Assembly: GCA_017451645.1 (NCBI GenBank)
Contig: JAFTNZ010000012.1
Span: 98,198 to 162,197, forward strand
Direction: 5' to 3'
DNA length: 64,000 nt
From: Bacteroidaceae bacterium
Lineage (GTDB): Bacteria; Bacteroidota; Bacteroidia; Bacteroidales; Bacteroidaceae
In this document: in pieces, positions 1 through 64,000 of the stretch
Layout of the letters: each line of letters opens with the position of its first letter
Position numbering within the stretch: position 1 is the stretch's first letter
The notes under the pieces: generated by a model
Seen by the model: the letters and a program-made list of their open reading frames with translations, nothing else
What the model was told of the DNA's origin: nothing
Databases searched by the model: none
Translations under genes and position numbers: made by a program

Positions 1-507
1 AACGAATATGGCTATCTGTTTGACTATGTTGATGGCTATATGATGGATTGGAGTGTGCGTCCCAACATGATTTTCACTGTAGCCTTTGATTATAGTCCGT
101 TGGATACCCATCAGAAAAAACGGGTGCTTGATACTGTGACCAAGGAATTGCTTACCCCTAAAGGATTGCGTAGCCTTTCACCCAAGAGTGGAGGTTATAA
201 CCCCAATTATGTGGGGCCGCAGAACCAACGCGACTACGCTTACCATCAGGGAACAGCATGGCCTTGGTTAGCAGGTTTCTATTTCGAAGCATATCTGCGT
301 ATCTATAAGATGAGCGGACTTTCTTTTGTAGAACGTCAACTGATTGGTTACGAAGCTGAGATGAATTCGCACTGCGTAGGGTCTATTCCCGAACTGTTCG
401 ATGGTAACCCTCCGTTTAAGGGGCGTGGTGCTGTCTCTTTTGCTATGAATGTGGCCGAGATACTGAGAACGTTGTACCTGTTGAGTAAGTATAATAACCT
501 ATATTAA
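1..507 (+). CDS. Glycogen debranching enzyme, C-terminal part (gene cut by window edge)
   Basis: The reading frame is open from base 1 and stops at 507, so the gene begins upstream; 168 residues are visible. The segment with PNMIFTVAFDYSPLD, SLSPKSGGYNPNY and YHQGTAWPWLAGFYFEAYL matches the C-terminal (alpha/alpha)6 barrel of bacterial amylo-alpha-1,6-glucosidases (GDE_C family), which remove alpha-1,6 branch stubs from glycogen in the cytoplasm. The next gene, a glycosyltransferase, starts 17 bases downstream and a GH57 enzyme follows, so this is the first visible gene of a glycogen operon. The assignment rests on the C-terminal third only; the catalytic residues cannot be checked here. Confidence 0.85.
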   Translation, partial: NEYGYLFDYVDGYMMDWSVRPNMIFTVAFDYSPLDTHQKKRVLDTVTKELLTPKGLRSLSPKSGGYNPNYVGPQNQRDYAYHQGTAWPWLAGFYFEAYLRIYKMSGLSFVERQLIGYEAEMNSHCVGSIPELFDGNPPFKGRGAVSFAMNVAEILRTLYLLSKYNNLY

Positions 508-524
508 TATAAGGAGGAACCTAT

Positions 525-1790
525 ATGAAAGTATTAATGTTTGGATGGGAATTTCCTCCCAAGATTCTTGGCGGTTTGGCTGTAGCCTCTTATGGTATAA
601 CCAAGGGGTTGAGCTTACAAGGGGATGTGGAGACAACTTTCTGTCTTCCCAAACCTACAGGCGAAGAGGAGAAGTTCTTGAACATCATAGGCATGAATCA
701 GGTGCCTATCGTATGGCGCGATGTGGATTACAACTATTTGAAGTCGCGTTTGCCCAACTACACATCGCCAGAGCAATATTATTCGTTCCGCGACCATATC
801 TATGCTGATTTCTCTTATATGCACGTCAATGACTTGGGGTGCATGGAATTTGCCGGTGGTTATCCGAAGAATCTGCATGAAGAGATAAACAATTATTCTA
901 TCATTGCAGGTGTAGTGGCCCGGCAGCAGCAGTTCGACATCATTCATGCCCACGACTGGCTGACCTATCCCGCCGGTGTACATGCCAAGATGGTGAGTGG
1001 CAAGCCGCTCTGTATTCATGTACATGCTACCGACTTCGACCGTTCGCGTGGTAAGGTGAATCCCACTGTGTATTCTATAGAAAAGGATGGTATGGATCAT
1101 GCCGACTGCATTATGTGTGTGTCCGAACTGACCCGTCAGACGGTCATCCACCAATATCATCAGGATCCTCGCAAGTGTGTGGCTATGCACAATGCCGTCT
1201 ATCCTCTGTCGCAGGAGTTGCAGGACATTCCGCGTGTAGAACATCCGAAGGAGAAAGTGGTGACGTTCCTTGGCCGTATTACCATGCAAAAGGGACCCGA
1301 GTATTTTGTTGAAGCTGCGGCATTGGTATTGAAGCGTACCCGTAACATCCGTTTTGTGATGGCAGGCTCGGGAGACATGCTTGATGCAATGATTAATTTG
1401 GCAGCGGAACGTGGTATAGCAGACCGTTTCCATTTCCCCGGTTTCCAACGAGGAAAGCAGGTCTATGAGGCATACAAGAACAGCGATGTCTTTGTTATGC
1501 CATCGGTGTCTGAACCCTTTGGTATTGCGCCTCTTGAGGCTATGCAATGCGGTACTCCTTCCATCATCTCCAAGCAGTCGGGGTGTGGTGAGATTCTGAC
1601 CAATGTCATCAAAGTTGACTATTGGGACATCAATGCCATGGCCGATGCCATGTACTCCATCTGTACCAATCCGGCGCTCTTCAAGTATCTGCAGGAAGAG
1701 GGCAAGAAGGAAGTTGACCAGATTACATGGGAAAAAGTAGGTTTGCGCCATCGGGCAATTTATGATGAGTTAATTAGAAAGAATATCTAA
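525..1790 (+). CDS. GT4-type glycosyltransferase, probable glycogen synthase
   Basis: This is a 421-residue GT-B glycosyltransferase. The N-terminal half has the nucleotide-sugar synthase-like start MFGWEFPPKILGGL and HAHDWLTYPAG. The C-terminal half has FLGRITMQKGPEYF (donor-binding loop) and the E-x7-E motif EPFGIAPLE at about residues 329-337. A Shine-Dalgarno-like AAGGAGG lies 8 to 14 bases before the ATG. It sits 17 bases after the debranching gene and 15 bases before the GH57 gene, so the three are very probably co-transcribed. The context suggests it extends glycogen or a related alpha-glucan in the cytoplasm. The donor sugar cannot be read from sequence. It is complete, unlike the GlgA-like protein at 45477-46298, and so is the better candidate for the working glycogen synthase. 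Confidence 0.82.
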   Translation: MKVLMFGWEFPPKILGGLAVASYGITKGLSLQGDVETTFCLPKPTGEEEKFLNIIGMNQVPIVWRDVDYNYLKSRLPNYTSPEQYYSFRDHIYADFSYMHVNDLGCMEFAGGYPKNLHEEINNYSIIAGVVARQQQFDIIHAHDWLTYPAGVHAKMVSGKPLCIHVHATDFDRSRGKVNPTVYSIEKDGMDHADCIMCVSELTRQTVIHQYHQDPRKCVAMHNAVYPLSQELQDIPRVEHPKEKVVTFLGRITMQKGPEYFVEAAALVLKRTRNIRFVMAGSGDMLDAMINLAAERGIADRFHFPGFQRGKQVYEAYKNSDVFVMPSVSEPFGIAPLEAMQCGTPSIISKQSGCGEILTNVIKVDYWDINAMADAMYSICTNPALFKYLQEEGKKEVDQITWEKVGLRHRAIYDELIRKNI

Positions 1791-1805
1791 AAAAGAGAAT
1801 ATAAA

Positions 1806-3206
1806 ATGAAAACGATTTGTCTTTATTTCGAGATACACCAGATAATCCATCTGAAACGTTACCGTTGTTTCGACATTGGTCGGGACCACTATTATTACGA
1901 TGATTACGAGAATGAACGTAGCATCACTGACATCGCAGAGCGGAGCTACATTCCTTCGCTGACCACCCTCATAGAGATGGCCAAAAGCAATAACGGAAAT
2001 TTCAAAGTTGCTCTTTCTCTGTCAGGTGTGGGGTTAGAGCAGTTGGAAATCTATGCCCCCCGTGTGGTGGAACTGTTGCACGAATTGAATGAAACGGGTT
2101 GTTGTGAGTTCCTGTGTGAGCCTTATTCACATGGTCTCTCATCGTTGGCTAACGAAGAGTGCTTCCGTGAGGATGTCGATCGTATGCGGTTGAAGATTAA
2201 GCAGATGTTTGGGAAAGAACCAAAGGTGTTCCGCAACAGTAGTCTGATTTACTCTAATGAAATTGGTGCTATGGTGGCTGATATGGGCTTTAAGGGTATG
2301 CTCACTGAGGGAGCTAAGCACGTGCTTGGTTGGAAGAGTCCTCACTACCTCTACCATTGTGCTTACAACAACAAACTGAAATTGCTCTTGCGTGACTTCA
2401 AACTCTCCGACGACATCAGTCTCCGTTTCAACAACAGTGAGTGGAGCGAATATCCTCTGTTTGCCGACAAATATATAGGATGGATTGCTGATATGCCTGA
2501 GGAAGAACAGGTAATCAACATCTTTATGGAACTCTCGGCATTGGGTATTTCGCAGCCACTTTCGTCCAATATCTTGGAATTCCTGAAAGCACTGCCTATA
2601 TGTGCGAAGGAGAAAGGCATCACTTTCTCTACACCCTCGGAGGTCATTGCCAAACTGAAATCGGTGGATCAGGTGGATGTGCCTTATCCTATGTCGTGGG
2701 TGGATGAAGAGCGCGACATCAGTTGCTGGCTTGGAAACATGATGCAGCGTGAGGCTTTTGACAAACTTTACAGTGTGGCAGAGCGTGTACACCTCTGTAC
2801 CGATCGTCGTATCAAGCAGGATTGGAGTTATATGCAGGCCTCGAATAATTTCCGTTTCATGACGACGAAGAATACTGGTATTTGGCTTAACCGTGGAATC
2901 TATGATTCTCCGTTCGATGCCTTCACCAATTACATGAATATTCTCGGTGATTTCATTAGCCGTGTGAACTCGCTTTATCCAGTAGAGATGGATAATGAAG
3001 AATTGAATGCTCTGCTTACCACTATCAAAAATCAGGGTGAAGAGTTGGAGGTACTCCAGAAGGAAATCGACAAACTGCAGGCCAAATTGGCCAAAGTTGC
3101 TCCTGATGCAATAAAAAAAGAGCCGGCAGCGAAGAAAACAGCAACAGCCAAAAAGGTGACAGCAAAGAGAGCAACGAAGGCTCCGGCCAAGAAGGAAACA
3201 GAGTGA
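1806..3206 (+). CDS. GH57 family alpha-glucan-acting enzyme with Lys/Ala-rich tail
   Basis: The 466-residue protein starts with KTICLYFEIHQIIHL, the usual N-terminus of GH57 alpha-amylase or glucanotransferase-like proteins. LTEGA at about residues 166-170 carries the probable catalytic glutamate, and LLRDFKLSDDISLRF follows. GH57 enzymes are retaining enzymes acting on alpha-1,4 or alpha-1,6 glucans. The last gene of the glycogen operon, it starts 15 bases after the glycosyltransferase. Residues after about 400 form a short coiled coil (EELEVLQKEIDKLQAKL), then about 35 residues made almost only of K, A, T, P and E, like a histone H1 tail. This tail is not part of the GH57 fold. No signal peptide is present, so it acts in the cytoplasm. 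Exact specificity is unknown. Confidence 0.8.
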   Translation: MKTICLYFEIHQIIHLKRYRCFDIGRDHYYYDDYENERSITDIAERSYIPSLTTLIEMAKSNNGNFKVALSLSGVGLEQLEIYAPRVVELLHELNETGCCEFLCEPYSHGLSSLANEECFREDVDRMRLKIKQMFGKEPKVFRNSSLIYSNEIGAMVADMGFKGMLTEGAKHVLGWKSPHYLYHCAYNNKLKLLLRDFKLSDDISLRFNNSEWSEYPLFADKYIGWIADMPEEEQVINIFMELSALGISQPLSSNILEFLKALPICAKEKGITFSTPSEVIAKLKSVDQVDVPYPMSWVDEERDISCWLGNMMQREAFDKLYSVAERVHLCTDRRIKQDWSYMQASNNFRFMTTKNTGIWLNRGIYDSPFDAFTNYMNILGDFISRVNSLYPVEMDNEELNALLTTIKNQGEELEVLQKEIDKLQAKLAKVAPDAIKKEPAAKKTATAKKVTAKRATKAPAKKETE

Positions 3207-3249
3207 TGATGTAGAGACATTATTGCTTCTGTTTATTTAAACTTTCCAT

Positions 3250-3303
3250 AGGTGCTGATAATAATCTGATTTTTGTTAAGTGATTATTGTCGGCACCTTT
3301 TTT
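3250..3303 (+). terminator. Intrinsic terminator of the glycogen operon
   Basis: Arms AGGTGCTGATAATAATC (3250-3266) and GATTATTGTCGGCACCT (3282-3298) pair with two G-T wobbles, and six T residues follow. It lies 44 bases after the GH57 stop codon. Confidence 0.75.
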
Positions 3304-3591
3304 CTTTTCGTGGTTGCAATCTCTCCTTAGCAAAAGTTCCTTTTGTCGGTACATGGGATGAAGTGGAGTGAATGTTTTTATCCATAATGGTCAATAAATG
3401 AAACTTTTTTTTTGTGTATCGGTAAAAAAGAACGAAATTTGCACAGAATTTGACGTTTGTGGTCATTGATTGGTTGCAGGCTGTTCTCTGAAATTTTGCA
3501 GTCAACCAGGCGATGTGGCCATGAGTCATCGGGAAGAGCAAGGAATTAAAGAATTAATTATAAGTTTAAAACTATTAAAAAAACAAGGACT
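3304..3591. other. Gap before pfp: no gene seen
   Basis: Apart from the terminator at its left end, the 385-base gap between the GH57 gene and pfp shows no convincing coding frame. It is AT-rich. It contains GAATTTG and GTTTG runs near 3440-3460 that could be a degenerate promoter for pfp, but no clean TAnnTTTG box was found. Confidence 0.4.
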
Positions 3592-5232
3592 ATGACAAAG
3601 AGTGCACTGCAGATTGCAAGAGCCGCTTATCAGCCCAAACTCCCCAAAGCATTGAAGGGAGCCGTGAAAGTACAGGAAGGTGAAGCTACCCAGTCGGTAG
3701 CCGATCAGGAAGCCATCCAAAAGTTGTTCCCCAACACTTATGGTATGCCGTTGATTAAGTTTGTGGAGGGTGAAACCAAGGAATATCCTGCTATCAATGT
3801 AGGAGTTATCCTTTCAGGTGGACAAGCACCTGGTGGACACAATGTGATTTCCGGTCTGTTCGACGGAATCAAGTCACTCAACAAGGATAGCCGCCTCTAC
3901 GGATTCATTCTTGGGCCCGGTGGATTGGTGGATCACAACTACATGGAACTTACAGCCGACATTGTCGATGAATATCGCAATACCGGTGGATTCGACATCA
4001 TTGGCTCAGGCCGTACCAAATTGGAAAAAGAAGAACAGTTTGAGAAAGGATTGGAAATTATCAAGGAATTGAATATCAAGGCACTGGTTATCATTGGTGG
4101 TGATGATTCCAATACCAATGCCTGTGTGTTGGCCGAGTACTATGCCGCCAAGCAGTGCGGGGTGCAGGTTATCGGTTGTCCCAAGACTATCGACGGTGAT
4201 TTGAAGAATGAAATGATTGAGACCTCTTTTGGTTTCGACACTGCCTGCAAGGTCTATTCTGAGGTGATTGGAAACATTCAGCGCGACTGTAATTCTGCTC
4301 GTAAATATTGGCATTTCATTAAGTTGATGGGGCGTTCGGCTTCACACATTGCATTGGAATGTGCTCTCCAGACACAGCCTAACATCTGCATTGTTTCAGA
4401 AGAGGTAGAGGCTAAGAACATGTCGCTCGATGATGTGGTTACTTATATCGCTCAGGCTGTGGCCAATCGTGCTGCACAAGGCAACAACTACGGTACTGTA
4501 CTTATTCCTGAAGGATTGGTAGAGTTCATTCCCGCTATGAAGAAACTCATTGCAGAGTTGAATGACCTGTTGGCTACCAACAAGGAGTTTGCCATGATTA
4601 AGAAGAGTGCACAGCGCGATTGGATCATTTCTAAGCTTTCTGAAGAGAATGCAGCCATCTATGCGTCATTGCCCGAAGGTGTAGCCCGCCAGCTTTGTCT
4701 TGATCGCGATCCGCACGGCAACGTGCAGGTTTCACTTATTGAGACCGAGAAGTTGCTCTCAGAGATGGTTGGTAAGAAACTTGCCCAGTGGAAGGAAGAG
4801 GGTAAGTTTGTGGGTAAGTTCAGTGCCCAGCATCACTTCTTCGGTTATGAAGGACGTTGTGCTGCTCCCTCGAACTATGATGCAGACTATTGCTATGCAC
4901 TCGGCTACACAGCTTCTATGCTGATAGCCAATGGCAAGACCGGCTATATGTCCAGTGTGCGCAATACAACAGCTCCTGCTGAGGAGTGGATTGCCGGTGG
5001 TGTGCCCATCACGATGATGATGAATATGGAGCGCCGCCACGGTGAAATGAAGCCTGTGATACAGAAGGCTTTGGTGAAACTTGATGGTGCTCCCTTTAAA
5101 GCATTTGCTGCACAGCGCGACCAGTGGGCCATAGAGACAGCTTATGTCTATCCCGGTCCTATCCAGTATTTTGGTCCCACAGAAGTCTGTGACCAACCGA
5201 CCAAAACGCTGGCTCTTGAGCAGGCTAAGTAA
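3592..5232 (+). CDS. pfp: Pyrophosphate-dependent 6-phosphofructokinase
   Basis: This 546-residue protein is of the long PFP type. It transfers phosphate from pyrophosphate to fructose 6-phosphate, a reversible glycolytic step in the cytoplasm. GGDDSN at residues 169-174 has Asp where ATP-dependent enzymes have Gly (GGDGS). PKTIDGD at 197-203 supplies the PPi-site Lys and the catalytic Asp, and MGRS at 246-249 binds fructose 6-phosphate. The length fits the plant-like and Bacteroidetes long clade (about 550 residues). It appears to be a single-gene unit, bounded by terminator-like hairpins at 3250-3303 and 5272-5344. Confidence 0.93.
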
Positions 5233-5271
5233 GAATTGCTTTGACTCAGATTTCTGAATCAAATGTGAATA

Positions 5272-5344
5272 CAGGCACGGATGACGCAGACTACACGGCG
5301 GAACAGGACCGTGTAAGTCGTGTAGTCCGTGCCTGGATTTTTTT
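5272..5344 (+). terminator. Hairpin of the CACGGATTACACGG family after pfp
   Basis: The arms begin CAGGCACGGA (from 5272) and end TCCGTGCCTG (to 5335). They are imperfect inside but contain ACTACACGG and its complement, and a run of seven T follows. The same core occurs in hairpins at 28881-28951, 47766-47852 and 61089-61152, so this is both a likely terminator and one member of a dispersed repeat family. Confidence 0.65.
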
Positions 5345-5353
5345 ATCCACCCG

Positions 5354-6205
5354 ATGACGGACACAACAACAAAGCACTCACGCAAGAAACCTGTACGTAA
5401 GTCTTCCTCTCAAAGAGGCTCATCCCGGAAGAAGGCGCCCAAGAAAGTGAAAGGTGAACTTTCTCCTTGGATCATCTGGACGGCAACAGCTTTGGTTGCT
5501 GTGGCTTATCTGATAATTGTTTACCTCTTTTTCTTCCGTCCTTATATGGAGGGAAAACGGGAGGCTGAACTTCATTTTTTGCGTCCACAGGTGCATGGCC
5601 TCGATATCTCTCATCATCAGGGTTGCATTGACTGGGAGAAGTTGAGTCTGGCTGCTTACAAAGAGTATCCTATCAATTTTGTTTTCATGAAAGCCACCGA
5701 AGGAGGTGACTTTGTTGATAATGCCTTCCGGCAAAATTTTGCAACCGCCCGTGATTGCGGTCTTATCCGTGGTGCCTACCATTTCTATCTGCCACAGGTG
5801 GATGCTGTTTTGCAAGCTGACAATTTCATTCGTCAGGTAAAACTGGAACCGGGAGATTTGCCTCCTGTACTTGATGTCGAAATTATTGGAAAGGATGGTA
5901 CAGCAGCCCTTCAGCAAGGAGTGCGCACATGGTTGCTTCGGGTTGAGCAACATTACGGTGTAAAACCCATTATCTATGCCTCCTACAAGTTCAAAGAGCA
6001 ACATCTGAACACTCCATTTTTCGATACCTATCCCTATTGGATAGCTCACTATTATGTCAATGAGTTAGAGTATAAGGGAGACTGGAAATTTTGGCAACAT
6101 ACTGACATGGGGCGTATTGAGGGAGTCGATGGTGAGGTGGATTTGGATATCTTCAATGGTAATCTGGAAGAATTGGTCGGGTTTACCATCCGTTCGTCTG
6201 ATTAA
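5354..6205 (+). CDS. Membrane-anchored GH25 lysozyme-like muramidase
   Basis: The 283-residue protein has a Lys/Arg/Ser-rich cytoplasmic N-terminus (about residues 8-33), one membrane helix at about 38-61, then a GH25 domain from about residue 78 to the end. GLDISHHQG places the conserved Asp at residue 84, and the catalytic pair D174-V-E176 is in PVLDVEI; FMKATEG and WQHT are also typical of the family. GH25 enzymes cut the beta-1,4 bond between N-acetylmuramic acid and N-acetylglucosamine. The single helix would tether the domain on the periplasmic side of the inner membrane, suggesting a role in cell-wall turnover. It follows pfp after a hairpin and is probably transcribed separately. Confidence 0.88.
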   Translation: MTDTTTKHSRKKPVRKSSSQRGSSRKKAPKKVKGELSPWIIWTATALVAVAYLIIVYLFFFRPYMEGKREAELHFLRPQVHGLDISHHQGCIDWEKLSLAAYKEYPINFVFMKATEGGDFVDNAFRQNFATARDCGLIRGAYHFYLPQVDAVLQADNFIRQVKLEPGDLPPVLDVEIIGKDGTAALQQGVRTWLLRVEQHYGVKPIIYASYKFKEQHLNTPFFDTYPYWIAHYYVNELEYKGDWKFWQHTDMGRIEGVDGEVDLDIFNGNLEELVGFTIRSSD

Positions 6206-6737
6206 CTTTATCTGCCATTTGATATGAACTCCTCCTTTCGGGCAGTATAACTCCATCCGCCATTCAATACATCTTAATTGGCAAAGTCATATATACTTCG
6301 TTGGCAAAGTGAGTGCTCTTTTTTTTACCAAGTAGCAGAATCCCCAAAAATAACCTCTAATATTGCTGATAAGGGGGAGAAGGTTTGTGCAGATATAGAG
6401 TCAACGCACAATAATTCGTATGAATATAAAATTTGACAAATTCTCCATCTCTTTCATTCGGAATTAAGCAGGAAATATCTTTGAAGTATCTTCTTAATGA
6501 TTAGTGAATCTTAAAAAAACAGCTGGTAAAAGATTATTTTATGTTAAATAGGATGCTCGTAATGTAAACTTTTAGTGAAAAATTCTTGGATGTTACATTA
6601 AAGCTGTAACTTTGTTCGTCCTTAAGATATGGGGATTGAATAAGAAGAAAATTATACTGACAATATATATAAGAAGTTTCTTTGTGTCTGACACAAAAGA
6701 GTAGGTGGTAATAGTTGTATTAATGAAATTGTAGGGT
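6206..6737. other. AT-rich gap before the fimbrillin-like cluster
   Basis: No coding frame is convincing here. Two imperfect copies of TTGGCAAAGT lie near 6281-6290 and 6300-6309. A TATCTTTG box occurs at 6476-6483 without an upstream TTG at the right distance. A better promoter is at 6586-6614 (separate entry). Confidence 0.45.
6586..6614 (+). promoter_or_regulatory. Bacteroidetes-type promoter for the 6.7-20.4 kb cluster
   Basis: TTG (6586-6588), an 18-base spacer and TAACTTTG (6607-6614) match the TTTG/TAnnTTTG promoter. The predicted start would leave an untranslated leader of about 115 bases before the ATG at 6738. Confidence 0.55.
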
Positions 6738-8222
6738 ATGCTTAGGCGCATAAATATATATGCTATTGTTTTGCAATTGCTTTTGGGGGCTTTTGGGAGC
6801 TGTCTGATGACCTCATGCAGCCAGCATGATGGGGTGGATTTTCCTTTGCCCGGACAGTTGGACAATGTCTATCTCTCGTTGTACATTTCAGTGTCAGGCA
6901 ATCATTCTTCTACGCGCGTGGGCATGTCGCGTGGTCCCATGGGGGGGGAAGATGGTAATGGACGAGTAGATGCATCTGCCAACGAAAACCGAATCAGCAA
7001 TCTCACACTTCTTTTTTATCAGCCCGGTACGGATGGCATTAACACATCATCGGCTGCAGATGTGCCCATCAAGTATGCCTACTATTTTGCCAGTCTCGAC
7101 AATTTGGCTTCCACTGATGGAGAAGAGCCGGTGGACCTTGTTTACTCTTACAAGTTTCCCCTGTATGGCACAATCGACGAAGGAACTTACCACGTCATAG
7201 CTATTGCCAATGCCGGCGATTTGACCTCTTTGAAAGGTGAACCGCTTTCTGTCGTACGTGACCATCAGCTTACCGGCAATTTATGGACAGCTGTCGCCTC
7301 TATTGACCAATGTAGCAACTTTGTGATGAGTTCCGAGCAGGATAATGTGGTTGAGCTTTCAGCAACAGAGAGCATTGATGGTAGTTATGACAACCCATTC
7401 AGTGGCATTCTCACCATTGAGCGGATGGCAGCCCGCGTCGATTTGAATGTGGAAGGAGGAAGTCGGGTTGAGGTGTCGGAAGGGACAGTCTGTTACGAGT
7501 ACAAGGTGTTGGATGAAGAGGGAACTGACACGGGTGATAAAGTCCGATTGACAGGCATCACCGTCGATAACGTGCTGACCACCAGCGCAACCGATGGAAG
7601 TTATTTGCTGAAACGGGTGTGCGATGTCAGCCAGTTACCCGAGTCGCTGACCGAACTCTCGCAACTGCCTGTCAGCTACTTGGCGGACGAAGAGACGCAA
7701 CAGAATGCAACGACCGGAAATACGGAAGGTGCCAATCTGGTGATTGACCCTTTCTTTGTGGCGAAGAAGAGTGGGACAGATTTGACCGACCATTACACAT
7801 CTGTGAAAGCCGATTTGGCTGTTGACCAGCAGACGGACGTGTTGAATGGGGTTAACGAAACATTCCTCCCCCTTGCCTATGTCCGCGAAAATACCTTGCC
7901 GGTAGGATGCCAGAAGGCAGTCTATGCAACAAAACTGATTTTCCACTACGATTATTATGCAGCAGGAGCAAGCGAACCCACCCGGGAAGGGTTGACAACC
8001 CACTACTATCTCCGCCACTGCGATGATTCTAACGACTATGATGACGGCACTACTGACCATCCCATGAAATACGGCATTGTGCGAAATACCATCTATCGGG
8101 TGAAGATTGGAAAAATCACTCAAATGGAACCTCCCGGTGAAGAAACAACTGTCACCCTTACACCCACCATCAGTGTGAAGAAGTGGAATGTGGTGTCCTA
8201 CAAAGAAACGGTCTGGATGTAA
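6738..8222 (+). CDS. Fimbrillin-like (Mfa/FimB type) surface lipoprotein
   Basis: The protein has 494 residues. The N-terminus MLRRINIYAIVLQLLLGAFG leads to a lipobox, LMTSC, with Cys at about residue 27. The body is rich in beta-strand sequence, and segments such as RISNLTLLFYQPG, GTYHVIAIANAGDL and IERMAARVDLNVEG are typical of Bacteroidales fimbrillin-like proteins (Mfa-like/FimB superfamily), which are exported as lipoproteins and form or anchor short fimbriae. It is the first gene of a three-gene cluster. The next gene starts 51 bases downstream and is a second lipoprotein of the same type. Whether it is shaft, tip or anchor subunit is not decided by sequence alone. Confidence 0.75.
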   Translation: MLRRINIYAIVLQLLLGAFGSCLMTSCSQHDGVDFPLPGQLDNVYLSLYISVSGNHSSTRVGMSRGPMGGEDGNGRVDASANENRISNLTLLFYQPGTDGINTSSAADVPIKYAYYFASLDNLASTDGEEPVDLVYSYKFPLYGTIDEGTYHVIAIANAGDLTSLKGEPLSVVRDHQLTGNLWTAVASIDQCSNFVMSSEQDNVVELSATESIDGSYDNPFSGILTIERMAARVDLNVEGGSRVEVSEGTVCYEYKVLDEEGTDTGDKVRLTGITVDNVLTTSATDGSYLLKRVCDVSQLPESLTELSQLPVSYLADEETQQNATTGNTEGANLVIDPFFVAKKSGTDLTDHYTSVKADLAVDQQTDVLNGVNETFLPLAYVRENTLPVGCQKAVYATKLIFHYDYYAAGASEPTREGLTTHYYLRHCDDSNDYDDGTTDHPMKYGIVRNTIYRVKIGKITQMEPPGEETTVTLTPTISVKKWNVVSYKETVWM

Positions 8223-8273
8223 AGGCTGATTGTGCGTGGCACCGGAATGAAGAATTAAGAAAAAAGATTGGAT

Positions 8274-9797
8274 ATGAAAACACTGAAATACTTTGCAATA
8301 CTTCTCTTCTTGCTCTTTATTGTAGCAGCCTGTACTTCGGATACCGACTCTATTCCCGAAGAGGGAACACCCGTCAATGTCACCCTCCGTTTGGCTGTGG
8401 CTGGGAGTGGTTCTGTTACCCGTTGGCTGGATGAAAACGTACCTGCCGATGATAAGACCGAATTGATGAACAATTGGATTGTCTTTGTGGCGGATGACTC
8501 TGGAAACATTGTGAAGGTGTTGACCGGAACCCCCTCTGACACTGATGAGGTGGACGAAGAAGTGGATGAGATTGAAGAGACCGTTACGCTTACCTCCGGA
8601 CATACTTACACCTTCTATTCGTTTGCCAACCTCTCTTTTGATGAGTTGAATGAGGCTGTAGGCAACGGTTGTTCGCTTTCCGCTTCATCTACTGGTCTTA
8701 TGCCCGACCTCTCATCCGTATCCTTCGCCATCAATGGCAACGGTTTCGACCCCTCCACATCCGGCATTCCCATGAGTAACAAGCAGAAGGTCAACATCAC
8801 ACCCTCTACCACAACGGTTGGCCTTATCGTGGTGCGCATGCTGGCCAAGATGGAGCTCCGCTTCTGGAATGCTACGGCCAGCGACATCACCATCAAGCAA
8901 GTCACCCTCTCAGAGATAACCCCCAATGCCGATGAGCTGACAGGCGAAGGGGAAAAGAAAAACATCCGCCTTCTTCCCAAATACGGGACTGCCGACACGG
9001 AAAACAGCATGGCCGCAGGTGATTTGAGTCCGAATATCATCACCCAACAGAAGGCAGACTATTCACCCATTATCAAAGCCACACCCGTAGCCAGAAATTC
9101 CTATACCGAAGGCACTACCGATGTGAAGACCGCAACTCCGGTTGCCACCATCGCCTTTTACCTCAACGAGAGTGAGGTGGCCGATGCCACTCCCGGCTAT
9201 TTTGCCCTGACCATCACCACCGTCACTACCGGTGGCACCGAAGAGGTGCAGCGCTATGCCCTGCTCGACAACGGCGGCACCGACGGATGGGAAACCATCC
9301 CCCGCAACGACTACCGGGTTGTCCCCATCGTCTTCGATGACTATGGCCTCGACATCATGCCCTACGACTTTCCGCCCATCGGGGTTTATCCCGCTTCGGT
9401 AAAGGAGGAAGACGGAAAGTTCACTTGCACCTTCCATGCCGGCGGGCATTTCCACATTGTCCCCACCGTGCGCCGCTTGAGCGACAAAGCCGAACTCGGC
9501 TACAGCGACACTGCAATCGAAGGTGCTGACACCTGGACATTCTCCAGTTGGTCAGCCGATGACGATGCCACCATCTATGAAGTCTGTCCCGAGGGTGAGA
9601 CAGCCCCTACCACCGACGGCTCCGACAACGGTTATGCCCCTGTGTGGGATGCCACCAATCATTATATCTTCGGCAAACTGAAGCACGATGACGATGTCAC
9701 CGGCACCGCTTACCACGAACTGAAAATCCATGTCAACAAAGGCGCCACCGCAGCCTACCGCACGTTGACCTACAAACTCTATATTATCAAAGAATAA
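8274..9797 (+). CDS. Second fimbrillin-like surface lipoprotein
   Basis: I take the ATG at 8274 (MKTLKYFAILLFLLFIVAACTSD), which gives a clean signal peptide and lipobox VAAC; a TTG six bases upstream is less likely. The protein has 507 residues. The segments LIVVRMLAKMELRFWN and IPRNDYRVVPIVFDDY are characteristic of fimbrillin/Mfa-like subunits. The C-terminal 130 residues look like an added Ig-like beta domain (VKEEDGKFTCTFHAGGHFHIVPTV). It lies between the first lipoprotein and the giant secreted protein, whose start is only 11 to 47 bases downstream, so the three are likely one operon. The role is probably that of a fimbria-like structural component. Confidence 0.72.
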   Translation: MKTLKYFAILLFLLFIVAACTSDTDSIPEEGTPVNVTLRLAVAGSGSVTRWLDENVPADDKTELMNNWIVFVADDSGNIVKVLTGTPSDTDEVDEEVDEIEETVTLTSGHTYTFYSFANLSFDELNEAVGNGCSLSASSTGLMPDLSSVSFAINGNGFDPSTSGIPMSNKQKVNITPSTTTVGLIVVRMLAKMELRFWNATASDITIKQVTLSEITPNADELTGEGEKKNIRLLPKYGTADTENSMAAGDLSPNIITQQKADYSPIIKATPVARNSYTEGTTDVKTATPVATIAFYLNESEVADATPGYFALTITTVTTGGTEEVQRYALLDNGGTDGWETIPRNDYRVVPIVFDDYGLDIMPYDFPPIGVYPASVKEEDGKFTCTFHAGGHFHIVPTVRRLSDKAELGYSDTAIEGADTWTFSSWSADDDATIYEVCPEGETAPTTDGSDNGYAPVWDATNHYIFGKLKHDDDVTGTAYHELKIHVNKGATAAYRTLTYKLYIIKE

Positions 9798-9807
9798 ACT
9801 CACAACG

Positions 9808-12800
9808 ATGAATAGACCAATGAATACCTGCAAATTCTCATTCATGAAATATATCCGAGTAATGATGCTCGCACTCCTCACCTTCTGGTGTAATGGAGTG
9901 ATGGGGCAGACGTTTGGAGATGTTCAAGCTACACAGAATAGAGAATATTCAATTAGGATAGAAAATTCACCTTCTTCATCCTTGATAGCGATTGCAGAGA
10001 CTAATTCGGGTGGAGAATTATATACTCAGTTATTGACTGATTTGGGTAAGTCTGAATCCGAGTTAAAGAATGGCCTTTATTTCCGATGGTATTTGATTGA
10101 TAGACAAGGAAATTATGTGACGAATTCAAGTTCACCGTTTACTCAATATGCTCAAAATGCAGGTTATAGTCATAAATGGACGACCAATGGGGATATGTAT
10201 TGGTGTTCAATAATCTCAGATGCAGTAAATGGTTATGGATCAACTGGGTGGGATAATAACTTGGCAGATAATAATGGTAATAAACCAAAGGTTTTAAATG
10301 CTTATTATACCCCATCAAGAACTGTAGATAGCAAATGGTATGATTATCAAGTGGTGTTTGTTGCAACATCTGATTTGACAGGCATAGTTCTTGAAAATAA
10401 CAATGTGAAAACTGAACCGACAAATTTTCAAGTCAAGTATGTTTTTACGTTTGATGATGGATATGTTCCTCCCATTGTCGATAACTTTTCCAATCTTCCC
10501 TCAGATTTAGAACCAACGTCTATTACCCCTTCTTACACCTATTCCGCCCTAACCGCCCAACCGGCAATCAATGTCGATTTGTCTGCTCAGCGGTCAGAAG
10601 GTGTGAACTATGTCCGTTGGTATCTTACCAAAGACGGTTCAGAAGTTTCTACGGATGGATGGGCGCTGGCAACAGATGGGGTCGCTTATCAGACCTATCA
10701 GAACAGCCGGTATTTCTACACTGTCACAGCCAATACCGGTTTGCTGAAACTCACCGTCACTCCTCCTGCCGGAGTGAAACTGGCAGATTATCAGCTTGTC
10801 TGTTTGGTGTCAGACAACGATGATGCCACGGCTGTAGCCACAGACGGCACATTGGATACCGATGGAGAACCATTGACCACCGAACCTACCATCGATGCCC
10901 AATATATCATTAGCTTCGAGGAGATTCCTTTTGAGAATGTGGCATCCATTTCTGAAACAAAGGAACAACTAGAGAATATTTACGAAGCATTGTCCCCTGC
11001 AAGTGCTTCAATCACATTGAATGATGTAACTGTTCCCTCGTATATTCGTTGGTATTTCGCTGATGCAAGTGGAAATGCCGTAGCCAATCCCGGTTTTACT
11101 TTATCTAATGAGGGATATACATATTCCTCACAAGGTAACAGTATCTATTATGGAGGAACCACCACCGATGTTAATGCCGAATTGTTGAATATGACCGTCA
11201 CCCCTCAAAGCGGAAAGTCATGGAGCGACCTTACTGCCTATAAACTTGTGGCTTTGCTTTCTAATGAAGCTGGAACTGTAACTGATGGTACATTGACACA
11301 AGAACCATTGATAGCAACAAAATATGAAATCAGTTTTGATTACGTTACCTTCGCTTCTGAACTTCCGAACAACCAACATACTTTAGATATAGAGGTGACA
11401 GAGGCGGATGCACAAACAGTCGTAATCCCTCTCTCCGCACAGTGGGAACAAATCAAGAGTGACTTGGGAGCAGAGACTGTCACCTATATGAAATATTATT
11501 GGCTGGATGCCAGTGATAACGTCGTATCAACCGCTTCACTCTCCGTTAATGGCATATCCTTTACCAATCATACATTGGCTGGTATGCATTGGCTGAAACT
11601 GACAGATACATCATTCAGTACCGATATGCTCGACTTTACCGCATCGGTCACTTCTGGTGTGATAACTGATTACAAACTCGTGATACTCCTATCGGATGAA
11701 GCTGCAACTTATGATGAAAGTAGTACTTGGGTGAAAGAACCGACGTTGCAGAGCATGTACACGGTCAGTTTTAGTGTTATGTCCTTTGAAAACACCGTAT
11801 CTGCAACCGAATACAAAACCATCAGCATTTACGATGAACTGACTTACGAGAACATTCCGGTTGATTTGGGCGGTGAGGCCCCCACGTATGTTCGTTGGTA
11901 TTGGTCATGGTCATGGGATGACATTAATGTAGCTCAGACAAATTGGACATTCGACAATACGGCTGTTACATTCTCTGAATACAACGGTACAAAGTACTTC
12001 TATGCAGGGGTGACACCCAATGATGCAGACCTCAACCAATTGACCATCACACCACCCGCAGAAACGGCAGCCAAGACTTTGCCATCGACCAACCTCAAGC
12101 TGGTGGCTTTGGTATCGACTAAGACGGCGGATGATGGGGCAATATTGGATGCTTCTTCCAATTTGGTCAAAGAACCTCTCATTGACAAAAAGTATATCAT
12201 CAGCTTTGCAAGTGTGCCTTTTGAGAAGAGCAATAGTATCTATAATGCTACAAAGAAGGAAGATGTCATCTATGTTACAAATGAACAAAAGAATGGAAAT
12301 GTGTCGGTGACAGTTGAACTGGACGAAAATCTTCCAACCATCCTTTCTACGTTCTATAAGAACAATGCTACGGATTTGGATGCTGGATTCTATCTCCGTT
12401 GGTACATCGTGGATGGAAGCGGTAATCGCGTGACCGACCTCACAGGTTGGTCGCTCTCTTCAGCCAATAACGGAATCAATTATACAGTAAACAATTATGG
12501 TCACTATTGGTACAGTGCACTGAATACATCCATCAAAGTTTCAGAGAATCAGAATTTAATGAACCTCGTGGTAAAGAGTCCATCGGGCACTGACCTCACT
12601 TCATATAAGGCTGTGTGTGTGATGTCGGCCAATCTCAACGATGCGACTGTGATAGAGGGTAACTTGGTGAGCGAACCGACATGGACACTGCAATATACCT
12701 ATAGCTTTGCTTCGCTCACCTTTGAGGGAAGCACGACTGGTGCCCAGTCCCTGAGTGAAACCATTCGTTTGGAGGATGATGCCATGAGCAGTGTCACCCT

Positions 12801-15800
12801 CTCGTTGCCGTTGTCATCTGTGCGAGATTATATGGATAATGAAACATCATCCTTCTATATCCGCTATTACTTGACAGATAAGACTGGCAATCGCGTGGAT
12901 TTGCCCACAGGAGTGACTATTACTCCTAAGGACATCACATTGACATCCAGCGACTACGGACATTATTGGTATTCATCAACGGGTATAGGTTCCATCACCG
13001 ATTTGGGAGTCTCTGTTGCTGATGCCAACGGCACTGTTGACCTCCGCAACTACAACGTGGTGGCGGTGATGAGCAGTAATGCCCCTCTACAGGTGGAAAC
13101 CGATGGAACAGTCACTTATGAACCTCGAGAAATGGAGGTGGTATATACGTTTGAGTTGAAGAAACCGGTGGATAACAGTTTTGATGGGGCTTGTACGGGA
13201 GATATCATATATGTTACAAAGAAAATAAACGAGGGAGAAACAACAATTACTTTGACAGATGTGCGGGATGATTGGAATAGTCGTTGTTTGGGAGAACTGT
13301 TTGAGCCGAACTCATCTTATGTGACTAATCTGCAGGTTGATGGGAAGAAGGTTCCAAGATACCGTCGTGTGTATGTCAGACACAGAAAAACAAAGGAATC
13401 ATTGAATTGGGTTGTACATACTGATGGTGAGCATTTTAATGTTTCTGATTATGGACATATTTGGACTGCAAAATATGATGTGGAAGCATATCCTTATGCT
13501 AATTATTATTGTTGGTTCTCTCCTGAAACCTCTAAGTTTCTTACAACGACTATAAAAGTTCCTGATGGTTCTTCTTTGAACTTGTTGGATGTTGAAGTTG
13601 TTTTTATATTGGCTCAAGGTGATGCTCGTGAAGAGGATACAGAAGATACATGGACTATCACCAAAGGTCCTGAAGAACATGAAGTGGAATATATCTTCCG
13701 TTTCACCGATGGTGTTGACCGCTTCTCAGGAACAGCTACTGTAGATGCTATAGAAAAGTCGTTACCTCGTGCAATAGAAGAAGATGAGAATGGAGTATAT
13801 GACAAGACAGCGCAGTTGATGTTGTCGGATGACATGTCTGACGAATATAAAGCAAAACTCACTGGGGCAGAAACCGTCTATCTCCGTTGGTATGTGACGG
13901 ATAAGAGTGGAAACATCTTGTCACCCGATGTATCACCCGTATCGTTGATTTTGCTCGAGAGTGATAAACTTCACCAAACAGAATACGGCTACATCTGGTA
14001 TTCAGGATATGATGGTGACAGAACTTTCTCTACTGATTTGTTGAACGTGACGGCTACCGCTTCGGCCAGTGTCAATCTCTACGACTACAATGTGGTTTGC
14101 GTAATGACTACCGATGTGTCCGATGCTACCATGGAAGATGAAGAGTTCACTAAGGAATCCTCTTGGGAGGCCCGTTATACTTATACATTTACCCGTGCCT
14201 TTGCCGGGAAGTTGGCAGATGATGCCAAGACTATCTACAAGACATTGGTAGTGGCTGATGATGCAACGAGCGTAAATGTGCCTTTGTCGAAGAGAATAGA
14301 TGAAATTCGTTCTTATTTTGGTATGAAATCATACGACGAATTGAATAATAACTTCCATATCCGTTGGGCATTGTTGGATAACGATGGGAATGAAGTTTAT
14401 ACCCAAGGGCAATTGGTTAATAAGGATTCAAATGATAAAAATCACTATTACGAAAATGATTATGGAATCTACTGGAATACAAAAACCAATAAAAACGGTT
14501 TTGTTATGTATTCATATAATGTATCTTACTTATTGGATGTGACTTATACATTGTCTGCGAATACAACTTGGCAAGACTATAAAGTAGTTGTCTATATGAC
14601 TGATGACAATGAAGAAGCGGATGGTGTGCGTATGGAAGCAGGAAGCGATGGTAAACCACGTCTTGTTCATGAACCCAATCATTTGGAACTTTGCTATGTC
14701 ATAGATTTCAGAACAGAAGATGAAATGGATCGTTTTGTCCACTATCAGGGAGTAACAGGGGATTACTTCTCGGATGTGAACAAACGTATCGTTTCGGACT
14801 ATCAGCCGACGGGCGGTGAATATGAAACTAAAAACGTTGTCTTTGATAGTGAGACCGGAGCGTATATAGAAACAGACAAAGATGTTCGTCAACAAACCCA
14901 TGAATGGACATATGAGATTTATCTTGACCCAGAAGATGCGGAAGAATCATATCAGTTGACTTTACCGTTTGATGAAAACGATGCATTGGAGCCTGTAGCA
15001 TATTTCCGATGGTATGATTGGAATACCGATTCGTATAGTTCAACAACAGAAAACGGCTATAGGTTAGAATCCGGTAGCCTGTTGTCTGAGAAATATTTGG
15101 ATGGTAATGGAAATTCCAGAGGCTTGTTTGTCGTTAATATGAATGAAGCTACAGCCACGGCTATAAGCAATCAGGCAAGCAATGCGGAAGTGGGTGTGAA
15201 GTTTGCCCAACCAACAACGGATTGGAATGAATGTGTCATTGCATGCGATGTGAGTAAATATATGGATGGTTTGGATTTGGGCGAAACTCATTTGTTGTAT
15301 GAACCGACTTTGTCGTATCGTTACAAATTTATTATTCGTCCGGCAAACTACATTGCTGATGCTATAGACAATGCTTTGGCGAAGGGAGATGTGTTGGAAA
15401 ATCATGGCGATGTGACAATTGGAGTGAAGGATGATGGCAGTGAAGTGGCTTTACGATTGAATTTGCGTGATTATGAACATTATTTCTTTTATGATGATGC
15501 CGAGAATTTGCGACGGACTAATTATATTCAGTGGCGTGTATATGATGCATCAGGTAAATATTGTGCTGAATTAAACCATGACCAAATCTATACCCGTTGC
15601 AAAATTTCAAGAAAGACCTTGAATGCGTGTGATTTCTATGCGGTTGATGACTTTGATACAAAAGATTATAGTACGGCTAAATATGATATTAATGTGAATA
15701 TAGGAGATGCATTCTATATAGTGGCTTTTGCTGCTGTAAGAAATCAGCAATCATCCATTATAGCAAAGAAACCAATAGCCCGCTTCAATTGCAAATTCAG

Positions 15801-18800
15801 CGAGAACTATCCGATTGAAGTAAATTCTTTGATTAATTCACCGGAATATCAAATGCGTACGATTAATTATTTGGATAATCACTATACGCGAGTCGGACTT
15901 ATTTCGTTTGATATAGAAGAGGGTAGTACTTTGGATACTCCTACATACCCATTGGATAATATCAATGATTATCCGTTTAAGTGGAACCGTTCTCATTATG
16001 GATATTGTTATCCACAACTTTATTCTTATTTGGCAGGAAATGAAGTTTCTGCCGGTGGTCGTTATGCAGGACTTTCACCATTGCATGGAGATTATATTTT
16101 GCTGAAGACAATGAATGTTCCTGGCATTTCAGAAAGTGAGAGTAAAGATGGGTACAAGAAACTTTGGTATCAGACTCATTTGAAAAACAGCGGGGATTTA
16201 GCCATTTTGCGTGACCATACTTATCGCTATTCTGCTGGTGCTCAAAGTGGTTATTTCCTTTATGTGGATGCTTCGGAAGAGTCGCGCCCCATTGCCAATG
16301 TGGCTTTTGAGGGAGAGATGTGTGTGGGAAGTACTTTGGTGCTCAGTGCCATGGTGGCCGACATGACGAGTGGTAATGAAAAGCCACAGCTGATTTTTAA
16401 ATTATATGGTATAAAAACTGATGTGGATGGGAATGAGACGGAGCGCAAGTTGGTACATTCGTTTGCTACTTGCGATTTCAGTACAGTAGGTGCAGGTAAC
16501 TATGGAGTATGGTATCAGGTTTATGCCAAAGTGACGTTGCAGAACAATTCGGGAGCTGACCAGTACAGGCATTTTATCGTGTCGATAGACAACTATTGTG
16601 CCAATACCAATGGTGCTGACTATGCCATTGACGACATCCGCATCTATGCGCAGAACTCGAAGGTGGAGGTAAAGCAGAAAAGTGTGCTTTGCTCTGGAAT
16701 AGGACAGAAGACAAGGGCGGATATCATGATTCCTCATGAAACACTGTTGGCCATGATGCCGACAACTGGCGTCTCGGAATATCCGTTGCCTGTCTATTAC
16801 CGCATTTGCAGAGAAAATGGTGATGTGGTGAAAGGTGTATATGGTAATGGGGGAGCCGGAGAGTATGGTCAGGTGGATTTCCGTTACTATTTCTATGATG
16901 CAGAATCGAGTGATGAAAATGAAAAAGCAATAGGTGAGGGGGAAACGGTTGAATGGCTTACACATCATTACCGCAAAGATGCTGAAGGTAAACGCTACTT
17001 TGTGGTGAACGAGGATGGACAAGAATTTGCTCTTGAGGCGGGACAGAAATATTATGTTTCGCTGGCTGTGCCCAAGTCGGGAATACCTGTTGATGACGAA
17101 TATGAGGTGGATGATTACACTTGGGGAAGTCCGCAAGACCCTTGCTCGATGTACAGTGAGGCATTCCAACCTATTTCGCAGAGTGTGAGCCTGATGGTTG
17201 GGACCAGTGGCATCAACCGTATCAATGTGGATTGCCACCTGACGCAGACAACAAATGAGTTCTCTATCACTGGTGCCTTGCAGTTGCCTAATTCGGAAAC
17301 GGGTGAGCTGGTGAGCATCGACAATCCTGCTCTCTGTTCGTTTGACTGGATTGTGGAGAATGTGGATGATGCCACCATCTTTACGAATGAATTGAAGTCG
17401 GCTTTGGTCAGCTTCCGCATTGAGTATGGAGAATTGTTGGATGCTGATGGCAACCTACAGAAAACCGCCGAAGGGAATATCATTTATCACACGACTTTGC
17501 CTGAAAACCGACCAGCCGATGACGCTGAAGGCTTTAACGGTAAGGAATATGATTTGCTGAAAGCGGCCATTGATGCCGGCAAACTGTATATTGTGGGCAG
17601 CAGCACGTTGAAAGGTCCCGTTTATAAGGTGGGAAATACTTATCGCATCATTTCTATTCCTCTTGAGGAAGAGATTGTCTATCATGGTACGCGTTACGAA
17701 GTATGCCCCGAACCGATGGAGGTGACTGTGGAGGCACGATTGAACGGACCTGAATTGGATTTGGGATTTTCGGATGTTGATTACGAAGGAGTTGGGCTGA
17801 CTTATGGTGCCGAAGGGTTGCGCATAGGCTTGAATCAGTTGGAACGGATGCAGAAGGAACAGATACCTTTGCACCTGCCTATCAGCAAGTACAAGCAATT
17901 GCAGGTGGTTGAAGGAAAAGAAGAATACGTGGAATATGAAACATATGATTTGATGCTGGATGAGTTTGATGTCATCGTGTGGGACAGCAATGACCCCACA
18001 TGGGCATCCTATCTTTGCAAGGAAAAGAATCTGTATGACTCAGAGACTGAAATCTTCTGTATCGGTGGAGAAAAATCGCACGAGATTAGCAATAGGAACC
18101 AATCGGTGGAATTGCTTTTGCATTCTGAATTCACCAAGAAGGAATTGGTAGCCGGCCAAGAATATGTGGGTGGTGCATATTATGAAGGACACTGGGTGAT
18201 TCATACTGAAACTTCTGAAAAAATCAAATATCACGAAGGATATTGGTACAAGGTGAAGTTCCGTTACTCAACCCGTGAGGATGCAGAAGGAAATCCGATA
18301 CTGGGTCGTTGCTATGGCGAAAGTTATCTCACCATCAAGGTGGTACCAGAATATGCGACATGGGGAGAGGGGTTGCCCAACAACAGTAACTGGTTGAACG
18401 ATGAAAACTGGCGTCGTTCGTCAAAAGCAGAACTTTATAAAGAGGTGGTGAACAGCAACAATTATCCTGTCTATGATGAATCAACAGGGTTGAGCAACGA
18501 CAAGGGATTTGTGCCTATGAGTTTTACCAATGTCACCATATTGGGAGGGATGCCAACTCCTTATCCCTATCTGAGTCAGTTGCAGACCAACAAGTTTACA
18601 GGGCTGATTACAGAGGAGACTTTGACAAACGGAGACCTTTCACCCGCTACCAACCTCATCCAGTATGACATGATGGTGACGGATAAGCCGGGCGTATGCT
18701 TGTATGATGAGACAAAGACCAACGTCTATGAGTGCATACCTTTCTACGGTAACATCTGTAAGGATATCTACTTCAAGCCTCGTGCACAACTCCGCAACCA

Positions 18801-20364
18801 ACACTATTTGAGCTATACAAAGGCTTGGGTGGATGTAGAATTGTTGCCTGGTCAATGGACAATGATGGCAGCTCCCTTGATGAAGGTGCATGCAGGTGAT
18901 TTCTATGTGCCGGCAGGGGATGGCAGACAAGAAACAGAGGCTTTCCTGCCGATTAAATTCGATGCAACACTCAACAGTCGCAACGCTTATCCTTTCTATC
19001 AACGTAGTTGGGACAAGAAAGTGTCGAAAGTGGTGACCACTCCTGACGATATACGCAGTGAGAGTGAAACAGAGGGTGAACATTGGTATGACGCCTTTGT
19101 TGAATACAGCCCGTGGGCAAAGGGCAATGTGGAAGTGGAGTGTCTGCAGTGGAGTCATTCCTATAACGACATGCAGGAGCATTATGAACCGGGAAAAGGA
19201 TTTGCGATAAGGGCACACCACAAGGATGATGCCCCGATTCCTTTGATTCGTTTGCCTAAGGCTGATGACTATTATACCTACTACAATTATAAGGATGAGG
19301 CGGCACCGGAAAATACGGTGTCAATAGATACCACCAAACAGCATCGTTTGGCAGTGGATGGGGTGGCTACCGGTATGTTGGCTGTGCCTTTGACCTCCAA
19401 TGAAACCGAGGCAAATGGCTACTATCTGGTGGGGAATCCCTATATGGCACGGTTGGACATGGAACTGTTCTTCAGTTATAATCCCCAACTGATGAAGACA
19501 TATTGGGTAGTGACTGGCAATGAGGTGGATTTCCGGCCCAAGGAAGGAGCCACGAGTTTGGGTATCATAGGTCCGATGCAGTCATTCTTTGTAAAGATTG
19601 CTGAGGGTAAGAGTGTGAGTCGGGTAATTTTCTCACCGGATATGCAGGCAAGTAACCTGAAATTGGATGTGAGTAAGGTGTCGGAGAGTGATGAAACAGA
19701 AACAACCCGATTGACCTTCACCACCCGCGTTACAGCCAATGCTCCGATGGCGCAGACCCGTGTAGTCCTCTCTGCTGAGGCTGACAATGGTTTTGTGGAT
19801 GAAGAGGATGTGGAGACATTGCTTGACAGCAATCTGGAGGATGTGCCGATGGTCTATACCGTGGCAGGTACGCAGGCTGCTGTGGTGAATCGATTGAGTG
19901 AACTGAAGCTACTTCCAGTGGGCATCTTTGGTAAGAAGGGAACCACAGAAACGGTGACGGTGAACGGGGTAGATGGATTTGCTCAACCGCTGTATCTCTA
20001 CGATACTGTCACTCGCTTACAGACAAAGTTGGAAGAAGGAAGTGAATTGAGTCTGATGGTGGGTGAACACGGACGCTACTTCATCACTGACCGTGCAATT
20101 GGGATACCGGCAGAGAATGAGGCTGAGGCATGGATCGTGTGTGCTTATTCGCTCCAGCAAGGACGGTTGGTAGTAGCGGTTATGCCTGACGACCGACTTG
20201 GTCGTGTGCAGGTGTATGCTGTGAATGGAACTTTGGTGACAGACGATGTGCCTGCTGGAAATACTGTGGCTGAATATGCATTGCCTGCCGGTACTTATAT
20301 CGTTGTAGTAGAGACACTGAAGAATGGCAGTTCATCACATTCCTTGAAAGTGGTGGTAAAGTAA
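9808..20364 (+). CDS. Giant secreted repeat protein, 3518 residues
   Basis: I do not recognise a named family. The protein starts with a signal peptide (MKYIRVMMLALLTFWCNGVMGQ; this ATG at 9844 may be the real start, 12 codons in). Residues about 90-1960 hold some 12 divergent repeats of roughly 130-215 residues. Each has a strand like YVRWYLTDKSGN, usually a YGHYWYS-like strand, then a segment like YKVVCVMS and a closing W..EP...Y.F.F strand. The RWY strand falls near bases 10081, 10609, 11042, 11489, 11888, 12394, 12853, 13360, 13880, 14356, 15001 and 15520. After about residue 2000 come a jelly-roll-like domain (DYAIDDIRIYAQ) and long unassigned regions. The last 70 residues (VQVYAVNG, LPAGTYIVVVE, SLKVVVK) resemble a type IX-type sorting tail. 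It follows two fimbrillin-like lipoproteins, so an adhesin or surface-filament role is inferred, not shown. Confidence 0.8.
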   Translation: MNRPMNTCKFSFMKYIRVMMLALLTFWCNGVMGQTFGDVQATQNREYSIRIENSPSSSLIAIAETNSGGELYTQLLTDLGKSESELKNGLYFRWYLIDRQGNYVTNSSSPFTQYAQNAGYSHKWTTNGDMYWCSIISDAVNGYGSTGWDNNLADNNGNKPKVLNAYYTPSRTVDSKWYDYQVVFVATSDLTGIVLENNNVKTEPTNFQVKYVFTFDDGYVPPIVDNFSNLPSDLEPTSITPSYTYSALTAQPAINVDLSAQRSEGVNYVRWYLTKDGSEVSTDGWALATDGVAYQTYQNSRYFYTVTANTGLLKLTVTPPAGVKLADYQLVCLVSDNDDATAVATDGTLDTDGEPLTTEPTIDAQYIISFEEIPFENVASISETKEQLENIYEALSPASASITLNDVTVPSYIRWYFADASGNAVANPGFTLSNEGYTYSSQGNSIYYGGTTTDVNAELLNMTVTPQSGKSWSDLTAYKLVALLSNEAGTVTDGTLTQEPLIATKYEISFDYVTFASELPNNQHTLDIEVTEADAQTVVIPLSAQWEQIKSDLGAETVTYMKYYWLDASDNVVSTASLSVNGISFTNHTLAGMHWLKLTDTSFSTDMLDFTASVTSGVITDYKLVILLSDEAATYDESSTWVKEPTLQSMYTVSFSVMSFENTVSATEYKTISIYDELTYENIPVDLGGEAPTYVRWYWSWSWDDINVAQTNWTFDNTAVTFSEYNGTKYFYAGVTPNDADLNQLTITPPAETAAKTLPSTNLKLVALVSTKTADDGAILDASSNLVKEPLIDKKYIISFASVPFEKSNSIYNATKKEDVIYVTNEQKNGNVSVTVELDENLPTILSTFYKNNATDLDAGFYLRWYIVDGSGNRVTDLTGWSLSSANNGINYTVNNYGHYWYSALNTSIKVSENQNLMNLVVKSPSGTDLTSYKAVCVMSANLNDATVIEGNLVSEPTWTLQYTYSFASLTFEGSTTGAQSLSETIRLEDDAMSSVTLSLPLSSVRDYMDNETSSFYIRYYLTDKTGNRVDLPTGVTITPKDITLTSSDYGHYWYSSTGIGSITDLGVSVADANGTVDLRNYNVVAVMSSNAPLQVETDGTVTYEPREMEVVYTFELKKPVDNSFDGACTGDIIYVTKKINEGETTITLTDVRDDWNSRCLGELFEPNSSYVTNLQVDGKKVPRYRRVYVRHRKTKESLNWVVHTDGEHFNVSDYGHIWTAKYDVEAYPYANYYCWFSPETSKFLTTTIKVPDGSSLNLLDVEVVFILAQGDAREEDTEDTWTITKGPEEHEVEYIFRFTDGVDRFSGTATVDAIEKSLPRAIEEDENGVYDKTAQLMLSDDMSDEYKAKLTGAETVYLRWYVTDKSGNILSPDVSPVSLILLESDKLHQTEYGYIWYSGYDGDRTFSTDLLNVTATASASVNLYDYNVVCVMTTDVSDATMEDEEFTKESSWEARYTYTFTRAFAGKLADDAKTIYKTLVVADDATSVNVPLSKRIDEIRSYFGMKSYDELNNNFHIRWALLDNDGNEVYTQGQLVNKDSNDKNHYYENDYGIYWNTKTNKNGFVMYSYNVSYLLDVTYTLSANTTWQDYKVVVYMTDDNEEADGVRMEAGSDGKPRLVHEPNHLELCYVIDFRTEDEMDRFVHYQGVTGDYFSDVNKRIVSDYQPTGGEYETKNVVFDSETGAYIETDKDVRQQTHEWTYEIYLDPEDAEESYQLTLPFDENDALEPVAYFRWYDWNTDSYSSTTENGYRLESGSLLSEKYLDGNGNSRGLFVVNMNEATATAISNQASNAEVGVKFAQPTTDWNECVIACDVSKYMDGLDLGETHLLYEPTLSYRYKFIIRPANYIADAIDNALAKGDVLENHGDVTIGVKDDGSEVALRLNLRDYEHYFFYDDAENLRRTNYIQWRVYDASGKYCAELNHDQIYTRCKISRKTLNACDFYAVDDFDTKDYSTAKYDINVNIGDAFYIVAFAAVRNQQSSIIAKKPIARFNCKFSENYPIEVNSLINSPEYQMRTINYLDNHYTRVGLISFDIEEGSTLDTPTYPLDNINDYPFKWNRSHYGYCYPQLYSYLAGNEVSAGGRYAGLSPLHGDYILLKTMNVPGISESESKDGYKKLWYQTHLKNSGDLAILRDHTYRYSAGAQSGYFLYVDASEESRPIANVAFEGEMCVGSTLVLSAMVADMTSGNEKPQLIFKLYGIKTDVDGNETERKLVHSFATCDFSTVGAGNYGVWYQVYAKVTLQNNSGADQYRHFIVSIDNYCANTNGADYAIDDIRIYAQNSKVEVKQKSVLCSGIGQKTRADIMIPHETLLAMMPTTGVSEYPLPVYYRICRENGDVVKGVYGNGGAGEYGQVDFRYYFYDAESSDENEKAIGEGETVEWLTHHYRKDAEGKRYFVVNEDGQEFALEAGQKYYVSLAVPKSGIPVDDEYEVDDYTWGSPQDPCSMYSEAFQPISQSVSLMVGTSGINRINVDCHLTQTTNEFSITGALQLPNSETGELVSIDNPALCSFDWIVENVDDATIFTNELKSALVSFRIEYGELLDADGNLQKTAEGNIIYHTTLPENRPADDAEGFNGKEYDLLKAAIDAGKLYIVGSSTLKGPVYKVGNTYRIISIPLEEEIVYHGTRYEVCPEPMEVTVEARLNGPELDLGFSDVDYEGVGLTYGAEGLRIGLNQLERMQKEQIPLHLPISKYKQLQVVEGKEEYVEYETYDLMLDEFDVIVWDSNDPTWASYLCKEKNLYDSETEIFCIGGEKSHEISNRNQSVELLLHSEFTKKELVAGQEYVGGAYYEGHWVIHTETSEKIKYHEGYWYKVKFRYSTREDAEGNPILGRCYGESYLTIKVVPEYATWGEGLPNNSNWLNDENWRRSSKAELYKEVVNSNNYPVYDESTGLSNDKGFVPMSFTNVTILGGMPTPYPYLSQLQTNKFTGLITEETLTNGDLSPATNLIQYDMMVTDKPGVCLYDETKTNVYECIPFYGNICKDIYFKPRAQLRNQHYLSYTKAWVDVELLPGQWTMMAAPLMKVHAGDFYVPAGDGRQETEAFLPIKFDATLNSRNAYPFYQRSWDKKVSKVVTTPDDIRSESETEGEHWYDAFVEYSPWAKGNVEVECLQWSHSYNDMQEHYEPGKGFAIRAHHKDDAPIPLIRLPKADDYYTYYNYKDEAAPENTVSIDTTKQHRLAVDGVATGMLAVPLTSNETEANGYYLVGNPYMARLDMELFFSYNPQLMKTYWVVTGNEVDFRPKEGATSLGIIGPMQSFFVKIAEGKSVSRVIFSPDMQASNLKLDVSKVSESDETETTRLTFTTRVTANAPMAQTRVVLSAEADNGFVDEEDVETLLDSNLEDVPMVYTVAGTQAAVVNRLSELKLLPVGIFGKKGTTETVTVNGVDGFAQPLYLYDTVTRLQTKLEEGSELSLMVGEHGRYFITDRAIGIPAENEAEAWIVCAYSLQQGRLVVAVMPDDRLGRVQVYAVNGTLVTDDVPAGNTVAEYALPAGTYIVVVETLKNGSSSHSLKVVVK

Positions 20365-20399
20365 AAAAAGATTTCTGCGGGCTTTAGCCTTGATAAAAA

Positions 20400-20446
20400 A
20401 TTATTAGTTACTATGTTTGCAATTGCTGACATAAGTAACTAATAAT
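20400..20446 (+). terminator. Hairpin after the giant gene
   Basis: ATTATTAGTTAC (20400-20411) pairs perfectly with GTAACTAATAAT (20435-20446). It lies 36 bases after the stop codon and is AT-rich, followed by AAAAAG rather than a T run, so termination strength is uncertain. Confidence 0.45.
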
Positions 20447-20453
20447 AAAAAGT

Positions 20454-20542
20454 ATGGAGTTGTGTCAAAAACTCTACCATTTGAATTGTCCGCGTCAATT
20501 GCGTCTGAAAGATGAAATGGTAGAGTTTTGACACAACTCCAT
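20454..20542. terminator. Long inverted repeat of the TGTGTC family between convergent genes
   Basis: Arms at 20454-20482 and 20515-20542 are complementary over about 28 bases, with one A extra in the left arm. They contain GGAGTTGTGTCAAAA and TTTTGACACAACTCC. The element lies between the giant gene and the convergent oxidoreductase operon, so it can serve both strands. Hairpins with the same GTGTC/GACAC core occur at 27392-27423 and 41405-41449. Confidence 0.6.
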
Positions 20543-20560
20543 GAGAGGGGAGCAGGTCTT

Positions 20561-21112
20561 TTACGCCTGATGGATTTCCTTGATGATCTCCATGCCTTTT
20601 CGGATGGCTTCTTCGTTCATAGGGATAAGGTGGTGATGACGTTCTGGCAACGTCTTGCGCAGAGCTTTCACTACACTATCAATGCTGACCATGGGACGGA
20701 GTTTGAGCAGACCGCCAAGTACAATCATATTGAAGGCTTTACCATTGCCCATCTCTGCTGCAGCGTCCATGGCATCAATGCGGAATACATGGATGTCCTT
20801 ACGCATTGGAGGAGTGGCTATGCCGTAGCTGTCATAGATAATGATACCTCCAGGTTTCACTTTGTTTTCAAACTTTTCCAATGATGGTTGGTTCAGAATA
20901 ATGGCCACATCGTATTGGCTGAGGATGGGTGATGAAATGCGTTCATCGCTTACAATGACTGTAACGTTGGCTGTACCACCGCGTTGCTCCGGGCCATAAG
21001 CCGGCATCCAAGTGACTTCCTTGTCTTCCATCAATCCGGAGTAAGCTAAAATCTTACCCATCGAGAGTACACCTTGTCCGCCGAATCCGGCTATAATGAT
21101 TTCTTCTTTCAT
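20561..21112 (-). CDS. korC: 2-oxoacid:ferredoxin oxidoreductase gamma subunit
   Basis: The 183-residue protein begins IIIAGFGGQGVLSMGKILAYSG and contains AYGPEQRGGTANVTV, both hallmarks of the gamma domain of pyruvate, 2-oxoglutarate and ketoisovalerate ferredoxin oxidoreductases. The enzyme oxidises a 2-oxoacid with CoA to the acyl-CoA and CO2 and reduces ferredoxin in the cytoplasm; the gamma subunit helps bind CoA. Its ATG overlaps the beta subunit stop by four bases, which means translational coupling. It is the last gene of the operon. Substrate (2-oxoglutarate or branched-chain 2-oxoacid) cannot be decided from this subunit. Confidence 0.88.
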   Translation of the reverse strand: MKEEIIIAGFGGQGVLSMGKILAYSGLMEDKEVTWMPAYGPEQRGGTANVTVIVSDERISSPILSQYDVAIILNQPSLEKFENKVKPGGIIIYDSYGIATPPMRKDIHVFRIDAMDAAAEMGNGKAFNMIVLGGLLKLRPMVSIDSVVKALRKTLPERHHHLIPMNEEAIRKGMEIIKEIHQA

Positions 21113-21870
21113 TTGTCTTTCAAATCTCCTAATTCATAAAACTTGAACATGTTCTCTTCCATCCACTTGTTGGACTTTTCGGGTGACATTTTCCAACCAG
21201 AGTTACAAGTTGAAACTATCTCCACCAAGTTAGAGCCTTTGCCTGCCATAGAGTTCTCAAATGCCTTGCGGATGGCTTTCTTGGCTTTTCGGATGGCTGC
21301 AACGGTGTGTACCGATTGGCGGGTTACATAGGCCGTTCCTTCCAGTTGTGCTGCTATCTCGGTCATCTTCAAAGGATAGCCATGCAAGGCCACATCTCGA
21401 CCATAGGGACATGTAGCCGTCTTCATGCCCACCAGAGTTGTGGGAGCCATTTGCCCACCGGTCATACCATAAATGGCATTATTGATGAAGATGATGGTGA
21501 TATTCTCACCACGGTTCAGTGCGTGGATAGTTTCTGCTGTACCGATGCAGGCCAAGTCGCCATCGCCCTGATAAGTGAACACCAGGCGGTCGGGCCACAG
21601 GCGTTTGATGGCTGTGGCTACACCAGGAGCACGTCCGTGGGCAGCTTCTTGCCAATCAATGTCTATGTACTTATAAGCAAATACAGCACATCCTACGGGT
21701 GAAACTCCGATGGTCTTTTCTTCCATCTGCATCTCTTCGATGACTTCTGCGATAAGTTTATGTACCACACCATGGCTGCATCCCGGGCAGTAGTGCATGG
21801 GCACGTCGTTCATCAGAGTCGGTTTCTTATAAACCAGATTTTCTGGTTTGATGATATTTTCTTTGGTCAT
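21109..21870 (-). CDS. korB: 2-oxoacid:ferredoxin oxidoreductase beta subunit (thiamine-diphosphate binding)
   Basis: The 253-residue subunit contains MHYCPGCSHGVVHKL near the N-terminus and the thiamine-diphosphate motif GDGDLACIGTAETIHALNRGENITIIFINN, seen here as GDGD followed about 28 residues later by NN. GMTGGQMAPTT follows. It binds thiamine diphosphate and forms the active site with the alpha subunit. Its stop overlaps the gamma start by four bases, and a 55-codon membrane-protein gene ends 27 bases upstream. The sequence is complete with no missing key residues noticed. Confidence 0.9.
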   Translation of the reverse strand: MTKENIIKPENLVYKKPTLMNDVPMHYCPGCSHGVVHKLIAEVIEEMQMEEKTIGVSPVGCAVFAYKYIDIDWQEAAHGRAPGVATAIKRLWPDRLVFTYQGDGDLACIGTAETIHALNRGENITIIFINNAIYGMTGGQMAPTTLVGMKTATCPYGRDVALHGYPLKMTEIAAQLEGTAYVTRQSVHTVAAIRKAKKAIRKAFENSMAGKGSNLVEIVSTCNSGWKMSPEKSNKWMEENMFKFYELGDLKDK

Positions 21871-21897
21871 AGTTGTTCTCTTGAGTCTTATAAAGTC

Positions 21898-22065
21898 TTA
21901 TAATAAGAATCGGACAATGTATTCAATTCCTTTCACGAAGATGGAGGCCGCGCTTACGTAGATGAATATGAGGCGGTCGTCCACCGTATAGTAAGTAATG
22001 ACCGATGCTATGGCACCGATGATGAACACAATGTTCAGTATGTTTCTTATCTGATGTGTATTCAT
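21898..22065 (-). CDS. Small 55-residue membrane protein inside the oxidoreductase operon
   Basis: This short frame starts at the minus-strand ATG at 22065 and ends at 21898. It begins MNTHQIRNILNIVFIIGAIA and has two hydrophobic segments (about residues 9-27 and 32-44) around a short charged turn (TVDDR). It lies 10 bases after the alpha subunit stop and 27 bases before the beta subunit start, on the same strand, so it is almost surely co-transcribed and translated. I do not recognise a family. The position invites the idea that it brings the soluble oxidoreductase to the inner membrane, but nothing in the sequence proves that. Confidence 0.72.
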   Translation of the reverse strand: MNTHQIRNILNIVFIIGAIASVITYYTVDDRLIFIYVSAASIFVKGIEYIVRFLL

Positions 22066-22075
22066 AAATCCTTCA

Positions 22076-23161
22076 TTAGCCTATCAATCCTTTCAGTGCA
22101 TTCACCACTTCATCCGGATCGGGTACGATGCCTCCGAGACGACCGAAATGTTGTACCGGTACGCGGCCTTCCACAGCCAGACGGATATCTTCCACCATCT
22201 GTCCTGCATTGATTTCTACAGACAAGATACCCTTCACTTGTTTGGCTCGTTCGGCTATCTGCTTGCTGGGGAACGGCCAGAGGGTAATGGGGCGGAGCAG
22301 TCCCACCTTGATGCCTTGTGCACGTGCGTCGTCCATTGCTTTTTGTGCAATGCGGGCGCATGAGCCGAAGGCTACGATGAGGTATTCGGCATCTTCACAG
22401 TTTATCTCTTCATAACGCACCTCATTTTCCTCAATGAGCCGGTATTTCTCCTGCAACTTGATGTTTCGTTTCTCCATCTCGGCAGGATCAAGTTCCAATG
22501 AAGTGATAATGTTTGGTTGGCGCTTGCCGTGGCGTCCGGTAGTGGCCCATGGGCACTCTTCTCTGATTTCTTCTTCCGTACGGCGGGGCTTGAACGGAGG
22601 GAGCACCACTTTTTCCATCATCTGACCGATAACACCGTCGGACAGAATCATGGCCGGGTTGCGGTATTTGAAAGCCAGTTCGAACGAGAGGTCAACGAAG
22701 TCTGCCATTTCCTGTACCGAGGCCGGAGCCAGTACAATGAGCCGGTAGTCGCCATGTCCGCCACCCTTTACACTTTGAAAATAGTCAGCCTGACTGGGTT
22801 GGATTGTTCCCAAGCCCGGTCCTCCACGCATCACATTCACTACCAGGCAAGGCAGTTCGGCTCCGGCAATGTAGGATATCCCTTCTTGCATAAGGCTCAC
22901 ACCGGGGCTTGACGATGAGGTGAGCACCCGTTTGCCGGCACCTGCTCCACCATATACCATGTTGATGGAGGCCACTTCACTCTCAGCCTGCAGCACCACC
23001 ATACCGGTAGTTTCCCAAGGCTTCTGTTCGGCCAGCGTCTCCAATACTTCTGATTGGGGGGTGATGGGGTAACCGAAATAGCCGTCTGCTCCGCAACGGA
23101 TGGCTGCGTGAGCAATAGCTTCGTTACCCTTCATCAATACAACTTCTTTTTCTGTTGCCAT
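22076..23161 (-). CDS. korA: 2-oxoacid:ferredoxin oxidoreductase alpha subunit (KorA/VorB type)
   Basis: I start the protein at MATEKEVVLMKGNEAIAHAA (361 residues); an upstream ATG would add 18 Lys-rich residues with no family match. FGYPITPQSEVLE, QAESEVASINMVYGGAGAGKR and TSSSSPGVSLMQEG are classic for the alpha chain of four-subunit 2-oxoglutarate or 3-methyl-2-oxobutanoate ferredoxin oxidoreductases. GNEAIAHAAIRCGADGYFGYP is closest in style to VorB-type chains as I recall them, so branched-chain 2-oxoacids are possible substrates. It follows the ferredoxin gene by about 70 bases and precedes the 55-residue membrane protein by 10. Confidence 0.88.
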   Translation of the reverse strand: MATEKEVVLMKGNEAIAHAAIRCGADGYFGYPITPQSEVLETLAEQKPWETTGMVVLQAESEVASINMVYGGAGAGKRVLTSSSSPGVSLMQEGISYIAGAELPCLVVNVMRGGPGLGTIQPSQADYFQSVKGGGHGDYRLIVLAPASVQEMADFVDLSFELAFKYRNPAMILSDGVIGQMMEKVVLPPFKPRRTEEEIREECPWATTGRHGKRQPNIITSLELDPAEMEKRNIKLQEKYRLIEENEVRYEEINCEDAEYLIVAFGSCARIAQKAMDDARAQGIKVGLLRPITLWPFPSKQIAERAKQVKGILSVEINAGQMVEDIRLAVEGRVPVQHFGRLGGIVPDPDEVVNALKGLIG

Positions 23162-23210
23162 TATTTCAGTTCTTTTGTTTTTAATTCTTTTGCTTTTTAA
23201 CTTCAGACTC

Positions 23211-23237
23211 GTCACTAGTCACTAGTCACTAGTCACT
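23211..23237. repeat. Tandem heptamer (GTCACTA), nearly four copies
   Basis: GTCACTA is repeated three times in full plus GTCACT, from 23211 to 23237. It covers the gap between korD and korA and overlaps the korD stop codon, so copy-number change could alter the last codons of korD or the spacing to korA. Confidence 0.85.
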
Positions 23238-23460
23238 CCTTCACCTTATACACCGAGATACATCCGTCGGGGCATACGGTTGCGCAGGCCGCACAGCCTA
23301 TACAAGTGTCATCTTTCACTTCGCGGGCAAAGTGGTAGCCCTTCTTGTTCACTTCTTTAGAAGTCAGCTCCAGCACATCCAACGGGCAAGCCACCACGCA
23401 GAGGTTGCATCCCTTACACCTTTCGGTATCGACTACTGTAGCACCTTTGATTTTTGCCAT
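23233..23460 (-). CDS. korD: 2-oxoacid:ferredoxin oxidoreductase delta subunit (2x[4Fe-4S] ferredoxin)
   Basis: The 75-residue protein has two cluster motifs, CKGCNLCVVACP and CIGCAACATVCP, each of the form CxxCxxCxxxCP, so it binds two [4Fe-4S] clusters. It passes electrons from the thiamine-diphosphate site to external ferredoxin. It precedes the alpha gene on the minus strand, and the gap contains a tandem heptamer repeat. The last codons lie within the repeat. Confidence 0.92.
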   Translation of the reverse strand: MAKIKGATVVDTERCKGCNLCVVACPLDVLELTSKEVNKKGYHFAREVKDDTCIGCAACATVCPDGCISVYKVKE

Positions 23461-23515
23461 GATTCTAATATGATTATTAATTTATGAATTCTTGTTTGTT
23501 GGGCACATCAGCCTG

Positions 23516-23800
23516 TCACTGATTATACATATCCTTGTTGTAGAACTCCAATATATCCATCAACATCCGGTGCGCCTCATTGGCAGGACTTTCGGGATTG
23601 ATGGCCATTGCCTCCAGATAGTTATTCAGTGCCAATTGCCAATTGCCCTCTTTCCGGTAGAGATTTCCCCGAAGATAATAAAGTTCGTCATCTTCTGCTG
23701 AAGAGTCACCTTGTCCTATGGCTTCATCCAATAGCCTGATGGCTTCCGTGTGATTTCCGTTGTCGATGAGTTCCTTTATCTTCTGTTTGCAGTCTATCAT
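23516..23800 (-). CDS. Small tetratricopeptide-repeat protein
   Basis: I start at MIDCKQKIKELIDNGNHTEA (94 residues); the longer frame would read through the predicted leader. It has two to three TPR units: NGNHTEAIRLLDEAI, DELYYLRGNLYRKEGNWQLALNNYLEAMAI seen as LYYLRGNLYRKEG and NWQLALNNYLEAMAINP. TPR proteins scaffold protein contacts. It is the first gene upstream of korD, 55 bases away on the same strand, so it may be co-transcribed with the oxidoreductase operon. Its partner is unknown. Confidence 0.75.
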   Translation of the reverse strand: MIDCKQKIKELIDNGNHTEAIRLLDEAIGQGDSSAEDDELYYLRGNLYRKEGNWQLALNNYLEAMAINPESPANEAHRMLMDILEFYNKDMYNQ

Positions 23801-23836
23801 ATATATAGTGTATGAAGTCTTCTTCGTATTGTGGCG

Positions 23837-23844
23837 CAAAGTTA
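23837..23844 (-). promoter_or_regulatory. TAACTTTG promoter box for the TPR/kor operon
   Basis: On the minus strand TAACTTTG matches the -7 box and would start transcription about 30 bases before the ATG at 23800. No clear TTTG is seen at the -33 distance, so the call rests on the -7 box alone. Confidence 0.45.
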
Positions 23845-23971
23845 GCTTATAATTCTATTAATACGCGAGTTTTTTGTCTGATTAAACTTTTTTTAACGCG
23901 GAAAAATAAAAGGGAAGTGCGTACTGTCAATCTTTGCACACACTTCCCGTTGTTAATTTTCGGATAAATCC

Positions 23972-24562
23972 TCATTTCATCAGACTCTTGATTGCTTTCC
24001 TGCTGATGAATATTTCCAAATCTTCAAACAACTCTTCAGCACGATCCACTGTCTTTCGGCGGAATTTTCCACTCATGCGCGAGAGTTTTGTCCCCTTCTT
24101 GTTGAGGGCCCATTCGTCGGTAATCCATTCTTCTGCTTTGTAGCGTTCTCCGCCTTCCCGTTCTTCATCATACCAATAGCGGATGTCGAAGAGCCGTGCG
24201 GTGCATTTGTCCTGATAGCAGATGATGTTTATCTTATAGTACATGCGCGTACGGTCGAGCGACAAGGCACGATTGGTGAACACCAGCCACTCTTCTCCTC
24301 CGGCTGTCACTTCGTACGACTCCGGGTTCTCGGCTATCAGTTTATGGTTAGGTCTCTCTTCTACCGGCTGATAGTTTTCACCAATCCACTCTTTGACAAT
24401 GCCATACATAGCCTCTGCTGACAAGGGGGCTTCAATCGTTTTGGTGAATATCACTTTGCCGTTTTCCACAGGTACAGCTCCTGCCAGATACTTTTCGTCT
24501 TTCTTTTCTTGTGCCATGGCTACCCACGGGAGCATCAGCAACATAAACAGAATTTTTCTCAT
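23972..24562 (-). CDS. Secreted DUF4468-type protein
   Basis: The 196-residue protein has a signal peptide (MRKILFMLLMLPWVAMAQ) and then a segment with VIFTKTIEAPLSAEAMYGIV, YKINIICYQDKCTARLFDIRYWY and a charged C-terminus. This pattern fits the DUF4468 domain, a TBP-like fold found in many secreted Bacteroidetes proteins; its biochemical role is not known. It is transcribed alone on the minus strand. Other identities are possible, since the domain was recognised by eye. Confidence 0.65.
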   Translation of the reverse strand: MRKILFMLLMLPWVAMAQEKKDEKYLAGAVPVENGKVIFTKTIEAPLSAEAMYGIVKEWIGENYQPVEERPNHKLIAENPESYEVTAGGEEWLVFTNRALSLDRTRMYYKINIICYQDKCTARLFDIRYWYDEEREGGERYKAEEWITDEWALNKKGTKLSRMSGKFRRKTVDRAEELFEDLEIFISRKAIKSLMK

Positions 24563-24705
24563 ATCAATCAGTATTTTCTCTTCGTTGTTCTAATAGTGAG
24601 CAAATTAAACTAATTTTTTTCACCCTTCCAAGCCTTTCCCCGTTATTTTATATGTTTTTAAAGGAAAGTCCTTCTGTCAGGCGCATGTCACACAATTAAA
24701 AAAAG

Positions 24706-24751
24706 AAAGAGTTGTTGCATGGAGGATTCTTCTTCGGCAACAACTCTTTTT
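24706..24751. terminator. Bidirectional intrinsic terminator with no annotated gene beside it
   Basis: AAAGAGTTGTTGC (24706-24718) pairs perfectly with GCAACAACTCTTT (24737-24749). T runs follow on both strands: four T beyond the arm on plus, and CTTTTTTT on minus. No coding gene ends here on either strand, so it may terminate an unannotated minus-strand RNA coming from the 24.8-25.1 kb region. Confidence 0.6.
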
Positions 24752-24804
24752 CCTTTTTTCTGCAAATATTCTCCTTTTCTTTTCCGTATGTGGAAGTTTC
24801 TCAC

Positions 24805-24812
24805 TACATTTG
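24805..24812 (+). promoter_or_regulatory. Possible TACATTTG promoter box for the 25.1-27.4 kb genes
   Basis: TACATTTG fits TAnnTTTG. The -33 region has TTTC rather than TTTG. If used, it would give a leader of about 340 bases that contains the structured segment at 24932-25110. Confidence 0.3.
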
Positions 24813-24931
24813 TCCCGATTCCGCAAGGAAGAACATAGTGAAGTGAGTTATTAACAATTAAAACAGATTTTGCTGATGAAGTAGGCGCGTCGTTTGATGC
24901 GTGCATTGGGAGATAGACATATTGAAAAAGC

Positions 24932-25110
24932 GTTTCAGCTTTGACTTTGGCTTCTGAAACTTCGACACTTTCACACGAGCACCAAGAGTAAAGCGATGAA
25001 CGCTCACGCCCCTCTCGGCATGTGCTTTACTCGTATAGTTTGATGCAAGGTAGTCGAAGACCTCAGAAGCAAATCATCGGGTTCTGTCCGCGCTTTTTTC
25101 GTTTCTGAGG
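24932..25110 (+). ncRNA. Possible structured leader RNA with alternative pairings
   Basis: CTTCTGAAACTTCGAC (24951-24966) pairs with GTCGAAGACCTCAGAAG (25053-25069), and inside it GAGTAAAGC (24986-24994) pairs perfectly with GCTTTACTC (25024-25032). Competing helices exist: GTTTCAG with CTGAAAC (24932-24960) and CCTCAGAA (25061-25068) with TTCTGAGG (25103-25110). Mutually exclusive helices ahead of a start codon are what a riboswitch or attenuator looks like, but I do not recognise a known class. A minus-strand RNA ending at the 24706-24751 terminator is the alternative. Confidence 0.35.
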
Positions 25111-25157
25111 CTTCCATTGGATAAAAAATACAGTAATAACAAGTGAATAAAATGCTT

Positions 25158-25634
25158 ATGAACAAAAAGTTTCTTGCAATCGCAGTTGCCGCTTTCCTGA
25201 TTGGACAAGTGGCGCAGGCAGACGAGCGTAATGCGTTGGTGGTACATCTGAAGGATGGGACTTCCACTACATTTCTGCTTGATGATGAACCTTGTGCCAC
25301 TTTCTCTGGTGGGGCATTGAAGGTCGTTTCTTCATCTCTTACAATGGAGTTCTTCCGCGAAGAGGTGCTCCGTTTTACATACGAGTATGCCAATGCAGAA
25401 GGTTTGCCCATGTTGCCATCTGATGCGTTTCGTGGAACAATTGTGAATGAGGTCTTCTGCCTGTCCGGTCTGAACAGTAATGTTTCCGTCTGTCTCTTTT
25501 CTGCGGATGGAAAATTGTTGTCCGAAGTTCGTACTAATGGCGACGGCAAGGTCAATATCCCCCTCGATGCCTATCCCTCGGGTGTCTATGTATTGCAATC
25601 CAAAGGTTTCATCCATAAATTCACCAAGCCATGA
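25158..25634 (+). CDS. Small secreted protein with type IX-like C-terminal tail
   Basis: I start at MNKKFLAIAVAAFLIGQVAQA, a good signal peptide with cleavage before DERN (158 residues); GTG at 25143 and ATG at 25152 are alternatives. The first half (ALVVHLKDGTSTTFLLDDEP, FRFTYEYAN-like strand) resembles small secreted Bacteroidales proteins that carry a beta-rich repeat. The last 65 residues (VSVCLFSADGKLLSEVRTNG, LDAYPSGVYVLQSKG, HKFTKP) resemble a type IX secretion sorting domain. Its stop codon overlaps the start of the next gene by four bases (ATGA), so the two are translationally coupled. Function is unknown. Confidence 0.68.
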   Translation: MNKKFLAIAVAAFLIGQVAQADERNALVVHLKDGTSTTFLLDDEPCATFSGGALKVVSSSLTMEFFREEVLRFTYEYANAEGLPMLPSDAFRGTIVNEVFCLSGLNSNVSVCLFSADGKLLSEVRTNGDGKVNIPLDAYPSGVYVLQSKGFIHKFTKP

Positions 25635-27352
25635 GAACGACAAGACTTTTCCTTTTGACTATACTGCTCTGCCTGAATGCCTCATTGCCGGCTCTGGCAC
25701 AGAGAGACGCTTTCTACGTCTACCGCAACGACGGACAGTTCAATGCTTTCTTTGATGCCGATGTCGATAGCATCACCTATTCTCACTACGATGCCGACAG
25801 TCTCTACCATACCGACTGGCAGATGCAAGTTGTCCATACGGCTGACAGTGTATATCGCATTCCGTTGGAGGTGATAGATAGTGTGATCTTCAGACCAAAG
25901 TATATTGTCTATGAAAACTTAGGTTCAGAAAATTGGGATTACTTGGTTGTGAATGATGTATATGAACAAACTTTGATAAAATGTGATGCTGGAAAGTTTT
26001 CAGCATCATATTCGATAATAGGTAATGATACTGTTCATATTTGTGCTGATGACAAGAAAATATTGATTCGTCAATCGGAACTTAGTGTAATGCTTATATG
26101 TGAAGATGATAGTGTAAAATTGTATTATAGCGACATGAATATTGTTTCTCAAAAATCATTTCTTATAAATGATGTAGTTCCTTCGACACGTTCCACTGTG
26201 TCAAATGCGGATATGTTGCGAATCTTATTAGGCGAAGTTGTAGGGAAAGCTACAGATGAAGTTTTTGAACGTGTACCAATTCTTAATGCTGCGAAAACTG
26301 CGATTGAAACGTTAAGAATGCTTTATCAAACAGAAGATATGACTGATTATGAGAAGAGGGATTATATTCTTGAAGGTGATTATGACTTGATTCCAAGTGA
26401 TAGGTTGAATGATATGTTTGGTTGGGCTGATGAGGAAGAGAATAAGATAGAACCAACCTATTTTATTGGAATTAAAACAGGGATGTCAAATGTGGATGAA
26501 TTAACCGCTGTATGTCTGATAAATGGTTGTTTGCGGGTTGAAGCCAATGATGGTGAATTTGATTTTGAATATGGAATATGTTGTTCTGATTCTCCGAATC
26601 CGACAGTGTATGATATGGTACAAAAGCGAAAGGTAATAAGTGGGCTTGTTAATAGTGTTGACATCGCATTTCCTGTGTCATTTAACTTTGAAAAGTTGAA
26701 AATGAATACAACTTATTATTACCGAGCATATTTTAAGAATAATTTGGATGGTAGAGTAGAATATGCCGATGAGATAAAATCTTTTGAAATTTCTAGCGAA
26801 GCTACCCCCTTCGAAGCCATCGACCTCGGCTTGAGTGTCAAGTGGGCAAGCCACAACGTCGGTGCTTCCTCGCCCGAAGGTTATGGCGGCTATTATGCTT
26901 GGGGTGAGACGGAGGAGAAGAGTGGTTATTATTGGGAAAATTACGAGTATTATAACAGTTCTACTGGTGGTTTAGATTACATCGGTTCCAACATCAGCGG
27001 TACCCAATACGATGTTGCCCACGTGAAATGGGGAGGCAGTTGGCGTATGCCTACCTTGGATGAAATTAAAGAACTCATTTACAATTGTACTTGGAAGTGG
27101 ACCATTTATAATGGAGTGAGCGGTTGGCGCATCACAGGTCCTAACAGTAACAGTATCTTCCTGCCTGCTGCGGGTTACCGCTACGGTGCAGATTTCTATC
27201 GCAGTGGCTCGTACGGCTATTATTGGTCTGCTACGTTGTACGAGTACAACAGCAACAGCGCGTACCACATTTACTCCTACGTTGACTACGCTCGCTGGGG
27301 TGATTATCACGGTCGTGACTACGGGTTCACCGTTCGTCCTGTCACAGACTAA
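25631..27352 (+). CDS. Secreted protein with Tyr-rich C-type-lectin-like (Fib_succ_major/DUF1566-type) domain
   Basis: The 573-residue protein has a signal peptide (MRTTRLFLLTILLCLNASLPALAQ) and an N-terminal part starting AFYVYRNDGQFNAFFDADVD. The middle is AT-rich in base use and unassigned. The last 180 residues (FEAIDLGLSVKWASHNVGA, YGGYYAWGETEEK, WRMPTLDEIKEL, FLPAAGYRYG, YYWSATLYE, FTVRPVTD) match the Fibrobacter succinogenes major paralogous domain, which has a C-type-lectin-like fold. The final segment (27178-27333) holds 14 Tyr in 52 residues, mostly at NNC codons, as in the variable region of a diversity-generating retroelement. No reverse transcriptase or template repeat is present in the window. 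The gene overlaps the preceding one by four bases. Ligand binding at the cell surface is inferred. Confidence 0.72.
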   Translation: MRTTRLFLLTILLCLNASLPALAQRDAFYVYRNDGQFNAFFDADVDSITYSHYDADSLYHTDWQMQVVHTADSVYRIPLEVIDSVIFRPKYIVYENLGSENWDYLVVNDVYEQTLIKCDAGKFSASYSIIGNDTVHICADDKKILIRQSELSVMLICEDDSVKLYYSDMNIVSQKSFLINDVVPSTRSTVSNADMLRILLGEVVGKATDEVFERVPILNAAKTAIETLRMLYQTEDMTDYEKRDYILEGDYDLIPSDRLNDMFGWADEEENKIEPTYFIGIKTGMSNVDELTAVCLINGCLRVEANDGEFDFEYGICCSDSPNPTVYDMVQKRKVISGLVNSVDIAFPVSFNFEKLKMNTTYYYRAYFKNNLDGRVEYADEIKSFEISSEATPFEAIDLGLSVKWASHNVGASSPEGYGGYYAWGETEEKSGYYWENYEYYNSSTGGLDYIGSNISGTQYDVAHVKWGGSWRMPTLDEIKELIYNCTWKWTIYNGVSGWRITGPNSNSIFLPAAGYRYGADFYRSGSYGYYWSATLYEYNSNSAYHIYSYVDYARWGDYHGRDYGFTVRPVTD

Positions 27353-27391
27353 AGCGAAGCGTATCCGATTATTCGACTATTTAAATTATTT

Positions 27392-27423
27392 GGAGGGCGT
27401 GTCAAAATTTTGACACGCCCTCC
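27392..27423. terminator. Perfect 32-base palindrome after the lectin-like gene
   Basis: GGAGGGCGTGTCAAAA and its exact complement sit back to back with no spacer. It lies 40 bases after the stop codon and between convergent genes, so it may terminate both. It shares the GTGTC/GACAC core with 20454-20542 and 41405-41449. A stable hairpin just after a variable region is also a feature of retroelement-diversified genes. Confidence 0.6.
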
Positions 27424-27472
27424 TCCAGTGTAATCTTCAAGATGGGTTTGGTTGATATACGGATGAAAGCAT

Positions 27473-27874
27473 TCAATCCTGAAAAGTCAACAACCCTTTC
27501 ATTTCATTCAAGAACGCCTCTGTTTTTTCGATGTAGGGCGCAACCTCTTCTTCTGTTGCATTGTACATGTCGTCATAATCGCCGGAATGCCTTAACTCGA
27601 ACAATCGGGAAAATATGCGTCCGTATTCTTTGGAAATTAAGCTTTTTGCGATGAACTGGGCACCTATCATGTGGATGACACCACTATGTGTGCGTGCGGT
27701 CATACCCTTGTCCAACAATAGAGCCGAAGCCATGTGGAATGCGGCATAATACAGACGGTTGCCTGCGAGATTCCAAAAAACTAACTTTGCTACTTCTTTG
27801 GCTTGGTGCAAGTCTGCCATTGCTTTCTCGCACCGATAGGCAATAATCGCTTTTCTGTCGTCAGTTGTTAGCAT
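27473..27874 (-). CDS. HEPN-domain protein (UPF0332-like), partner of nucleotidyltransferase
   Basis: I start at MLTTDDRKAIIAYRCEKAMA (133 residues). It is all-helical, and segments such as NRLYYAAFHMASALLLDKG, THSGVIHMIGAQFIAKSL and LFELRHSGDYDD fit HEPN proteins of the UPF0332 type. Many HEPN partners of MNT nucleotidyltransferases are ribonuclease toxins with an R-x4-6-H motif, but I do not see that motif here; the nearest is RHSGDY. The gene overlaps the nucleotidyltransferase gene by 14 bases, so the two form one unit. It may be a toxin-antitoxin pair or a nucleotide-modifying complex. Confidence 0.75.
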   Translation of the reverse strand: MLTTDDRKAIIAYRCEKAMADLHQAKEVAKLVFWNLAGNRLYYAAFHMASALLLDKGMTARTHSGVIHMIGAQFIAKSLISKEYGRIFSRLFELRHSGDYDDMYNATEEEVAPYIEKTEAFLNEMKGLLTFQD

Positions 27875-28187
27875 AAACCACCACGCTATCTTGTTCGACA
27901 TTCTTATAGAAAGGAGTGAAGTGACGCTTCTGCCAATCCTTCATAGTGTAGAGCATGGGGTGAATCTGTTGGTCAATCATCCAACCCAACTCCATCAAAG
28001 GGTATGAATATTTGTCATGGTCTTCATTGTCCAATTTGTCCTTGTTTAACAAAATAAGGACGTCCCAATCGGAATCTTCTCGGGCATCTCCACGAGCTTG
28101 TGACCCAAAAAGCAGCACTTTGGCTCCTTTGGGCATCACCTGCTTGGCGGCATCGTGTATTGAACGGATAACTTCTTCCCTTTGCAT
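27861..28187 (-). CDS. MNT-type minimal nucleotidyltransferase
   Basis: I start at MQREEVIRSIHDAAKQVM (108 residues). VLLFGSQARGDAREDSDWDVLIL contains the GSx10DxD signature of polymerase-beta-fold nucleotidyltransferases (GSQARGDAREDSDWD), with both metal-binding Asp present. In HEPN/MNT pairs this protein adds nucleotides to its partner and neutralises it. It is upstream of the HEPN gene and overlaps it by 14 bases. Reading frames upstream of the chosen ATG give no family match. Confidence 0.8.
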   Translation of the reverse strand: MQREEVIRSIHDAAKQVMPKGAKVLLFGSQARGDAREDSDWDVLILLNKDKLDNEDHDKYSYPLMELGWMIDQQIHPMLYTMKDWQKRHFTPFYKNVEQDSVVVYANN

Positions 28188-28495
28188 GCAGAATCTATAA
28201 ACTGGCTTTACTGTGCAAAGAAACATATTTTCTTCTAACTGTCCAAAAGTTTTTGACTTTATTTAGTTGTTTCTGTAGCATTTTGTCACCCTACCATCTG
28301 CTCCTTGGATGCTGAATTCTGCATAAATACGCGAAAAAAATGTCCTTATGTGCAAGAATATGCGTAAAGAGACCGGTTTTTGGCCTTTTGTTTTCATTGG
28401 AATAACCTTAATAGGGGCCGAGAAATGGAAGAAATCGGGGGTGATGATGGCTATATTTCTTGCCAATGTGCAATAATGTTCTATGGAACAGAAAA

Positions 28496-28595
28496 AATGC
28501 GCCTTGCTTTTTTTCAAATGCGACTTACTGTTGGTGCGAATGTGACTTGCTTTTCAACATAAGCGAGCTGCATTTTGGAAAAAGTAAGGCGCATT
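28496..28595. repeat. Five phased copies of AATGCGnCTTnC
   Basis: Direct copies are AATGCGCCTTGC (28496-28507), AATGCGACTTAC (28517-28528) and AATGTGACTTGC (28539-28550). Inverted copies read on the minus strand are AATGCAGCTCGC (28563-28574) and AATGCGCCTTAC (28584-28595). The spacing within each group is 21 or 22 bases, two helical turns, as in an array of protein-binding sites. The outermost copies also form arms of a long imperfect hairpin. Confidence 0.65.
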
Positions 28596-28880
28596 TTGAT
28601 AAGTGTGCCTGTTAGGCTATGATTTGTCCGCATCATCAGCAATTTTTGCGTCATCTGCAGATGAGAAATTCACGTCGGTATTTTTTTAGACGGCAATGCT
28701 TTCGGGTGAAATTCTCTGTATTGTATAGTAAATCAGCGAAATAGATGGATTTTGAGCCAATAAAAATCGCATATTTGCGAACAAAACTCCTTTCGGACGG
28801 AAATACGCGATTCTCGCGAGGCGAATATACAATTTGACAAAATGTCAAATAGAAGGTGTGTGGTGGGAGAATATAACATT

Positions 28881-28951
28881 AGGCACGGACTACATGAACT
28901 AACGGCCATTCAGAAAAAGAATAAATCCGTGTAATCCGTGTAATCCGTGCT
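28881..28951. repeat. Hairpin of the CACGGATTACACGG family beside the beta-galactosidase gene
   Basis: AGGCACGGACTACAT faces repeated GTAATCCGTG units (28929-28950). The arms pair imperfectly. The element lies 38 bases beyond the 3' end of the GH2 gene and could end its transcript. Confidence 0.55.
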
Positions 28952-28988
28952 TAAGAATGATTGTTCCTATGACCGGAAACCGTGTGCT

Positions 28989-31900
28989 TTACTTCATCGG
29001 TTTCAGCAGGAAGGTGAAGTCGTAGTCGCCGTAGGGGAGTTGGTACTCCTTGCGTGGCCATGCACCCCAGCTGTTCACGCAACCCATACCCATCTGACCG
29101 AGGTCGATGTTCACGTAGGTGTCGCCCTTCTGCAAATATTCGGGGTGGTTCTGCTTCTTGCTTTCACCATCGTCCAGGTCGCTCATCTTGTAGTGCAGGG
29201 CTGATGCAGAGAAGAGCTTGTCGGATGTGATGTGCAGGGTGTTGTGGCGGTTGTCCTTCAGCTCGTAGAAGCGCAGGTCAGTCTTGTTACCTGTCTCTTG
29301 CGGACGCTGGTAGTCGTGGAATTGCTCGTCAACGGTCTGCTCGTAGAGGCCAACGAATGCTGCGCTCTTGCGGTCGTTGTAGTTTTCAACAGGGCCACGG
29401 CCGTAGTACTTTACATTGTCGTAGCGCTTGGGCAGGGTAATCTGCATACCATAGCGGAAGAGTTGTGCCACCTTGGCATCCTTCGTGGCGGTCATCTTCT
29501 GGTTTACGAGGACGGCGCCCGTGTTGCTTACGGTGTAAGTCAGTGTCAGTTTGGCCTGTACGGCGGGCATGTCGTAGTTGGCGGTGATGATAACCTGTCC
29601 GTCCTTCATCTCGTGGTTCATGGCGGTCAGTTTCAGGCCCGGGTTCTTCCATGCGGCCAATTTGTTCTGGATGCCGGCACCATAGTCGTTGTCAGTCGGA
29701 GCACGCCAGAAGTTGGGAGTCAGTGCAGCACCGGGTTGCATCACGAAGTCGCCATTGGCTACCCAGCTGCTCAGGTATCCGCTCTCCTTGTCGAAAGAGA
29801 TGGTGAAGGTCTCGCCGATGATGTTCAGCATATTGTCGTCCTCTACCTTGATGTCGCGGGCATATTGGCAATTGCCGATGGTCAGAGCCTTCTCACTCTT
29901 TTCGCGGATGGCCAACTGGTTGCCGGCCACCTTTTGTCCGGCGGGCAGGATGCCCTCACGGTTCTTCAGGGAGAAATAGACGTTCAGGTGTACTTCCTTG
30001 CCATCGCAGATGCCATCGAGCGAGTAGGGGAGAGTCACCTTTACGGTCTCCTGAGGCTTGGCGTTCAGGTTGGTCACGATACCGGACTGTTCAGCCACGC
30101 CATTCACCAGAAGTTCCCAAGTGAGGACGTAGTTCTTCATGTCCTTGAAGAAGTTTTCGTTGTAGATGTTCACTTCGCCCTTCTGCAAGTTGGCCGGAGT
30201 TACCCAAATGTTCTGATACTGGTGGGCAATCTCGTAAGCATGGGGGTGGAGGTCGCGGTCAGGAGCCACCACACCATTGTTGCAGAAGTTCTGGTCTGAG
30301 GCATCAGCCGGGTGGAAGTCGCCACCGTAACCGTGGATTTCGGGAGCAGGCACCATGCGTGCCTTCTCGTTGTTGCGCTTCAGGATACCTTGGTCGGCCC
30401 AGTCCCAGATGAATCCGCCCTGGTACTTGGGATACTTGCGGATCATGTCCCAATATTCCTTGAATCCGCCGCCGGAGTTACCCATGGTGTGGGCATATTC
30501 GCACTGGATGAGCGGACGCGGATTGTCGTTTTGGCTGTATTTGTCGCATCCTTCGTAGCCGTAGTACATGGGGCAGAAGACGTCGGTCTTTCCATTTTGG
30601 TGTGCCTGCTCGTACTGTACGGGGCGCGAAGGGTCTTCGGCCTTGATCCAGTCGTAAGCAGCTTCGAAGTTAGGACCATAACCGGCCTCGTTACCCAATG
30701 ACCAGAAAATGATGCTCGGGTGGTTGAAGTTGCGTTGCACGTTGCGTTGGTTGCGCTCCATGTGTGCCAAAGCATAAGAGTCGTTCTTGGCCAGTGTCTT
30801 CTCGCCATATCCCATACCGTGGCTCTCGATGTTGGCTTCGGCCACCATGTAGAGACCATACTGGTCGCACAATTCATACCAACGGTGGTCGTCGGGGTAG
30901 TGGCAGGTGCGCACGGCATTCATGTTCAGGCTCTTCATGATGCGGATGTCGTTCAACATGTCCTCGTAACTCACGGTGTAGCCGTTTACGGTATTCAATT
31001 CGTGGCGGTTCACACCCTTGAAGAGTACCGGCTGGCCGTTCACCAACACCTGTGCATTCTTGATTTCCACCTTACGGAAGCCCACTCTCACGGGGATAAC
31101 CTCGCTCACCTTCTTGCCGTCCATCAGGGTGGCGGTGAGTGTATATAGATAAGGTGTTTCTGCTGTCCACTTGTTGGGCGAAGCCACCTTCATTTCAGCC
31201 TGTTGCTTGCCGCTTCCCTTTACGGTAGTGGTGGCAACTTGTTGGCCCTTTGCATCGGTCAGTGCCAATTCAACCGTGCCATTTCCTTGCAGGTCGAGGT
31301 CGATGGTGAGTGAGCCGTCGGTGTACTGTGCATCCAAATCGGGAGTCACACGGATGTCCTTGATATGCTTCTTGTTGCGGGCATAGAGGTAGCACTCGCG
31401 GGCGATACCAGAGAGGCGGAAGAAATCCTGATCCTCCAGGTACGAGCCATCGCACCAGCGGAAGATTTGGAAAGCAATCAGGTTCTCCTTACCCGGCTTC
31501 AGATACTTCGTCAGGTCAAACTCGGCCTCCAGCTTGGCATCTTCGCTATAGCCCACGAACTTGCCGTTCACCCACAGGTAGATGTTCGAGGTTGCCGAAC
31601 CGAAGTGTACCATAATCTGCTTGCCTTTCCAGTCGGCAGGCACGGTGATGGTGCGGCGGTACGAACCAACGTTGTTGCGCTCGGTGGGTACTTGGGGCGG
31701 ATTCGTTTGGAAGAAGTTGCGCCAGGGGTACTGGTTGTTCACATAGATGGGGCGTCCGTAGCCATAGAGCTCCCACTGGCCGGGCACGGGCAGTTCGCCC
31801 CATTGGCTGTCGTCGTAGCCGGCTTCCCAGAAGTCGGTAGGGCGCTGGTCGGCATTCTCTACCCAATGAAACTTCCACATACCGGTCAGAGGCATGTAGT

Positions 31901-32078
31901 TGGCCGACCGGGTCTTGCACTGCTGTGCTGCCTCAGCCGATTCGTACGCAAAGTAGTTGGCGTGCATGGGAGCACGGTTCACAGCGTTCACTTCGGGGTC
32001 TTGCCACTCCTTGAACGTCTGGGCATTCAGGGTTGCCCCCATTAACAGAAGGCTTCCTGCGATGAGTTGTTTTCTCAT
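28989..32078 (-). CDS. lacZ: Secreted GH2 beta-galactosidase
   Basis: The 1029-residue protein has a signal peptide (MRKQLIAGSLLLMGATLNAQ) and the full five-domain LacZ layout: sugar-binding jelly roll, Ig-like domain, TIM barrel, Ig-like domain and a C-terminal small-chain beta-sandwich (YGRGPVENYNDRKSA, YQRPQETGNKTDLR). FWSLGNEAGYGP places the acid/base Glu at about residue 461, and IQCEYAHTMGNSGGG places the nucleophile Glu at about 526. It removes terminal beta-galactose from oligosaccharides, probably in the periplasm. It is divergent from the amylomaltase gene, and the 270-base gap holds a promoter box for each direction. The length matches E. coli LacZ. Confidence 0.92.
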   Translation of the reverse strand: MRKQLIAGSLLLMGATLNAQTFKEWQDPEVNAVNRAPMHANYFAYESAEAAQQCKTRSANYMPLTGMWKFHWVENADQRPTDFWEAGYDDSQWGELPVPGQWELYGYGRPIYVNNQYPWRNFFQTNPPQVPTERNNVGSYRRTITVPADWKGKQIMVHFGSATSNIYLWVNGKFVGYSEDAKLEAEFDLTKYLKPGKENLIAFQIFRWCDGSYLEDQDFFRLSGIARECYLYARNKKHIKDIRVTPDLDAQYTDGSLTIDLDLQGNGTVELALTDAKGQQVATTTVKGSGKQQAEMKVASPNKWTAETPYLYTLTATLMDGKKVSEVIPVRVGFRKVEIKNAQVLVNGQPVLFKGVNRHELNTVNGYTVSYEDMLNDIRIMKSLNMNAVRTCHYPDDHRWYELCDQYGLYMVAEANIESHGMGYGEKTLAKNDSYALAHMERNQRNVQRNFNHPSIIFWSLGNEAGYGPNFEAAYDWIKAEDPSRPVQYEQAHQNGKTDVFCPMYYGYEGCDKYSQNDNPRPLIQCEYAHTMGNSGGGFKEYWDMIRKYPKYQGGFIWDWADQGILKRNNEKARMVPAPEIHGYGGDFHPADASDQNFCNNGVVAPDRDLHPHAYEIAHQYQNIWVTPANLQKGEVNIYNENFFKDMKNYVLTWELLVNGVAEQSGIVTNLNAKPQETVKVTLPYSLDGICDGKEVHLNVYFSLKNREGILPAGQKVAGNQLAIREKSEKALTIGNCQYARDIKVEDDNMLNIIGETFTISFDKESGYLSSWVANGDFVMQPGAALTPNFWRAPTDNDYGAGIQNKLAAWKNPGLKLTAMNHEMKDGQVIITANYDMPAVQAKLTLTYTVSNTGAVLVNQKMTATKDAKVAQLFRYGMQITLPKRYDNVKYYGRGPVENYNDRKSAAFVGLYEQTVDEQFHDYQRPQETGNKTDLRFYELKDNRHNTLHITSDKLFSASALHYKMSDLDDGESKKQNHPEYLQKGDTYVNIDLGQMGMGCVNSWGAWPRKEYQLPYGDYDFTFLLKPMK

Positions 32079-32131
32079 GGAATAATGTTTTTAATAATAA
32101 AGATTTTGTTCATACACTTTTTAGTAGGAGG

Positions 32132-32139
32132 CAAAGATA
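32132..32139 (-). promoter_or_regulatory. TATCTTTG promoter box for the GH2 gene
   Basis: A perfect TAnnTTTG box on the minus strand, about 55 bases before the ATG at 32078. No TTTG is found at the expected -33 distance. Confidence 0.5.
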
Positions 32140-32310
32140 CAGAAAATAATGTAAATCCCATCTGTTTCAGTGAAGGTATAGTATTTTTTAGCAAATAAGA
32201 TACAAGCCGTTGTCGAGTTCCGAAGAATCCTTAAACAGACAATGAAAACGTTTGCACTCCTTTCGTTGGCTAAATTGTCAACCTGTGGAATTACAAAAAT
32301 GAATTTTATG

Positions 32311-32318
32311 TATCTTTG
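32311..32318 (+). promoter_or_regulatory. TATCTTTG promoter box for malQ
   Basis: A perfect TAnnTTTG box on the plus strand ending 34 bases before the malQ ATG. The -33 element is not clear. Confidence 0.5.
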
Positions 32319-32352
32319 ACCCCAAAGATGTAAATATAATACCTAAAAAACA

Positions 32353-35028
32353 ATGAAGATACGTTTCCTGATAACTTACAGAACCAATTGGGGAGAAGAG
32401 CTGAATGTGGTCGTGAATTGTGCCACATCTGCCAAAGAGACCGTGAAAGAGGTCAAACTTTCTACATCCGATGGTTATTGCTGGGGTGGAGAGATTGAGT
32501 TGCCGAAGAGCACCCGCAGATTGGAATATCACTATCAGGTGGTGTGTGGTGGTAGAGTTGTGCGCGAGGAATGGCATGCTGCAGGCGGACGTGTGTTGCC
32601 CGTCGATGGTAAAGAACATCTCTACACCATGTGCGATCACTGGAAGGATATACCTTGCGATGCTTATCTTTACACATCGGCTTTCACAGACAGTTTCAAC
32701 CGGCATGCTCAGGGTGCTTCCAAAATCAGTTGTTACCCGCATACCCTGTTGCTTCGTGTGGAGGCTCCCCGTCTGGGGCATAACCAGTTGTTGGCTTTGA
32801 GTGGCAACCAACCTGTCTGGGGAGAGTGGGACACTGCCCGTGCCCTGCGTATGACGGAAATCTCACCCAACGTTTGGGTGGCTGCGGTAGATGCGGACAG
32901 CATTCAAGGACCTGCCGACTACAAGTTCTTCGCACTCGACGGTGACACCGGAGAAGTGGTCAATTGGGAAGCGCGGGACAACCGCCGCCTGAACCTTCCC
33001 TACATTGAGGAGAACGAGGTGAGGGTGGTAACCGATGAGGCGGTGTATATACCCGAACCCGATTGGAAAGGGGCGGGATGTGTCATTCCCGTGTTCTCGC
33101 TTCGTACAGCGGGTAGCTTCGGAGTGGGTGATTTTGGTGATATGTTGAAGATGATTGACTGGGCGGCTCATACCGGTCAACGCGTACTCCAGATATTGCC
33201 CATCAATGATACGACTATCAATCACACCTGGACAGATTCGTACCCCTATAACAGTATCTCCATCTATGCTTTCCATCCGCAATATGTAGATGTGCGGCAG
33301 CTCCCTGCACTCAAGAGTAAAAAGATGAGCAGAGAGTTTGAAACCAAGCGCAAAGCACTCAATGCCCTTGCACAAATTGATTACGAAGCGGTGAACCAGA
33401 CCAAACGGGCTTACCTGAAGCAACTCTACAAAGAGCAGGGAAAGGCAACTTTGGCTACCGAGGAGTATCAGGCCTTCTATCGGGAAAACGAGCATTGGCT
33501 GTGCCCTTATGCAGCATTCAGCTATTTGCGTGACCTGAACCATACACCCGATTTCCGGACATGGAGCAGTCATTCCATCTATTCGCAGAAGGAAGTCAAA
33601 GCCCTTTGTACCGAGCAGGCAGAAGAAATCAATTTCTATTGCTACATCCAGTATCACTTGCATATCCAGTTGCTTGAAGTCAGGAACTATGCCCGCAGAA
33701 AGGGAGTGGTAATCAAGGGCGACATCCCCATTGGCATCAGCCGCAACAGTGTGGAGGCATGGGTTGAACCCCACTATTTCAACATGAACGGACAGGCCGG
33801 AGCACCGCCCGATGCTTTCAGTGTGAACGGACAGAACTGGGGATTCCCCACCTACGACTGGGATGCCATGTTGGCCGACGGATGCCAATGGTGGCTCCGC
33901 CGTTTCCGCAAGATGGCCGAATACTTCGATGCTTACCGTATCGACCATGTGTTAGGGTTCTTCCGTATTTGGGAAATCCCTTTGCACAGTGTGCACGGTC
34001 TGTTGGGGCAGTTTTCGCCGGCCATGCCCATGACTTCTGAGGAAATAGAGAGCTATGGTCTCTGTTTCCGCAAAGATTTCTTCACCCGTCCCTACATCGT
34101 CGATGGGATGCTTGACACCATCTTCGGTCGTCATGCCGATGACGTGCGCCACACTTACTTGAACCGGTCGGACGATGGAACTTACAGGATGAAGCCTGAA
34201 TATGACACCCAGCGCAAGGTGGAGGCGCACTTTGCCGGACGGACGGATGGTGAGAGCGTCAGAGTGCGCGATGGGCTCTATGCACTCATCAGCAATGTGC
34301 TGTTTGTGCCCGACCGTAAGACTCCTGACACTTGGCATCCGCGCATCAGTGCCCAGAACGATTACCTGTACCAATCGCTCGGTTGGGCCGACAAGGAGGC
34401 TTTCAACCGCTTGTACAACGACTACTTTTATCATCGCCATAACCAATTCTGGTATGAGGAAGCCATGAAGAAACTTCCTGTACTGACCGGTGCCACCCGT
34501 ATGCTTGTCTGTGCGGAAGATCTCGGTATGGTGCCTTCGTGTGTACCTTGGGTGATGAACGACTTGCGCATCCTGACGTTGGAAATCCAAAGCATGTCCA
34601 AGAATCCCGACTATGAGTTCGGCCATCTGGAGGAGAATCCCTATCGTTCGGTGGCCACCATCTCCACACACGATATGGCCACTTTGCGCGGATGGTGGGA
34701 GGAGGATGTGGAGCGTACCCAACGCTTCTATAACCAGATGCTACAGAAATCAGGTGCCGCACCTCATCCGATGCCCGGATGGTTGTGCGAGGAGGTTGTG
34801 GCCCGCCATCTGTTCTCTCCATCCATGCTCTGCCTGATAAGTCTGCAGGACTGGCTTTCAATGGACGAGCAGTTGCGCTACCCTGATGCTGATTTCGAAC
34901 GGATCAATGTGCCGGCCAATCCCCGTCACTATTGGCGTTACCGGATGCATCTTACCGTTGAGCAACTGATGGAGCAAAAGGATTTGAACGAGAAGATATA
35001 TACACTGATTAAACGCAGTGGAAGATAA
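32353..35028 (+). CDS. malQ: 4-alpha-glucanotransferase (GH77) with two CBM20-like domains, DPE2-like
   Basis: The 891-residue protein has two starch-binding CBM20-like domains (about 1-110 and 130-240; the second holds GNQPVWGEWDTARALRM), then a GH77 barrel. The nucleophile is D531 in RIDHVLGFFRIWEIP, the acid/base E722 in AEDLGM, and the third Asp is D774 in STHDMATLRG. The 190 residues between D531 and E722, against about 50 in E. coli MalQ, show the large insertion typical of the plant DPE2 type. It moves maltose or maltodextrin glucosyl units between glucans. There is no signal peptide, so it works in the cytoplasm. It heads the alpha-glucan gene run at 32.3-41.4 kb. Confidence 0.9.
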   Translation: MKIRFLITYRTNWGEELNVVVNCATSAKETVKEVKLSTSDGYCWGGEIELPKSTRRLEYHYQVVCGGRVVREEWHAAGGRVLPVDGKEHLYTMCDHWKDIPCDAYLYTSAFTDSFNRHAQGASKISCYPHTLLLRVEAPRLGHNQLLALSGNQPVWGEWDTARALRMTEISPNVWVAAVDADSIQGPADYKFFALDGDTGEVVNWEARDNRRLNLPYIEENEVRVVTDEAVYIPEPDWKGAGCVIPVFSLRTAGSFGVGDFGDMLKMIDWAAHTGQRVLQILPINDTTINHTWTDSYPYNSISIYAFHPQYVDVRQLPALKSKKMSREFETKRKALNALAQIDYEAVNQTKRAYLKQLYKEQGKATLATEEYQAFYRENEHWLCPYAAFSYLRDLNHTPDFRTWSSHSIYSQKEVKALCTEQAEEINFYCYIQYHLHIQLLEVRNYARRKGVVIKGDIPIGISRNSVEAWVEPHYFNMNGQAGAPPDAFSVNGQNWGFPTYDWDAMLADGCQWWLRRFRKMAEYFDAYRIDHVLGFFRIWEIPLHSVHGLLGQFSPAMPMTSEEIESYGLCFRKDFFTRPYIVDGMLDTIFGRHADDVRHTYLNRSDDGTYRMKPEYDTQRKVEAHFAGRTDGESVRVRDGLYALISNVLFVPDRKTPDTWHPRISAQNDYLYQSLGWADKEAFNRLYNDYFYHRHNQFWYEEAMKKLPVLTGATRMLVCAEDLGMVPSCVPWVMNDLRILTLEIQSMSKNPDYEFGHLEENPYRSVATISTHDMATLRGWWEEDVERTQRFYNQMLQKSGAAPHPMPGWLCEEVVARHLFSPSMLCLISLQDWLSMDEQLRYPDADFERINVPANPRHYWRYRMHLTVEQLMEQKDLNEKIYTLIKRSGR

Positions 35029-35030
35029 AT

Positions 35031-35147
35031 CCGTTTACCATATTACCATTTACAAAGTACCATTCCACGCGGATGCCGTACTTTGTACTTGGTAAATGCT
35101 ACTTCGTAAACAAATTGTAAATTGTATCTTGTAAATTGTACCAGTAA
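35031..35147. repeat. Intergenic repeat of the TTTACAAAGTAC family upstream of the pullulanase
   Basis: ATTTACAAAGTAC (from 35049) faces GTACTTTGTAC and GGTAAAT (35076-35098), forming a hairpin. AAATTGTAAATTGTA and TTGTAAATTGTACC follow. Related words (GTACTTTGTAAATTGTG, AATTGTAAATGTAC) occur at 47306-47405 just before panD. Confidence 0.6.
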
Positions 35148-35149
35148 CT

Positions 35150-39302
<4,153 letters not shown>

Positions 39303-39306
39303 AATG

Positions 39307-39345
39307 GACTCTCCCCCTTACCCTTCCCAAGGGAGGGGAGTGAAT
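39307..39345 (+). repeat. GC-rich palindromic repeat (family A), forward copy
   Basis: The element reads GACTCTCCCCCTTACC, then TTCCCAAGGGAGGGGAGTGAAT. It starts four bases after the GH97 stop. It is one of 11 copies of family A whose forward form is GACCCTCCCCCTGCCCCTCC followed by GGGAGGGGAGTGAA. Confidence 0.75.
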
Positions 39346-39370
39346 AGAATATTAGTAAATTAAAGACAAT

Positions 39371-39415
39371 GGACCCGGACCCCATCCCTGCCTTCCCCAA
39401 GGGGAAGGAGTAGAT
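39371..39415 (+). repeat. GC-rich palindromic repeat (family A), diverged forward copy
   Basis: GGACCCGGACCCCATCCC followed by TTCCCCAAGGGGAAGGAGTA. It resembles the copy at 49135-49187 in the GGACCCCATCCC part. Confidence 0.6.
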
Positions 39416-39432
39416 AGTATAGTAGAACATTC

Positions 39433-39464
39433 TACTCCCCTGGGAGGGGCAGGGGGGAGGGTCC
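39433..39464 (-). repeat. GC-rich palindromic repeat (family A), reverse copy with G-quadruplex motif
   Basis: TACTCCCCTGGGAGGGG then CAGGGGGGAGGGTCC. The mRNA-sense strand at 39442-39461 has four runs of three or more G (GGG, GGGG, GGGGGG, GGG) with loops of one or two bases, ending 14 bases before the ATG at 39476. Confidence 0.7.
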
Positions 39465-39475
39465 TCTCATAGAAA

Positions 39476-41377
39476 ATGAAAAAATCAACATTACTCATGG
39501 GACTTCTGATGTCCTGTTTGGGCCTTTCGGCCAAGGCTCCACAGACTGTGGAAAGAATAGAACCCGAATATTGGTTTGTCGGGATGAAGCAGACCGAGTT
39601 GCAACTGATGGTGTATGGCGAAGACATAGCCAAGGCCGATGTGTCGCTGGCTGACTACGAAGGAGTGTCCTTGCGCAGTGTGGTCAGAATGGATTCGCCA
39701 AACTACCTGCTTGTTTATCTGAATGTGGATGAAGAAACACAGCCTGGAACTTTGCAACTGATTTTTACGAAAGGGAAGAAAAAACAAACGGTCGGTTACG
39801 AACTCCATGCTCGGCGTATGGAGGGGAGTGCCCGTCAGGGATTCGATGCCAGCGATGTGCTCTACATGCTCATGCCAGACCGTTTTGCCAATGGGAAACC
39901 GGAAAATGACCAACTGGCAGGAATGGCCGACTACACTGTGAATCGCGAGGAACCCAGCCTGCGCCATGGAGGAGATATAGAAGGATTGCGCCAGCACTTG
40001 GACTATTTCACAGAGTTGGGTGTCACCGCCCTGTGGTTTACCCCTGTGTTGGAGAACGATTCGCCCGACCGCGACGGGAACAGTACCTATCACGGCTACG
40101 CCACCACCAATTATTATCGTGTTGACCCCCGATTCGGTACTAATGAAGAGTATCGCCAACTGGCCGATGACTGCCATGCACGCGGCATCAAACTGGTGAT
40201 GGACATGATATTCAACCATTGCGGCTTCGAACATCCGTGGGTGAAGGATATGCCTTCGAAAGATTGGTTCAACGAACCTGAGTGGCTTTCTACTTCCGAT
40301 TGCCTGAACAATGTGCAGAATAGCCCTTACCTGCAAACCTCTTATAAGTTGACTCCTGTGCTCGACCCCTATGCTTCCAAGGCTGACAAGCGTGAGACGG
40401 TGGACGGATGGTTTGTGCCTACTATGCCCGACCTCAATCAGAAGAATCCTCATGTGATGCGCTACCTCATACAGAATAGCAAATGGTGGATTGAGACTGT
40501 GGGCATCGACGGCATCCGCATGGATACCTATCCCTATGCTGATGCTCGGGCAATGGCTGCTTGGATGGCTGAGTTGAACGAGGAATATCCTAACTTCAAT
40601 GTGGTTGGCGAAACATGGGTGACAGAACCGGCCTACACCGCAGCATGGCAACAGAATAGCCCCGTAGCTGCACTGAACAGCAATCTGAAGACTGTGATGG
40701 ACTTCAGCTTCTATGATAAAATCAATCAGGCAGCAGGAGAGGAAACTGACGAGTGGTGGACCGGTATGAACCGCATCTACAACAACTTTGTCTATGACTA
40801 CCTCTATCCTAATCCGGCCAGTGTAATGGCTTTCATTGAGAATCACGACACTGACCGCTTTCTCCGGAACGGACAGGATGTACCCATGCTGAAGCAAGCG
40901 CTTACCCTGTTGCTCACTACACGCCGTATCCCCCAGCTGTATTATGGTACCGAGGTGTTGATGAACGGCACCAAGCAGGTGACTGACGGCCACGTACGTA
41001 AGGACTTTCCTGGTGGATGGTCTGGAGACAAACACAACTGTTTCACTGCTGCCGGACGTACGGAAGCCGAAAATGACATGTTCAACTGGTGCAAGACCTT
41101 GCTCAACTGGCGTAAAGGGTGTAAGGCTATCCATCAGGGTACACTCACGCACTTTATCCCTTTCAAAGGTTGCTACGTCTATGCACGTCAACATGAGGGG
41201 CACACGGTACTTGTCATCCTTAACGGAACCACTCAAGAGGCTGAACTTCCCATGGAGCGTTATGCCGAAATTATCGCGGGCAGGGCTTCTGCAAAGGATA
41301 TCCTCACCGGTAAGACTATTGCTTTGCAAGGAATCCTCCAACTGACTCCCCGTCAATCGTTAGTCATGGAATGGTGA
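39476..41377 (+). CDS. susA: GH13 neopullulanase / alpha-amylase, SusA-like
   Basis: The 633-residue protein has a signal peptide (MKKSTLLMGLLMSCLGLSA), an N-terminal beta domain (about 25-120) and a GH13 barrel. The catalytic residues are D350 (GIRMDTYP), E379 (VVGETW) and D458 (ENHDTD); MDMIFNHCG is conserved region I. Length and layout fit SusA, the periplasmic neopullulanase of the starch utilisation system. It is the last of four collinear alpha-glucan genes, after the GH97 gene. A G-rich repeat that could form a G-quadruplex lies just before its start and may reduce translation. No SusC, SusD or SusR gene follows. Confidence 0.88.
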   Translation: MKKSTLLMGLLMSCLGLSAKAPQTVERIEPEYWFVGMKQTELQLMVYGEDIAKADVSLADYEGVSLRSVVRMDSPNYLLVYLNVDEETQPGTLQLIFTKGKKKQTVGYELHARRMEGSARQGFDASDVLYMLMPDRFANGKPENDQLAGMADYTVNREEPSLRHGGDIEGLRQHLDYFTELGVTALWFTPVLENDSPDRDGNSTYHGYATTNYYRVDPRFGTNEEYRQLADDCHARGIKLVMDMIFNHCGFEHPWVKDMPSKDWFNEPEWLSTSDCLNNVQNSPYLQTSYKLTPVLDPYASKADKRETVDGWFVPTMPDLNQKNPHVMRYLIQNSKWWIETVGIDGIRMDTYPYADARAMAAWMAELNEEYPNFNVVGETWVTEPAYTAAWQQNSPVAALNSNLKTVMDFSFYDKINQAAGEETDEWWTGMNRIYNNFVYDYLYPNPASVMAFIENHDTDRFLRNGQDVPMLKQALTLLLTTRRIPQLYYGTEVLMNGTKQVTDGHVRKDFPGGWSGDKHNCFTAAGRTEAENDMFNWCKTLLNWRKGCKAIHQGTLTHFIPFKGCYVYARQHEGHTVLVILNGTTQEAELPMERYAEIIAGRASAKDILTGKTIALQGILQLTPRQSLVMEW

Positions 41378-41404
41378 AGGAAGTGAAATTGTGAAAGATT
41401 GAAG

Positions 41405-41449
41405 CGAAGGGGATGTGTCTGGACATTGAATCATGGCACATCCCCTTCG
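41405..41449 (+). terminator. Terminator hairpin of the TGTGTC family
   Basis: CGAAGGGGATGTGTC (41405-41419) pairs with GGCACATCCCCTTCG (41435-41449), with one G-T pair. TTG follows rather than a long T run. It ends the SusA-like gene. Confidence 0.6.
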
Positions 41450-41550
41450 TTGTAAAATTTGTAGAACCTCCCTTATAAATTTCAGCATCATAAATCAGGG
41501 GCATACAGGGAGTATGACGCAGAGATTAAGACGAAAAATTATCAGGAATA

Positions 41551-41583
41551 TTGCAGCTCTTCAATTAATTATGCCTACCTTTG
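41551..41583 (+). promoter_or_regulatory. Bacteroidetes-type promoter for the DUF5063 operon
   Basis: TTG (41551-41553), a 22-base spacer and TACCTTTG (41576-41583), followed by the ATG at 41607. Confidence 0.6.
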
Positions 41584-41606
41584 CAGACTGAAACAAAGAA
41601 TGCGAA

Positions 41607-42164
41607 ATGGAAAATAGAGAAGAACAAGTGATATTCAGTAGGAATACGGTGGAGTTTGTGACCGTTGCTGCAGAATTTTGTGCTTATCTGGAGCGGGCGG
41701 AAAGCCTTCGTCAGAAGGACTTTGTTGATACGGTGCTGAAAATACTTCCTTTGCTGTATATAAAGGCATCCATGCTGCCGGAGTGTGAAGCGTTGGGAGA
41801 ATCGGAACCGGAAACATTTGTTACGGAGGAGGATTATGAGGTATTGCGCTATGCATTGGCTGCATTGATGGCTGACAAGGATGACTATCTGGAGGTGTTC
41901 ATGCAGGATATGCGCTACAGTGATACTCCTATCTTGCGTACCATCTCTGAGGACCTGACCGACATTTATCAGGATGTGAAGAATTTCGTGACACTGTTCA
42001 AACTCGGTTTTGATGAGACAATGCACGATGCTTTGGCCGTTTGTCGCGAAAACTTTTCACTCTATTGGGGACAGACGCTGGTAAATACCATGCGGGCGTT
42101 GCATAGTGTGAAGTATGCGATTCCTGCTGACGATGAAAATATGGATGATGAGAACTTTGATTGA
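41607..42164 (+). CDS. DUF5063 family protein
   Basis: The 185-residue acidic helical protein (NTVEFVTVAAEFCAYLERAE, ILPLLYIKASMLPECE, DLTDIYQDVKNFVTLFKLG) fits DUF5063, a family of unknown function in Bacteroidetes. Its TGA is followed directly by the ATG of the exonuclease gene with no spacer, so the two are translationally coupled, and coupling points to a shared role. There is no signal peptide, so it is cytoplasmic. Confidence 0.75.
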   Translation: MENREEQVIFSRNTVEFVTVAAEFCAYLERAESLRQKDFVDTVLKILPLLYIKASMLPECEALGESEPETFVTEEDYEVLRYALAALMADKDDYLEVFMQDMRYSDTPILRTISEDLTDIYQDVKNFVTLFKLGFDETMHDALAVCRENFSLYWGQTLVNTMRALHSVKYAIPADDENMDDENFD

Positions 42165-42803
42165 ATGATACAGATAAGAGAAAAGATTGACAAAAGCGAA
42201 ATCAGTGGGATGCCTGTCGTTGTGTTTGATGGACGCATCATTGTGATACAGACTGAGGCTGAAGCAGAAAAAGCAATGAACTACCTTTTGGCTCAGAAGG
42301 TGTTGGGGGTGGATACGGAGACTCGACCGTCATTTCGCAAGGGGGTGGTCAACAGAGTGGCTCTCTTGCAGGTGTCAACACCAGACACATGTTTCCTTTT
42401 TCGCCTGAATATGATAGGGCTTTGTCCGGCTATTGTGCGATTCCTGACGGATGACAAAGTGCTCAAAATAGGTCTGTCGCTGAAAGATGATTTGCATAAT
42501 CTGCATCATTGGGGCGAATTTGAGGCCCGCAACTTCGTCGAACTGCAAAGTATGGTTGGAGAAGTGGGCATTCTGGAGATGAGTCTGCAGAAAATTTATG
42601 CCATCCTTTTCGGACAGAAGATTTCCAAACGGCAGCGTCTGACCAATTGGGAGATTGATGTGCTGAATGATGCCCAAAAGAGTTATGCTGCCATTGATGC
42701 TTGGGCTTGCCTGAAAATTTATGATATGGTGCAGGAATTGAAGACTACGGGCGACTATGAAGTAGTGGCAACGCCTGTGCTGGAAGAGGACGTAAATATA
42801 TAA
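42165..42803 (+). CDS. 3'-5' exonuclease (RNase D-like, DEDDy)
   Basis: The 212-residue protein has the DEDD signatures: GVDTETRPSF with D50 and E52 (Exo I), LKDDLHNL (Exo II) and SYAAIDAWACLKIYD (Exo III, Tyr type). It hydrolyses RNA or DNA from the 3' end with two metal ions. It is shorter than RNase D and lacks HRDC domains, as is usual for the stand-alone exonuclease-domain proteins of this phylum. It follows DUF5063 with no gap and precedes the rRNA methyltransferase gene by four bases, which suggests RNA metabolism for the trio. Confidence 0.85.
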   Translation: MIQIREKIDKSEISGMPVVVFDGRIIVIQTEAEAEKAMNYLLAQKVLGVDTETRPSFRKGVVNRVALLQVSTPDTCFLFRLNMIGLCPAIVRFLTDDKVLKIGLSLKDDLHNLHHWGEFEARNFVELQSMVGEVGILEMSLQKIYAILFGQKISKRQRLTNWEIDVLNDAQKSYAAIDAWACLKIYDMVQELKTTGDYEVVATPVLEEDVNI

Positions 42804-42807
42804 CATT

Positions 42808-43986
42808 ATGCATACTGTTTATTTAAAGAAAGGAAAGGAAGAATCTCTCAAGCGCTTCCATCCATGGGTGTTTTCGGGAGCTATCCATCATATTGACGGA
42901 GAGGTTGAAGAAGGGGAGGTGGTTCGTGTTGTCACAGCTGAAGGACAATTTATCGCTGTAGGACATTATCAGATAGGTAGCATTGCGGTGCGTGTGCTCT
43001 CTTTTGAGGACGAAGCAATTGGTGAAAACTTCTGGCTCCGTAGGCTCACAGTGGCCTACGATATGCGGCGTGCCATCGGTGTGGCAGACAATCCGCTGAA
43101 TAATACCTATCGTCTGGTACATGGCGAGGGAGACAACCTGCCGGGTCTGGTTATTGATGTCTATGGAAAGACTGCCGTTGTGCAGGCTCACTCGGTCGGT
43201 ATGCACTGTTGTCGTCATGAGGTGGCCCGGGCTTTGTCTGAGGTGATGAAGGGGGTAGTGGAAAACATCTACTACAAATCGGAAACAACGTTGCCTTACA
43301 AGGCTGAACTTGGTCAGGAGAACGGATTCATCTTAGGAGGAAGTCCGGACAATGTGGCAATGGAAAATGGACTGAATTTTCATGTGGATTGGTTGAAAGG
43401 ACAGAAGACCGGATTCTTTGTTGACCAAAGGGAGAACCGTGCTCTGCTTGAGCGGTATTCAAAAGGGCGTTCAGTACTCAATATGTTCTGCTACACCGGA
43501 GGCTTTTCGTTTTATGCCATGCGGGGTGGTGCCAAGTTGGTACATTCGGTCGATAGTTCTGCCAAGGCCATTGACCTTACGAACAAGAATGTGGAGCTGA
43601 ACTTTCCGGGAGATTCGCGCCATACGGCATACGCAGAGGATGCCTTCAAATTCCTCGACCGTATGGGGGATCAGTATGATTTGATTATTCTCGACCCACC
43701 GGCTTTTGCCAAGCATAAAGATGCTCTCCGGAATGCTTTGCAGGGCTATCGTAAGCTCAATGCAAAGGCTTTTGAGAAGATAAAGCCTGGTGGTATCCTG
43801 TTTACTTTTTCTTGTTCACAGGTGGTGACCAAGGATAATTTCCGGACAGCAGTGTTTACTGCTGCTGCCATGAGTGGGCGCAGTGTGCGTATTTTGCATC
43901 AGCTGACACAACCGGCAGATCATCCCGTGAATATTTATCATCCCGAAGGGGAATATCTTAAAGGGTTGGTTCTTTATGTGGAATAA
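42808..43986 (+). CDS. rlmI: Class I SAM-dependent rRNA methyltransferase, RlmI-like
   Basis: The 392-residue protein has a PUA-like N-terminus (KGKEESLKRFHPWVFSGAI) and a Rossmann methyltransferase domain. VLNMFCYTGGFSFYA is the SAM-binding motif and LIILDPPAFAKHKDA is motif IV. The pattern fits RlmI/YccW, which makes m5C at position 1962 of 23S rRNA in E. coli. It follows the exonuclease by four bases and ends at a strong bidirectional terminator. The methylated base in this organism is not known. Confidence 0.85.
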   Translation: MHTVYLKKGKEESLKRFHPWVFSGAIHHIDGEVEEGEVVRVVTAEGQFIAVGHYQIGSIAVRVLSFEDEAIGENFWLRRLTVAYDMRRAIGVADNPLNNTYRLVHGEGDNLPGLVIDVYGKTAVVQAHSVGMHCCRHEVARALSEVMKGVVENIYYKSETTLPYKAELGQENGFILGGSPDNVAMENGLNFHVDWLKGQKTGFFVDQRENRALLERYSKGRSVLNMFCYTGGFSFYAMRGGAKLVHSVDSSAKAIDLTNKNVELNFPGDSRHTAYAEDAFKFLDRMGDQYDLIILDPPAFAKHKDALRNALQGYRKLNAKAFEKIKPGGILFTFSCSQVVTKDNFRTAVFTAAAMSGRSVRILHQLTQPADHPVNIYHPEGEYLKGLVLYVE

Positions 43987-43987
43987 T

Positions 43988-44024
43988 AAAAAAAAAGGAG
44001 TTGTTCGAACAACTCCTTTTTTTT
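43988..44024. terminator. Bidirectional intrinsic terminator
   Basis: GGAGTTGTTC and GAACAACTCC form a perfect stem centred on 44006/44007, flanked by nine A on the left and eight T on the right. It separates the methyltransferase gene from the convergent DUF4270 gene. Confidence 0.9.
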
Positions 44025-44030
44025 ATTATT

Positions 44031-45446
44031 CTATTTCCCTTGAAATTTGCTGTAGGTGATACGTATCGGCAATTCGTTTCCGGGATTGAATCCTCCCATC
44101 AGGCGTGCGCTGGCGAGTGAGAGGTCGTGTCGGATGGTAACGATGTTGCCAGACGTGTCGGTGTTGGTCGTTACGGGGATGATGACTACCTTGTTCCAAT
44201 CGGTCTCCGATACACCGCCATTCTGTTCGCGTTCGTTCACACAAGCTGTTATGAGTTGTGCAATGTTGTTGAACGTGTATGTGTTGTAGTTGCTGTCGAA
44301 CGAAGCCAGATAGGAGGTCTTGTTATCGATGATGGCATTTTTCTCAAAGAACGTGTACATGTCCTTTTTTCGAACCATCAGCAGTTTTTGTGGTACCCCC
44401 ATTTTGAACTTGGCATCAGTTGCCGTTTCGTTGTATCGGGTCAGTGTCAGTTTGACAGAATTGAGTGTATCTCCAGCCGACAGATGATTTTTGGCTATTG
44501 AATCGAGTGGCAGTTCCAATTCAGTGAAGATACCCGCTGGAGTTTTCAGATAGGTGCATGAGCCATCTTCTTCTACAAGCCGTTTCAACGTCTCCTTGTC
44601 AGTTTGGAATCGGTTGGCCTGTATGACTTCCTGAGTGCCGGCAAATTGCGCTACTACCGTCAACAGTGAATCTGCTTTACCGCTACTGCTTGTCTCGTAA
44701 TAGCTGAAAGTGATGTTGAGTTGTGCCTGCAGGATGTAGAGCAGGGTGCCGTCTCCTTGGTCGCAGGTAACATACACTCCTTTACAAACATTGTTGATGA
44801 AGGCTGCTGCATTGGCGAATTGGCTTTTGTCTTCGTAGAATTTGCGGATGATGTCTGTACCGAAAGACCTTGGCAATTCGATGCTGATGTAAGGCACATA
44901 TCCTGATGCAGAGGTGATACTGTCGGGCAGGGTTTTGTCTTCAGCTGTATATGGGCGTGATGCCAAAGGGGGTAGCGTCGGGTCGTAGAATTCTGCTGGA
45001 TTGATGTCGGTATAATAGTCGCGTTCCTCTTCCAGGACTTTGTTGAGCGGGTAAACGCTCAAATGACAGGGATTGATAGAATCTCCAAACCACGTACTGA
45101 GGTAAAGTCGCACTTCTGCAGAGATGGCAGAATCACCCACGACTCCTCCCTTGGGGAATTCAAAATCTTCGATACAATGAAACTGGGTAAGGAAATCAGC
45201 TTCAAAAGTTCCGTATAACGGATCGGTATATCTGCCCAAATAGGCGATGTTGGTTCTCGCCAAAATTGAATCGCCGGCCAACAACGACCTGCTGACAGCA
45301 TCGTAGGTGTGTGTGCCGATAGTTATCAGATCTTCATCGGGCATCATGCTTTGTCCCAATGAGTCTGTATTGTCATCGCAACTGCTCCAAGTCAGCAGCA
45401 CAAATGCGGCTACTACCAGCCACAGGCAGTTTCCTCTTTTGTTCAT
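44031..45446 (-). CDS. DUF4270 lipoprotein
   Basis: The 471-residue protein has a lipoprotein signal (LVVAAFVLLTWSSC, Cys at about residue 23) followed by DDNTDSLGQSMMPDEDLITIG, typical for DUF4270 proteins of Bacteroidetes. It is a beta-rich outer-membrane or surface lipoprotein of unknown function. It lies 30 bases after the GlgA-like gene on the same strand, so it is probably the second gene of that unit. The usual start MNKRGNCLW is kept. Confidence 0.78.
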   Translation of the reverse strand: MNKRGNCLWLVVAAFVLLTWSSCDDNTDSLGQSMMPDEDLITIGTHTYDAVSRSLLAGDSILARTNIAYLGRYTDPLYGTFEADFLTQFHCIEDFEFPKGGVVGDSAISAEVRLYLSTWFGDSINPCHLSVYPLNKVLEEERDYYTDINPAEFYDPTLPPLASRPYTAEDKTLPDSITSASGYVPYISIELPRSFGTDIIRKFYEDKSQFANAAAFINNVCKGVYVTCDQGDGTLLYILQAQLNITFSYYETSSSGKADSLLTVVAQFAGTQEVIQANRFQTDKETLKRLVEEDGSCTYLKTPAGIFTELELPLDSIAKNHLSAGDTLNSVKLTLTRYNETATDAKFKMGVPQKLLMVRKKDMYTFFEKNAIIDNKTSYLASFDSNYNTYTFNNIAQLITACVNEREQNGGVSETDWNKVVIIPVTTNTDTSGNIVTIRHDLSLASARLMGGFNPGNELPIRITYSKFQGK

Positions 45447-45476
45447 TCGTATGATTTTCTTTTAAATATTTCTCGT

Positions 45477-46298
45477 TTATTCTTCGTTTCCCCACACTTG
45501 ATCGTAGAATGCGTTGAATGCATCCTCATAACCCTCTTCTCCCTGATAGGGCAGGGTGAGCACTCCGCGCTCCTGTGCGTATTGCATCAGAGATTGGTCA
45601 GTATCGGCACTGTTCTGTATGACCCCATCCGAATAATTGATGGCCAACTGGGCCAGTCGGGTATAGTTTACAGGTGTTTCAATTCCTTCTACAAGTTCTG
45701 GTTTCATGTCCTTGATGAGCACTTGGTTGAGATAGTCTTCCTGCAAATCGTTATGGAAACCTTCATCATAAAGTGAGAAGACAATCTTCGAGTCGCGGAA
45801 TGAAGGCTCGTCCTTATAGGCTGTTTTTACATAGATAGGGATGAGAGATGTCATCCAACCATGGCAGTGGATGATGTCAGGCACCCAACGGAGTTTCTTT
45901 ACAGTTTCCAGTACTCCACGTGCATAGAAGATTGCCCGTTCACCGTTGTCGGCATATTCATTGCCCTGTTCGTCTGCCGTCATATCCCGTCCCTGGAAAT
46001 AGTCATCATTGTCAATGAAATAGACTTGCATCCGTGCGGACTGTATGCTGGCAACCTTTATGATAAGCGGATGGTCGGTGTCATCAATAATCAGGTTCAT
46101 ACCGCTCAGGCGGATAACCTCATGTAATTGGTTACGGCGTTCGTTGATATTGCCCCATTTGGGCATGAATGTACGTATTTCTCGTCCCTTTTCCTGTATG
46201 GATTGTGGCAGGTGTCTGCCGATTTGCGACATTCTCGATCCGCTGACGTATGGGGCGATTTCTTGGGTTATGAATAGAACCTTTTTTGCCTTCATCAT
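45477..46298 (-). CDS. Truncated GlgA-like protein (GT5 N-terminal half only)
   Basis: The 273-residue protein matches only the N-terminal half of ADP-glucose glycogen synthase: KKVLFITQEIAPYVSGSRMSQIG at the start, PDIIHCHGWMTSLIPIYVK in the middle. Full GlgA has about 480 residues, and the C-terminal nucleotide-sugar-binding half is absent. The KTGGL-type donor motif is replaced by SGSRMSQIG. There is no sign of a frameshift: the gene ends cleanly 30 bases before the DUF4270 gene. Similar short proteins are common in this phylum as I recall. It is unlikely to make glycogen by itself and may be regulatory or act with another chain. Confidence 0.78.
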   Translation of the reverse strand: MMKAKKVLFITQEIAPYVSGSRMSQIGRHLPQSIQEKGREIRTFMPKWGNINERRNQLHEVIRLSGMNLIIDDTDHPLIIKVASIQSARMQVYFIDNDDYFQGRDMTADEQGNEYADNGERAIFYARGVLETVKKLRWVPDIIHCHGWMTSLIPIYVKTAYKDEPSFRDSKIVFSLYDEGFHNDLQEDYLNQVLIKDMKPELVEGIETPVNYTRLAQLAINYSDGVIQNSADTDQSLMQYAQERGVLTLPYQGEEGYEDAFNAFYDQVWGNEE

Positions 46299-46323
46299 GA
46301 TATATATTTCTCAAAAGTATCTG

Positions 46324-46331
46324 CAAAGGTA
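46324..46331 (-). promoter_or_regulatory. TACCTTTG promoter box for the GlgA-like/DUF4270 unit
   Basis: A perfect TAnnTTTG box on the minus strand, 26 bases before the ATG at 46298. No TTTG or TTG is visible at -33. Confidence 0.5.
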
Positions 46332-46457
46332 CAAAAAAAGACGGATTCTATTCCCCTTGAGGTGGAGTTTTTAAAATTTTTAGTCATAATTTCGGGATAT
46401 TTTTTCGTTATGTGGTAAATTATGGCTTATTTTGCACCGTTTTTTGCAATGTGAGTA

Positions 46458-47300
46458 ATGAAGGTAATAGAAACAATCAAAATGTTGCAGGCCGAATTGT
46501 CTGCACTGAAAGCTGCTGGAAAGCAGGTGGGGTTGGTGCCTACAATGGGGGCTCTTCATGCCGGTCACGTGTCGCTGGTGGAGCGGAGTGTGGCAGAAAA
46601 TGATGTCACAGTAGTGAGTATCTTTGTCAATCCTACCCAGTTCAACGACAAGAATGACCTGATTAAATACCCTCGCACGCTGGAGGCTGATTGCAGTCTG
46701 TTGGAGAAGGCCGGAGCTACTATCGCTTTTGCCCCTTCGGTAGAGGAAATTTATCCTGAACCGGATACACGCACTTTCTCGTATGCTCCACTTGATACAG
46801 TGATGGAGGGAGCTTTCCGTCCGGGACATTTTAATGGTGTCTGTCAGATTGTGAGTAAATTGTTTGATATGGTCAAGCCTCATCGTGCTTATTTTGGCGA
46901 GAAGGATTTCCAGCAGTTGGCTGTCATCCGCGAGATGGTGCACCAGATGGAGTTTCCGTTGGAGGTAGTGGGATGTCCCATTGTGCGCGAGGCGGACGGG
47001 CTGGCCATGAGTAGCCGCAACACCCGTCTTTCTTCGGAAGAGCGTACCACTGCTTTGAATATTTCCCGTACATTGTTTGAAAGTTTGGAATATGCCAAGA
47101 AGCATACATTGGGCGAAACCAAATCGTATGTGGAGCAAGGCATTGCTGCCGTTGATGGCTTGCGCTTGGAGTACTATGAAGTGGTGGATGCCCGCACCAT
47201 GCAACCTGTCAATGCATGGGATGAGGCGGAAGGCATCGTGGGGTGCATTACGGTCTTTTGCGGTGACGTGCGGTTGATTGATAATATAAGGTATAAATAA
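46458..47300 (+). CDS. panC: Pantothenate synthetase
   Basis: The 280-residue enzyme joins pantoate and beta-alanine with ATP in the cytoplasm. PTMGALHAGHVSLV carries the HIGH-like nucleotidyl motif, FVNPTQFNDKNDL the beta-alanine/ATP region and MSSRNTRLS the second ATP loop. The length fits PanC. panD follows 101 bases downstream, so the two last steps of pantothenate supply are encoded together. The gene diverges from the GlgA-like gene. Confidence 0.95.
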   Translation: MKVIETIKMLQAELSALKAAGKQVGLVPTMGALHAGHVSLVERSVAENDVTVVSIFVNPTQFNDKNDLIKYPRTLEADCSLLEKAGATIAFAPSVEEIYPEPDTRTFSYAPLDTVMEGAFRPGHFNGVCQIVSKLFDMVKPHRAYFGEKDFQQLAVIREMVHQMEFPLEVVGCPIVREADGLAMSSRNTRLSSEERTTALNISRTLFESLEYAKKHTLGETKSYVEQGIAAVDGLRLEYYEVVDARTMQPVNAWDEAEGIVGCITVFCGDVRLIDNIRYK

Positions 47301-47305
47301 ATTTA

Positions 47306-47405
47306 GGTGCAATGTACCAAGTACGATGTACAATTTGCCATTCGGAACTCGTGCTCATGTACTTTGGGGAGAATTTGTACTTTGTAAATTGTGAATTGTA
47401 AATGT
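47306..47405. repeat. Intergenic repeat of the TTTACAAAGTAC family before panD
   Basis: GTACCAAGTAC, GTACAATTTGCC, GTACTTTGTAAATTGTG and AATTGTAAATGTAC fill the panC-panD gap and the panD start codon lies in its last unit. It is related to 35031-35147 upstream of the pullulanase gene. Confidence 0.5.
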
Positions 47406-47752
47406 ACATAGAAGTATTGAAATCGAAAATCCATTGTGCCCGTGTCACTGAGGCTAACCTCAACTACATGGGCAGCATCACCATTGATGAAGATTTGATG
47501 GATGCGGCCAATCTTATAGCCGGAGAAAAAGTGCACATTGTCAACAATAACAACGGTGCCCGTTTCGAAACTTACATTATCAAAGGAGAGCGTGGGAGCG
47601 GATGTGTCTGCCTCAATGGAGCAGCTGCTCGTCTGGTGCAGGTGGGAGATGTGGTCATTATCATGTCGTATGCACAGATGGATTTTGAAGAAGCAAAGGC
47701 TTTCAAGCCTGCCGTCATTTTCCCAGATAGTATGACAAACCGTTTGGTTTGA
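47402..47752 (+). CDS. panD: Aspartate 1-decarboxylase
   Basis: The 116-residue proenzyme makes beta-alanine from aspartate. It cleaves itself between Gly24 and Ser25 (NYMGSITID) to form the pyruvoyl cofactor at the new N-terminus, and [14 protein letters not shown] and [13 protein letters not shown] are typical. It follows panC. Confidence 0.95.
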
Positions 47753-47765
47753 TTATTGGTAATAA

Positions 47766-47852
47766 TTTCAGGCGCTGATTGCGCAGATTACACGGAAGAA
47801 CAATTTTATTTAATACATAAATCCGTGTAATCTGCGCAATCAGCGCCTGAAA
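47766..47852. terminator. Perfect 31-base inverted repeat of the CACGGATTACACGG family
   Basis: The arms 47766-47796 and 47822-47852 are exact complements, containing GGCGCTGATTGCGCAGATTA and CACGGA. It separates panD from the convergent decarboxylase operon and probably ends both transcripts. Confidence 0.75.
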
Positions 47853-47868
47853 TATATATATTCAGTGG

Positions 47869-49029
47869 TTACATCAAGAATCCGAGAAGGATACCGGCGG
47901 CTACAGCCGAACCGATAACACCTGCTACATTGGGCCCCATAGCATGCATGAGCAGGTAGTTGGTCGGGTCGTATTCGAGACCGACGGTTTGGCTGATACG
48001 AGCCGAGTCGGGCACAGCTGACACACCGGCATTACCGATAAGCGGATTGATGCGCTTGTGCTTCGGCAATATCAGGTTGAACAGCTTGACAAACAGTACG
48101 CCAGAAGCAGTTGCGATGACGAACGACAAAGCACCGAGACCGAAGATGAGGATACTGTCAACGGTCAGGAACTCGCTGGCTTGGGTAGAAGCGCCTACAG
48201 TGACACCAAGCAGGATAGTGATAGTGTCAATCAGCGGGCCACGGGCGGTCTCTGCCAAGCGGCGTGTCACACCCGATTCTTTCAGCAAGTTACCGAAGAA
48301 GAGCATGCCCAACAGGGGCAGACCGCTCGGCACCAGGAAGCAGGTGAGAAGCAGGCCGACGATGGGGAAAATCACTTTTTCGGTGTGTGAAACTTTGCGT
48401 GGAGCCGGCATACGCATCAGGCGCTCTTTCTTCGTGGTGAGCAGGCGCATGATGGGGGGTTGGATAACCGGCACAAGAGCCATGTAGGAGTAGGCGCTCA
48501 CGGCAATGGCTCCCATCAGGTTTGGAGCAAGTTTTGATGAAAGGAAAATGGCCGTTGGTCCGTCAGCTCCACCAATAATGCCAATTGCACCGGCTTGTGA
48601 TGGAGTAAAACCGAGTTCAAGTGCAATCATATAAGCACCGAATATTCCAAACTGGGCGGCTGCTCCGATGAGCAACAATTTGGGATTGGAGATAAGTGCA
48701 GAGAAGTCGGTCATGGCACCGATGCCCAAGAAGATGAGCGGCGGATACCAGCCGGAGGTTACACCTTGATAGAGGATGTTGAGGACTGAACCCTCTTCAT
48801 AGATTCCTACTTGCAGACCGGCTTCCGTATTGAACGGAATGTTGCCGATAAGGATACCGAAACCAATAGGGATGAGCAACATCGGCTCAAACTCTTTGGC
48901 TACGGCCAGGTAGATGAAGAACAAACCTACGAGAATCATGATGAGGTGGCCGGTAGTTGCATTGGCAAAACCGGTGTATGTCCAGAAATCCGCGAGGTTG
49001 TTGGTCAGGAATTGGATAAATTCTCCCAT
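47869..49029 (-). CDS. mmdB: Methylmalonyl-CoA decarboxylase beta subunit (sodium-translocating, OadB family)
   Basis: The 386-residue protein has about ten membrane helices. GIIGGADGPTAIFLSSKLAP (about residues 150-170) is the conserved region of OadB/MmdB that carries the sodium-coupling Asp, and the C-terminus NYLLMHAMGPNVAGVIGSAV is typical. It decarboxylates carboxybiotin and pumps Na+ across the inner membrane. It is the last gene of the operon, after the biotin carrier. The gap to that gene is filled by a pair of family A repeats. Confidence 0.92.
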   Translation of the reverse strand: MGEFIQFLTNNLADFWTYTGFANATTGHLIMILVGLFFIYLAVAKEFEPMLLIPIGFGILIGNIPFNTEAGLQVGIYEEGSVLNILYQGVTSGWYPPLIFLGIGAMTDFSALISNPKLLLIGAAAQFGIFGAYMIALELGFTPSQAGAIGIIGGADGPTAIFLSSKLAPNLMGAIAVSAYSYMALVPVIQPPIMRLLTTKKERLMRMPAPRKVSHTEKVIFPIVGLLLTCFLVPSGLPLLGMLFFGNLLKESGVTRRLAETARGPLIDTITILLGVTVGASTQASEFLTVDSILIFGLGALSFVIATASGVLFVKLFNLILPKHKRINPLIGNAGVSAVPDSARISQTVGLEYDPTNYLLMHAMGPNVAGVIGSAVAAGILLGFLM

Positions 49030-49045
49030 AATATATTTCTTTTAC

Positions 49046-49105
49046 GACCCTCCCCCTTACTCCTCGAGACCCTCCCCCTGCCCCTCCACAAGGGAGGGGA
49101 GTAAA
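49046..49105 (+). repeat. GC-rich palindromic repeat (family A), forward copy plus a partial copy
   Basis: GACCCTCCCCCTTACTCC (partial, 49046-49063) is followed by GACCCTCCCCCTGCCCCTCC and AAGGGAGGGGAGT (49068-49102). It starts 17 bases before the mmdB 5' end on the minus strand. Confidence 0.8.
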
Positions 49106-49134
49106 TTGTTCCTATTTATTGTTAGAACTATTTT

Positions 49135-49187
49135 TCACTTCCCTTTTGGGAAGGCGGGGTAGGACCCAAAAGGTTGGGATGGGGTCC
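49135..49187 (-). repeat. GC-rich palindromic repeat (family A), diverged reverse copy
   Basis: CACTTCCCTTTTGGGAAGG, then GGGGTAGGACCC and GGGATGGGGTCC. It is the partner of the forward copy at 49046-49105. Confidence 0.6.
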
Positions 49188-49202
49188 GTGTTCGATTTTA
49201 TT

Positions 49203-49631
49203 TTATTCAATCACTACCAGATCAGTTCCTTCAAGCACAGATTCGCCAGCTTTCACGTTGATGGCTGTAATCTTTCCATCCTTGTCAGCGTTGATGTTGT
49301 TTTCCATCTTCATGGCTTCAAGGATGAGGATGGTCTGACCACGTTTTACGGTGTCGCCTACGTTCACTTTGATGTCGAGGATGACACCGGGGAGCGGACT
49401 CTTTACGGCTGACTTGCCTGTGCTGGCCGCTGCGGGACGAGCTGCCGGAGATGCGGCAGGAGCCGCCGGACGTGCTACGGGGCGTGCCACGGGCTTCGGA
49501 GCCTCTACTTTCTGCTCCATTTCTACCTTATAGGCAGTTCCGTTTACTTCCACATTGGCTATGTTGCCTTCAATCTCTCCGATGGTAACCTTGTATTCGT
49601 TACCGTTGATGGTATATTTATACTCTTTCAT
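49203..49631 (-). CDS. mmdC: Biotin carboxyl carrier subunit of methylmalonyl-CoA decarboxylase
   Basis: The 142-residue protein has a Pro/Ala linker at about residues 44-72 (PKPVARPVARPAAPAA) followed by a biotinyl domain. The biotin-accepting Lys is K108 in LEAMKMENN. It carries CO2 as carboxybiotin from the MmdA subunit to MmdB. Family A repeats flank it on both sides. Confidence 0.93.
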   Translation of the reverse strand: MKEYKYTINGNEYKVTIGEIEGNIANVEVNGTAYKVEMEQKVEAPKPVARPVARPAAPAASPAARPAAASTGKSAVKSPLPGVILDIKVNVGDTVKRGQTILILEAMKMENNINADKDGKITAINVKAGESVLEGTDLVVIE

Positions 49632-49646
49632 GTCTTTTTTTTCTTT

Positions 49647-49688
49647 GGACCCACCCCCTTGCCCCTCCCTGTATGGAGGGGAGTGAAT
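49647..49688 (+). repeat. GC-rich palindromic repeat (family A), forward copy
   Basis: GGACCCACCCCCTTGCCCCT then CCCTGTATGGAGGGGAGTGAAT. It lies 15 bases upstream of the biotin carrier start. Confidence 0.8.
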
Positions 49689-49754
49689 ACTTTGGTGAGT
49701 CGTTTGTTGATTAAATTGTTATTTTATGATTCAAATCGTTTATAGATTCTATCT

Positions 49755-49790
49755 GCTCCCCTCCCTTGTGGAGGGGTAGGGGGAGGGTCT
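49755..49790 (-). repeat. GC-rich palindromic repeat (family A), reverse copy
   Basis: GCTCCCCTCCCTTGTGGAGG then GGTAGGGGGAGGGTCT. It pairs with 49647-49688 and lies 14 bases after the stop of the LTD/OadG gene. Confidence 0.8.
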
Positions 49791-49804
49791 CCTCCCTTCT
49801 TCTA

Positions 49805-50758
49805 CTATTTTCTCAGCATCAAGTGCTTGGCATTCCATGCCGATGTACGGCGGGTGATGGTGAGTACGCCTGACTCGATGTCGTGCACGTTGTTCATCTC
49901 TTCGTGCAGGGCCATGGCGATGGCGGCGTAAACCTCTCCCTCCTTGCTTTCGGCTTTGGCTACGGGTTGGTTTTCTGTCATTGTTTCAGTTTTACTTGTT
50001 TCGGTTGATTTCTTGGATTGCATACCCAAACCGAGCAGACGGAAAAGTACGTAAAGAATAATCAATCCGCTGAACACTACCAACATGGCGGTAATGGCCA
50101 TACCGATACCGGCGGGGTCCTGTTCGGCAAATTTCTCTTGTTTTACGTTCTTCTCTATGGTCATGTTGTTGGTGCTGGGTGTCACGTAGCTGCTGGCTTC
50201 GTCACCCCCTTTCACCACCCATTCGGGATTGGCATCATCTACGCGGGCATACGAATGGTCTGCCTCGAGTACGGGTACTTCAATCTGGTCGATGAGCTTT
50301 CCACCGTTGTCATACAATCCTACCCAATTGATGCGGGCTGTATCAAGTGTGCAAGTGGTGTGGAAAGTACCACGGTTTGGTTCACCGTCGGCCCAGAAGA
50401 GAGCATGTTGGCGAGGCTTGATTTTGGTCAGTACATCACCTTTGGGAACATTGTAGAACACCGTATCGCCCACGCCGTTATAGACGGCCAGTTTGTATCC
50501 GGCAATATCTACCGTACCGTACGATTTGTTGAAAACTTCAATCCATGCATTGTGTACGCCATAGTCGTCCTGAAAGTTTCTTTTATTCAGACTTAACGCT
50601 TCGTTCAGTACCACTTTTGAGGTCTCGTCTTCCTGTTTGTTGCAGGAAGTGAAGCCTGAAAGCAGGATGAGAAGGAGGAGGAAAGACCCTCCCCCTGCCC
50701 CTCCGCAGGGGAGGGGAGTGAATACTCTGCGCATCATTTTATGAATGATATTTCTCAT
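49805..50758 (-). CDS. LTD-domain/OadG-like subunit of methylmalonyl-CoA decarboxylase
   Basis: The 317-residue protein combines a signal-like N-terminus (hydrophobic core FLLLLILLSGFTSC, ending in a lipobox-like Cys at about residue 39), a lamin-tail domain (about 50-185: VVLNEALSLNKRNFQD, WIEVFNKSYGTVDIAGYKL), one membrane helix (about 218-240: GIGMAITAMLVVFSGLIILYVL) and an OadG-like cytoplasmic tail. OadG-type chains hold the decarboxylase complex together. Codons 13 to 25 ([13 protein letters not shown]) are a translated family A repeat placed in frame between the n-region and the hydrophobic core of the signal peptide, and the ATG lies between two repeat copies. The gene lies between mmdA and the biotin carrier. 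Confidence 0.8.
   Translation of the reverse strand: MRNIIHKMMRRVFTPLPCGGAGGGSFLLLLILLSGFTSCNKQEDETSKVVLNEALSLNKRNFQDDYGVHNAWIEVFNKSYGTVDIAGYKLAVYNGVGDTVFYNVPKGDVLTKIKPRQHALFWADGEPNRGTFHTTCTLDTARINWVGLYDNGGKLIDQIEVPVLEADHSYARVDDANPEWVVKGGDEASSYVTPSTNNMTIEKNVKQEKFAEQDPAGIGMAITAMLVVFSGLIILYVLFRLLGLGMQSKKSTETSKTETMTENQPVAKAESKEGEVYAAIAMALHEEMNNVHDIESGVLTITRRTSAWNAKHLMLRK
50684..50723 (+). repeat. Family A palindromic repeat inside a coding sequence
   Basis: AGACCCTCCCCCTGCCCCTC then CGCAGGGGAGGGGAGTGAAT. It lies within the minus-strand LTD/OadG gene, where it is read as [13 protein letters not shown]. Confidence 0.85.
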
Positions 50759-50792
50759 ACTCTAATAGCATTTTATAGTGTGAAGACATTTT

Positions 50793-50828
50793 ACGCCCCT
50801 CCCTTATGGAGAGGTAGGGGGTGGGTCT
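50793..50828 (-). repeat. Family A palindromic repeat, reverse copy
   Basis: ACGCCCCTCCCTTATGGAGA then GGTAGGGGGTGGGTCT. It pairs with 50684-50723 and lies between the LTD/OadG start and the mmdA stop. Confidence 0.8.
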
Positions 50829-50835
50829 TCTTTTT

Positions 50836-52389
50836 TTACAATGGGATATTACCGTGCTTCTTTGCCGGATTGGTCAGTTTCTTTGTCTGCAACTGGGCCA
50901 ATGCGCGGATGATGCGGAAGCGGGTGTTGCGCGGTTCGATGACGTCGTCGATGTAGCCATACTTGGCCGCATTGTACGGGTTGGCGAACAGCTTGGTGTA
51001 TTCGGCTTCCTTCTCAGCCAGGTATTCGGCAGGATTTTCCTTCTCCTTGGCCTCCTTGGCATAGAGAACGGCTACGGCACCCGAGCCACCCATTACGGCA
51101 ATTTCGGCTGAAGGCCAAGCATAGTTGATGTCGCCACGCAACTGCTTGCAACTCATCACGATGTGGCTACCACCGTATGACTTGCGCAGGGTAACGGTCA
51201 CCTTGGGTACGGTGGCTTCGCCGTAAGCGTAGAGCAACTTGGCACCGTGCAGGATGACGGCGTTGTACTCCTGTCCGGTTCCCGGCAAGAAGCCCGGCAC
51301 GTCAACGAGTGACACGATGGGGATGTTGAAAGCATCGCAGAAGCGGACGAAGCGGGCACCCTTGCGTGAGGCGTTGCAATCGAGCACACCGGCGTAGCGG
51401 CAGGGCTGGTTGGCCACGATGCCGACTGACTGGCCGTTGAAGCGGGCAAAACCGATGATGATGTTGGTGGCATAGTCCTTCTGCACTTCGAGGAACTTGC
51501 CGTCGTCAACGATGGCACCGATAACCTCGTACATGTCGTAAGCCTTGTTGGGATTGTCGGGGATGATTTCATTAAGAGAATCTTCCACACGGTCGATGGG
51601 GTCGGTGCACTCTGTGAGCGGAGCCTCCTCCTGGTTGTTTTGGGGGATGTAGCTCAACAATTCACGGATAAGGGCCAATCCCTCTTCCTCCGTTTGTGCG
51701 GTAAAGTGGGTCACACCACTCTTGGTTGAGTGTACGCTGGCACCACCGAGCTGTTCTTGAGTCACGTCTTCACCCGTTACGGTTTTCACTACGGCAGGGC
51801 CGGTGAGGAACATGTAGGATGTACCTTCCATCATCAGCGTGAAGTCGGTCAATGCCGGAGAATATACGGCACCACCGGCGCAAGGGCCGAAGATACCAGA
51901 GATTTGGGGCACCACACCCGAAGCAAGGATATTGCGCTGGAAGATTTCAGCATATCCGGCCAAGGCGTTGATACCCTCCTGGATACGTGCACCACCCGAG
52001 TCGTTGATGCCGATGCAGGGGGCACCCATCTTCATGGCCATATCCATCACCTTGCAAATCTTCTGTGCCATAGTCTCTGACAACGAACCGCCGAACACGG
52101 TGAAGTCTTGTGCAAAGACATATACCAGACGTCCGTCGATGGTTCCCGAACCGGTCACCACGCCATCGCCCAAGAACGATTTCTTCTCTTGTCCGAAGTT
52201 GGTGCAACGATGGGTCACGAACATGTCCATCTCTTCAAAACTGCCCTCGTCGAGCAACATGGCGATGCGCTCACGGGCGGTATATTTTCCTTTCTCATGT
52301 TGTTTGGCAATAGCCTTTTCGCCACCACCCAGACGGGCTTTGGTGCGGAGCTCTACCAATTCTTTGATTCTCTCTAATTGCTTGCTCAT
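50836..52389 (-). CDS. mmdA: Methylmalonyl-CoA decarboxylase alpha subunit (carboxyltransferase)
   Basis: I start at [20 protein letters not shown] (517 residues); the longer frame would translate a family A repeat ([11 protein letters not shown]). [39 protein letters not shown] and the later [10 protein letters not shown] are classic for the carboxyltransferase domain. It moves CO2 from (S)-methylmalonyl-CoA to biotin, forming propionyl-CoA. It lies 200 bases after the epimerase gene on the same strand. The length fits MmdA/PccB. Confidence 0.95.
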
Positions 52390-52400
52390 AAATAAATGGG

Positions 52401-52439
52401 GACCCTTCCCCTTGCCCCTCCACAAGGGAGGGGAGTGAA
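52401..52439 (+). repeat. GC-rich palindromic repeat (family A), forward copy
   Basis: GACCCTTCCCCTTGCCCCTC then CACAAGGGAGGGGAGTGAAA. It starts 11 bases upstream of the mmdA start codon. Confidence 0.8.
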
Positions 52440-52545
52440 AAGTTCTGTCCCTTGTTTTTGTCGTTATTTAACTGATTATTATTTTTTCTCCCGTAGATAG
52501 CGAAAACCTCCCTTTCATATAGTACTGTTTGTAGTTTACAGACTA

Positions 52546-52583
52546 TTCACTCCCCTCCCTTGTGGAGGGGTAGGGGGAGGGTC
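52546..52583 (-). repeat. GC-rich palindromic repeat (family A), reverse copy
   Basis: TTCACTCCCCTCCCTTGTGG then AGGGGTAGGGGGAGGGTC. It ends three bases before the stop codon of the epimerase gene and pairs with 52401-52439. Confidence 0.8.
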
Positions 52584-52586
52584 TCC

Positions 52587-52991
52587 TTATTGTTCACAAA
52601 GTTCAGTCAACACACCTTGAGTTGATTTCGGGTGAAGGAAAGCGATATTCAAACCTTCTGCTCCTCCGCGTGGGGCCTTGTCAATCAGGCGGATGCCCTT
52701 CTCTTCAGCCTCGGCCAATGCGTTGGCCACACCGTCTTCGATGGCGAAAGCCACATGGTGTACGCCGGCACCCTTGTTCTCGATGAACTTGGCAATGGTA
52801 CTCTCGGGGCTTGTCGGCTCCAACAACTCAATCTTCGTGTCACCAACCTTCAGGAAAGCGGTGCGCACCTTCTGGTCTTCCACTGTTTCGATGTTGTAAC
52901 ACTTCAGTCCCAATACGTTCTCGTAGTAGGGGAGGGCCTCTTCAATGCTCTTGACGGCAATGCCCAGATGCTCGATATGAGAAATCTTCAT
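52587..52991 (-). CDS. mce: Methylmalonyl-CoA epimerase
   Basis: The 134-residue VOC-fold protein interconverts (R)- and (S)-methylmalonyl-CoA. H8 (IEHLGIAV) and the HHVAFAIED motif are metal ligands, and the C-terminal GVLTELCEQ supplies the last Glu. It is the first gene of the operon, with a strong promoter 49 bases upstream. The following genes carry out decarboxylation to propionyl-CoA. Confidence 0.93.
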   Translation of the reverse strand: MKISHIEHLGIAVKSIEEALPYYENVLGLKCYNIETVEDQKVRTAFLKVGDTKIELLEPTSPESTIAKFIENKGAGVHHVAFAIEDGVANALAEAEEKGIRLIDKAPRGGAEGLNIAFLHPKSTQGVLTELCEQ

Positions 52992-53039
52992 AACGCGTTT
53001 TTATTTTAGTTGATTATACCTTTATTATATAATATTGCG

Positions 53040-53071
53040 CAAAGTTACTAAGAATGTGTAATACTATCAAA
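53040..53071 (-). promoter_or_regulatory. Bacteroidetes-type promoter of the mce-mmd operon
   Basis: On the minus strand TTTG (53068-53071), a 20-base spacer and TAACTTTG (53040-53047). It is a full match to the consensus, just ahead of mce. Confidence 0.75.
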
Positions 53072-53181
53072 CTTTTCTTGTTTTTATTCCTCAAAAAGCT
53101 CCGATTTGGTATGGAAAATGGCCTTTGATATAGCTTGATAAGCCTAAAAAAGAACCCGTATATGGCAGAATCGTTTTTTCT

Positions 53182-53215
53182 TTTGCATGGTTTTTGAAAA
53201 ACATTCGTACCTTTG
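53182..53215 (+). promoter_or_regulatory. Bacteroidetes-type promoter for the acetyltransferase gene
   Basis: TTTG (53182-53185), a 22-base spacer and TACCTTTG (53208-53215), 25 bases before the ATG at 53241. Confidence 0.7.
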
Positions 53216-53240
53216 TTTCCGTATTGCAAACTTATGACAA

Positions 53241-53807
53241 ATGATTACAGAGAAACAGATAACTCCATCGCTTGCCGATGATGCACAGGTTCGTTCACTT
53301 TACGAGACGGCTTTTCCTGTGGAGGAGCAGATTCCATACGAAGACTTGAAACGCTTGATGGTGGAAATGCCACTCGACTTTACCGCTTATTATGTGGGAG
53401 GTGAGTTCCTTGGCTTTACCATTGTCTATCCTCGCCAGTCGTTCAATTGGTTTTGGTACTTTGCCGTGCGTGAGGAGCTTCGTGGCAAAGGGGTAGGGCA
53501 ACAAATCCTTACCCGTCTGCTGGAAAGATACAAGGACAGGGCTAACATCCTCGATATGGAGTCGCCCGAGCAACCGGAGTGTGACAATCGTGAACAACGT
53601 CGCCGGCGTCATGCCTTCTACTTGCGGAATGGCTTTCGCGACACGGGGGTGGGCAAGTTGTTCGACGGAGTGGATATGACCATCCTGATGAATGGCGAGG
53701 GCACGTTCACCTTGCAAGATTATGATATGGTACTCAATGAACTACGCTCGTTTTGGAGCGCAATGCCGGAGGATAAGAATCATGAAACTGCTTTGGATAG
53801 ACCTTAA
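53241..53807 (+). CDS. GNAT family N-acetyltransferase
   Basis: The 188-residue protein has the acetyl-CoA-binding motif FAVREELRGKGVGQQILT at about residues 72-90, with R-G-K-G-V-G as the pyrophosphate loop. DMESPEQPECDNREQRRRRHAFYLRNGF follows, seen as DMESPEQP and HAFYLRNGF. The acetyl acceptor is unknown. The end of the gene overlaps the start of the radical SAM gene by 26 bases, so the two are coupled. The C-terminal 35 residues may be extra to the fold. Confidence 0.85.
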   Translation: MITEKQITPSLADDAQVRSLYETAFPVEEQIPYEDLKRLMVEMPLDFTAYYVGGEFLGFTIVYPRQSFNWFWYFAVREELRGKGVGQQILTRLLERYKDRANILDMESPEQPECDNREQRRRRHAFYLRNGFRDTGVGKLFDGVDMTILMNGEGTFTLQDYDMVLNELRSFWSAMPEDKNHETALDRP

Positions 53808-55533
53808 TTGCTCATATGCCCATAGCTCTTTGGCTTTGCCGGCACTTCATGCCCAGGTGATGCATCGTGCAGATGTGGAGTGGGAGGTGGTGCGCACTAC
53901 GAACAACGAATCCGTAGGTACAACCGTCGATGCCATCTATGCCCATCGGCCCGATGTGATAGCCTCCACGGCATGGCTCTTCACGCACGAACAACTGCTC
54001 CATATCATTGGGCGGGCAAAGGCGCTTATGCCTCGTGTGAAGGTGGTGTTGGGAGGTCCCGAGTTTTTGGGCGACAATGAGGCTTACCTGCGTCGGCATC
54101 CCGAGGTGGATGCGGTATTTCGTGGCGAAGGCGAAGAGAGTTTCGCCCGTTGGCTCGATGTCTGGGATGAGCCGGAGAAGTGGGCAGAGATTGAGGGTGT
54201 GTGTTATATCAGGGAGTTAAAAGGAGGAGTTCAGGAGTTGCAGGAGTTCAGGAGTTCAGACAATACTCCTGCTTGCATGGACACAGAACATTTGTCTGCA
54301 ACTCCTGTACTCCTGAACTCCTGTACTCCTCACAAAACATACCACGACGGTGGCTTTGCCCGCGTAATCTCCTTCGACCAGTTGCTCCCTCCCGAAGAGA
54401 GTCCTCTGTTCACGTGGGACAAGCCCTTTGTGCAGGTGGAGACCACCCGTGGGTGTTTCAACACCTGTGCCTTTTGCGTCAGTGGGGTGGGCGACCCTAT
54501 CCGGGTGCTTCCTATCGGCGAAATCCGCAGGAGGCTCGTCCGCATCCGTGAGCGCGGTATCCGCGATGTGCGTGTCCTCGACCGTACGTTCAACTTCCAT
54601 CCCCGTCAAGCCATCGGGCTGATGCACCTGTTTGCCGAGTTTCATCCCCATTTGCGCTTTCATCTGGAGATACATCCGGCACTTCTTCCCCAATCGGTGC
54701 GCGACGTGCTGGCCACCCTTCCCGATGGATTGCTCCATTTGGAGGCCGGCATTCAGAGTCTTCGTCAGGAGGTGCTGGACATGAGTCGTCGCAAGGGCAC
54801 ACTTGAACAGGCGCTCGATGGTCTCCGTTTCCTCTGCTCGTTGCCCAATCTGGTCACTCATGCCGACCTCATTGCCGGTCTTCCTCTCTACACCCTTGCA
54901 CAGATTTACGAAGATGTCCGTACCTTGGCCGGTTATCAGGCCGGTGAGATACAACTCGAGTCTTTGAAAATCCTGCCGGGCACACTGATGCGGCGCGATG
55001 CGGAGAAGTTGGGCATCCGCTATTCTCCACTTCCCCCGTACGAGGTGTTGGAGACGGCCTCCATCACCAGTGCCCAGTTGCAAGAGGCCCGTCGCCTTTC
55101 GCGTCTGCTCGATGCCTATTACAATACCACTGCCTGGCAGGCGCTCACCCGTCGGCTCATCATCCATGAGGAGGATTTCATGCACCGTTTCCTGGATTAT
55201 CTGACAACGCACAACTACATCGACCAACCCCTGAGCCTCGAGCGTCGTGGTGAATTGCTCTATCTCTTCTGTCGCGACCATTATCCCGCTTACATCACCG
55301 AAGCTACGGTGGCATGGATAGAGACCGGCATGTCCCTGCGCAAGGCACCTGCCGAGCATGTGGTGCGTGGCCGGCTCCAACCGCCTGCCGGTTGGCAGGT
55401 GCTGTATGGCGTGTACGACGAATCGCTCCGCCTCTGCCACCTCCCCACCGGCCCCGATGGGCAAGGCTACTGGTTCGGCTACGACAGCACTTCACAGCGT
55501 CCGGCGCCCATCTTCAAGGCGGTGGCAGGGTAA
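53782..55533 (+). CDS. B12-binding domain radical SAM protein, DUF4080-type, with in-frame repeat insertion
   Basis: I start at MKLLWIDLNCSYAHSSLALP (583 residues), within the end of the acetyltransferase gene. An N-terminal cobalamin-binding-like domain (about 1-140; VVLGGPEFLGDN, VFRGEGEESFARW) precedes the radical SAM core. The cluster Cys are C225, C229 and C232 in TRGCFNTCAFC. The C-terminus fits DUF4080. Radical SAM/B12 enzymes methylate or rearrange unactivated carbons; the substrate is not known. Codons at about residues 148-183 are encoded by an inverted octamer repeat (54225-54330) read as GVQELQEFRSSDN and ATPVLLNSCTPHK, an apparent insertion before the TYHDGGFARVISFDQ segment. Confidence 0.85.
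   Translation: MKLLWIDLNCSYAHSSLALPALHAQVMHRADVEWEVVRTTNNESVGTTVDAIYAHRPDVIASTAWLFTHEQLLHIIGRAKALMPRVKVVLGGPEFLGDNEAYLRRHPEVDAVFRGEGEESFARWLDVWDEPEKWAEIEGVCYIRELKGGVQELQEFRSSDNTPACMDTEHLSATPVLLNSCTPHKTYHDGGFARVISFDQLLPPEESPLFTWDKPFVQVETTRGCFNTCAFCVSGVGDPIRVLPIGEIRRRLVRIRERGIRDVRVLDRTFNFHPRQAIGLMHLFAEFHPHLRFHLEIHPALLPQSVRDVLATLPDGLLHLEAGIQSLRQEVLDMSRRKGTLEQALDGLRFLCSLPNLVTHADLIAGLPLYTLAQIYEDVRTLAGYQAGEIQLESLKILPGTLMRRDAEKLGIRYSPLPPYEVLETASITSAQLQEARRLSRLLDAYYNTTAWQALTRRLIIHEEDFMHRFLDYLTTHNYIDQPLSLERRGELLYLFCRDHYPAYITEATVAWIETGMSLRKAPAEHVVRGRLQPPAGWQVLYGVYDESLRLCHLPTGPDGQGYWFGYDSTSQRPAPIFKAVAG
54225..54330. repeat. Inverted octamer repeat inside a coding sequence
   Basis: The left arm (54225-54260) has four CAGGAGTT-type units and the right arm (54295-54330) four AACTCCTG-type units. 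Arms of 36 bases pair with few mismatches around a 34-base spacer. The whole element keeps the reading frame of the radical SAM gene. Confidence 0.8.
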
Positions 55534-55596
55534 AGAGGGTATTATGTGATTCTCACTTGAAAAATGATTCGTTTGGTTTTAATGTCAATAGAGAAT

Positions 55597-56850
55597 ATGT
55601 CAAAAAGATTCTTTTTCCCATTGTTCATGATGCTTCTGTGGCATGCGGCAACAGCGCAGATACATGTGTCAATAACTGGAAACGACCGTAGTTGCGGTTC
55701 ACGGTTTGCACCTTTTCGTACAATACAGTATGCCGTGGATGTGGCAACGCCTGGAGACACCATATGGATACACGAAGGGAGATACACTATTTCAAGCCCA
55801 ATAAGAATACCGGAGAAACAGACCTCATCCACTCGCCGTTGCTACCTTTGGGCAGAAGGCGAGGTCATTATAGACGGCTCGGCTATGAATTGTGCCAATG
55901 AGGGACAATTCAAAAATGGCCGTTGCATATATGTCGGTTGTCACGCCAATTACTGGCACTTCAAAGGATTGACATTGTGTAATGCAACAGACAATGGCAT
56001 GAAGGTGGAGGGGTCATATAATATCGTGGAGCAATGCGTTTTTCACGATAATAACGACACCGGATTGCAGTTAGGCATGGGTATGATTATGGACGAAAGT
56101 CAGTTGCCTCCGGGCTTTCCTATAGGGGAACCGCTCGCCAATCCTGATTATAGATTTTGTCGTGGCAACAAGGTCATCAATTGCGATTCATATAATAATG
56201 CAGACCTGAGAAGATTCAGCGGACAAGCAGGCAAAGGCGGTAATGCCGATGGCTTTGCATGCAAACTGTATCCGGGGCCAGGTAACGAATTCCACGGATG
56301 TAGGGCATGGAACAATTCGGATGATAATTGGGATCTTTATATGACTTATCATCCGGTGATTATTGACAGTTGTTGGGCATACAAGGCCGGATACACAGCA
56401 GACGGCCTTCCTGCCGGTAATGGTAGCGGTTTCAAACTTGGTGGTGGAGGTTCCAGTGGCGGGGCTGCTTTCCCGCGTTCAATGGGCGTTCACATTATCA
56501 GCAACTGTGTTACATTCGGTAATTTGGCTTCGGGCTTCGACCAGAATGGAGCCGCCGAGGGAATGATTCTTGTCAACAATATAGCTTGGGGTAATGCCTG
56601 CAACTATATGTTCAATGCGCCTCTATTGAAGGGGAAAATCCGTATGCGTGGATGCATAGGGTTCGACGGAAAATATGAGAATCACAAGATTCTGACCAAC
56701 AATATCACCAATTCATTGGATGCGGATGGCAATATGTGGGAGAATAATCAGACGGGGCGCTTTGTCAGTCTTTCGCCTTCCCTTTTTATGGCGCCACGTA
56801 AGGCTGACGGTTCATTGCCTGATAATGGTTTTGCAAAACAGAAAAAGTGA
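55597..56850 (+). CDS. Secreted PL9 pectate lyase
   Basis: I start at MSKRFFFPLFMMLLWHAATAQ (signal peptide; 417 residues); upstream ATGs at 55564 and 55582 are alternatives. It is a parallel beta-helix protein. D218 (NADGFACKL), D242, D243 and D246 (NNSDDNWDLY) have the same spacing as the calcium ligands D209, D233, D234 and D237 of Dickeya Pel9A as I recall them. K280 (GSGFKLGG) is near the expected place of the catalytic base. PL9 enzymes cut homogalacturonan by beta-elimination. It is 60 bases after the radical SAM gene. The GH28 gene at 59421 could act on the same substrate class. Confidence 0.9.
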   Translation: MSKRFFFPLFMMLLWHAATAQIHVSITGNDRSCGSRFAPFRTIQYAVDVATPGDTIWIHEGRYTISSPIRIPEKQTSSTRRCYLWAEGEVIIDGSAMNCANEGQFKNGRCIYVGCHANYWHFKGLTLCNATDNGMKVEGSYNIVEQCVFHDNNDTGLQLGMGMIMDESQLPPGFPIGEPLANPDYRFCRGNKVINCDSYNNADLRRFSGQAGKGGNADGFACKLYPGPGNEFHGCRAWNNSDDNWDLYMTYHPVIIDSCWAYKAGYTADGLPAGNGSGFKLGGGGSSGGAAFPRSMGVHIISNCVTFGNLASGFDQNGAAEGMILVNNIAWGNACNYMFNAPLLKGKIRMRGCIGFDGKYENHKILTNNITNSLDADGNMWENNQTGRFVSLSPSLFMAPRKADGSLPDNGFAKQKK

Positions 56851-56918
56851 TTCGTTCATCTCCCTTTAGCCATTCTTTTATTAGAGTGTGGCTGTTTTTT
56901 CGCACCCTTTTAACTTAA

Positions 56919-56992
56919 AGTGTATGGTGTAGTGCGGCACTACGATGTAGTGTAATGCCGCATTACACTATTGTGCAGTGCCGTACTACACT
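56919..56992. repeat. Cluster of three related palindromes after the pectate lyase gene
   Basis: GTAGTGCGGCACTAC (56929-56943), TAGTGTAATGCC plus GCATTACACTA (56948-56970) and GTGCAGTGCCGTACTACAC (56973-56991) follow each other. Each is nearly self-complementary and they can also pair with one another into a branched structure. It probably ends the pectate lyase transcript. Confidence 0.65.
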
Positions 56993-57029
56993 TTTCCTCC
57001 TTTTCCATGGCCGGATGGAAAAATAACTA

Positions 57030-57037
57030 TATCTTTG
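57030..57037 (+). promoter_or_regulatory. TATCTTTG promoter box for the HU-like gene
   Basis: A perfect TAnnTTTG box, 32 bases before the ATG at 57070; no TTTG is visible at -33. Confidence 0.5.
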
Positions 57038-57069
57038 CAGAAGTTTAACTGAACTCCATTGAATGAATC

Positions 57070-57531
57070 ATGAAAAAGGAAATTGGTAAAATCGATAAGG
57101 CTGCCATGTCGTTGGAAATTGTCCGTCAGCCTGTACCTTTTAAGGAAGAGGAGGTGATGTATTCCCTTCGGGTGAGCAAGCAATCCGTCATTTCGTTCGA
57201 CAAGTTGGCCTATCGCGAAATGTCAGTGCGTGGTGTCCGTCCCGCTTTGGCCCGTATGGTGGCCGAGGAGTTGGGCGATGCTCTCCGCTCGTGGCTTTCA
57301 GCCGGTCATGCCGTCAACATTGCCGGGGTAGGGACCCTGCGCCCCGTGGTCAATAGCAAGGCACAAGTGCGTCCTCACGACTGCTCTGTAGATGATGTCC
57401 GTCAGGCCAAACTCCGCTTCTACCCCTCGCTGGAAATGAAGGAGATGTTTCGCAATGGTCATTTCCACATCCGCAATCGCGAAGAATTCCTCGCAAAGTG
57501 GGAGCGGGAACATGGCGAAGGGGAGGAATAA
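57070..57531 (+). CDS. HU-related DNA-binding protein
   Basis: The 153-residue protein fits the Bacteroidetes HU-like family (TIGR01201-type). A helical part (LARMVAEELGDALRSWLSAGHAVNIAGVGTLRPVV, here VAEELGDALRSWLSAG and VNIAGVGTLRPVV) is followed by a beta-arm region with SKAQVRPHD. It would bind and bend DNA as a nucleoid protein. It is a single-gene unit; the next genes are convergent. The C-terminal tail (EFLAKWEREHGEGEE) is charged. Confidence 0.82.
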   Translation: MKKEIGKIDKAAMSLEIVRQPVPFKEEEVMYSLRVSKQSVISFDKLAYREMSVRGVRPALARMVAEELGDALRSWLSAGHAVNIAGVGTLRPVVNSKAQVRPHDCSVDDVRQAKLRFYPSLEMKEMFRNGHFHIRNREEFLAKWEREHGEGEE

Positions 57532-57615
57532 CTCCCGATGTGAATTGCACTTTTTATAGTTACAATGTTATTTCAGATTGCGGGGTGTGCACACATCCTC
57601 GCGAATTAAAATAAT

Positions 57616-57819
57616 CTAAGGATACTCCATCATCAATTCGTCCGCCAAATAGAGGTCGCTACGGCAGTGCAGGTCGGCTATCCCCTCTTGTAACAGTTGG
57701 AAAGTGGTGGAATGATAAAACAAGTCCATCGCTTCGCCCAAAGATATGCCCTTCAGTTTGGCAAATTCCTGGATGACACGTGCATATTTCAATAACTTTA
57801 TAACTCCTACTGCATCCAT
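57616..57819 (-). CDS. DUF3791 protein (short), possible antitoxin-like partner
   Basis: The 67-residue protein (MDAVGVIKLLKYARVIQEFA, GISLGEAMDLFYHSTTFQLL, LYLADELMMEY) fits DUF3791. In this phylum DUF3791 genes usually sit beside a DUF3990 gene, a predicted ADP-ribosyltransferase-like toxin. Here its ATG comes three bases after the stop of a short DUF3990-like remnant, and a second DUF3791 gene lies upstream. The intact toxin is missing. Confidence 0.72.
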   Translation of the reverse strand: MDAVGVIKLLKYARVIQEFAKLKGISLGEAMDLFYHSTTFQLLQEGIADLHCRSDLYLADELMMEYP

Positions 57820-57822
57820 ACG

Positions 57823-57927
57823 TCAATTCAGTTTTATTGCTTCCTTAAAATGTAGATACATATTCAATGCTTCTTGGTTCAATATGCATATTTGGTGATT
57901 GGGCTTATGACAAAATCCCCCTTTCTT
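57823..57927 (-). pseudogene. Remnant of a DUF3990-like gene end
   Basis: In one minus-strand frame, the sequence ends HQICILNQEALNMYLHFKEA then IKLN and a stop at 57823. This resembles the C-terminal tail of DUF3990 proteins as I recall them. The frame opens only about 34 codons earlier and has no start. The stop lies three bases before the short DUF3791 gene, as expected if it was the middle gene of a DUF3791-DUF3990-DUF3791 locus that lost most of its toxin gene. Confidence 0.4.
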
Positions 57928-58144
57928 TCATTGCACGAATGATATCTTCTACAATATATTCCCGGCTTTGGGTGTGCAATACGTTGTAAAACTCCACTAT
58001 ATAGTCACGCAACAGACCGTCGTTTTTCAGTAAATCATAAACCTCTGTGGCCGGACGATTCAACGCTTCCGCTACGCATCCTACGCAGAATACGGCAAAT
58101 TCCATTTGGCGCGATGACATGTTGTTGTACTCCACTTCGCTCAT
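57905..58144 (-). CDS. DUF3791 protein (long)
   Basis: I start at MSEVEYNNMSSRQMEFAVFC (79 residues), placed 32 bases after a strong promoter. FAVFCVGCVAEALNRPATEVYDLLKND and HTQSREYIVEDIIRAMKERG, seen as VAEALNRPATEVYDLL and YIVEDIIRAMKERGILS, fit DUF3791. It is the first gene of the decayed DUF3791/DUF3990 locus. Function is not known; an antitoxin-like or phage-defence role is often suggested for the pair and is inference here. Confidence 0.75.
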   Translation of the reverse strand: MSEVEYNNMSSRQMEFAVFCVGCVAEALNRPATEVYDLLKNDGLLRDYIVEFYNVLHTQSREYIVEDIIRAMKERGILS

Positions 58145-58175
58145 TGTCCAATGTTTTGATGTTATACTTTGCTTG

Positions 58176-58207
58176 CAAAAATAAAGACAATTGGTGAAAT
58201 ACCCAAA
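58176..58207 (-). promoter_or_regulatory. Bacteroidetes-type promoter of the DUF3791 locus
   Basis: On the minus strand TTTG (58204-58207), a 20-base spacer and TATTTTTG (58176-58183). A full match, so the locus may still be transcribed. Confidence 0.7.
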
Positions 58208-58264
58208 CATTTAATCTACAAACAATGTTTATTTCCCCTTTTTCCTGAAAACTTATCCTCGCTT

Positions 58265-58390
58265 CTATTCCGCAAACAAGTCATCAAGCACGACTTCGCT
58301 TTGTACATTTCCACTATACATATTCTTCTTTAATCCATAGGTGGTTACAAATGTCTGGTGTATAGCTTTGAACAAAGAAAATTCGTTTTT
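58265..58390 (-). pseudogene. C-terminal fragment of an AAA-type ATPase gene
   Basis: The minus-strand frame ends FSLFKAIHQTFVTTYGLKKN then MYSGNVQSEVVLDDLFAE and a stop. This resembles the C-terminal end of a widespread family of Bacteroidetes ATP-binding proteins (AAA, DUF-type) as I recall them. Only about 40 codons look real; upstream codons run into the EamA promoter and start. No start codon or ATPase motifs remain. Confidence 0.4.
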
Positions 58391-58398
58391 TTTAGGAA

Positions 58399-58434
58399 TT
58401 GTCACACATAGTGGAAAAAATAGTCGTACCTTTG
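58399..58434 (+). promoter_or_regulatory. Bacteroidetes-type promoter for the EamA gene
   Basis: TTG (58399-58401), a 25-base spacer and TACCTTTG (58427-58434), 27 bases before the ATG at 58462. Confidence 0.55.
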
Positions 58435-58461
58435 TGGAGACATAATATGACATAAGGTCTG

Positions 58462-59388
58462 ATGACAATGATTGAAGAGAAAAAAACAAGCATATTCCAG
58501 CGTCCTGTGTGGGTGGTGGTGTTTGCCCTGACGGCAGCAATGGCTTGGGGATGGGCCTATCCGCTCATCAAATTGGGCTTTGGCGAGTTTGGCATTACGG
58601 GTGAGATGACGGGCAGCAAGATGTTGTTTGCCGGTATCCGTTTTGCCATTTCCGGATTGATCGTGTTGGCCATTGCCCGCGGAAAGGGGAAAGATTTCGG
58701 TGTGGTCCGTCCGCAGAATTGGTGGTATCTGTTGGCGTTTGCCCTGTTGAACACCACGTTACACTATGCCTGCTTCTACATCGGCTTGTCGCATAGCGAG
58801 GGGGCACGTGCGGCTATTCTCAATTCGTTGGGAGTGTTCCTCCTGGTCTTGCTGGCTTGCCTTTTCTATAAGAGTGACCGCTTGACAATGCGCAAAATCA
58901 TTGGGTGCGTCATTGGTTTTGCCGGTATATTGGCTCTCAATATCGGTGGAGGTGATAGCGGAAGATTTACTTTTTGGGGCGATGGCATGATTATTCTGAA
59001 TGCGCTCTGTTCGGCTTCAGCCGGTCTGATGACACGCGGATTGCGTACCCGGGTAGATGTCTTTGTCGGTACGGGCTATAGCCTGTCCGTAGGTGGTGCC
59101 TTGTTGGTCATTCCCGGTCTGATGATGGGCGGCACTTTACCGCAAGTGACGGTGATGGGGCTCGTCATATTGGGTTTGCTTATTGCCATTTCTACATTGG
59201 GCTTTACACTTTACAACAAATTGCTCAGTTGCAACCCCGTAGGCAAGGTGGCTATCTTCAATTCGCTTATTCCCGTAGTCGGAGCCATCACTTCGTGTCT
59301 TTGCTTGGACGAACCATTCTATGGGAAATACTTGTTGGCCGCCCTATTGGCCACCGGTGGTATCTATATAATAAATAAAGGTAAATGA
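58462..59388 (+). CDS. EamA/DMT family transporter
   Basis: The 308-residue protein has about ten membrane helices in two EamA repeats. WGWAYPLIKLGFGEFG and FYIGLSHSEGARAAILNSLG lie in the first repeat, and KVAIFNSLIPVVGAITSCLCL in the second. Such proteins export metabolites or amino acids; the substrate is unknown. The second start codon (MIEEKK) is possible. Its stop overlaps or touches the region 32 bases before the GH28 start, so the two may be co-transcribed. Confidence 0.88.
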   Translation: MTMIEEKKTSIFQRPVWVVVFALTAAMAWGWAYPLIKLGFGEFGITGEMTGSKMLFAGIRFAISGLIVLAIARGKGKDFGVVRPQNWWYLLAFALLNTTLHYACFYIGLSHSEGARAAILNSLGVFLLVLLACLFYKSDRLTMRKIIGCVIGFAGILALNIGGGDSGRFTFWGDGMIILNALCSASAGLMTRGLRTRVDVFVGTGYSLSVGGALLVIPGLMMGGTLPQVTVMGLVILGLLIAISTLGFTLYNKLLSCNPVGKVAIFNSLIPVVGAITSCLCLDEPFYGKYLLAALLATGGIYIINKGK

Positions 59389-59420
59389 TACGTCTGTTAA
59401 ATCTGAGAATACATAGAAAC

Positions 59421-61082
59421 ATGAAAAAACTATTATCGCTGCTGACTGCTCTGATGATGAGCTTGTGCTCGTGGGCAACTGCGGGAGGATACTACAACGT
59501 AAAGGATTATGGGGCCAAGGGTGACGGCTCGCACATTGATAGTCCTGCCATCAATGCCGCTATCGGGGCCGCTTCGGCGAAGGGTGGGGGGACCATCTAT
59601 TTTCCTGCCGGAGTATATCCGAGTTACTCCATCCGTCTGAAAAGCAACATTTCGCTTTATCTGGATCATGGAGCCGTGTTGAAGGCTGCAGTACCTACCG
59701 AAAAAGAACATTATGACCTTCCCGAAGAGAACCCTTCGGACGACTATCAGGATTTCGGGCATAGCCATTGGCAGAACTCGCTCATTTGGGGTATTGGCCT
59801 GCACGATGTGTCGATTGTAGGATTTGGCCTGATTGATGGCTCGGAAGGCATTACCCGCAGACAGGCCAAAATGAAGGGACATCCGGCCGCCAATAAGGCC
59901 ATAGCCCTGAAGGAGTGCCGTAATGTGACTATCCGCGACATCAGTATGCTCAAGTGTGGACACTTTGCCATGTTGCTTACGGGAGTGGATAATCTGACGA
60001 TAGACAATGTGCGGTGCGACACCAATCGCGACGCTTTCGATATTGATTGTTGCGCCAATGTGCGCATCTCCAACTGCCAGGTCAATACGCTCAACGATGA
60101 TGCCATTGTGTTGAAATGTTCTTATGGGCTTGGCTATGCCAAGGCTACGGAAAATGTCACCATCACCAATTGTCACGTGTCAGGTTACGACCCCGGTACG
60201 ATGCTCGACGGTACTTATCAGAAGACCATCACCGCCGCCCCCGACCGCGACGGACCGACGGGCCGTATCAAACTGGGTACAGAGTCAAACGGAGGATTCA
60301 AGAATATCACCATCAGCAATTGTACCTTCGACCATTGCCGTGGATTGGCATTGGAGACAGTGGATGGAGCCATCATCGAAGATGTCACCATCGACAACAT
60401 TGCCATGCGCGACATTTGCAATTCGCCCATCTACGTCCGTTTGGGTAATCGGGCACGTGGGCCGGAGGAATTGCCGGTCTCTGTCATCCGACGGGTGAAG
60501 TTGAGCAATATTGTGGTAAAAGATGCCGATTGCCGCTATGCTTCCATGATATTCGGACTGGAAGGACACATGATTGAAGATGTTACTTTGAGCAACATCC
60601 ATATCCAATATCGCGGTGGATTGACAATGGATGATGTGCGGTGGCAACGCGGAGCCAATCCTTTCTTTACCCGTATGAACGACAGGGTAAACGACACTTC
60701 CGGCAACGGACGGAGGCATCGGGAGGAGGCAGCCTCCTCTCCTCAGGAGCGCAATCCTTACGAGGTGCCACAGATGGAAAAGGGCTACCCCGAACCGTCG
60801 TCGCATGGCATCCTGCCGGCATACGGCCTGTTCGTCAGTCATGCACGGCGTGTGAGGATAGACAACGTCAGACTGGAATTCATGGAAGAAGACCTTCGTC
60901 CGGCCATTGTGCTGATGGATGTGGAAGATGCCGGTTTCAGCAATGTAGAGGCGGACAAGGCCGATGAAGCGCCTTGTATCGTGCTGAAGGGAGTGAAAAA
61001 CTTCCGCATGGATAATTCTTGCGGACTGGAAGATACCGCTATCTCCGTGGCGGATGATGTGGAGATGGGCGGACACCAATAA
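59421..61082 (+). CDS. Secreted GH28 family glycosidase (polygalacturonase-like)
   Basis: I start at MKKLLSLLTALMMSLCSWATA (signal peptide; 553 residues). YYNVKDYGAKGDGSHIDSPAI is the common N-terminus of GH28 beta-helices. D226 and D227 in LNDDAIVLK and the upstream TNRDAFDID are likely active-site Asp, and GRIKLGTES holds the basic residue that contacts the carboxylate. It hydrolyses alpha-1,4 galacturonan or rhamnogalacturonan linkages. It follows the EamA gene by 32 bases. A Glu/Arg-rich insert (GNGRRHREEAASSPQERNPY) lies at about residues 435-455. Exact specificity is open. Confidence 0.85.
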   Translation: MKKLLSLLTALMMSLCSWATAGGYYNVKDYGAKGDGSHIDSPAINAAIGAASAKGGGTIYFPAGVYPSYSIRLKSNISLYLDHGAVLKAAVPTEKEHYDLPEENPSDDYQDFGHSHWQNSLIWGIGLHDVSIVGFGLIDGSEGITRRQAKMKGHPAANKAIALKECRNVTIRDISMLKCGHFAMLLTGVDNLTIDNVRCDTNRDAFDIDCCANVRISNCQVNTLNDDAIVLKCSYGLGYAKATENVTITNCHVSGYDPGTMLDGTYQKTITAAPDRDGPTGRIKLGTESNGGFKNITISNCTFDHCRGLALETVDGAIIEDVTIDNIAMRDICNSPIYVRLGNRARGPEELPVSVIRRVKLSNIVVKDADCRYASMIFGLEGHMIEDVTLSNIHIQYRGGLTMDDVRWQRGANPFFTRMNDRVNDTSGNGRRHREEAASSPQERNPYEVPQMEKGYPEPSSHGILPAYGLFVSHARRVRIDNVRLEFMEEDLRPAIVLMDVEDAGFSNVEADKADEAPCIVLKGVKNFRMDNSCGLEDTAISVADDVEMGGHQ

Positions 61083-61088
61083 TAAATG

Positions 61089-61152
61089 GTCGCGGATTAC
61101 ACGGATTCTCTTATTTGCTCCAAGACAAACAGCAACCCGCGTAATCCGCGAC
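61089..61152. terminator. Hairpin of the CACGGATTACACGG family between convergent genes
   Basis: GTCGCGGATTACACGG (61089-61104) pairs with CCGCGTAATCCGCGAC (61137-61152) with one mismatch. It separates the GH28 gene from the convergent M3 peptidase gene. Confidence 0.65.
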
Positions 61153-61169
61153 TGAAAAGAAAAAACTTA

Positions 61170-63263
61170 TTACTCAATCAACCCACGGTTGCGGAGCAGA
61201 GCTTCGGGGTTTGGCTCGGCACCGCGGAAACGCTTGTAGAGGGTCATCGGCTCTTCGCTTCCACCCATTTCGAGAACGTTCTTGCGGAAACTGCGTCCGG
61301 TAGCTTCGTCGAAGATACCCTTCTCCTTGAAGGCTTCGAATCCGTCGGCATCGAGCACTTCGGCCCACAGGTAGCTGTAGTAACCCACGGCATAGCCGCC
61401 GCTGAAGACGTGGTTGAAGTAGGTGCTACGGTAGCGGAAGGTGATTTCGGGGATGAGGCCTATCTTCTCGGCTACGGCCTTCTCGAAGGCATTGGCTTCG
61501 AAGCCGGTGTAGTCGCTGAGCATGTGGTACTCCATGTCGAGCAGGGCAGCGGCCACCAGTTCTACGGTCTCGAAGCCGGAGTTGAACGACGAGGCGGCCT
61601 GCATCTTGGCAATCAGTTCGTCGGGGATGGCTTCACCTGTCTGGTAGTGGTGGGCATAGAGCTTCATCACTTCGGGTTCGATGGCCCAGTGCTCCATAAT
61701 CTGTGAGGGAAGCTCCACGAAGTCGCGTGCCACGCTGGTGCCGGCCACTGAGGGGTAGCGTGTCTGTGTGAGCATGCCATGCAGGGCGTGTCCGAACTCG
61801 TGGAAGAGGGTGCGTGTTTCATCGATGTTCAAGAGAGAGGGAGTGTCGCCTGAGGGACGGGTGAAGTTGCACACGTTCACAATCATGGGGCGCTTGTTCT
61901 CGCCATCCACATTGAAGGGCTCCACAAAGTTGCTCATCCAGGCACCGGCCCGTTTGGTGGCGCGGGGGAAGTAGTCGGCATAGAAGAGGGCGATGTGTGA
62001 CGAGTCGGCATCGAGCACTTCAAAAGTCTTCACCTCGGGGTGGTAGATGTCCACACCTTCGATGGGGCGGAAGTTGACACCGAAGAGTTTGTAGGCCACC
62101 ATGAAGGAGCCTTTGCGTACGTTGTCCAGTGAGAAGTAGGGCTTCAGTTCGCTTTCGCTCAGAGCATACTTCTGCTCGCGGAGTTTCTCGGTATAGTACC
62201 ACCAGTCCCAGGCTTCAAGCTTTTCGCCCTTGCCTTCGGCATCCATCAGCTTCTGAAGTTCGGCAGCTTCGGCCTTGGCCTTGGGCAGAGCGGCATTCCA
62301 GATGGTCATCAGCAGGTCGTAGGCCGCTTGGGGAGTCTTGGCCATCTTGTCCTCCAACTGATATTCGGCAAAGGTGTTGAAACCGAAGAGTTGGGCCTTC
62401 TGCTGGCGGAGTTTCAGGATGCGGGCAATCACCTCCTTGTTGTCGTTGTCATTGTTGTTGTCGCCCCGGTTGATGTATCCGAGGTACATCTTCTTGCGCA
62501 GGTCGCGGTTGTCGGCATACTGCATGAAGGGTATCCAGCTGGGCTTCTGCAGGGTGAAGAGCCATCCCTCCTTGCCCTTGGCCTGAGCCTCTTCGCGGGC
62601 GGCATCGATGCTGCTTTGGGGAAGTCCGGCGAGCTCCTTCTCATCGGTGATGACCAGCTCGAAGGCATTTGTCTCGGCCAATGAATTGTCACCGAATTCG
62701 ATGCTGGCCAGCGAGAGTTGCTTCTCTATCTCCATGAACTGGGCCTTCTTGTCGGCATCGAGCAGGGCACCGCCGCGCACGAACATGCGGTAGTACTTGT
62801 AGAGCACCATCTCCTGCTCACGTGTCAGATTCAGATTCGCCTTGTTGTCGTAGATGGCCTTCACGCGGGCAAACAGTGTCTCGTTCATCGTCATGTAGGC
62901 ACTGTGCTCCGTCATCAGGGGCATGATTCTCTTCTCCGTCTCCTTCATGATGGAGTCGGCATCCGTCTCGCTCAGGTTGAAGAATACGCCCGACACCTTG
63001 CCAAGCAGGCGTCCGCTACGCTCCAGTGCTCCGATGGTGTTGTCGAATGTGGGGGCGTCGGTGCAGGCCACGATGGCGTCAATTTCGGCGCGTTGCCTTT
63101 TGAAACCTTCGAGGAAAGCCTCCTCATAGTCGGTCGGTTCATACTTGCTGAACTCCGGTGCGCCATAGGGCAGGGCAGAGTCCGCCATCAGGGGATTCTC
63201 GGACTGTCCGCCAGTGCAGGCAGCCAATGTTAGCATAGCCATTCCAAAGATTGCTTTTTTCAT
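61170..63263 (-). CDS. dcp: M3 family peptidyl-dipeptidase, lipoprotein
   Basis: I start at MKKAIFGMAMLTLAACTGG (697 residues) because a promoter box at 63306-63313 lies inside any longer frame. LAAC is a lipobox, so the mature protein is lipid-anchored. FHEFGHALHGML (about residues 483-495) is the HExxH zinc site of M3 peptidases, and GFETVELVAAALLDMEYH carries a later conserved region. Dcp removes C-terminal dipeptides from peptides. The length fits Dcp. It is a single-gene unit, divergent from the leader at 63.35 kb. Confidence 0.93.
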   Translation of the reverse strand: MKKAIFGMAMLTLAACTGGQSENPLMADSALPYGAPEFSKYEPTDYEEAFLEGFKRQRAEIDAIVACTDAPTFDNTIGALERSGRLLGKVSGVFFNLSETDADSIMKETEKRIMPLMTEHSAYMTMNETLFARVKAIYDNKANLNLTREQEMVLYKYYRMFVRGGALLDADKKAQFMEIEKQLSLASIEFGDNSLAETNAFELVITDEKELAGLPQSSIDAAREEAQAKGKEGWLFTLQKPSWIPFMQYADNRDLRKKMYLGYINRGDNNNDNDNKEVIARILKLRQQKAQLFGFNTFAEYQLEDKMAKTPQAAYDLLMTIWNAALPKAKAEAAELQKLMDAEGKGEKLEAWDWWYYTEKLREQKYALSESELKPYFSLDNVRKGSFMVAYKLFGVNFRPIEGVDIYHPEVKTFEVLDADSSHIALFYADYFPRATKRAGAWMSNFVEPFNVDGENKRPMIVNVCNFTRPSGDTPSLLNIDETRTLFHEFGHALHGMLTQTRYPSVAGTSVARDFVELPSQIMEHWAIEPEVMKLYAHHYQTGEAIPDELIAKMQAASSFNSGFETVELVAAALLDMEYHMLSDYTGFEANAFEKAVAEKIGLIPEITFRYRSTYFNHVFSGGYAVGYYSYLWAEVLDADGFEAFKEKGIFDEATGRSFRKNVLEMGGSEEPMTLYKRFRGAEPNPEALLRNRGLIE

Positions 63264-63305
63264 GTTTTGTTTATGATTGTTTGTTTCTGTTTTTTCCAAT
63301 GCGGG

Positions 63306-63313
63306 CAAAGGTA
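63306..63313 (-). promoter_or_regulatory. TACCTTTG promoter box for the M3 peptidase gene
   Basis: A perfect TAnnTTTG box on the minus strand, 43 bases before the ATG at 63263. It supports that start over the upstream frame. Confidence 0.55.
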
Positions 63314-63345
63314 ATGAAAAAATGGCAAAAAAGTCTTCTCGTCTG

Positions 63346-63375
63346 TTGCTTTTTCCATCCTTTTTCGTATTTTTG
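63346..63375 (+). promoter_or_regulatory. Bacteroidetes-type promoter for the small-peptide leader
   Basis: TTG (63346-63348), a 19-base spacer and TATTTTTG (63368-63375). The transcript would begin near 63382 and meet a strong terminator at 63568-63617. Confidence 0.7.
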
Positions 63376-63449
63376 CAGCTATGAACAATGAAGGCCCCCT
63401 GATGAATATGAAAACGAAACCCTCACCCCCTAAGATAAACTGAAGAAAC

Positions 63450-63632
<183 letters not shown>

Positions 63633-63668
63633 AGAATCATTATTAATCATTTAAATGACGTTTGAAAG

Positions 63669-63866
63669 ATGAAAAAGACAGAACATGCGAAGATGGATGC
63701 CTACGAGGCCCCCCGGATGGAGGTCATCGAAGTGGCAGTAGAGAAAGGATATGCCGCAACAGGAGAAGAAATCGAAGGCTACGCCTCTGACAGCGATGAT
63801 AGCGAGTTCGGTGGCGCAAACTATTCTACCCGTACTTGGGGAAACCTTTGGGAAACTGGAAACTGA
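63669..63866 (+). CDS. 65-residue peptide upstream of a lipoprotein gene
   Basis: The acidic 65-residue peptide (MDAYEAPRMEVIEVAVEKGY then AATGEEIEGYASDSDDSEFGG) resembles small peptides often found just before fimbrillin-like or surface lipoprotein genes in Bacteroidales, with the core YEAPxMEVIEVxVEKG. It has no signal peptide or Cys. It lies 52 bases after the terminator and 23 bases before the lipoprotein gene. No function is known to me. Confidence 0.65.
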   Translation: MKKTEHAKMDAYEAPRMEVIEVAVEKGYAATGEEIEGYASDSDDSEFGGANYSTRTWGNLWETGN

Positions 63867-63889
63867 AAGGTGAAAACTGAAAATAATAT

Positions 63890-64000
63890 ATGAATAAACT
63901 AGAGCATAAGATTTTGAATTGGATAAAGCTTTCCGCTTTAACCTTTCCCCTTTCCGTTTTCGTTGCTTGCAACGACAACGATGACATTGTGCCCGACACA
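63890..64000 (+). CDS. Lipoprotein, N-terminal fragment (gene cut by window edge)
   Basis: The frame opens at ATG 63890 and runs to the end of the window (37 codons). A hydrophobic stretch (WIKLSALTFPLSVFVAC) ends in a lipobox, FVAC, followed by NDNDDIVPDT. This is a typical Bacteroidales surface lipoprotein start; the family cannot be told. It follows the 65-residue peptide by 23 bases and is likely in the same transcript. Confidence 0.7.
   Translation, partial: MNKLEHKILNWIKLSALTFPLSVFVACNDNDDIVPDT

Follow-up and report, generated by a model that had tools for sequence, protein, structure and literature searches.

An inverted repeat pair around the start of an oadG-like gene in a Bacteroidaceae bacterium: relatives of the repeat, some with a DUF559 nuclease gene, seem to capture the opening codons of important genes

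Vsr-like nucleases are known among homing nucleases. Proteins of the DUF559 family have been described as Vsr-like PD-(D/E)XK nucleases (PMC12907096). Palindromic repeats, the RPEs, occur in frame in many unrelated Rickettsia genes (PMC3733652; PMC10969869), and intragenic REPs are known in several bacterial groups (PMC3733652). QMITE1 and QMITE2 of Coxiella are miniature elements with inverted repeats from which genes take C-terminal residues and stop codons, and the available part of their description reports none at the 5' end of genes of known function (PMC5896051). The MITE BrickBuilt of Porphyromonas gingivalis, a species of the same order as the bacterium studied here, is a miniature inverted-repeat element with IS-like ends (PMC4596501), and the account of Cardinium MITEs, in its available part, names neither DUF559 nor in-frame use (PMC9769881). 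Among the matches listed from the open-licence literature, taken by titles and the starts of abstracts and with subscription titles mostly outside, we found no description of DUF559 with inverted repeats, or of the repeats reported here, family A, in Bacteroidales.

The window, the whole stretch of DNA that was analysed, comprises 64,000 nucleotides from the 73% complete genome of an uncultured gut bacterium of the Bacteroidaceae. An oadG-like gene in it has a family-A repeat pair around its start:

49805..50758, minus strand: oadG-like gene, with a lipoprotein signal peptide and LTD (lamin tail) and OAD_gamma domains
50682..50728, minus strand: right arm of the oadG pair, in frame, within codons 11-26 (nhmmer E 6e-13)
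50729..50782, minus strand: spacer between the arms, made up of a non-coding part, the start codon and the n-region
50756..50758, minus strand: ATG start of oadG, between both arms, 12 codons before FTPLP
50783..50830, plus strand: left (inverted) arm of the oadG pair, directly after the mmdA stop (nhmmer E 3.9e-9)
50660..50850, minus strand: stretch folded as RNA, with a predicted long stem of both arms and the ATG in the loop (z -5.66)
50836..52389, minus strand: decarboxylase alpha subunit upstream of oadG, which we take to be mmdA

The oadG-like protein matches PF00932 and PF04277 above the Pfam cut-off; beyond the Pfam matches quoted, the gene names used for this locus are our assumption. 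A sequence-only reading had placed a forward arm at 50684-50723, a reverse arm at 50793-50828 and the ATG at 50758, with 13 codons of the repeat in frame between the n-region and the hydrophobic core of the signal peptide. All of this is as it claimed, and the repeat profile agrees on the positions. The arm forms the middle 13 of the first 41 residues, and the lipobox cysteine is codon 39.

The orthologue alignment proposed by that reading bears out the insertion. The 13-residue repeat peptide is absent from 77 of 80 named oadG orthologue loci (the best 80 of 153), so that no arm-less orthologue shares these residues, and it is present in three loci of two MAGs, RGIG6310 (twice) and RGIG1657. 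Ruminant gut Bacteroidaceae MAGs such as these two are the nearest relatives by oadG among the same best 80 of 153. A coarse signal-peptide-plus-cysteine pattern was found in 72 of the 77 arm-less orthologues and a signal peptide was recognised by eye in four more (L151, L159, L173 and L187), L146 being unreadable. Genomes G005, which has two copies of the operon, and G006 also have the arm in frame in oadG. The closest arm-less orthologues with a readable start, those of G011 and G012 (77% identical), begin MKKIHLGILLSLFSFVGLTSC and MKKFHLGILLSILSFVGLTSC, respectively. What had been called a rebuilt signal peptide holds as an in-frame insertion of the arm, orthologues without it having a shorter, ordinary signal peptide. 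Against three orthologous copies the mature part of oadG has a dN/dS of 0.07-0.12 (dN 0.030 and dS 0.41 against the G005 copy L031; dN 0.116 and dS 0.97 against G006), and judged by these ratios the gene is under purifying selection.

The proposal that the repeat had also rebuilt the start site fares differently: it is supported in principle by the leuC-type gene and by 10 of 26 DUF559 loci described below, and for oadG itself the start may be native or element-borne. The first 24 bases of oadG resemble the native starts of G011 and G012 to a degree that 34 and 27 of 250 unrelated gene starts equal, and for the other three captured oadG copies the figure is 11 to 61 of 250. Since the n-region matches no better than many unrelated starts, native and element origin are both possible.

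The spacer has a history of its own. Its non-coding part is 95% identical to that of G006 and only 50% and 43% identical to those of the two G005 copies, whereas the gene is closer to G005 (90%) than to G006 (80%); because spacer identity runs against gene relatedness, the spacer was replaced or exchanged. In one G005 copy, L032, both arms belong to another repeat subtype, with place and reading frame unchanged. The two G005 operon copies, L031 (contig C71) and L032 (contig C89), are about 93% identical within one MAG, a duplication or mixed strains, and the oadG of G006 (L035, 6162-7220) has 34 extra residues in frame behind residue 243, a stretch without a match to the family-A profile.

All four gaps of the operon mce-mmdA-oadG-bccp-gcdB have arms at both sides; in the last gap one of the two is a variant form. 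A further pair lies elsewhere in the window. Apart from the variant, the following are matches of the repeat profile:

52539..52586, plus strand: inverted copy directly after the mce stop
52399..52446, minus strand: repeat copy before the mmdA start
49746..49792, plus strand: inverted copy after the oadG stop
49647..49693, minus strand: repeat copy before the biotin carrier gene
about 49120-49191: variant partner of the gcdB-side copy, missed by the profile
49067..49110, minus strand: repeat copy before the gcdB start
39425..39467, plus strand: inverted partner of the copy at 39305..39350
39305..39350, minus strand: repeat copy of another pair

The same gaps in relatives hold nothing, family A, or pairs of very different sequence, for example of the ACACAGAGAC, TTGTCAAC and ATTACAC types. 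At L033, L034 and L035, inverted pairs of the TTGTCAAC, ACACAGAGAC, GACTAATTGG and TTACAATTTAC types occupy the same intergenic places. A dispersed repeat distinct from family A, the CCGTGTAATCTGCGC type, occurs between two convergent genes at 47765-47853 of the window as a perfect inverted repeat of 32 bp around a 25-nt loop, and is also found at 28912-28950 and 61093.

Such pairs might be selected RNA devices, long hairpins that couple translation or stabilise the operon mRNA, with the in-frame cases as by-products. The pairs do sit between the stop and start of operon genes, and around oadG the stem, which would hold the ATG in its loop, is predicted to be strong (-69.8 kcal/mol over 191 nt vs -47.5 +/- 3.9 in 200 shuffles). 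Both members of a pair have the same loop type in 12 of 27 cases vs 5.5 expected, a value reached by 20 of 20000 shuffles (unreadable loops left out), and the switched arms of the G005 copy L032 pair better mutually (-80.5 kcal/mol) than with the arms of the other copies (-49.7 to -59.3 kcal/mol). The other three oadG copies show no preference for their own partner; own arms pair best in one of four oadG copies, in both TolC-type and in both M16 genes, and inconsistently in ABC-F, while the overall similarity of arms within pairs was reached by 5764 of 20000 shuffles of partners. Selection as an RNA device sits poorly with close relatives whose gaps lack the pair or hold unrelated families, offers no such role for the mid-gene insertions in LeuRS, ABC-F and an agmatine-deiminase type, and finds no Rfam family at gathering score in 47500-53100. 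We consider it quite improbable.

Family A is more frequent than chance would give. The source genome has 41 occurrences of its core pattern, 14 on one strand and 27 on the other, and 13 of 61 genomes contain it; the reversed-pattern control gives 0 in each of the 61. The profile finds 112 copies in the window and loci L031-L078; all 38 opposed neighbours within 450 nt have the same order, with outer ends facing genes, and two neighbours are co-directed. A sample of 62 copies picked by the pattern comprises 35 intergenic copies, 12 at in-frame gene starts, eight internal and in frame, and seven at gene ends. It covers the window, L046-L058 minus L054 (the same region as L055) and L059-L068, stretches chosen for the strict repeat pattern, with the G006 oadG locus (L035) outside; L069-L074 and L076-L077, mostly picked by a translated-search match, lie outside these counts as well. 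The open reading frames of the sample are longest open frames, not gene calls: two of the seven gene-end copies lie in doubtful frames (L061 and L065, that of L061 being a TolC-type start on the wrong strand), five of the eight internal copies lie in paralogues of one gene type (L046, L053 and L063), and two of the 12 gene-start copies are mutually orthologous (L055 and L059). The three paralogous genes are large, with one or two in-frame repeats each and GPHPGLP-like segments, and that of L046 has a weak DUF3987 match. L054 and L055 show the same G000 region on contigs C29 and C30 in opposite orientation, probably by assembly redundancy.

Starts within the repeat include those of SufC and SufD types, LeuA, a LeuC type (aconitase family), a D-Ala ligase, OEP (TolC type), M16, DPPIV and a YitT protein, and internal copies lie in, for example, LeuRS, DnaG primase and a GH2 enzyme. 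In-frame use of the repeat is common, and the single capture implied by the sequence-only reading gives way to a recurrent one. Were translation in these genes to begin after the repeat, they would be annotation artefacts and the repeat a plain 5' untranslated element, a status that the authors of PMC3733652, in the part of the paper available, suspect for many amino-terminal REPs. SufC, with an ATG directly after the arm, could be such a case. In oadG, however, where the sequence-only reading had turned on translation not starting behind the repeat, there is no in-frame ATG, GTG or TTG between the arm and codon 49, and by our own reading 11 of the 12 amino-terminal copies are followed by no such codon ahead of the hydrophobic core or a conserved domain. 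In the M16 and TolC-type genes the arms lie inside signal peptides; M16 has no start codon between the arm and the point where the hydrophobic core ends, and the TolC type only a TTG at that very point. An artefact of this kind seems to us most improbable.

Comparison of orthologues shows in-frame insertion in oadG, TolC-type, M16, leuC-type and other genes. Repeat-free orthologues exist for M16 (G004) and for the TolC type (G008, G003, G001, G007 and G010). The M16 copy of G005 has an n-region resembling that of the TolC-type genes; a spacer pattern search of 17 genomes returned five places, four TolC-type genes and this M16, and the best non-orthologous spacer match was between the TolC type of G000 and the M16 of G005 (score 18). 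A shared-spacer total of 102, vs 13-31 in 10 shuffles, includes orthologues and was given no weight. In an agmatine-deiminase type (PAD_porph), G005 and G002 carry family A, the G002 gene with an internal stop; at the same place a TTGTCAAC-type pair lies in frame in G006, and G004, G009, G010, G001 and G008 keep a native loop. ABC-F holds different repeat subtypes in G013 and G005 and a collapsed single palindrome in the source genome, is native in G006, G004, G001 and G008, and has an insert at the matching place in a G002 paralogue. Native target codons are often replaced at insertion, as in LeuRS, where 35 codons in the source genome replace the nine residues KEGATPYCD of G006; an AlphaFold model of LeuRS, relevant to the conjecture that inserts occupy surface loops, had a mean pLDDT of 53 and was set aside.

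A native start has been lost from the leuC-type gene of the source genome. The residues MKSLFDKIWD, with which the 97% identical gene of G006 still begins, are missing, its first in-frame ATG lies between two arms, its stop also falls within a repeat, and between the arms lies a DUF559 gene of 124 residues. DUF559 is present in 21 of the 61 genomes searched; it gave 39 matches, 30 of them with a locus, and 26 loci were analysed after L290, L291, L298 and L299 were dropped as partial. Measured against 2694 control placements, flanking inverted repeats exceed the 99th percentile at 16 of the 26 loci and the 95th at 19, the other 10 not rising above the 99th. At 10 of the 26, a frame that opens with an ATG of the element, placed in the spacer or at the stop of the nuclease gene, runs via the right arm into the next gene: LeuC type in G000, G011, G013 and G034, LeuA in G034, ETF alpha and TsaD in G032, a semialdehyde dehydrogenase (ArgC type) in G005, an MFS gene in G028 and Sua5 in G027, the last (L285) ambiguous in that an ATG also follows shortly after the arm. 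The distance from the ATG to the arm is 12 codons, then FTPL, in oadG; in four of these DUF559 elements it is 11, 11, 12 and 12, then S/F/Y-TPL, and in the other six it differs from oadG.

DUF559 is fused in frame at three more loci, to LeuB (isopropylmalate-dehydrogenase type) in G034 and within LeuRS in G038 and G055. These two genomes, of two families, have it in the same LeuRS loop, in which G006 holds another inverted family, and Pfam names no intein domain in the two DUF559-bearing LeuRS frames. As in a homing element, the same leuC start is occupied in four genomes of two genera. The DF, E-x-DG and RF motifs are conserved in 24 aligned DUF559 copies. At L271 (G058) a DUF559 gene lies between perfect 68-nt inverted repeats of the CCTCACCCCCGGCCCCTCTCCC type. 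The comparison of genomes shows that one leuC has lost its native start, that many DUF559 genes are flanked by inverted arms and that DUF559 lies in frame in LeuRS.

The link between DUF559 and family A is partial. The family-A profile matches the DUF559-flanking arms in G000, G013, G034, G032 and G028; those of G002, G005 and G011 are not family A and have few or no further copies in the loci examined. DUF559 occurs in 10 of the 13 genomes that have the repeat core vs 11 of the 48 that lack it (Fisher p 0.0006, with shared ancestry uncorrected), and within the genus alone the co-occurrence is not significant (6/8 vs 2/7, p 0.10). G012, G014 and G030 bear the repeat without DUF559, G012 and G014 being incomplete, and no DUF559 gene was seen in the window or at any oadG locus. 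Arms that are overall no more alike within pairs than between them, a preference for the own partner in some copies only, and the internal stop of the G002 agmatine-deiminase type gene also weigh against the derivation proposed next.

We think it fairly probable that the oadG pair is a nuclease-less derivative of a mobile element with a DUF559 nuclease, and infer that the DUF559 genes between family-A arms in the five genomes just named are the parent of the pairs. The full element would begin with an inverted arm and the DUF559 nuclease gene; an ATG, placed at the stop of that gene or just behind it, would then lead through some twelve codons into a second inverted arm. It would land at a host gene start or in frame inside a gene, and translation would enter the host gene via the right arm; as the first codons of the host gene are lost, the host could not shed the element cleanly without giving up that start. 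Spread is presumably driven by DUF559, which would cut the target as a homing nuclease does, and pairs that lack it may move in trans or be deletion products. The ATGs of the elements would be the starts used, and that of oadG would have come with its element. That family-A elements are able to bring a start codon is supported in principle by the arrangements aligned here.

An explanation that reverses the roles takes the repeats to be selfish palindromes of the RPE or REP type that some other transposase spreads, with the DUF559 genes as hitch-hikers that happened to insert between their arms. In-frame palindromes and REP dimers inside genes are indeed known for Rickettsia and others (PMC3733652, in its available part), and pairs without DUF559 outnumber DUF559 loci with arms. 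Hitch-hiking does not predict, however, that DUF559 genes in genomes of other families should have different inverted arms of their own, and the Y1 transposase (PF01797) was not found in G000, G002, G006, G011 or G013. Weak Y1 matches occur in G005, G012 and G014, the genomes searched being incomplete; that of G005, where flanking repeats were checked, has none. We hold hitch-hiking to be unlikely, and an origin of the repeats from RAYT in particular is not supported by these incomplete genomes. The weak matches are open frames of 345 to 347 residues (L210 in G005).

More broadly, and tentatively, since we rate it at somewhat less than even, a nuclease-driven origin might define a class of selfish Bacteroidales elements with a Vsr-like nuclease, inverted arms and a start of their own, homing to the starts of genes that are essential or biosynthetic (leuC, leuA, leuB and TsaD) or into LeuRS; replacement of the native start would make the host dependent, and nuclease-less remnants would remodel signal peptides and protein ends genome-wide. 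Relatives of the oadG repeat, some with DUF559, seem to capture the opening codons of important genes, which would bind the host to them. If this is true, a mobile element needs no toxin to resist being lost, since it can turn into the start of a gene that matters. The loci would offer a natural series in which to follow the birth of protein ends and signal peptides, from nuclease present through pair only and collapsed palindrome to empty site, and would suggest a role for DUF559 proteins next to inverted repeats. They are also a warning that start and stop calls in these genomes may fall in repeats.

Family A resembles the RPEs in being inserted in frame in protein genes. It differs from them in belonging to another phylum, in a consensus (61 copies) without the CGTC end, in arms paired around a spacer able to hold a start codon or a nuclease gene, and in taking over the starts and stops of genes. 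With REPs and BIMEs it shares short palindromes in opposed pairs that are mostly intergenic and in part intragenic; the GTAG of REPs, however, is present in some copies only, 3' of the hairpin rather than terminal, with varying bases, and no linked Y1 transposase of the RAYT kind was found near family A (G005 match checked). The 38 opposed pairs have the inverted terminal repeats around a short centre that characterise MITEs. BrickBuilt differs in that the available part of its description names neither DUF559 nor in-frame use (PMC4596501), and QMITEs differ in position, 12 of the 27 in-gene family-A copies of the sample lying at starts. The DUF559 elements are like homing endonucleases in placing a small nuclease gene at one conserved site, the leuC start or the LeuRS loop, in distant genomes; they differ in that their ends are inverted repeats and the host gene would be read from the ATG of the element, and no intron or intein was recognised around them here.
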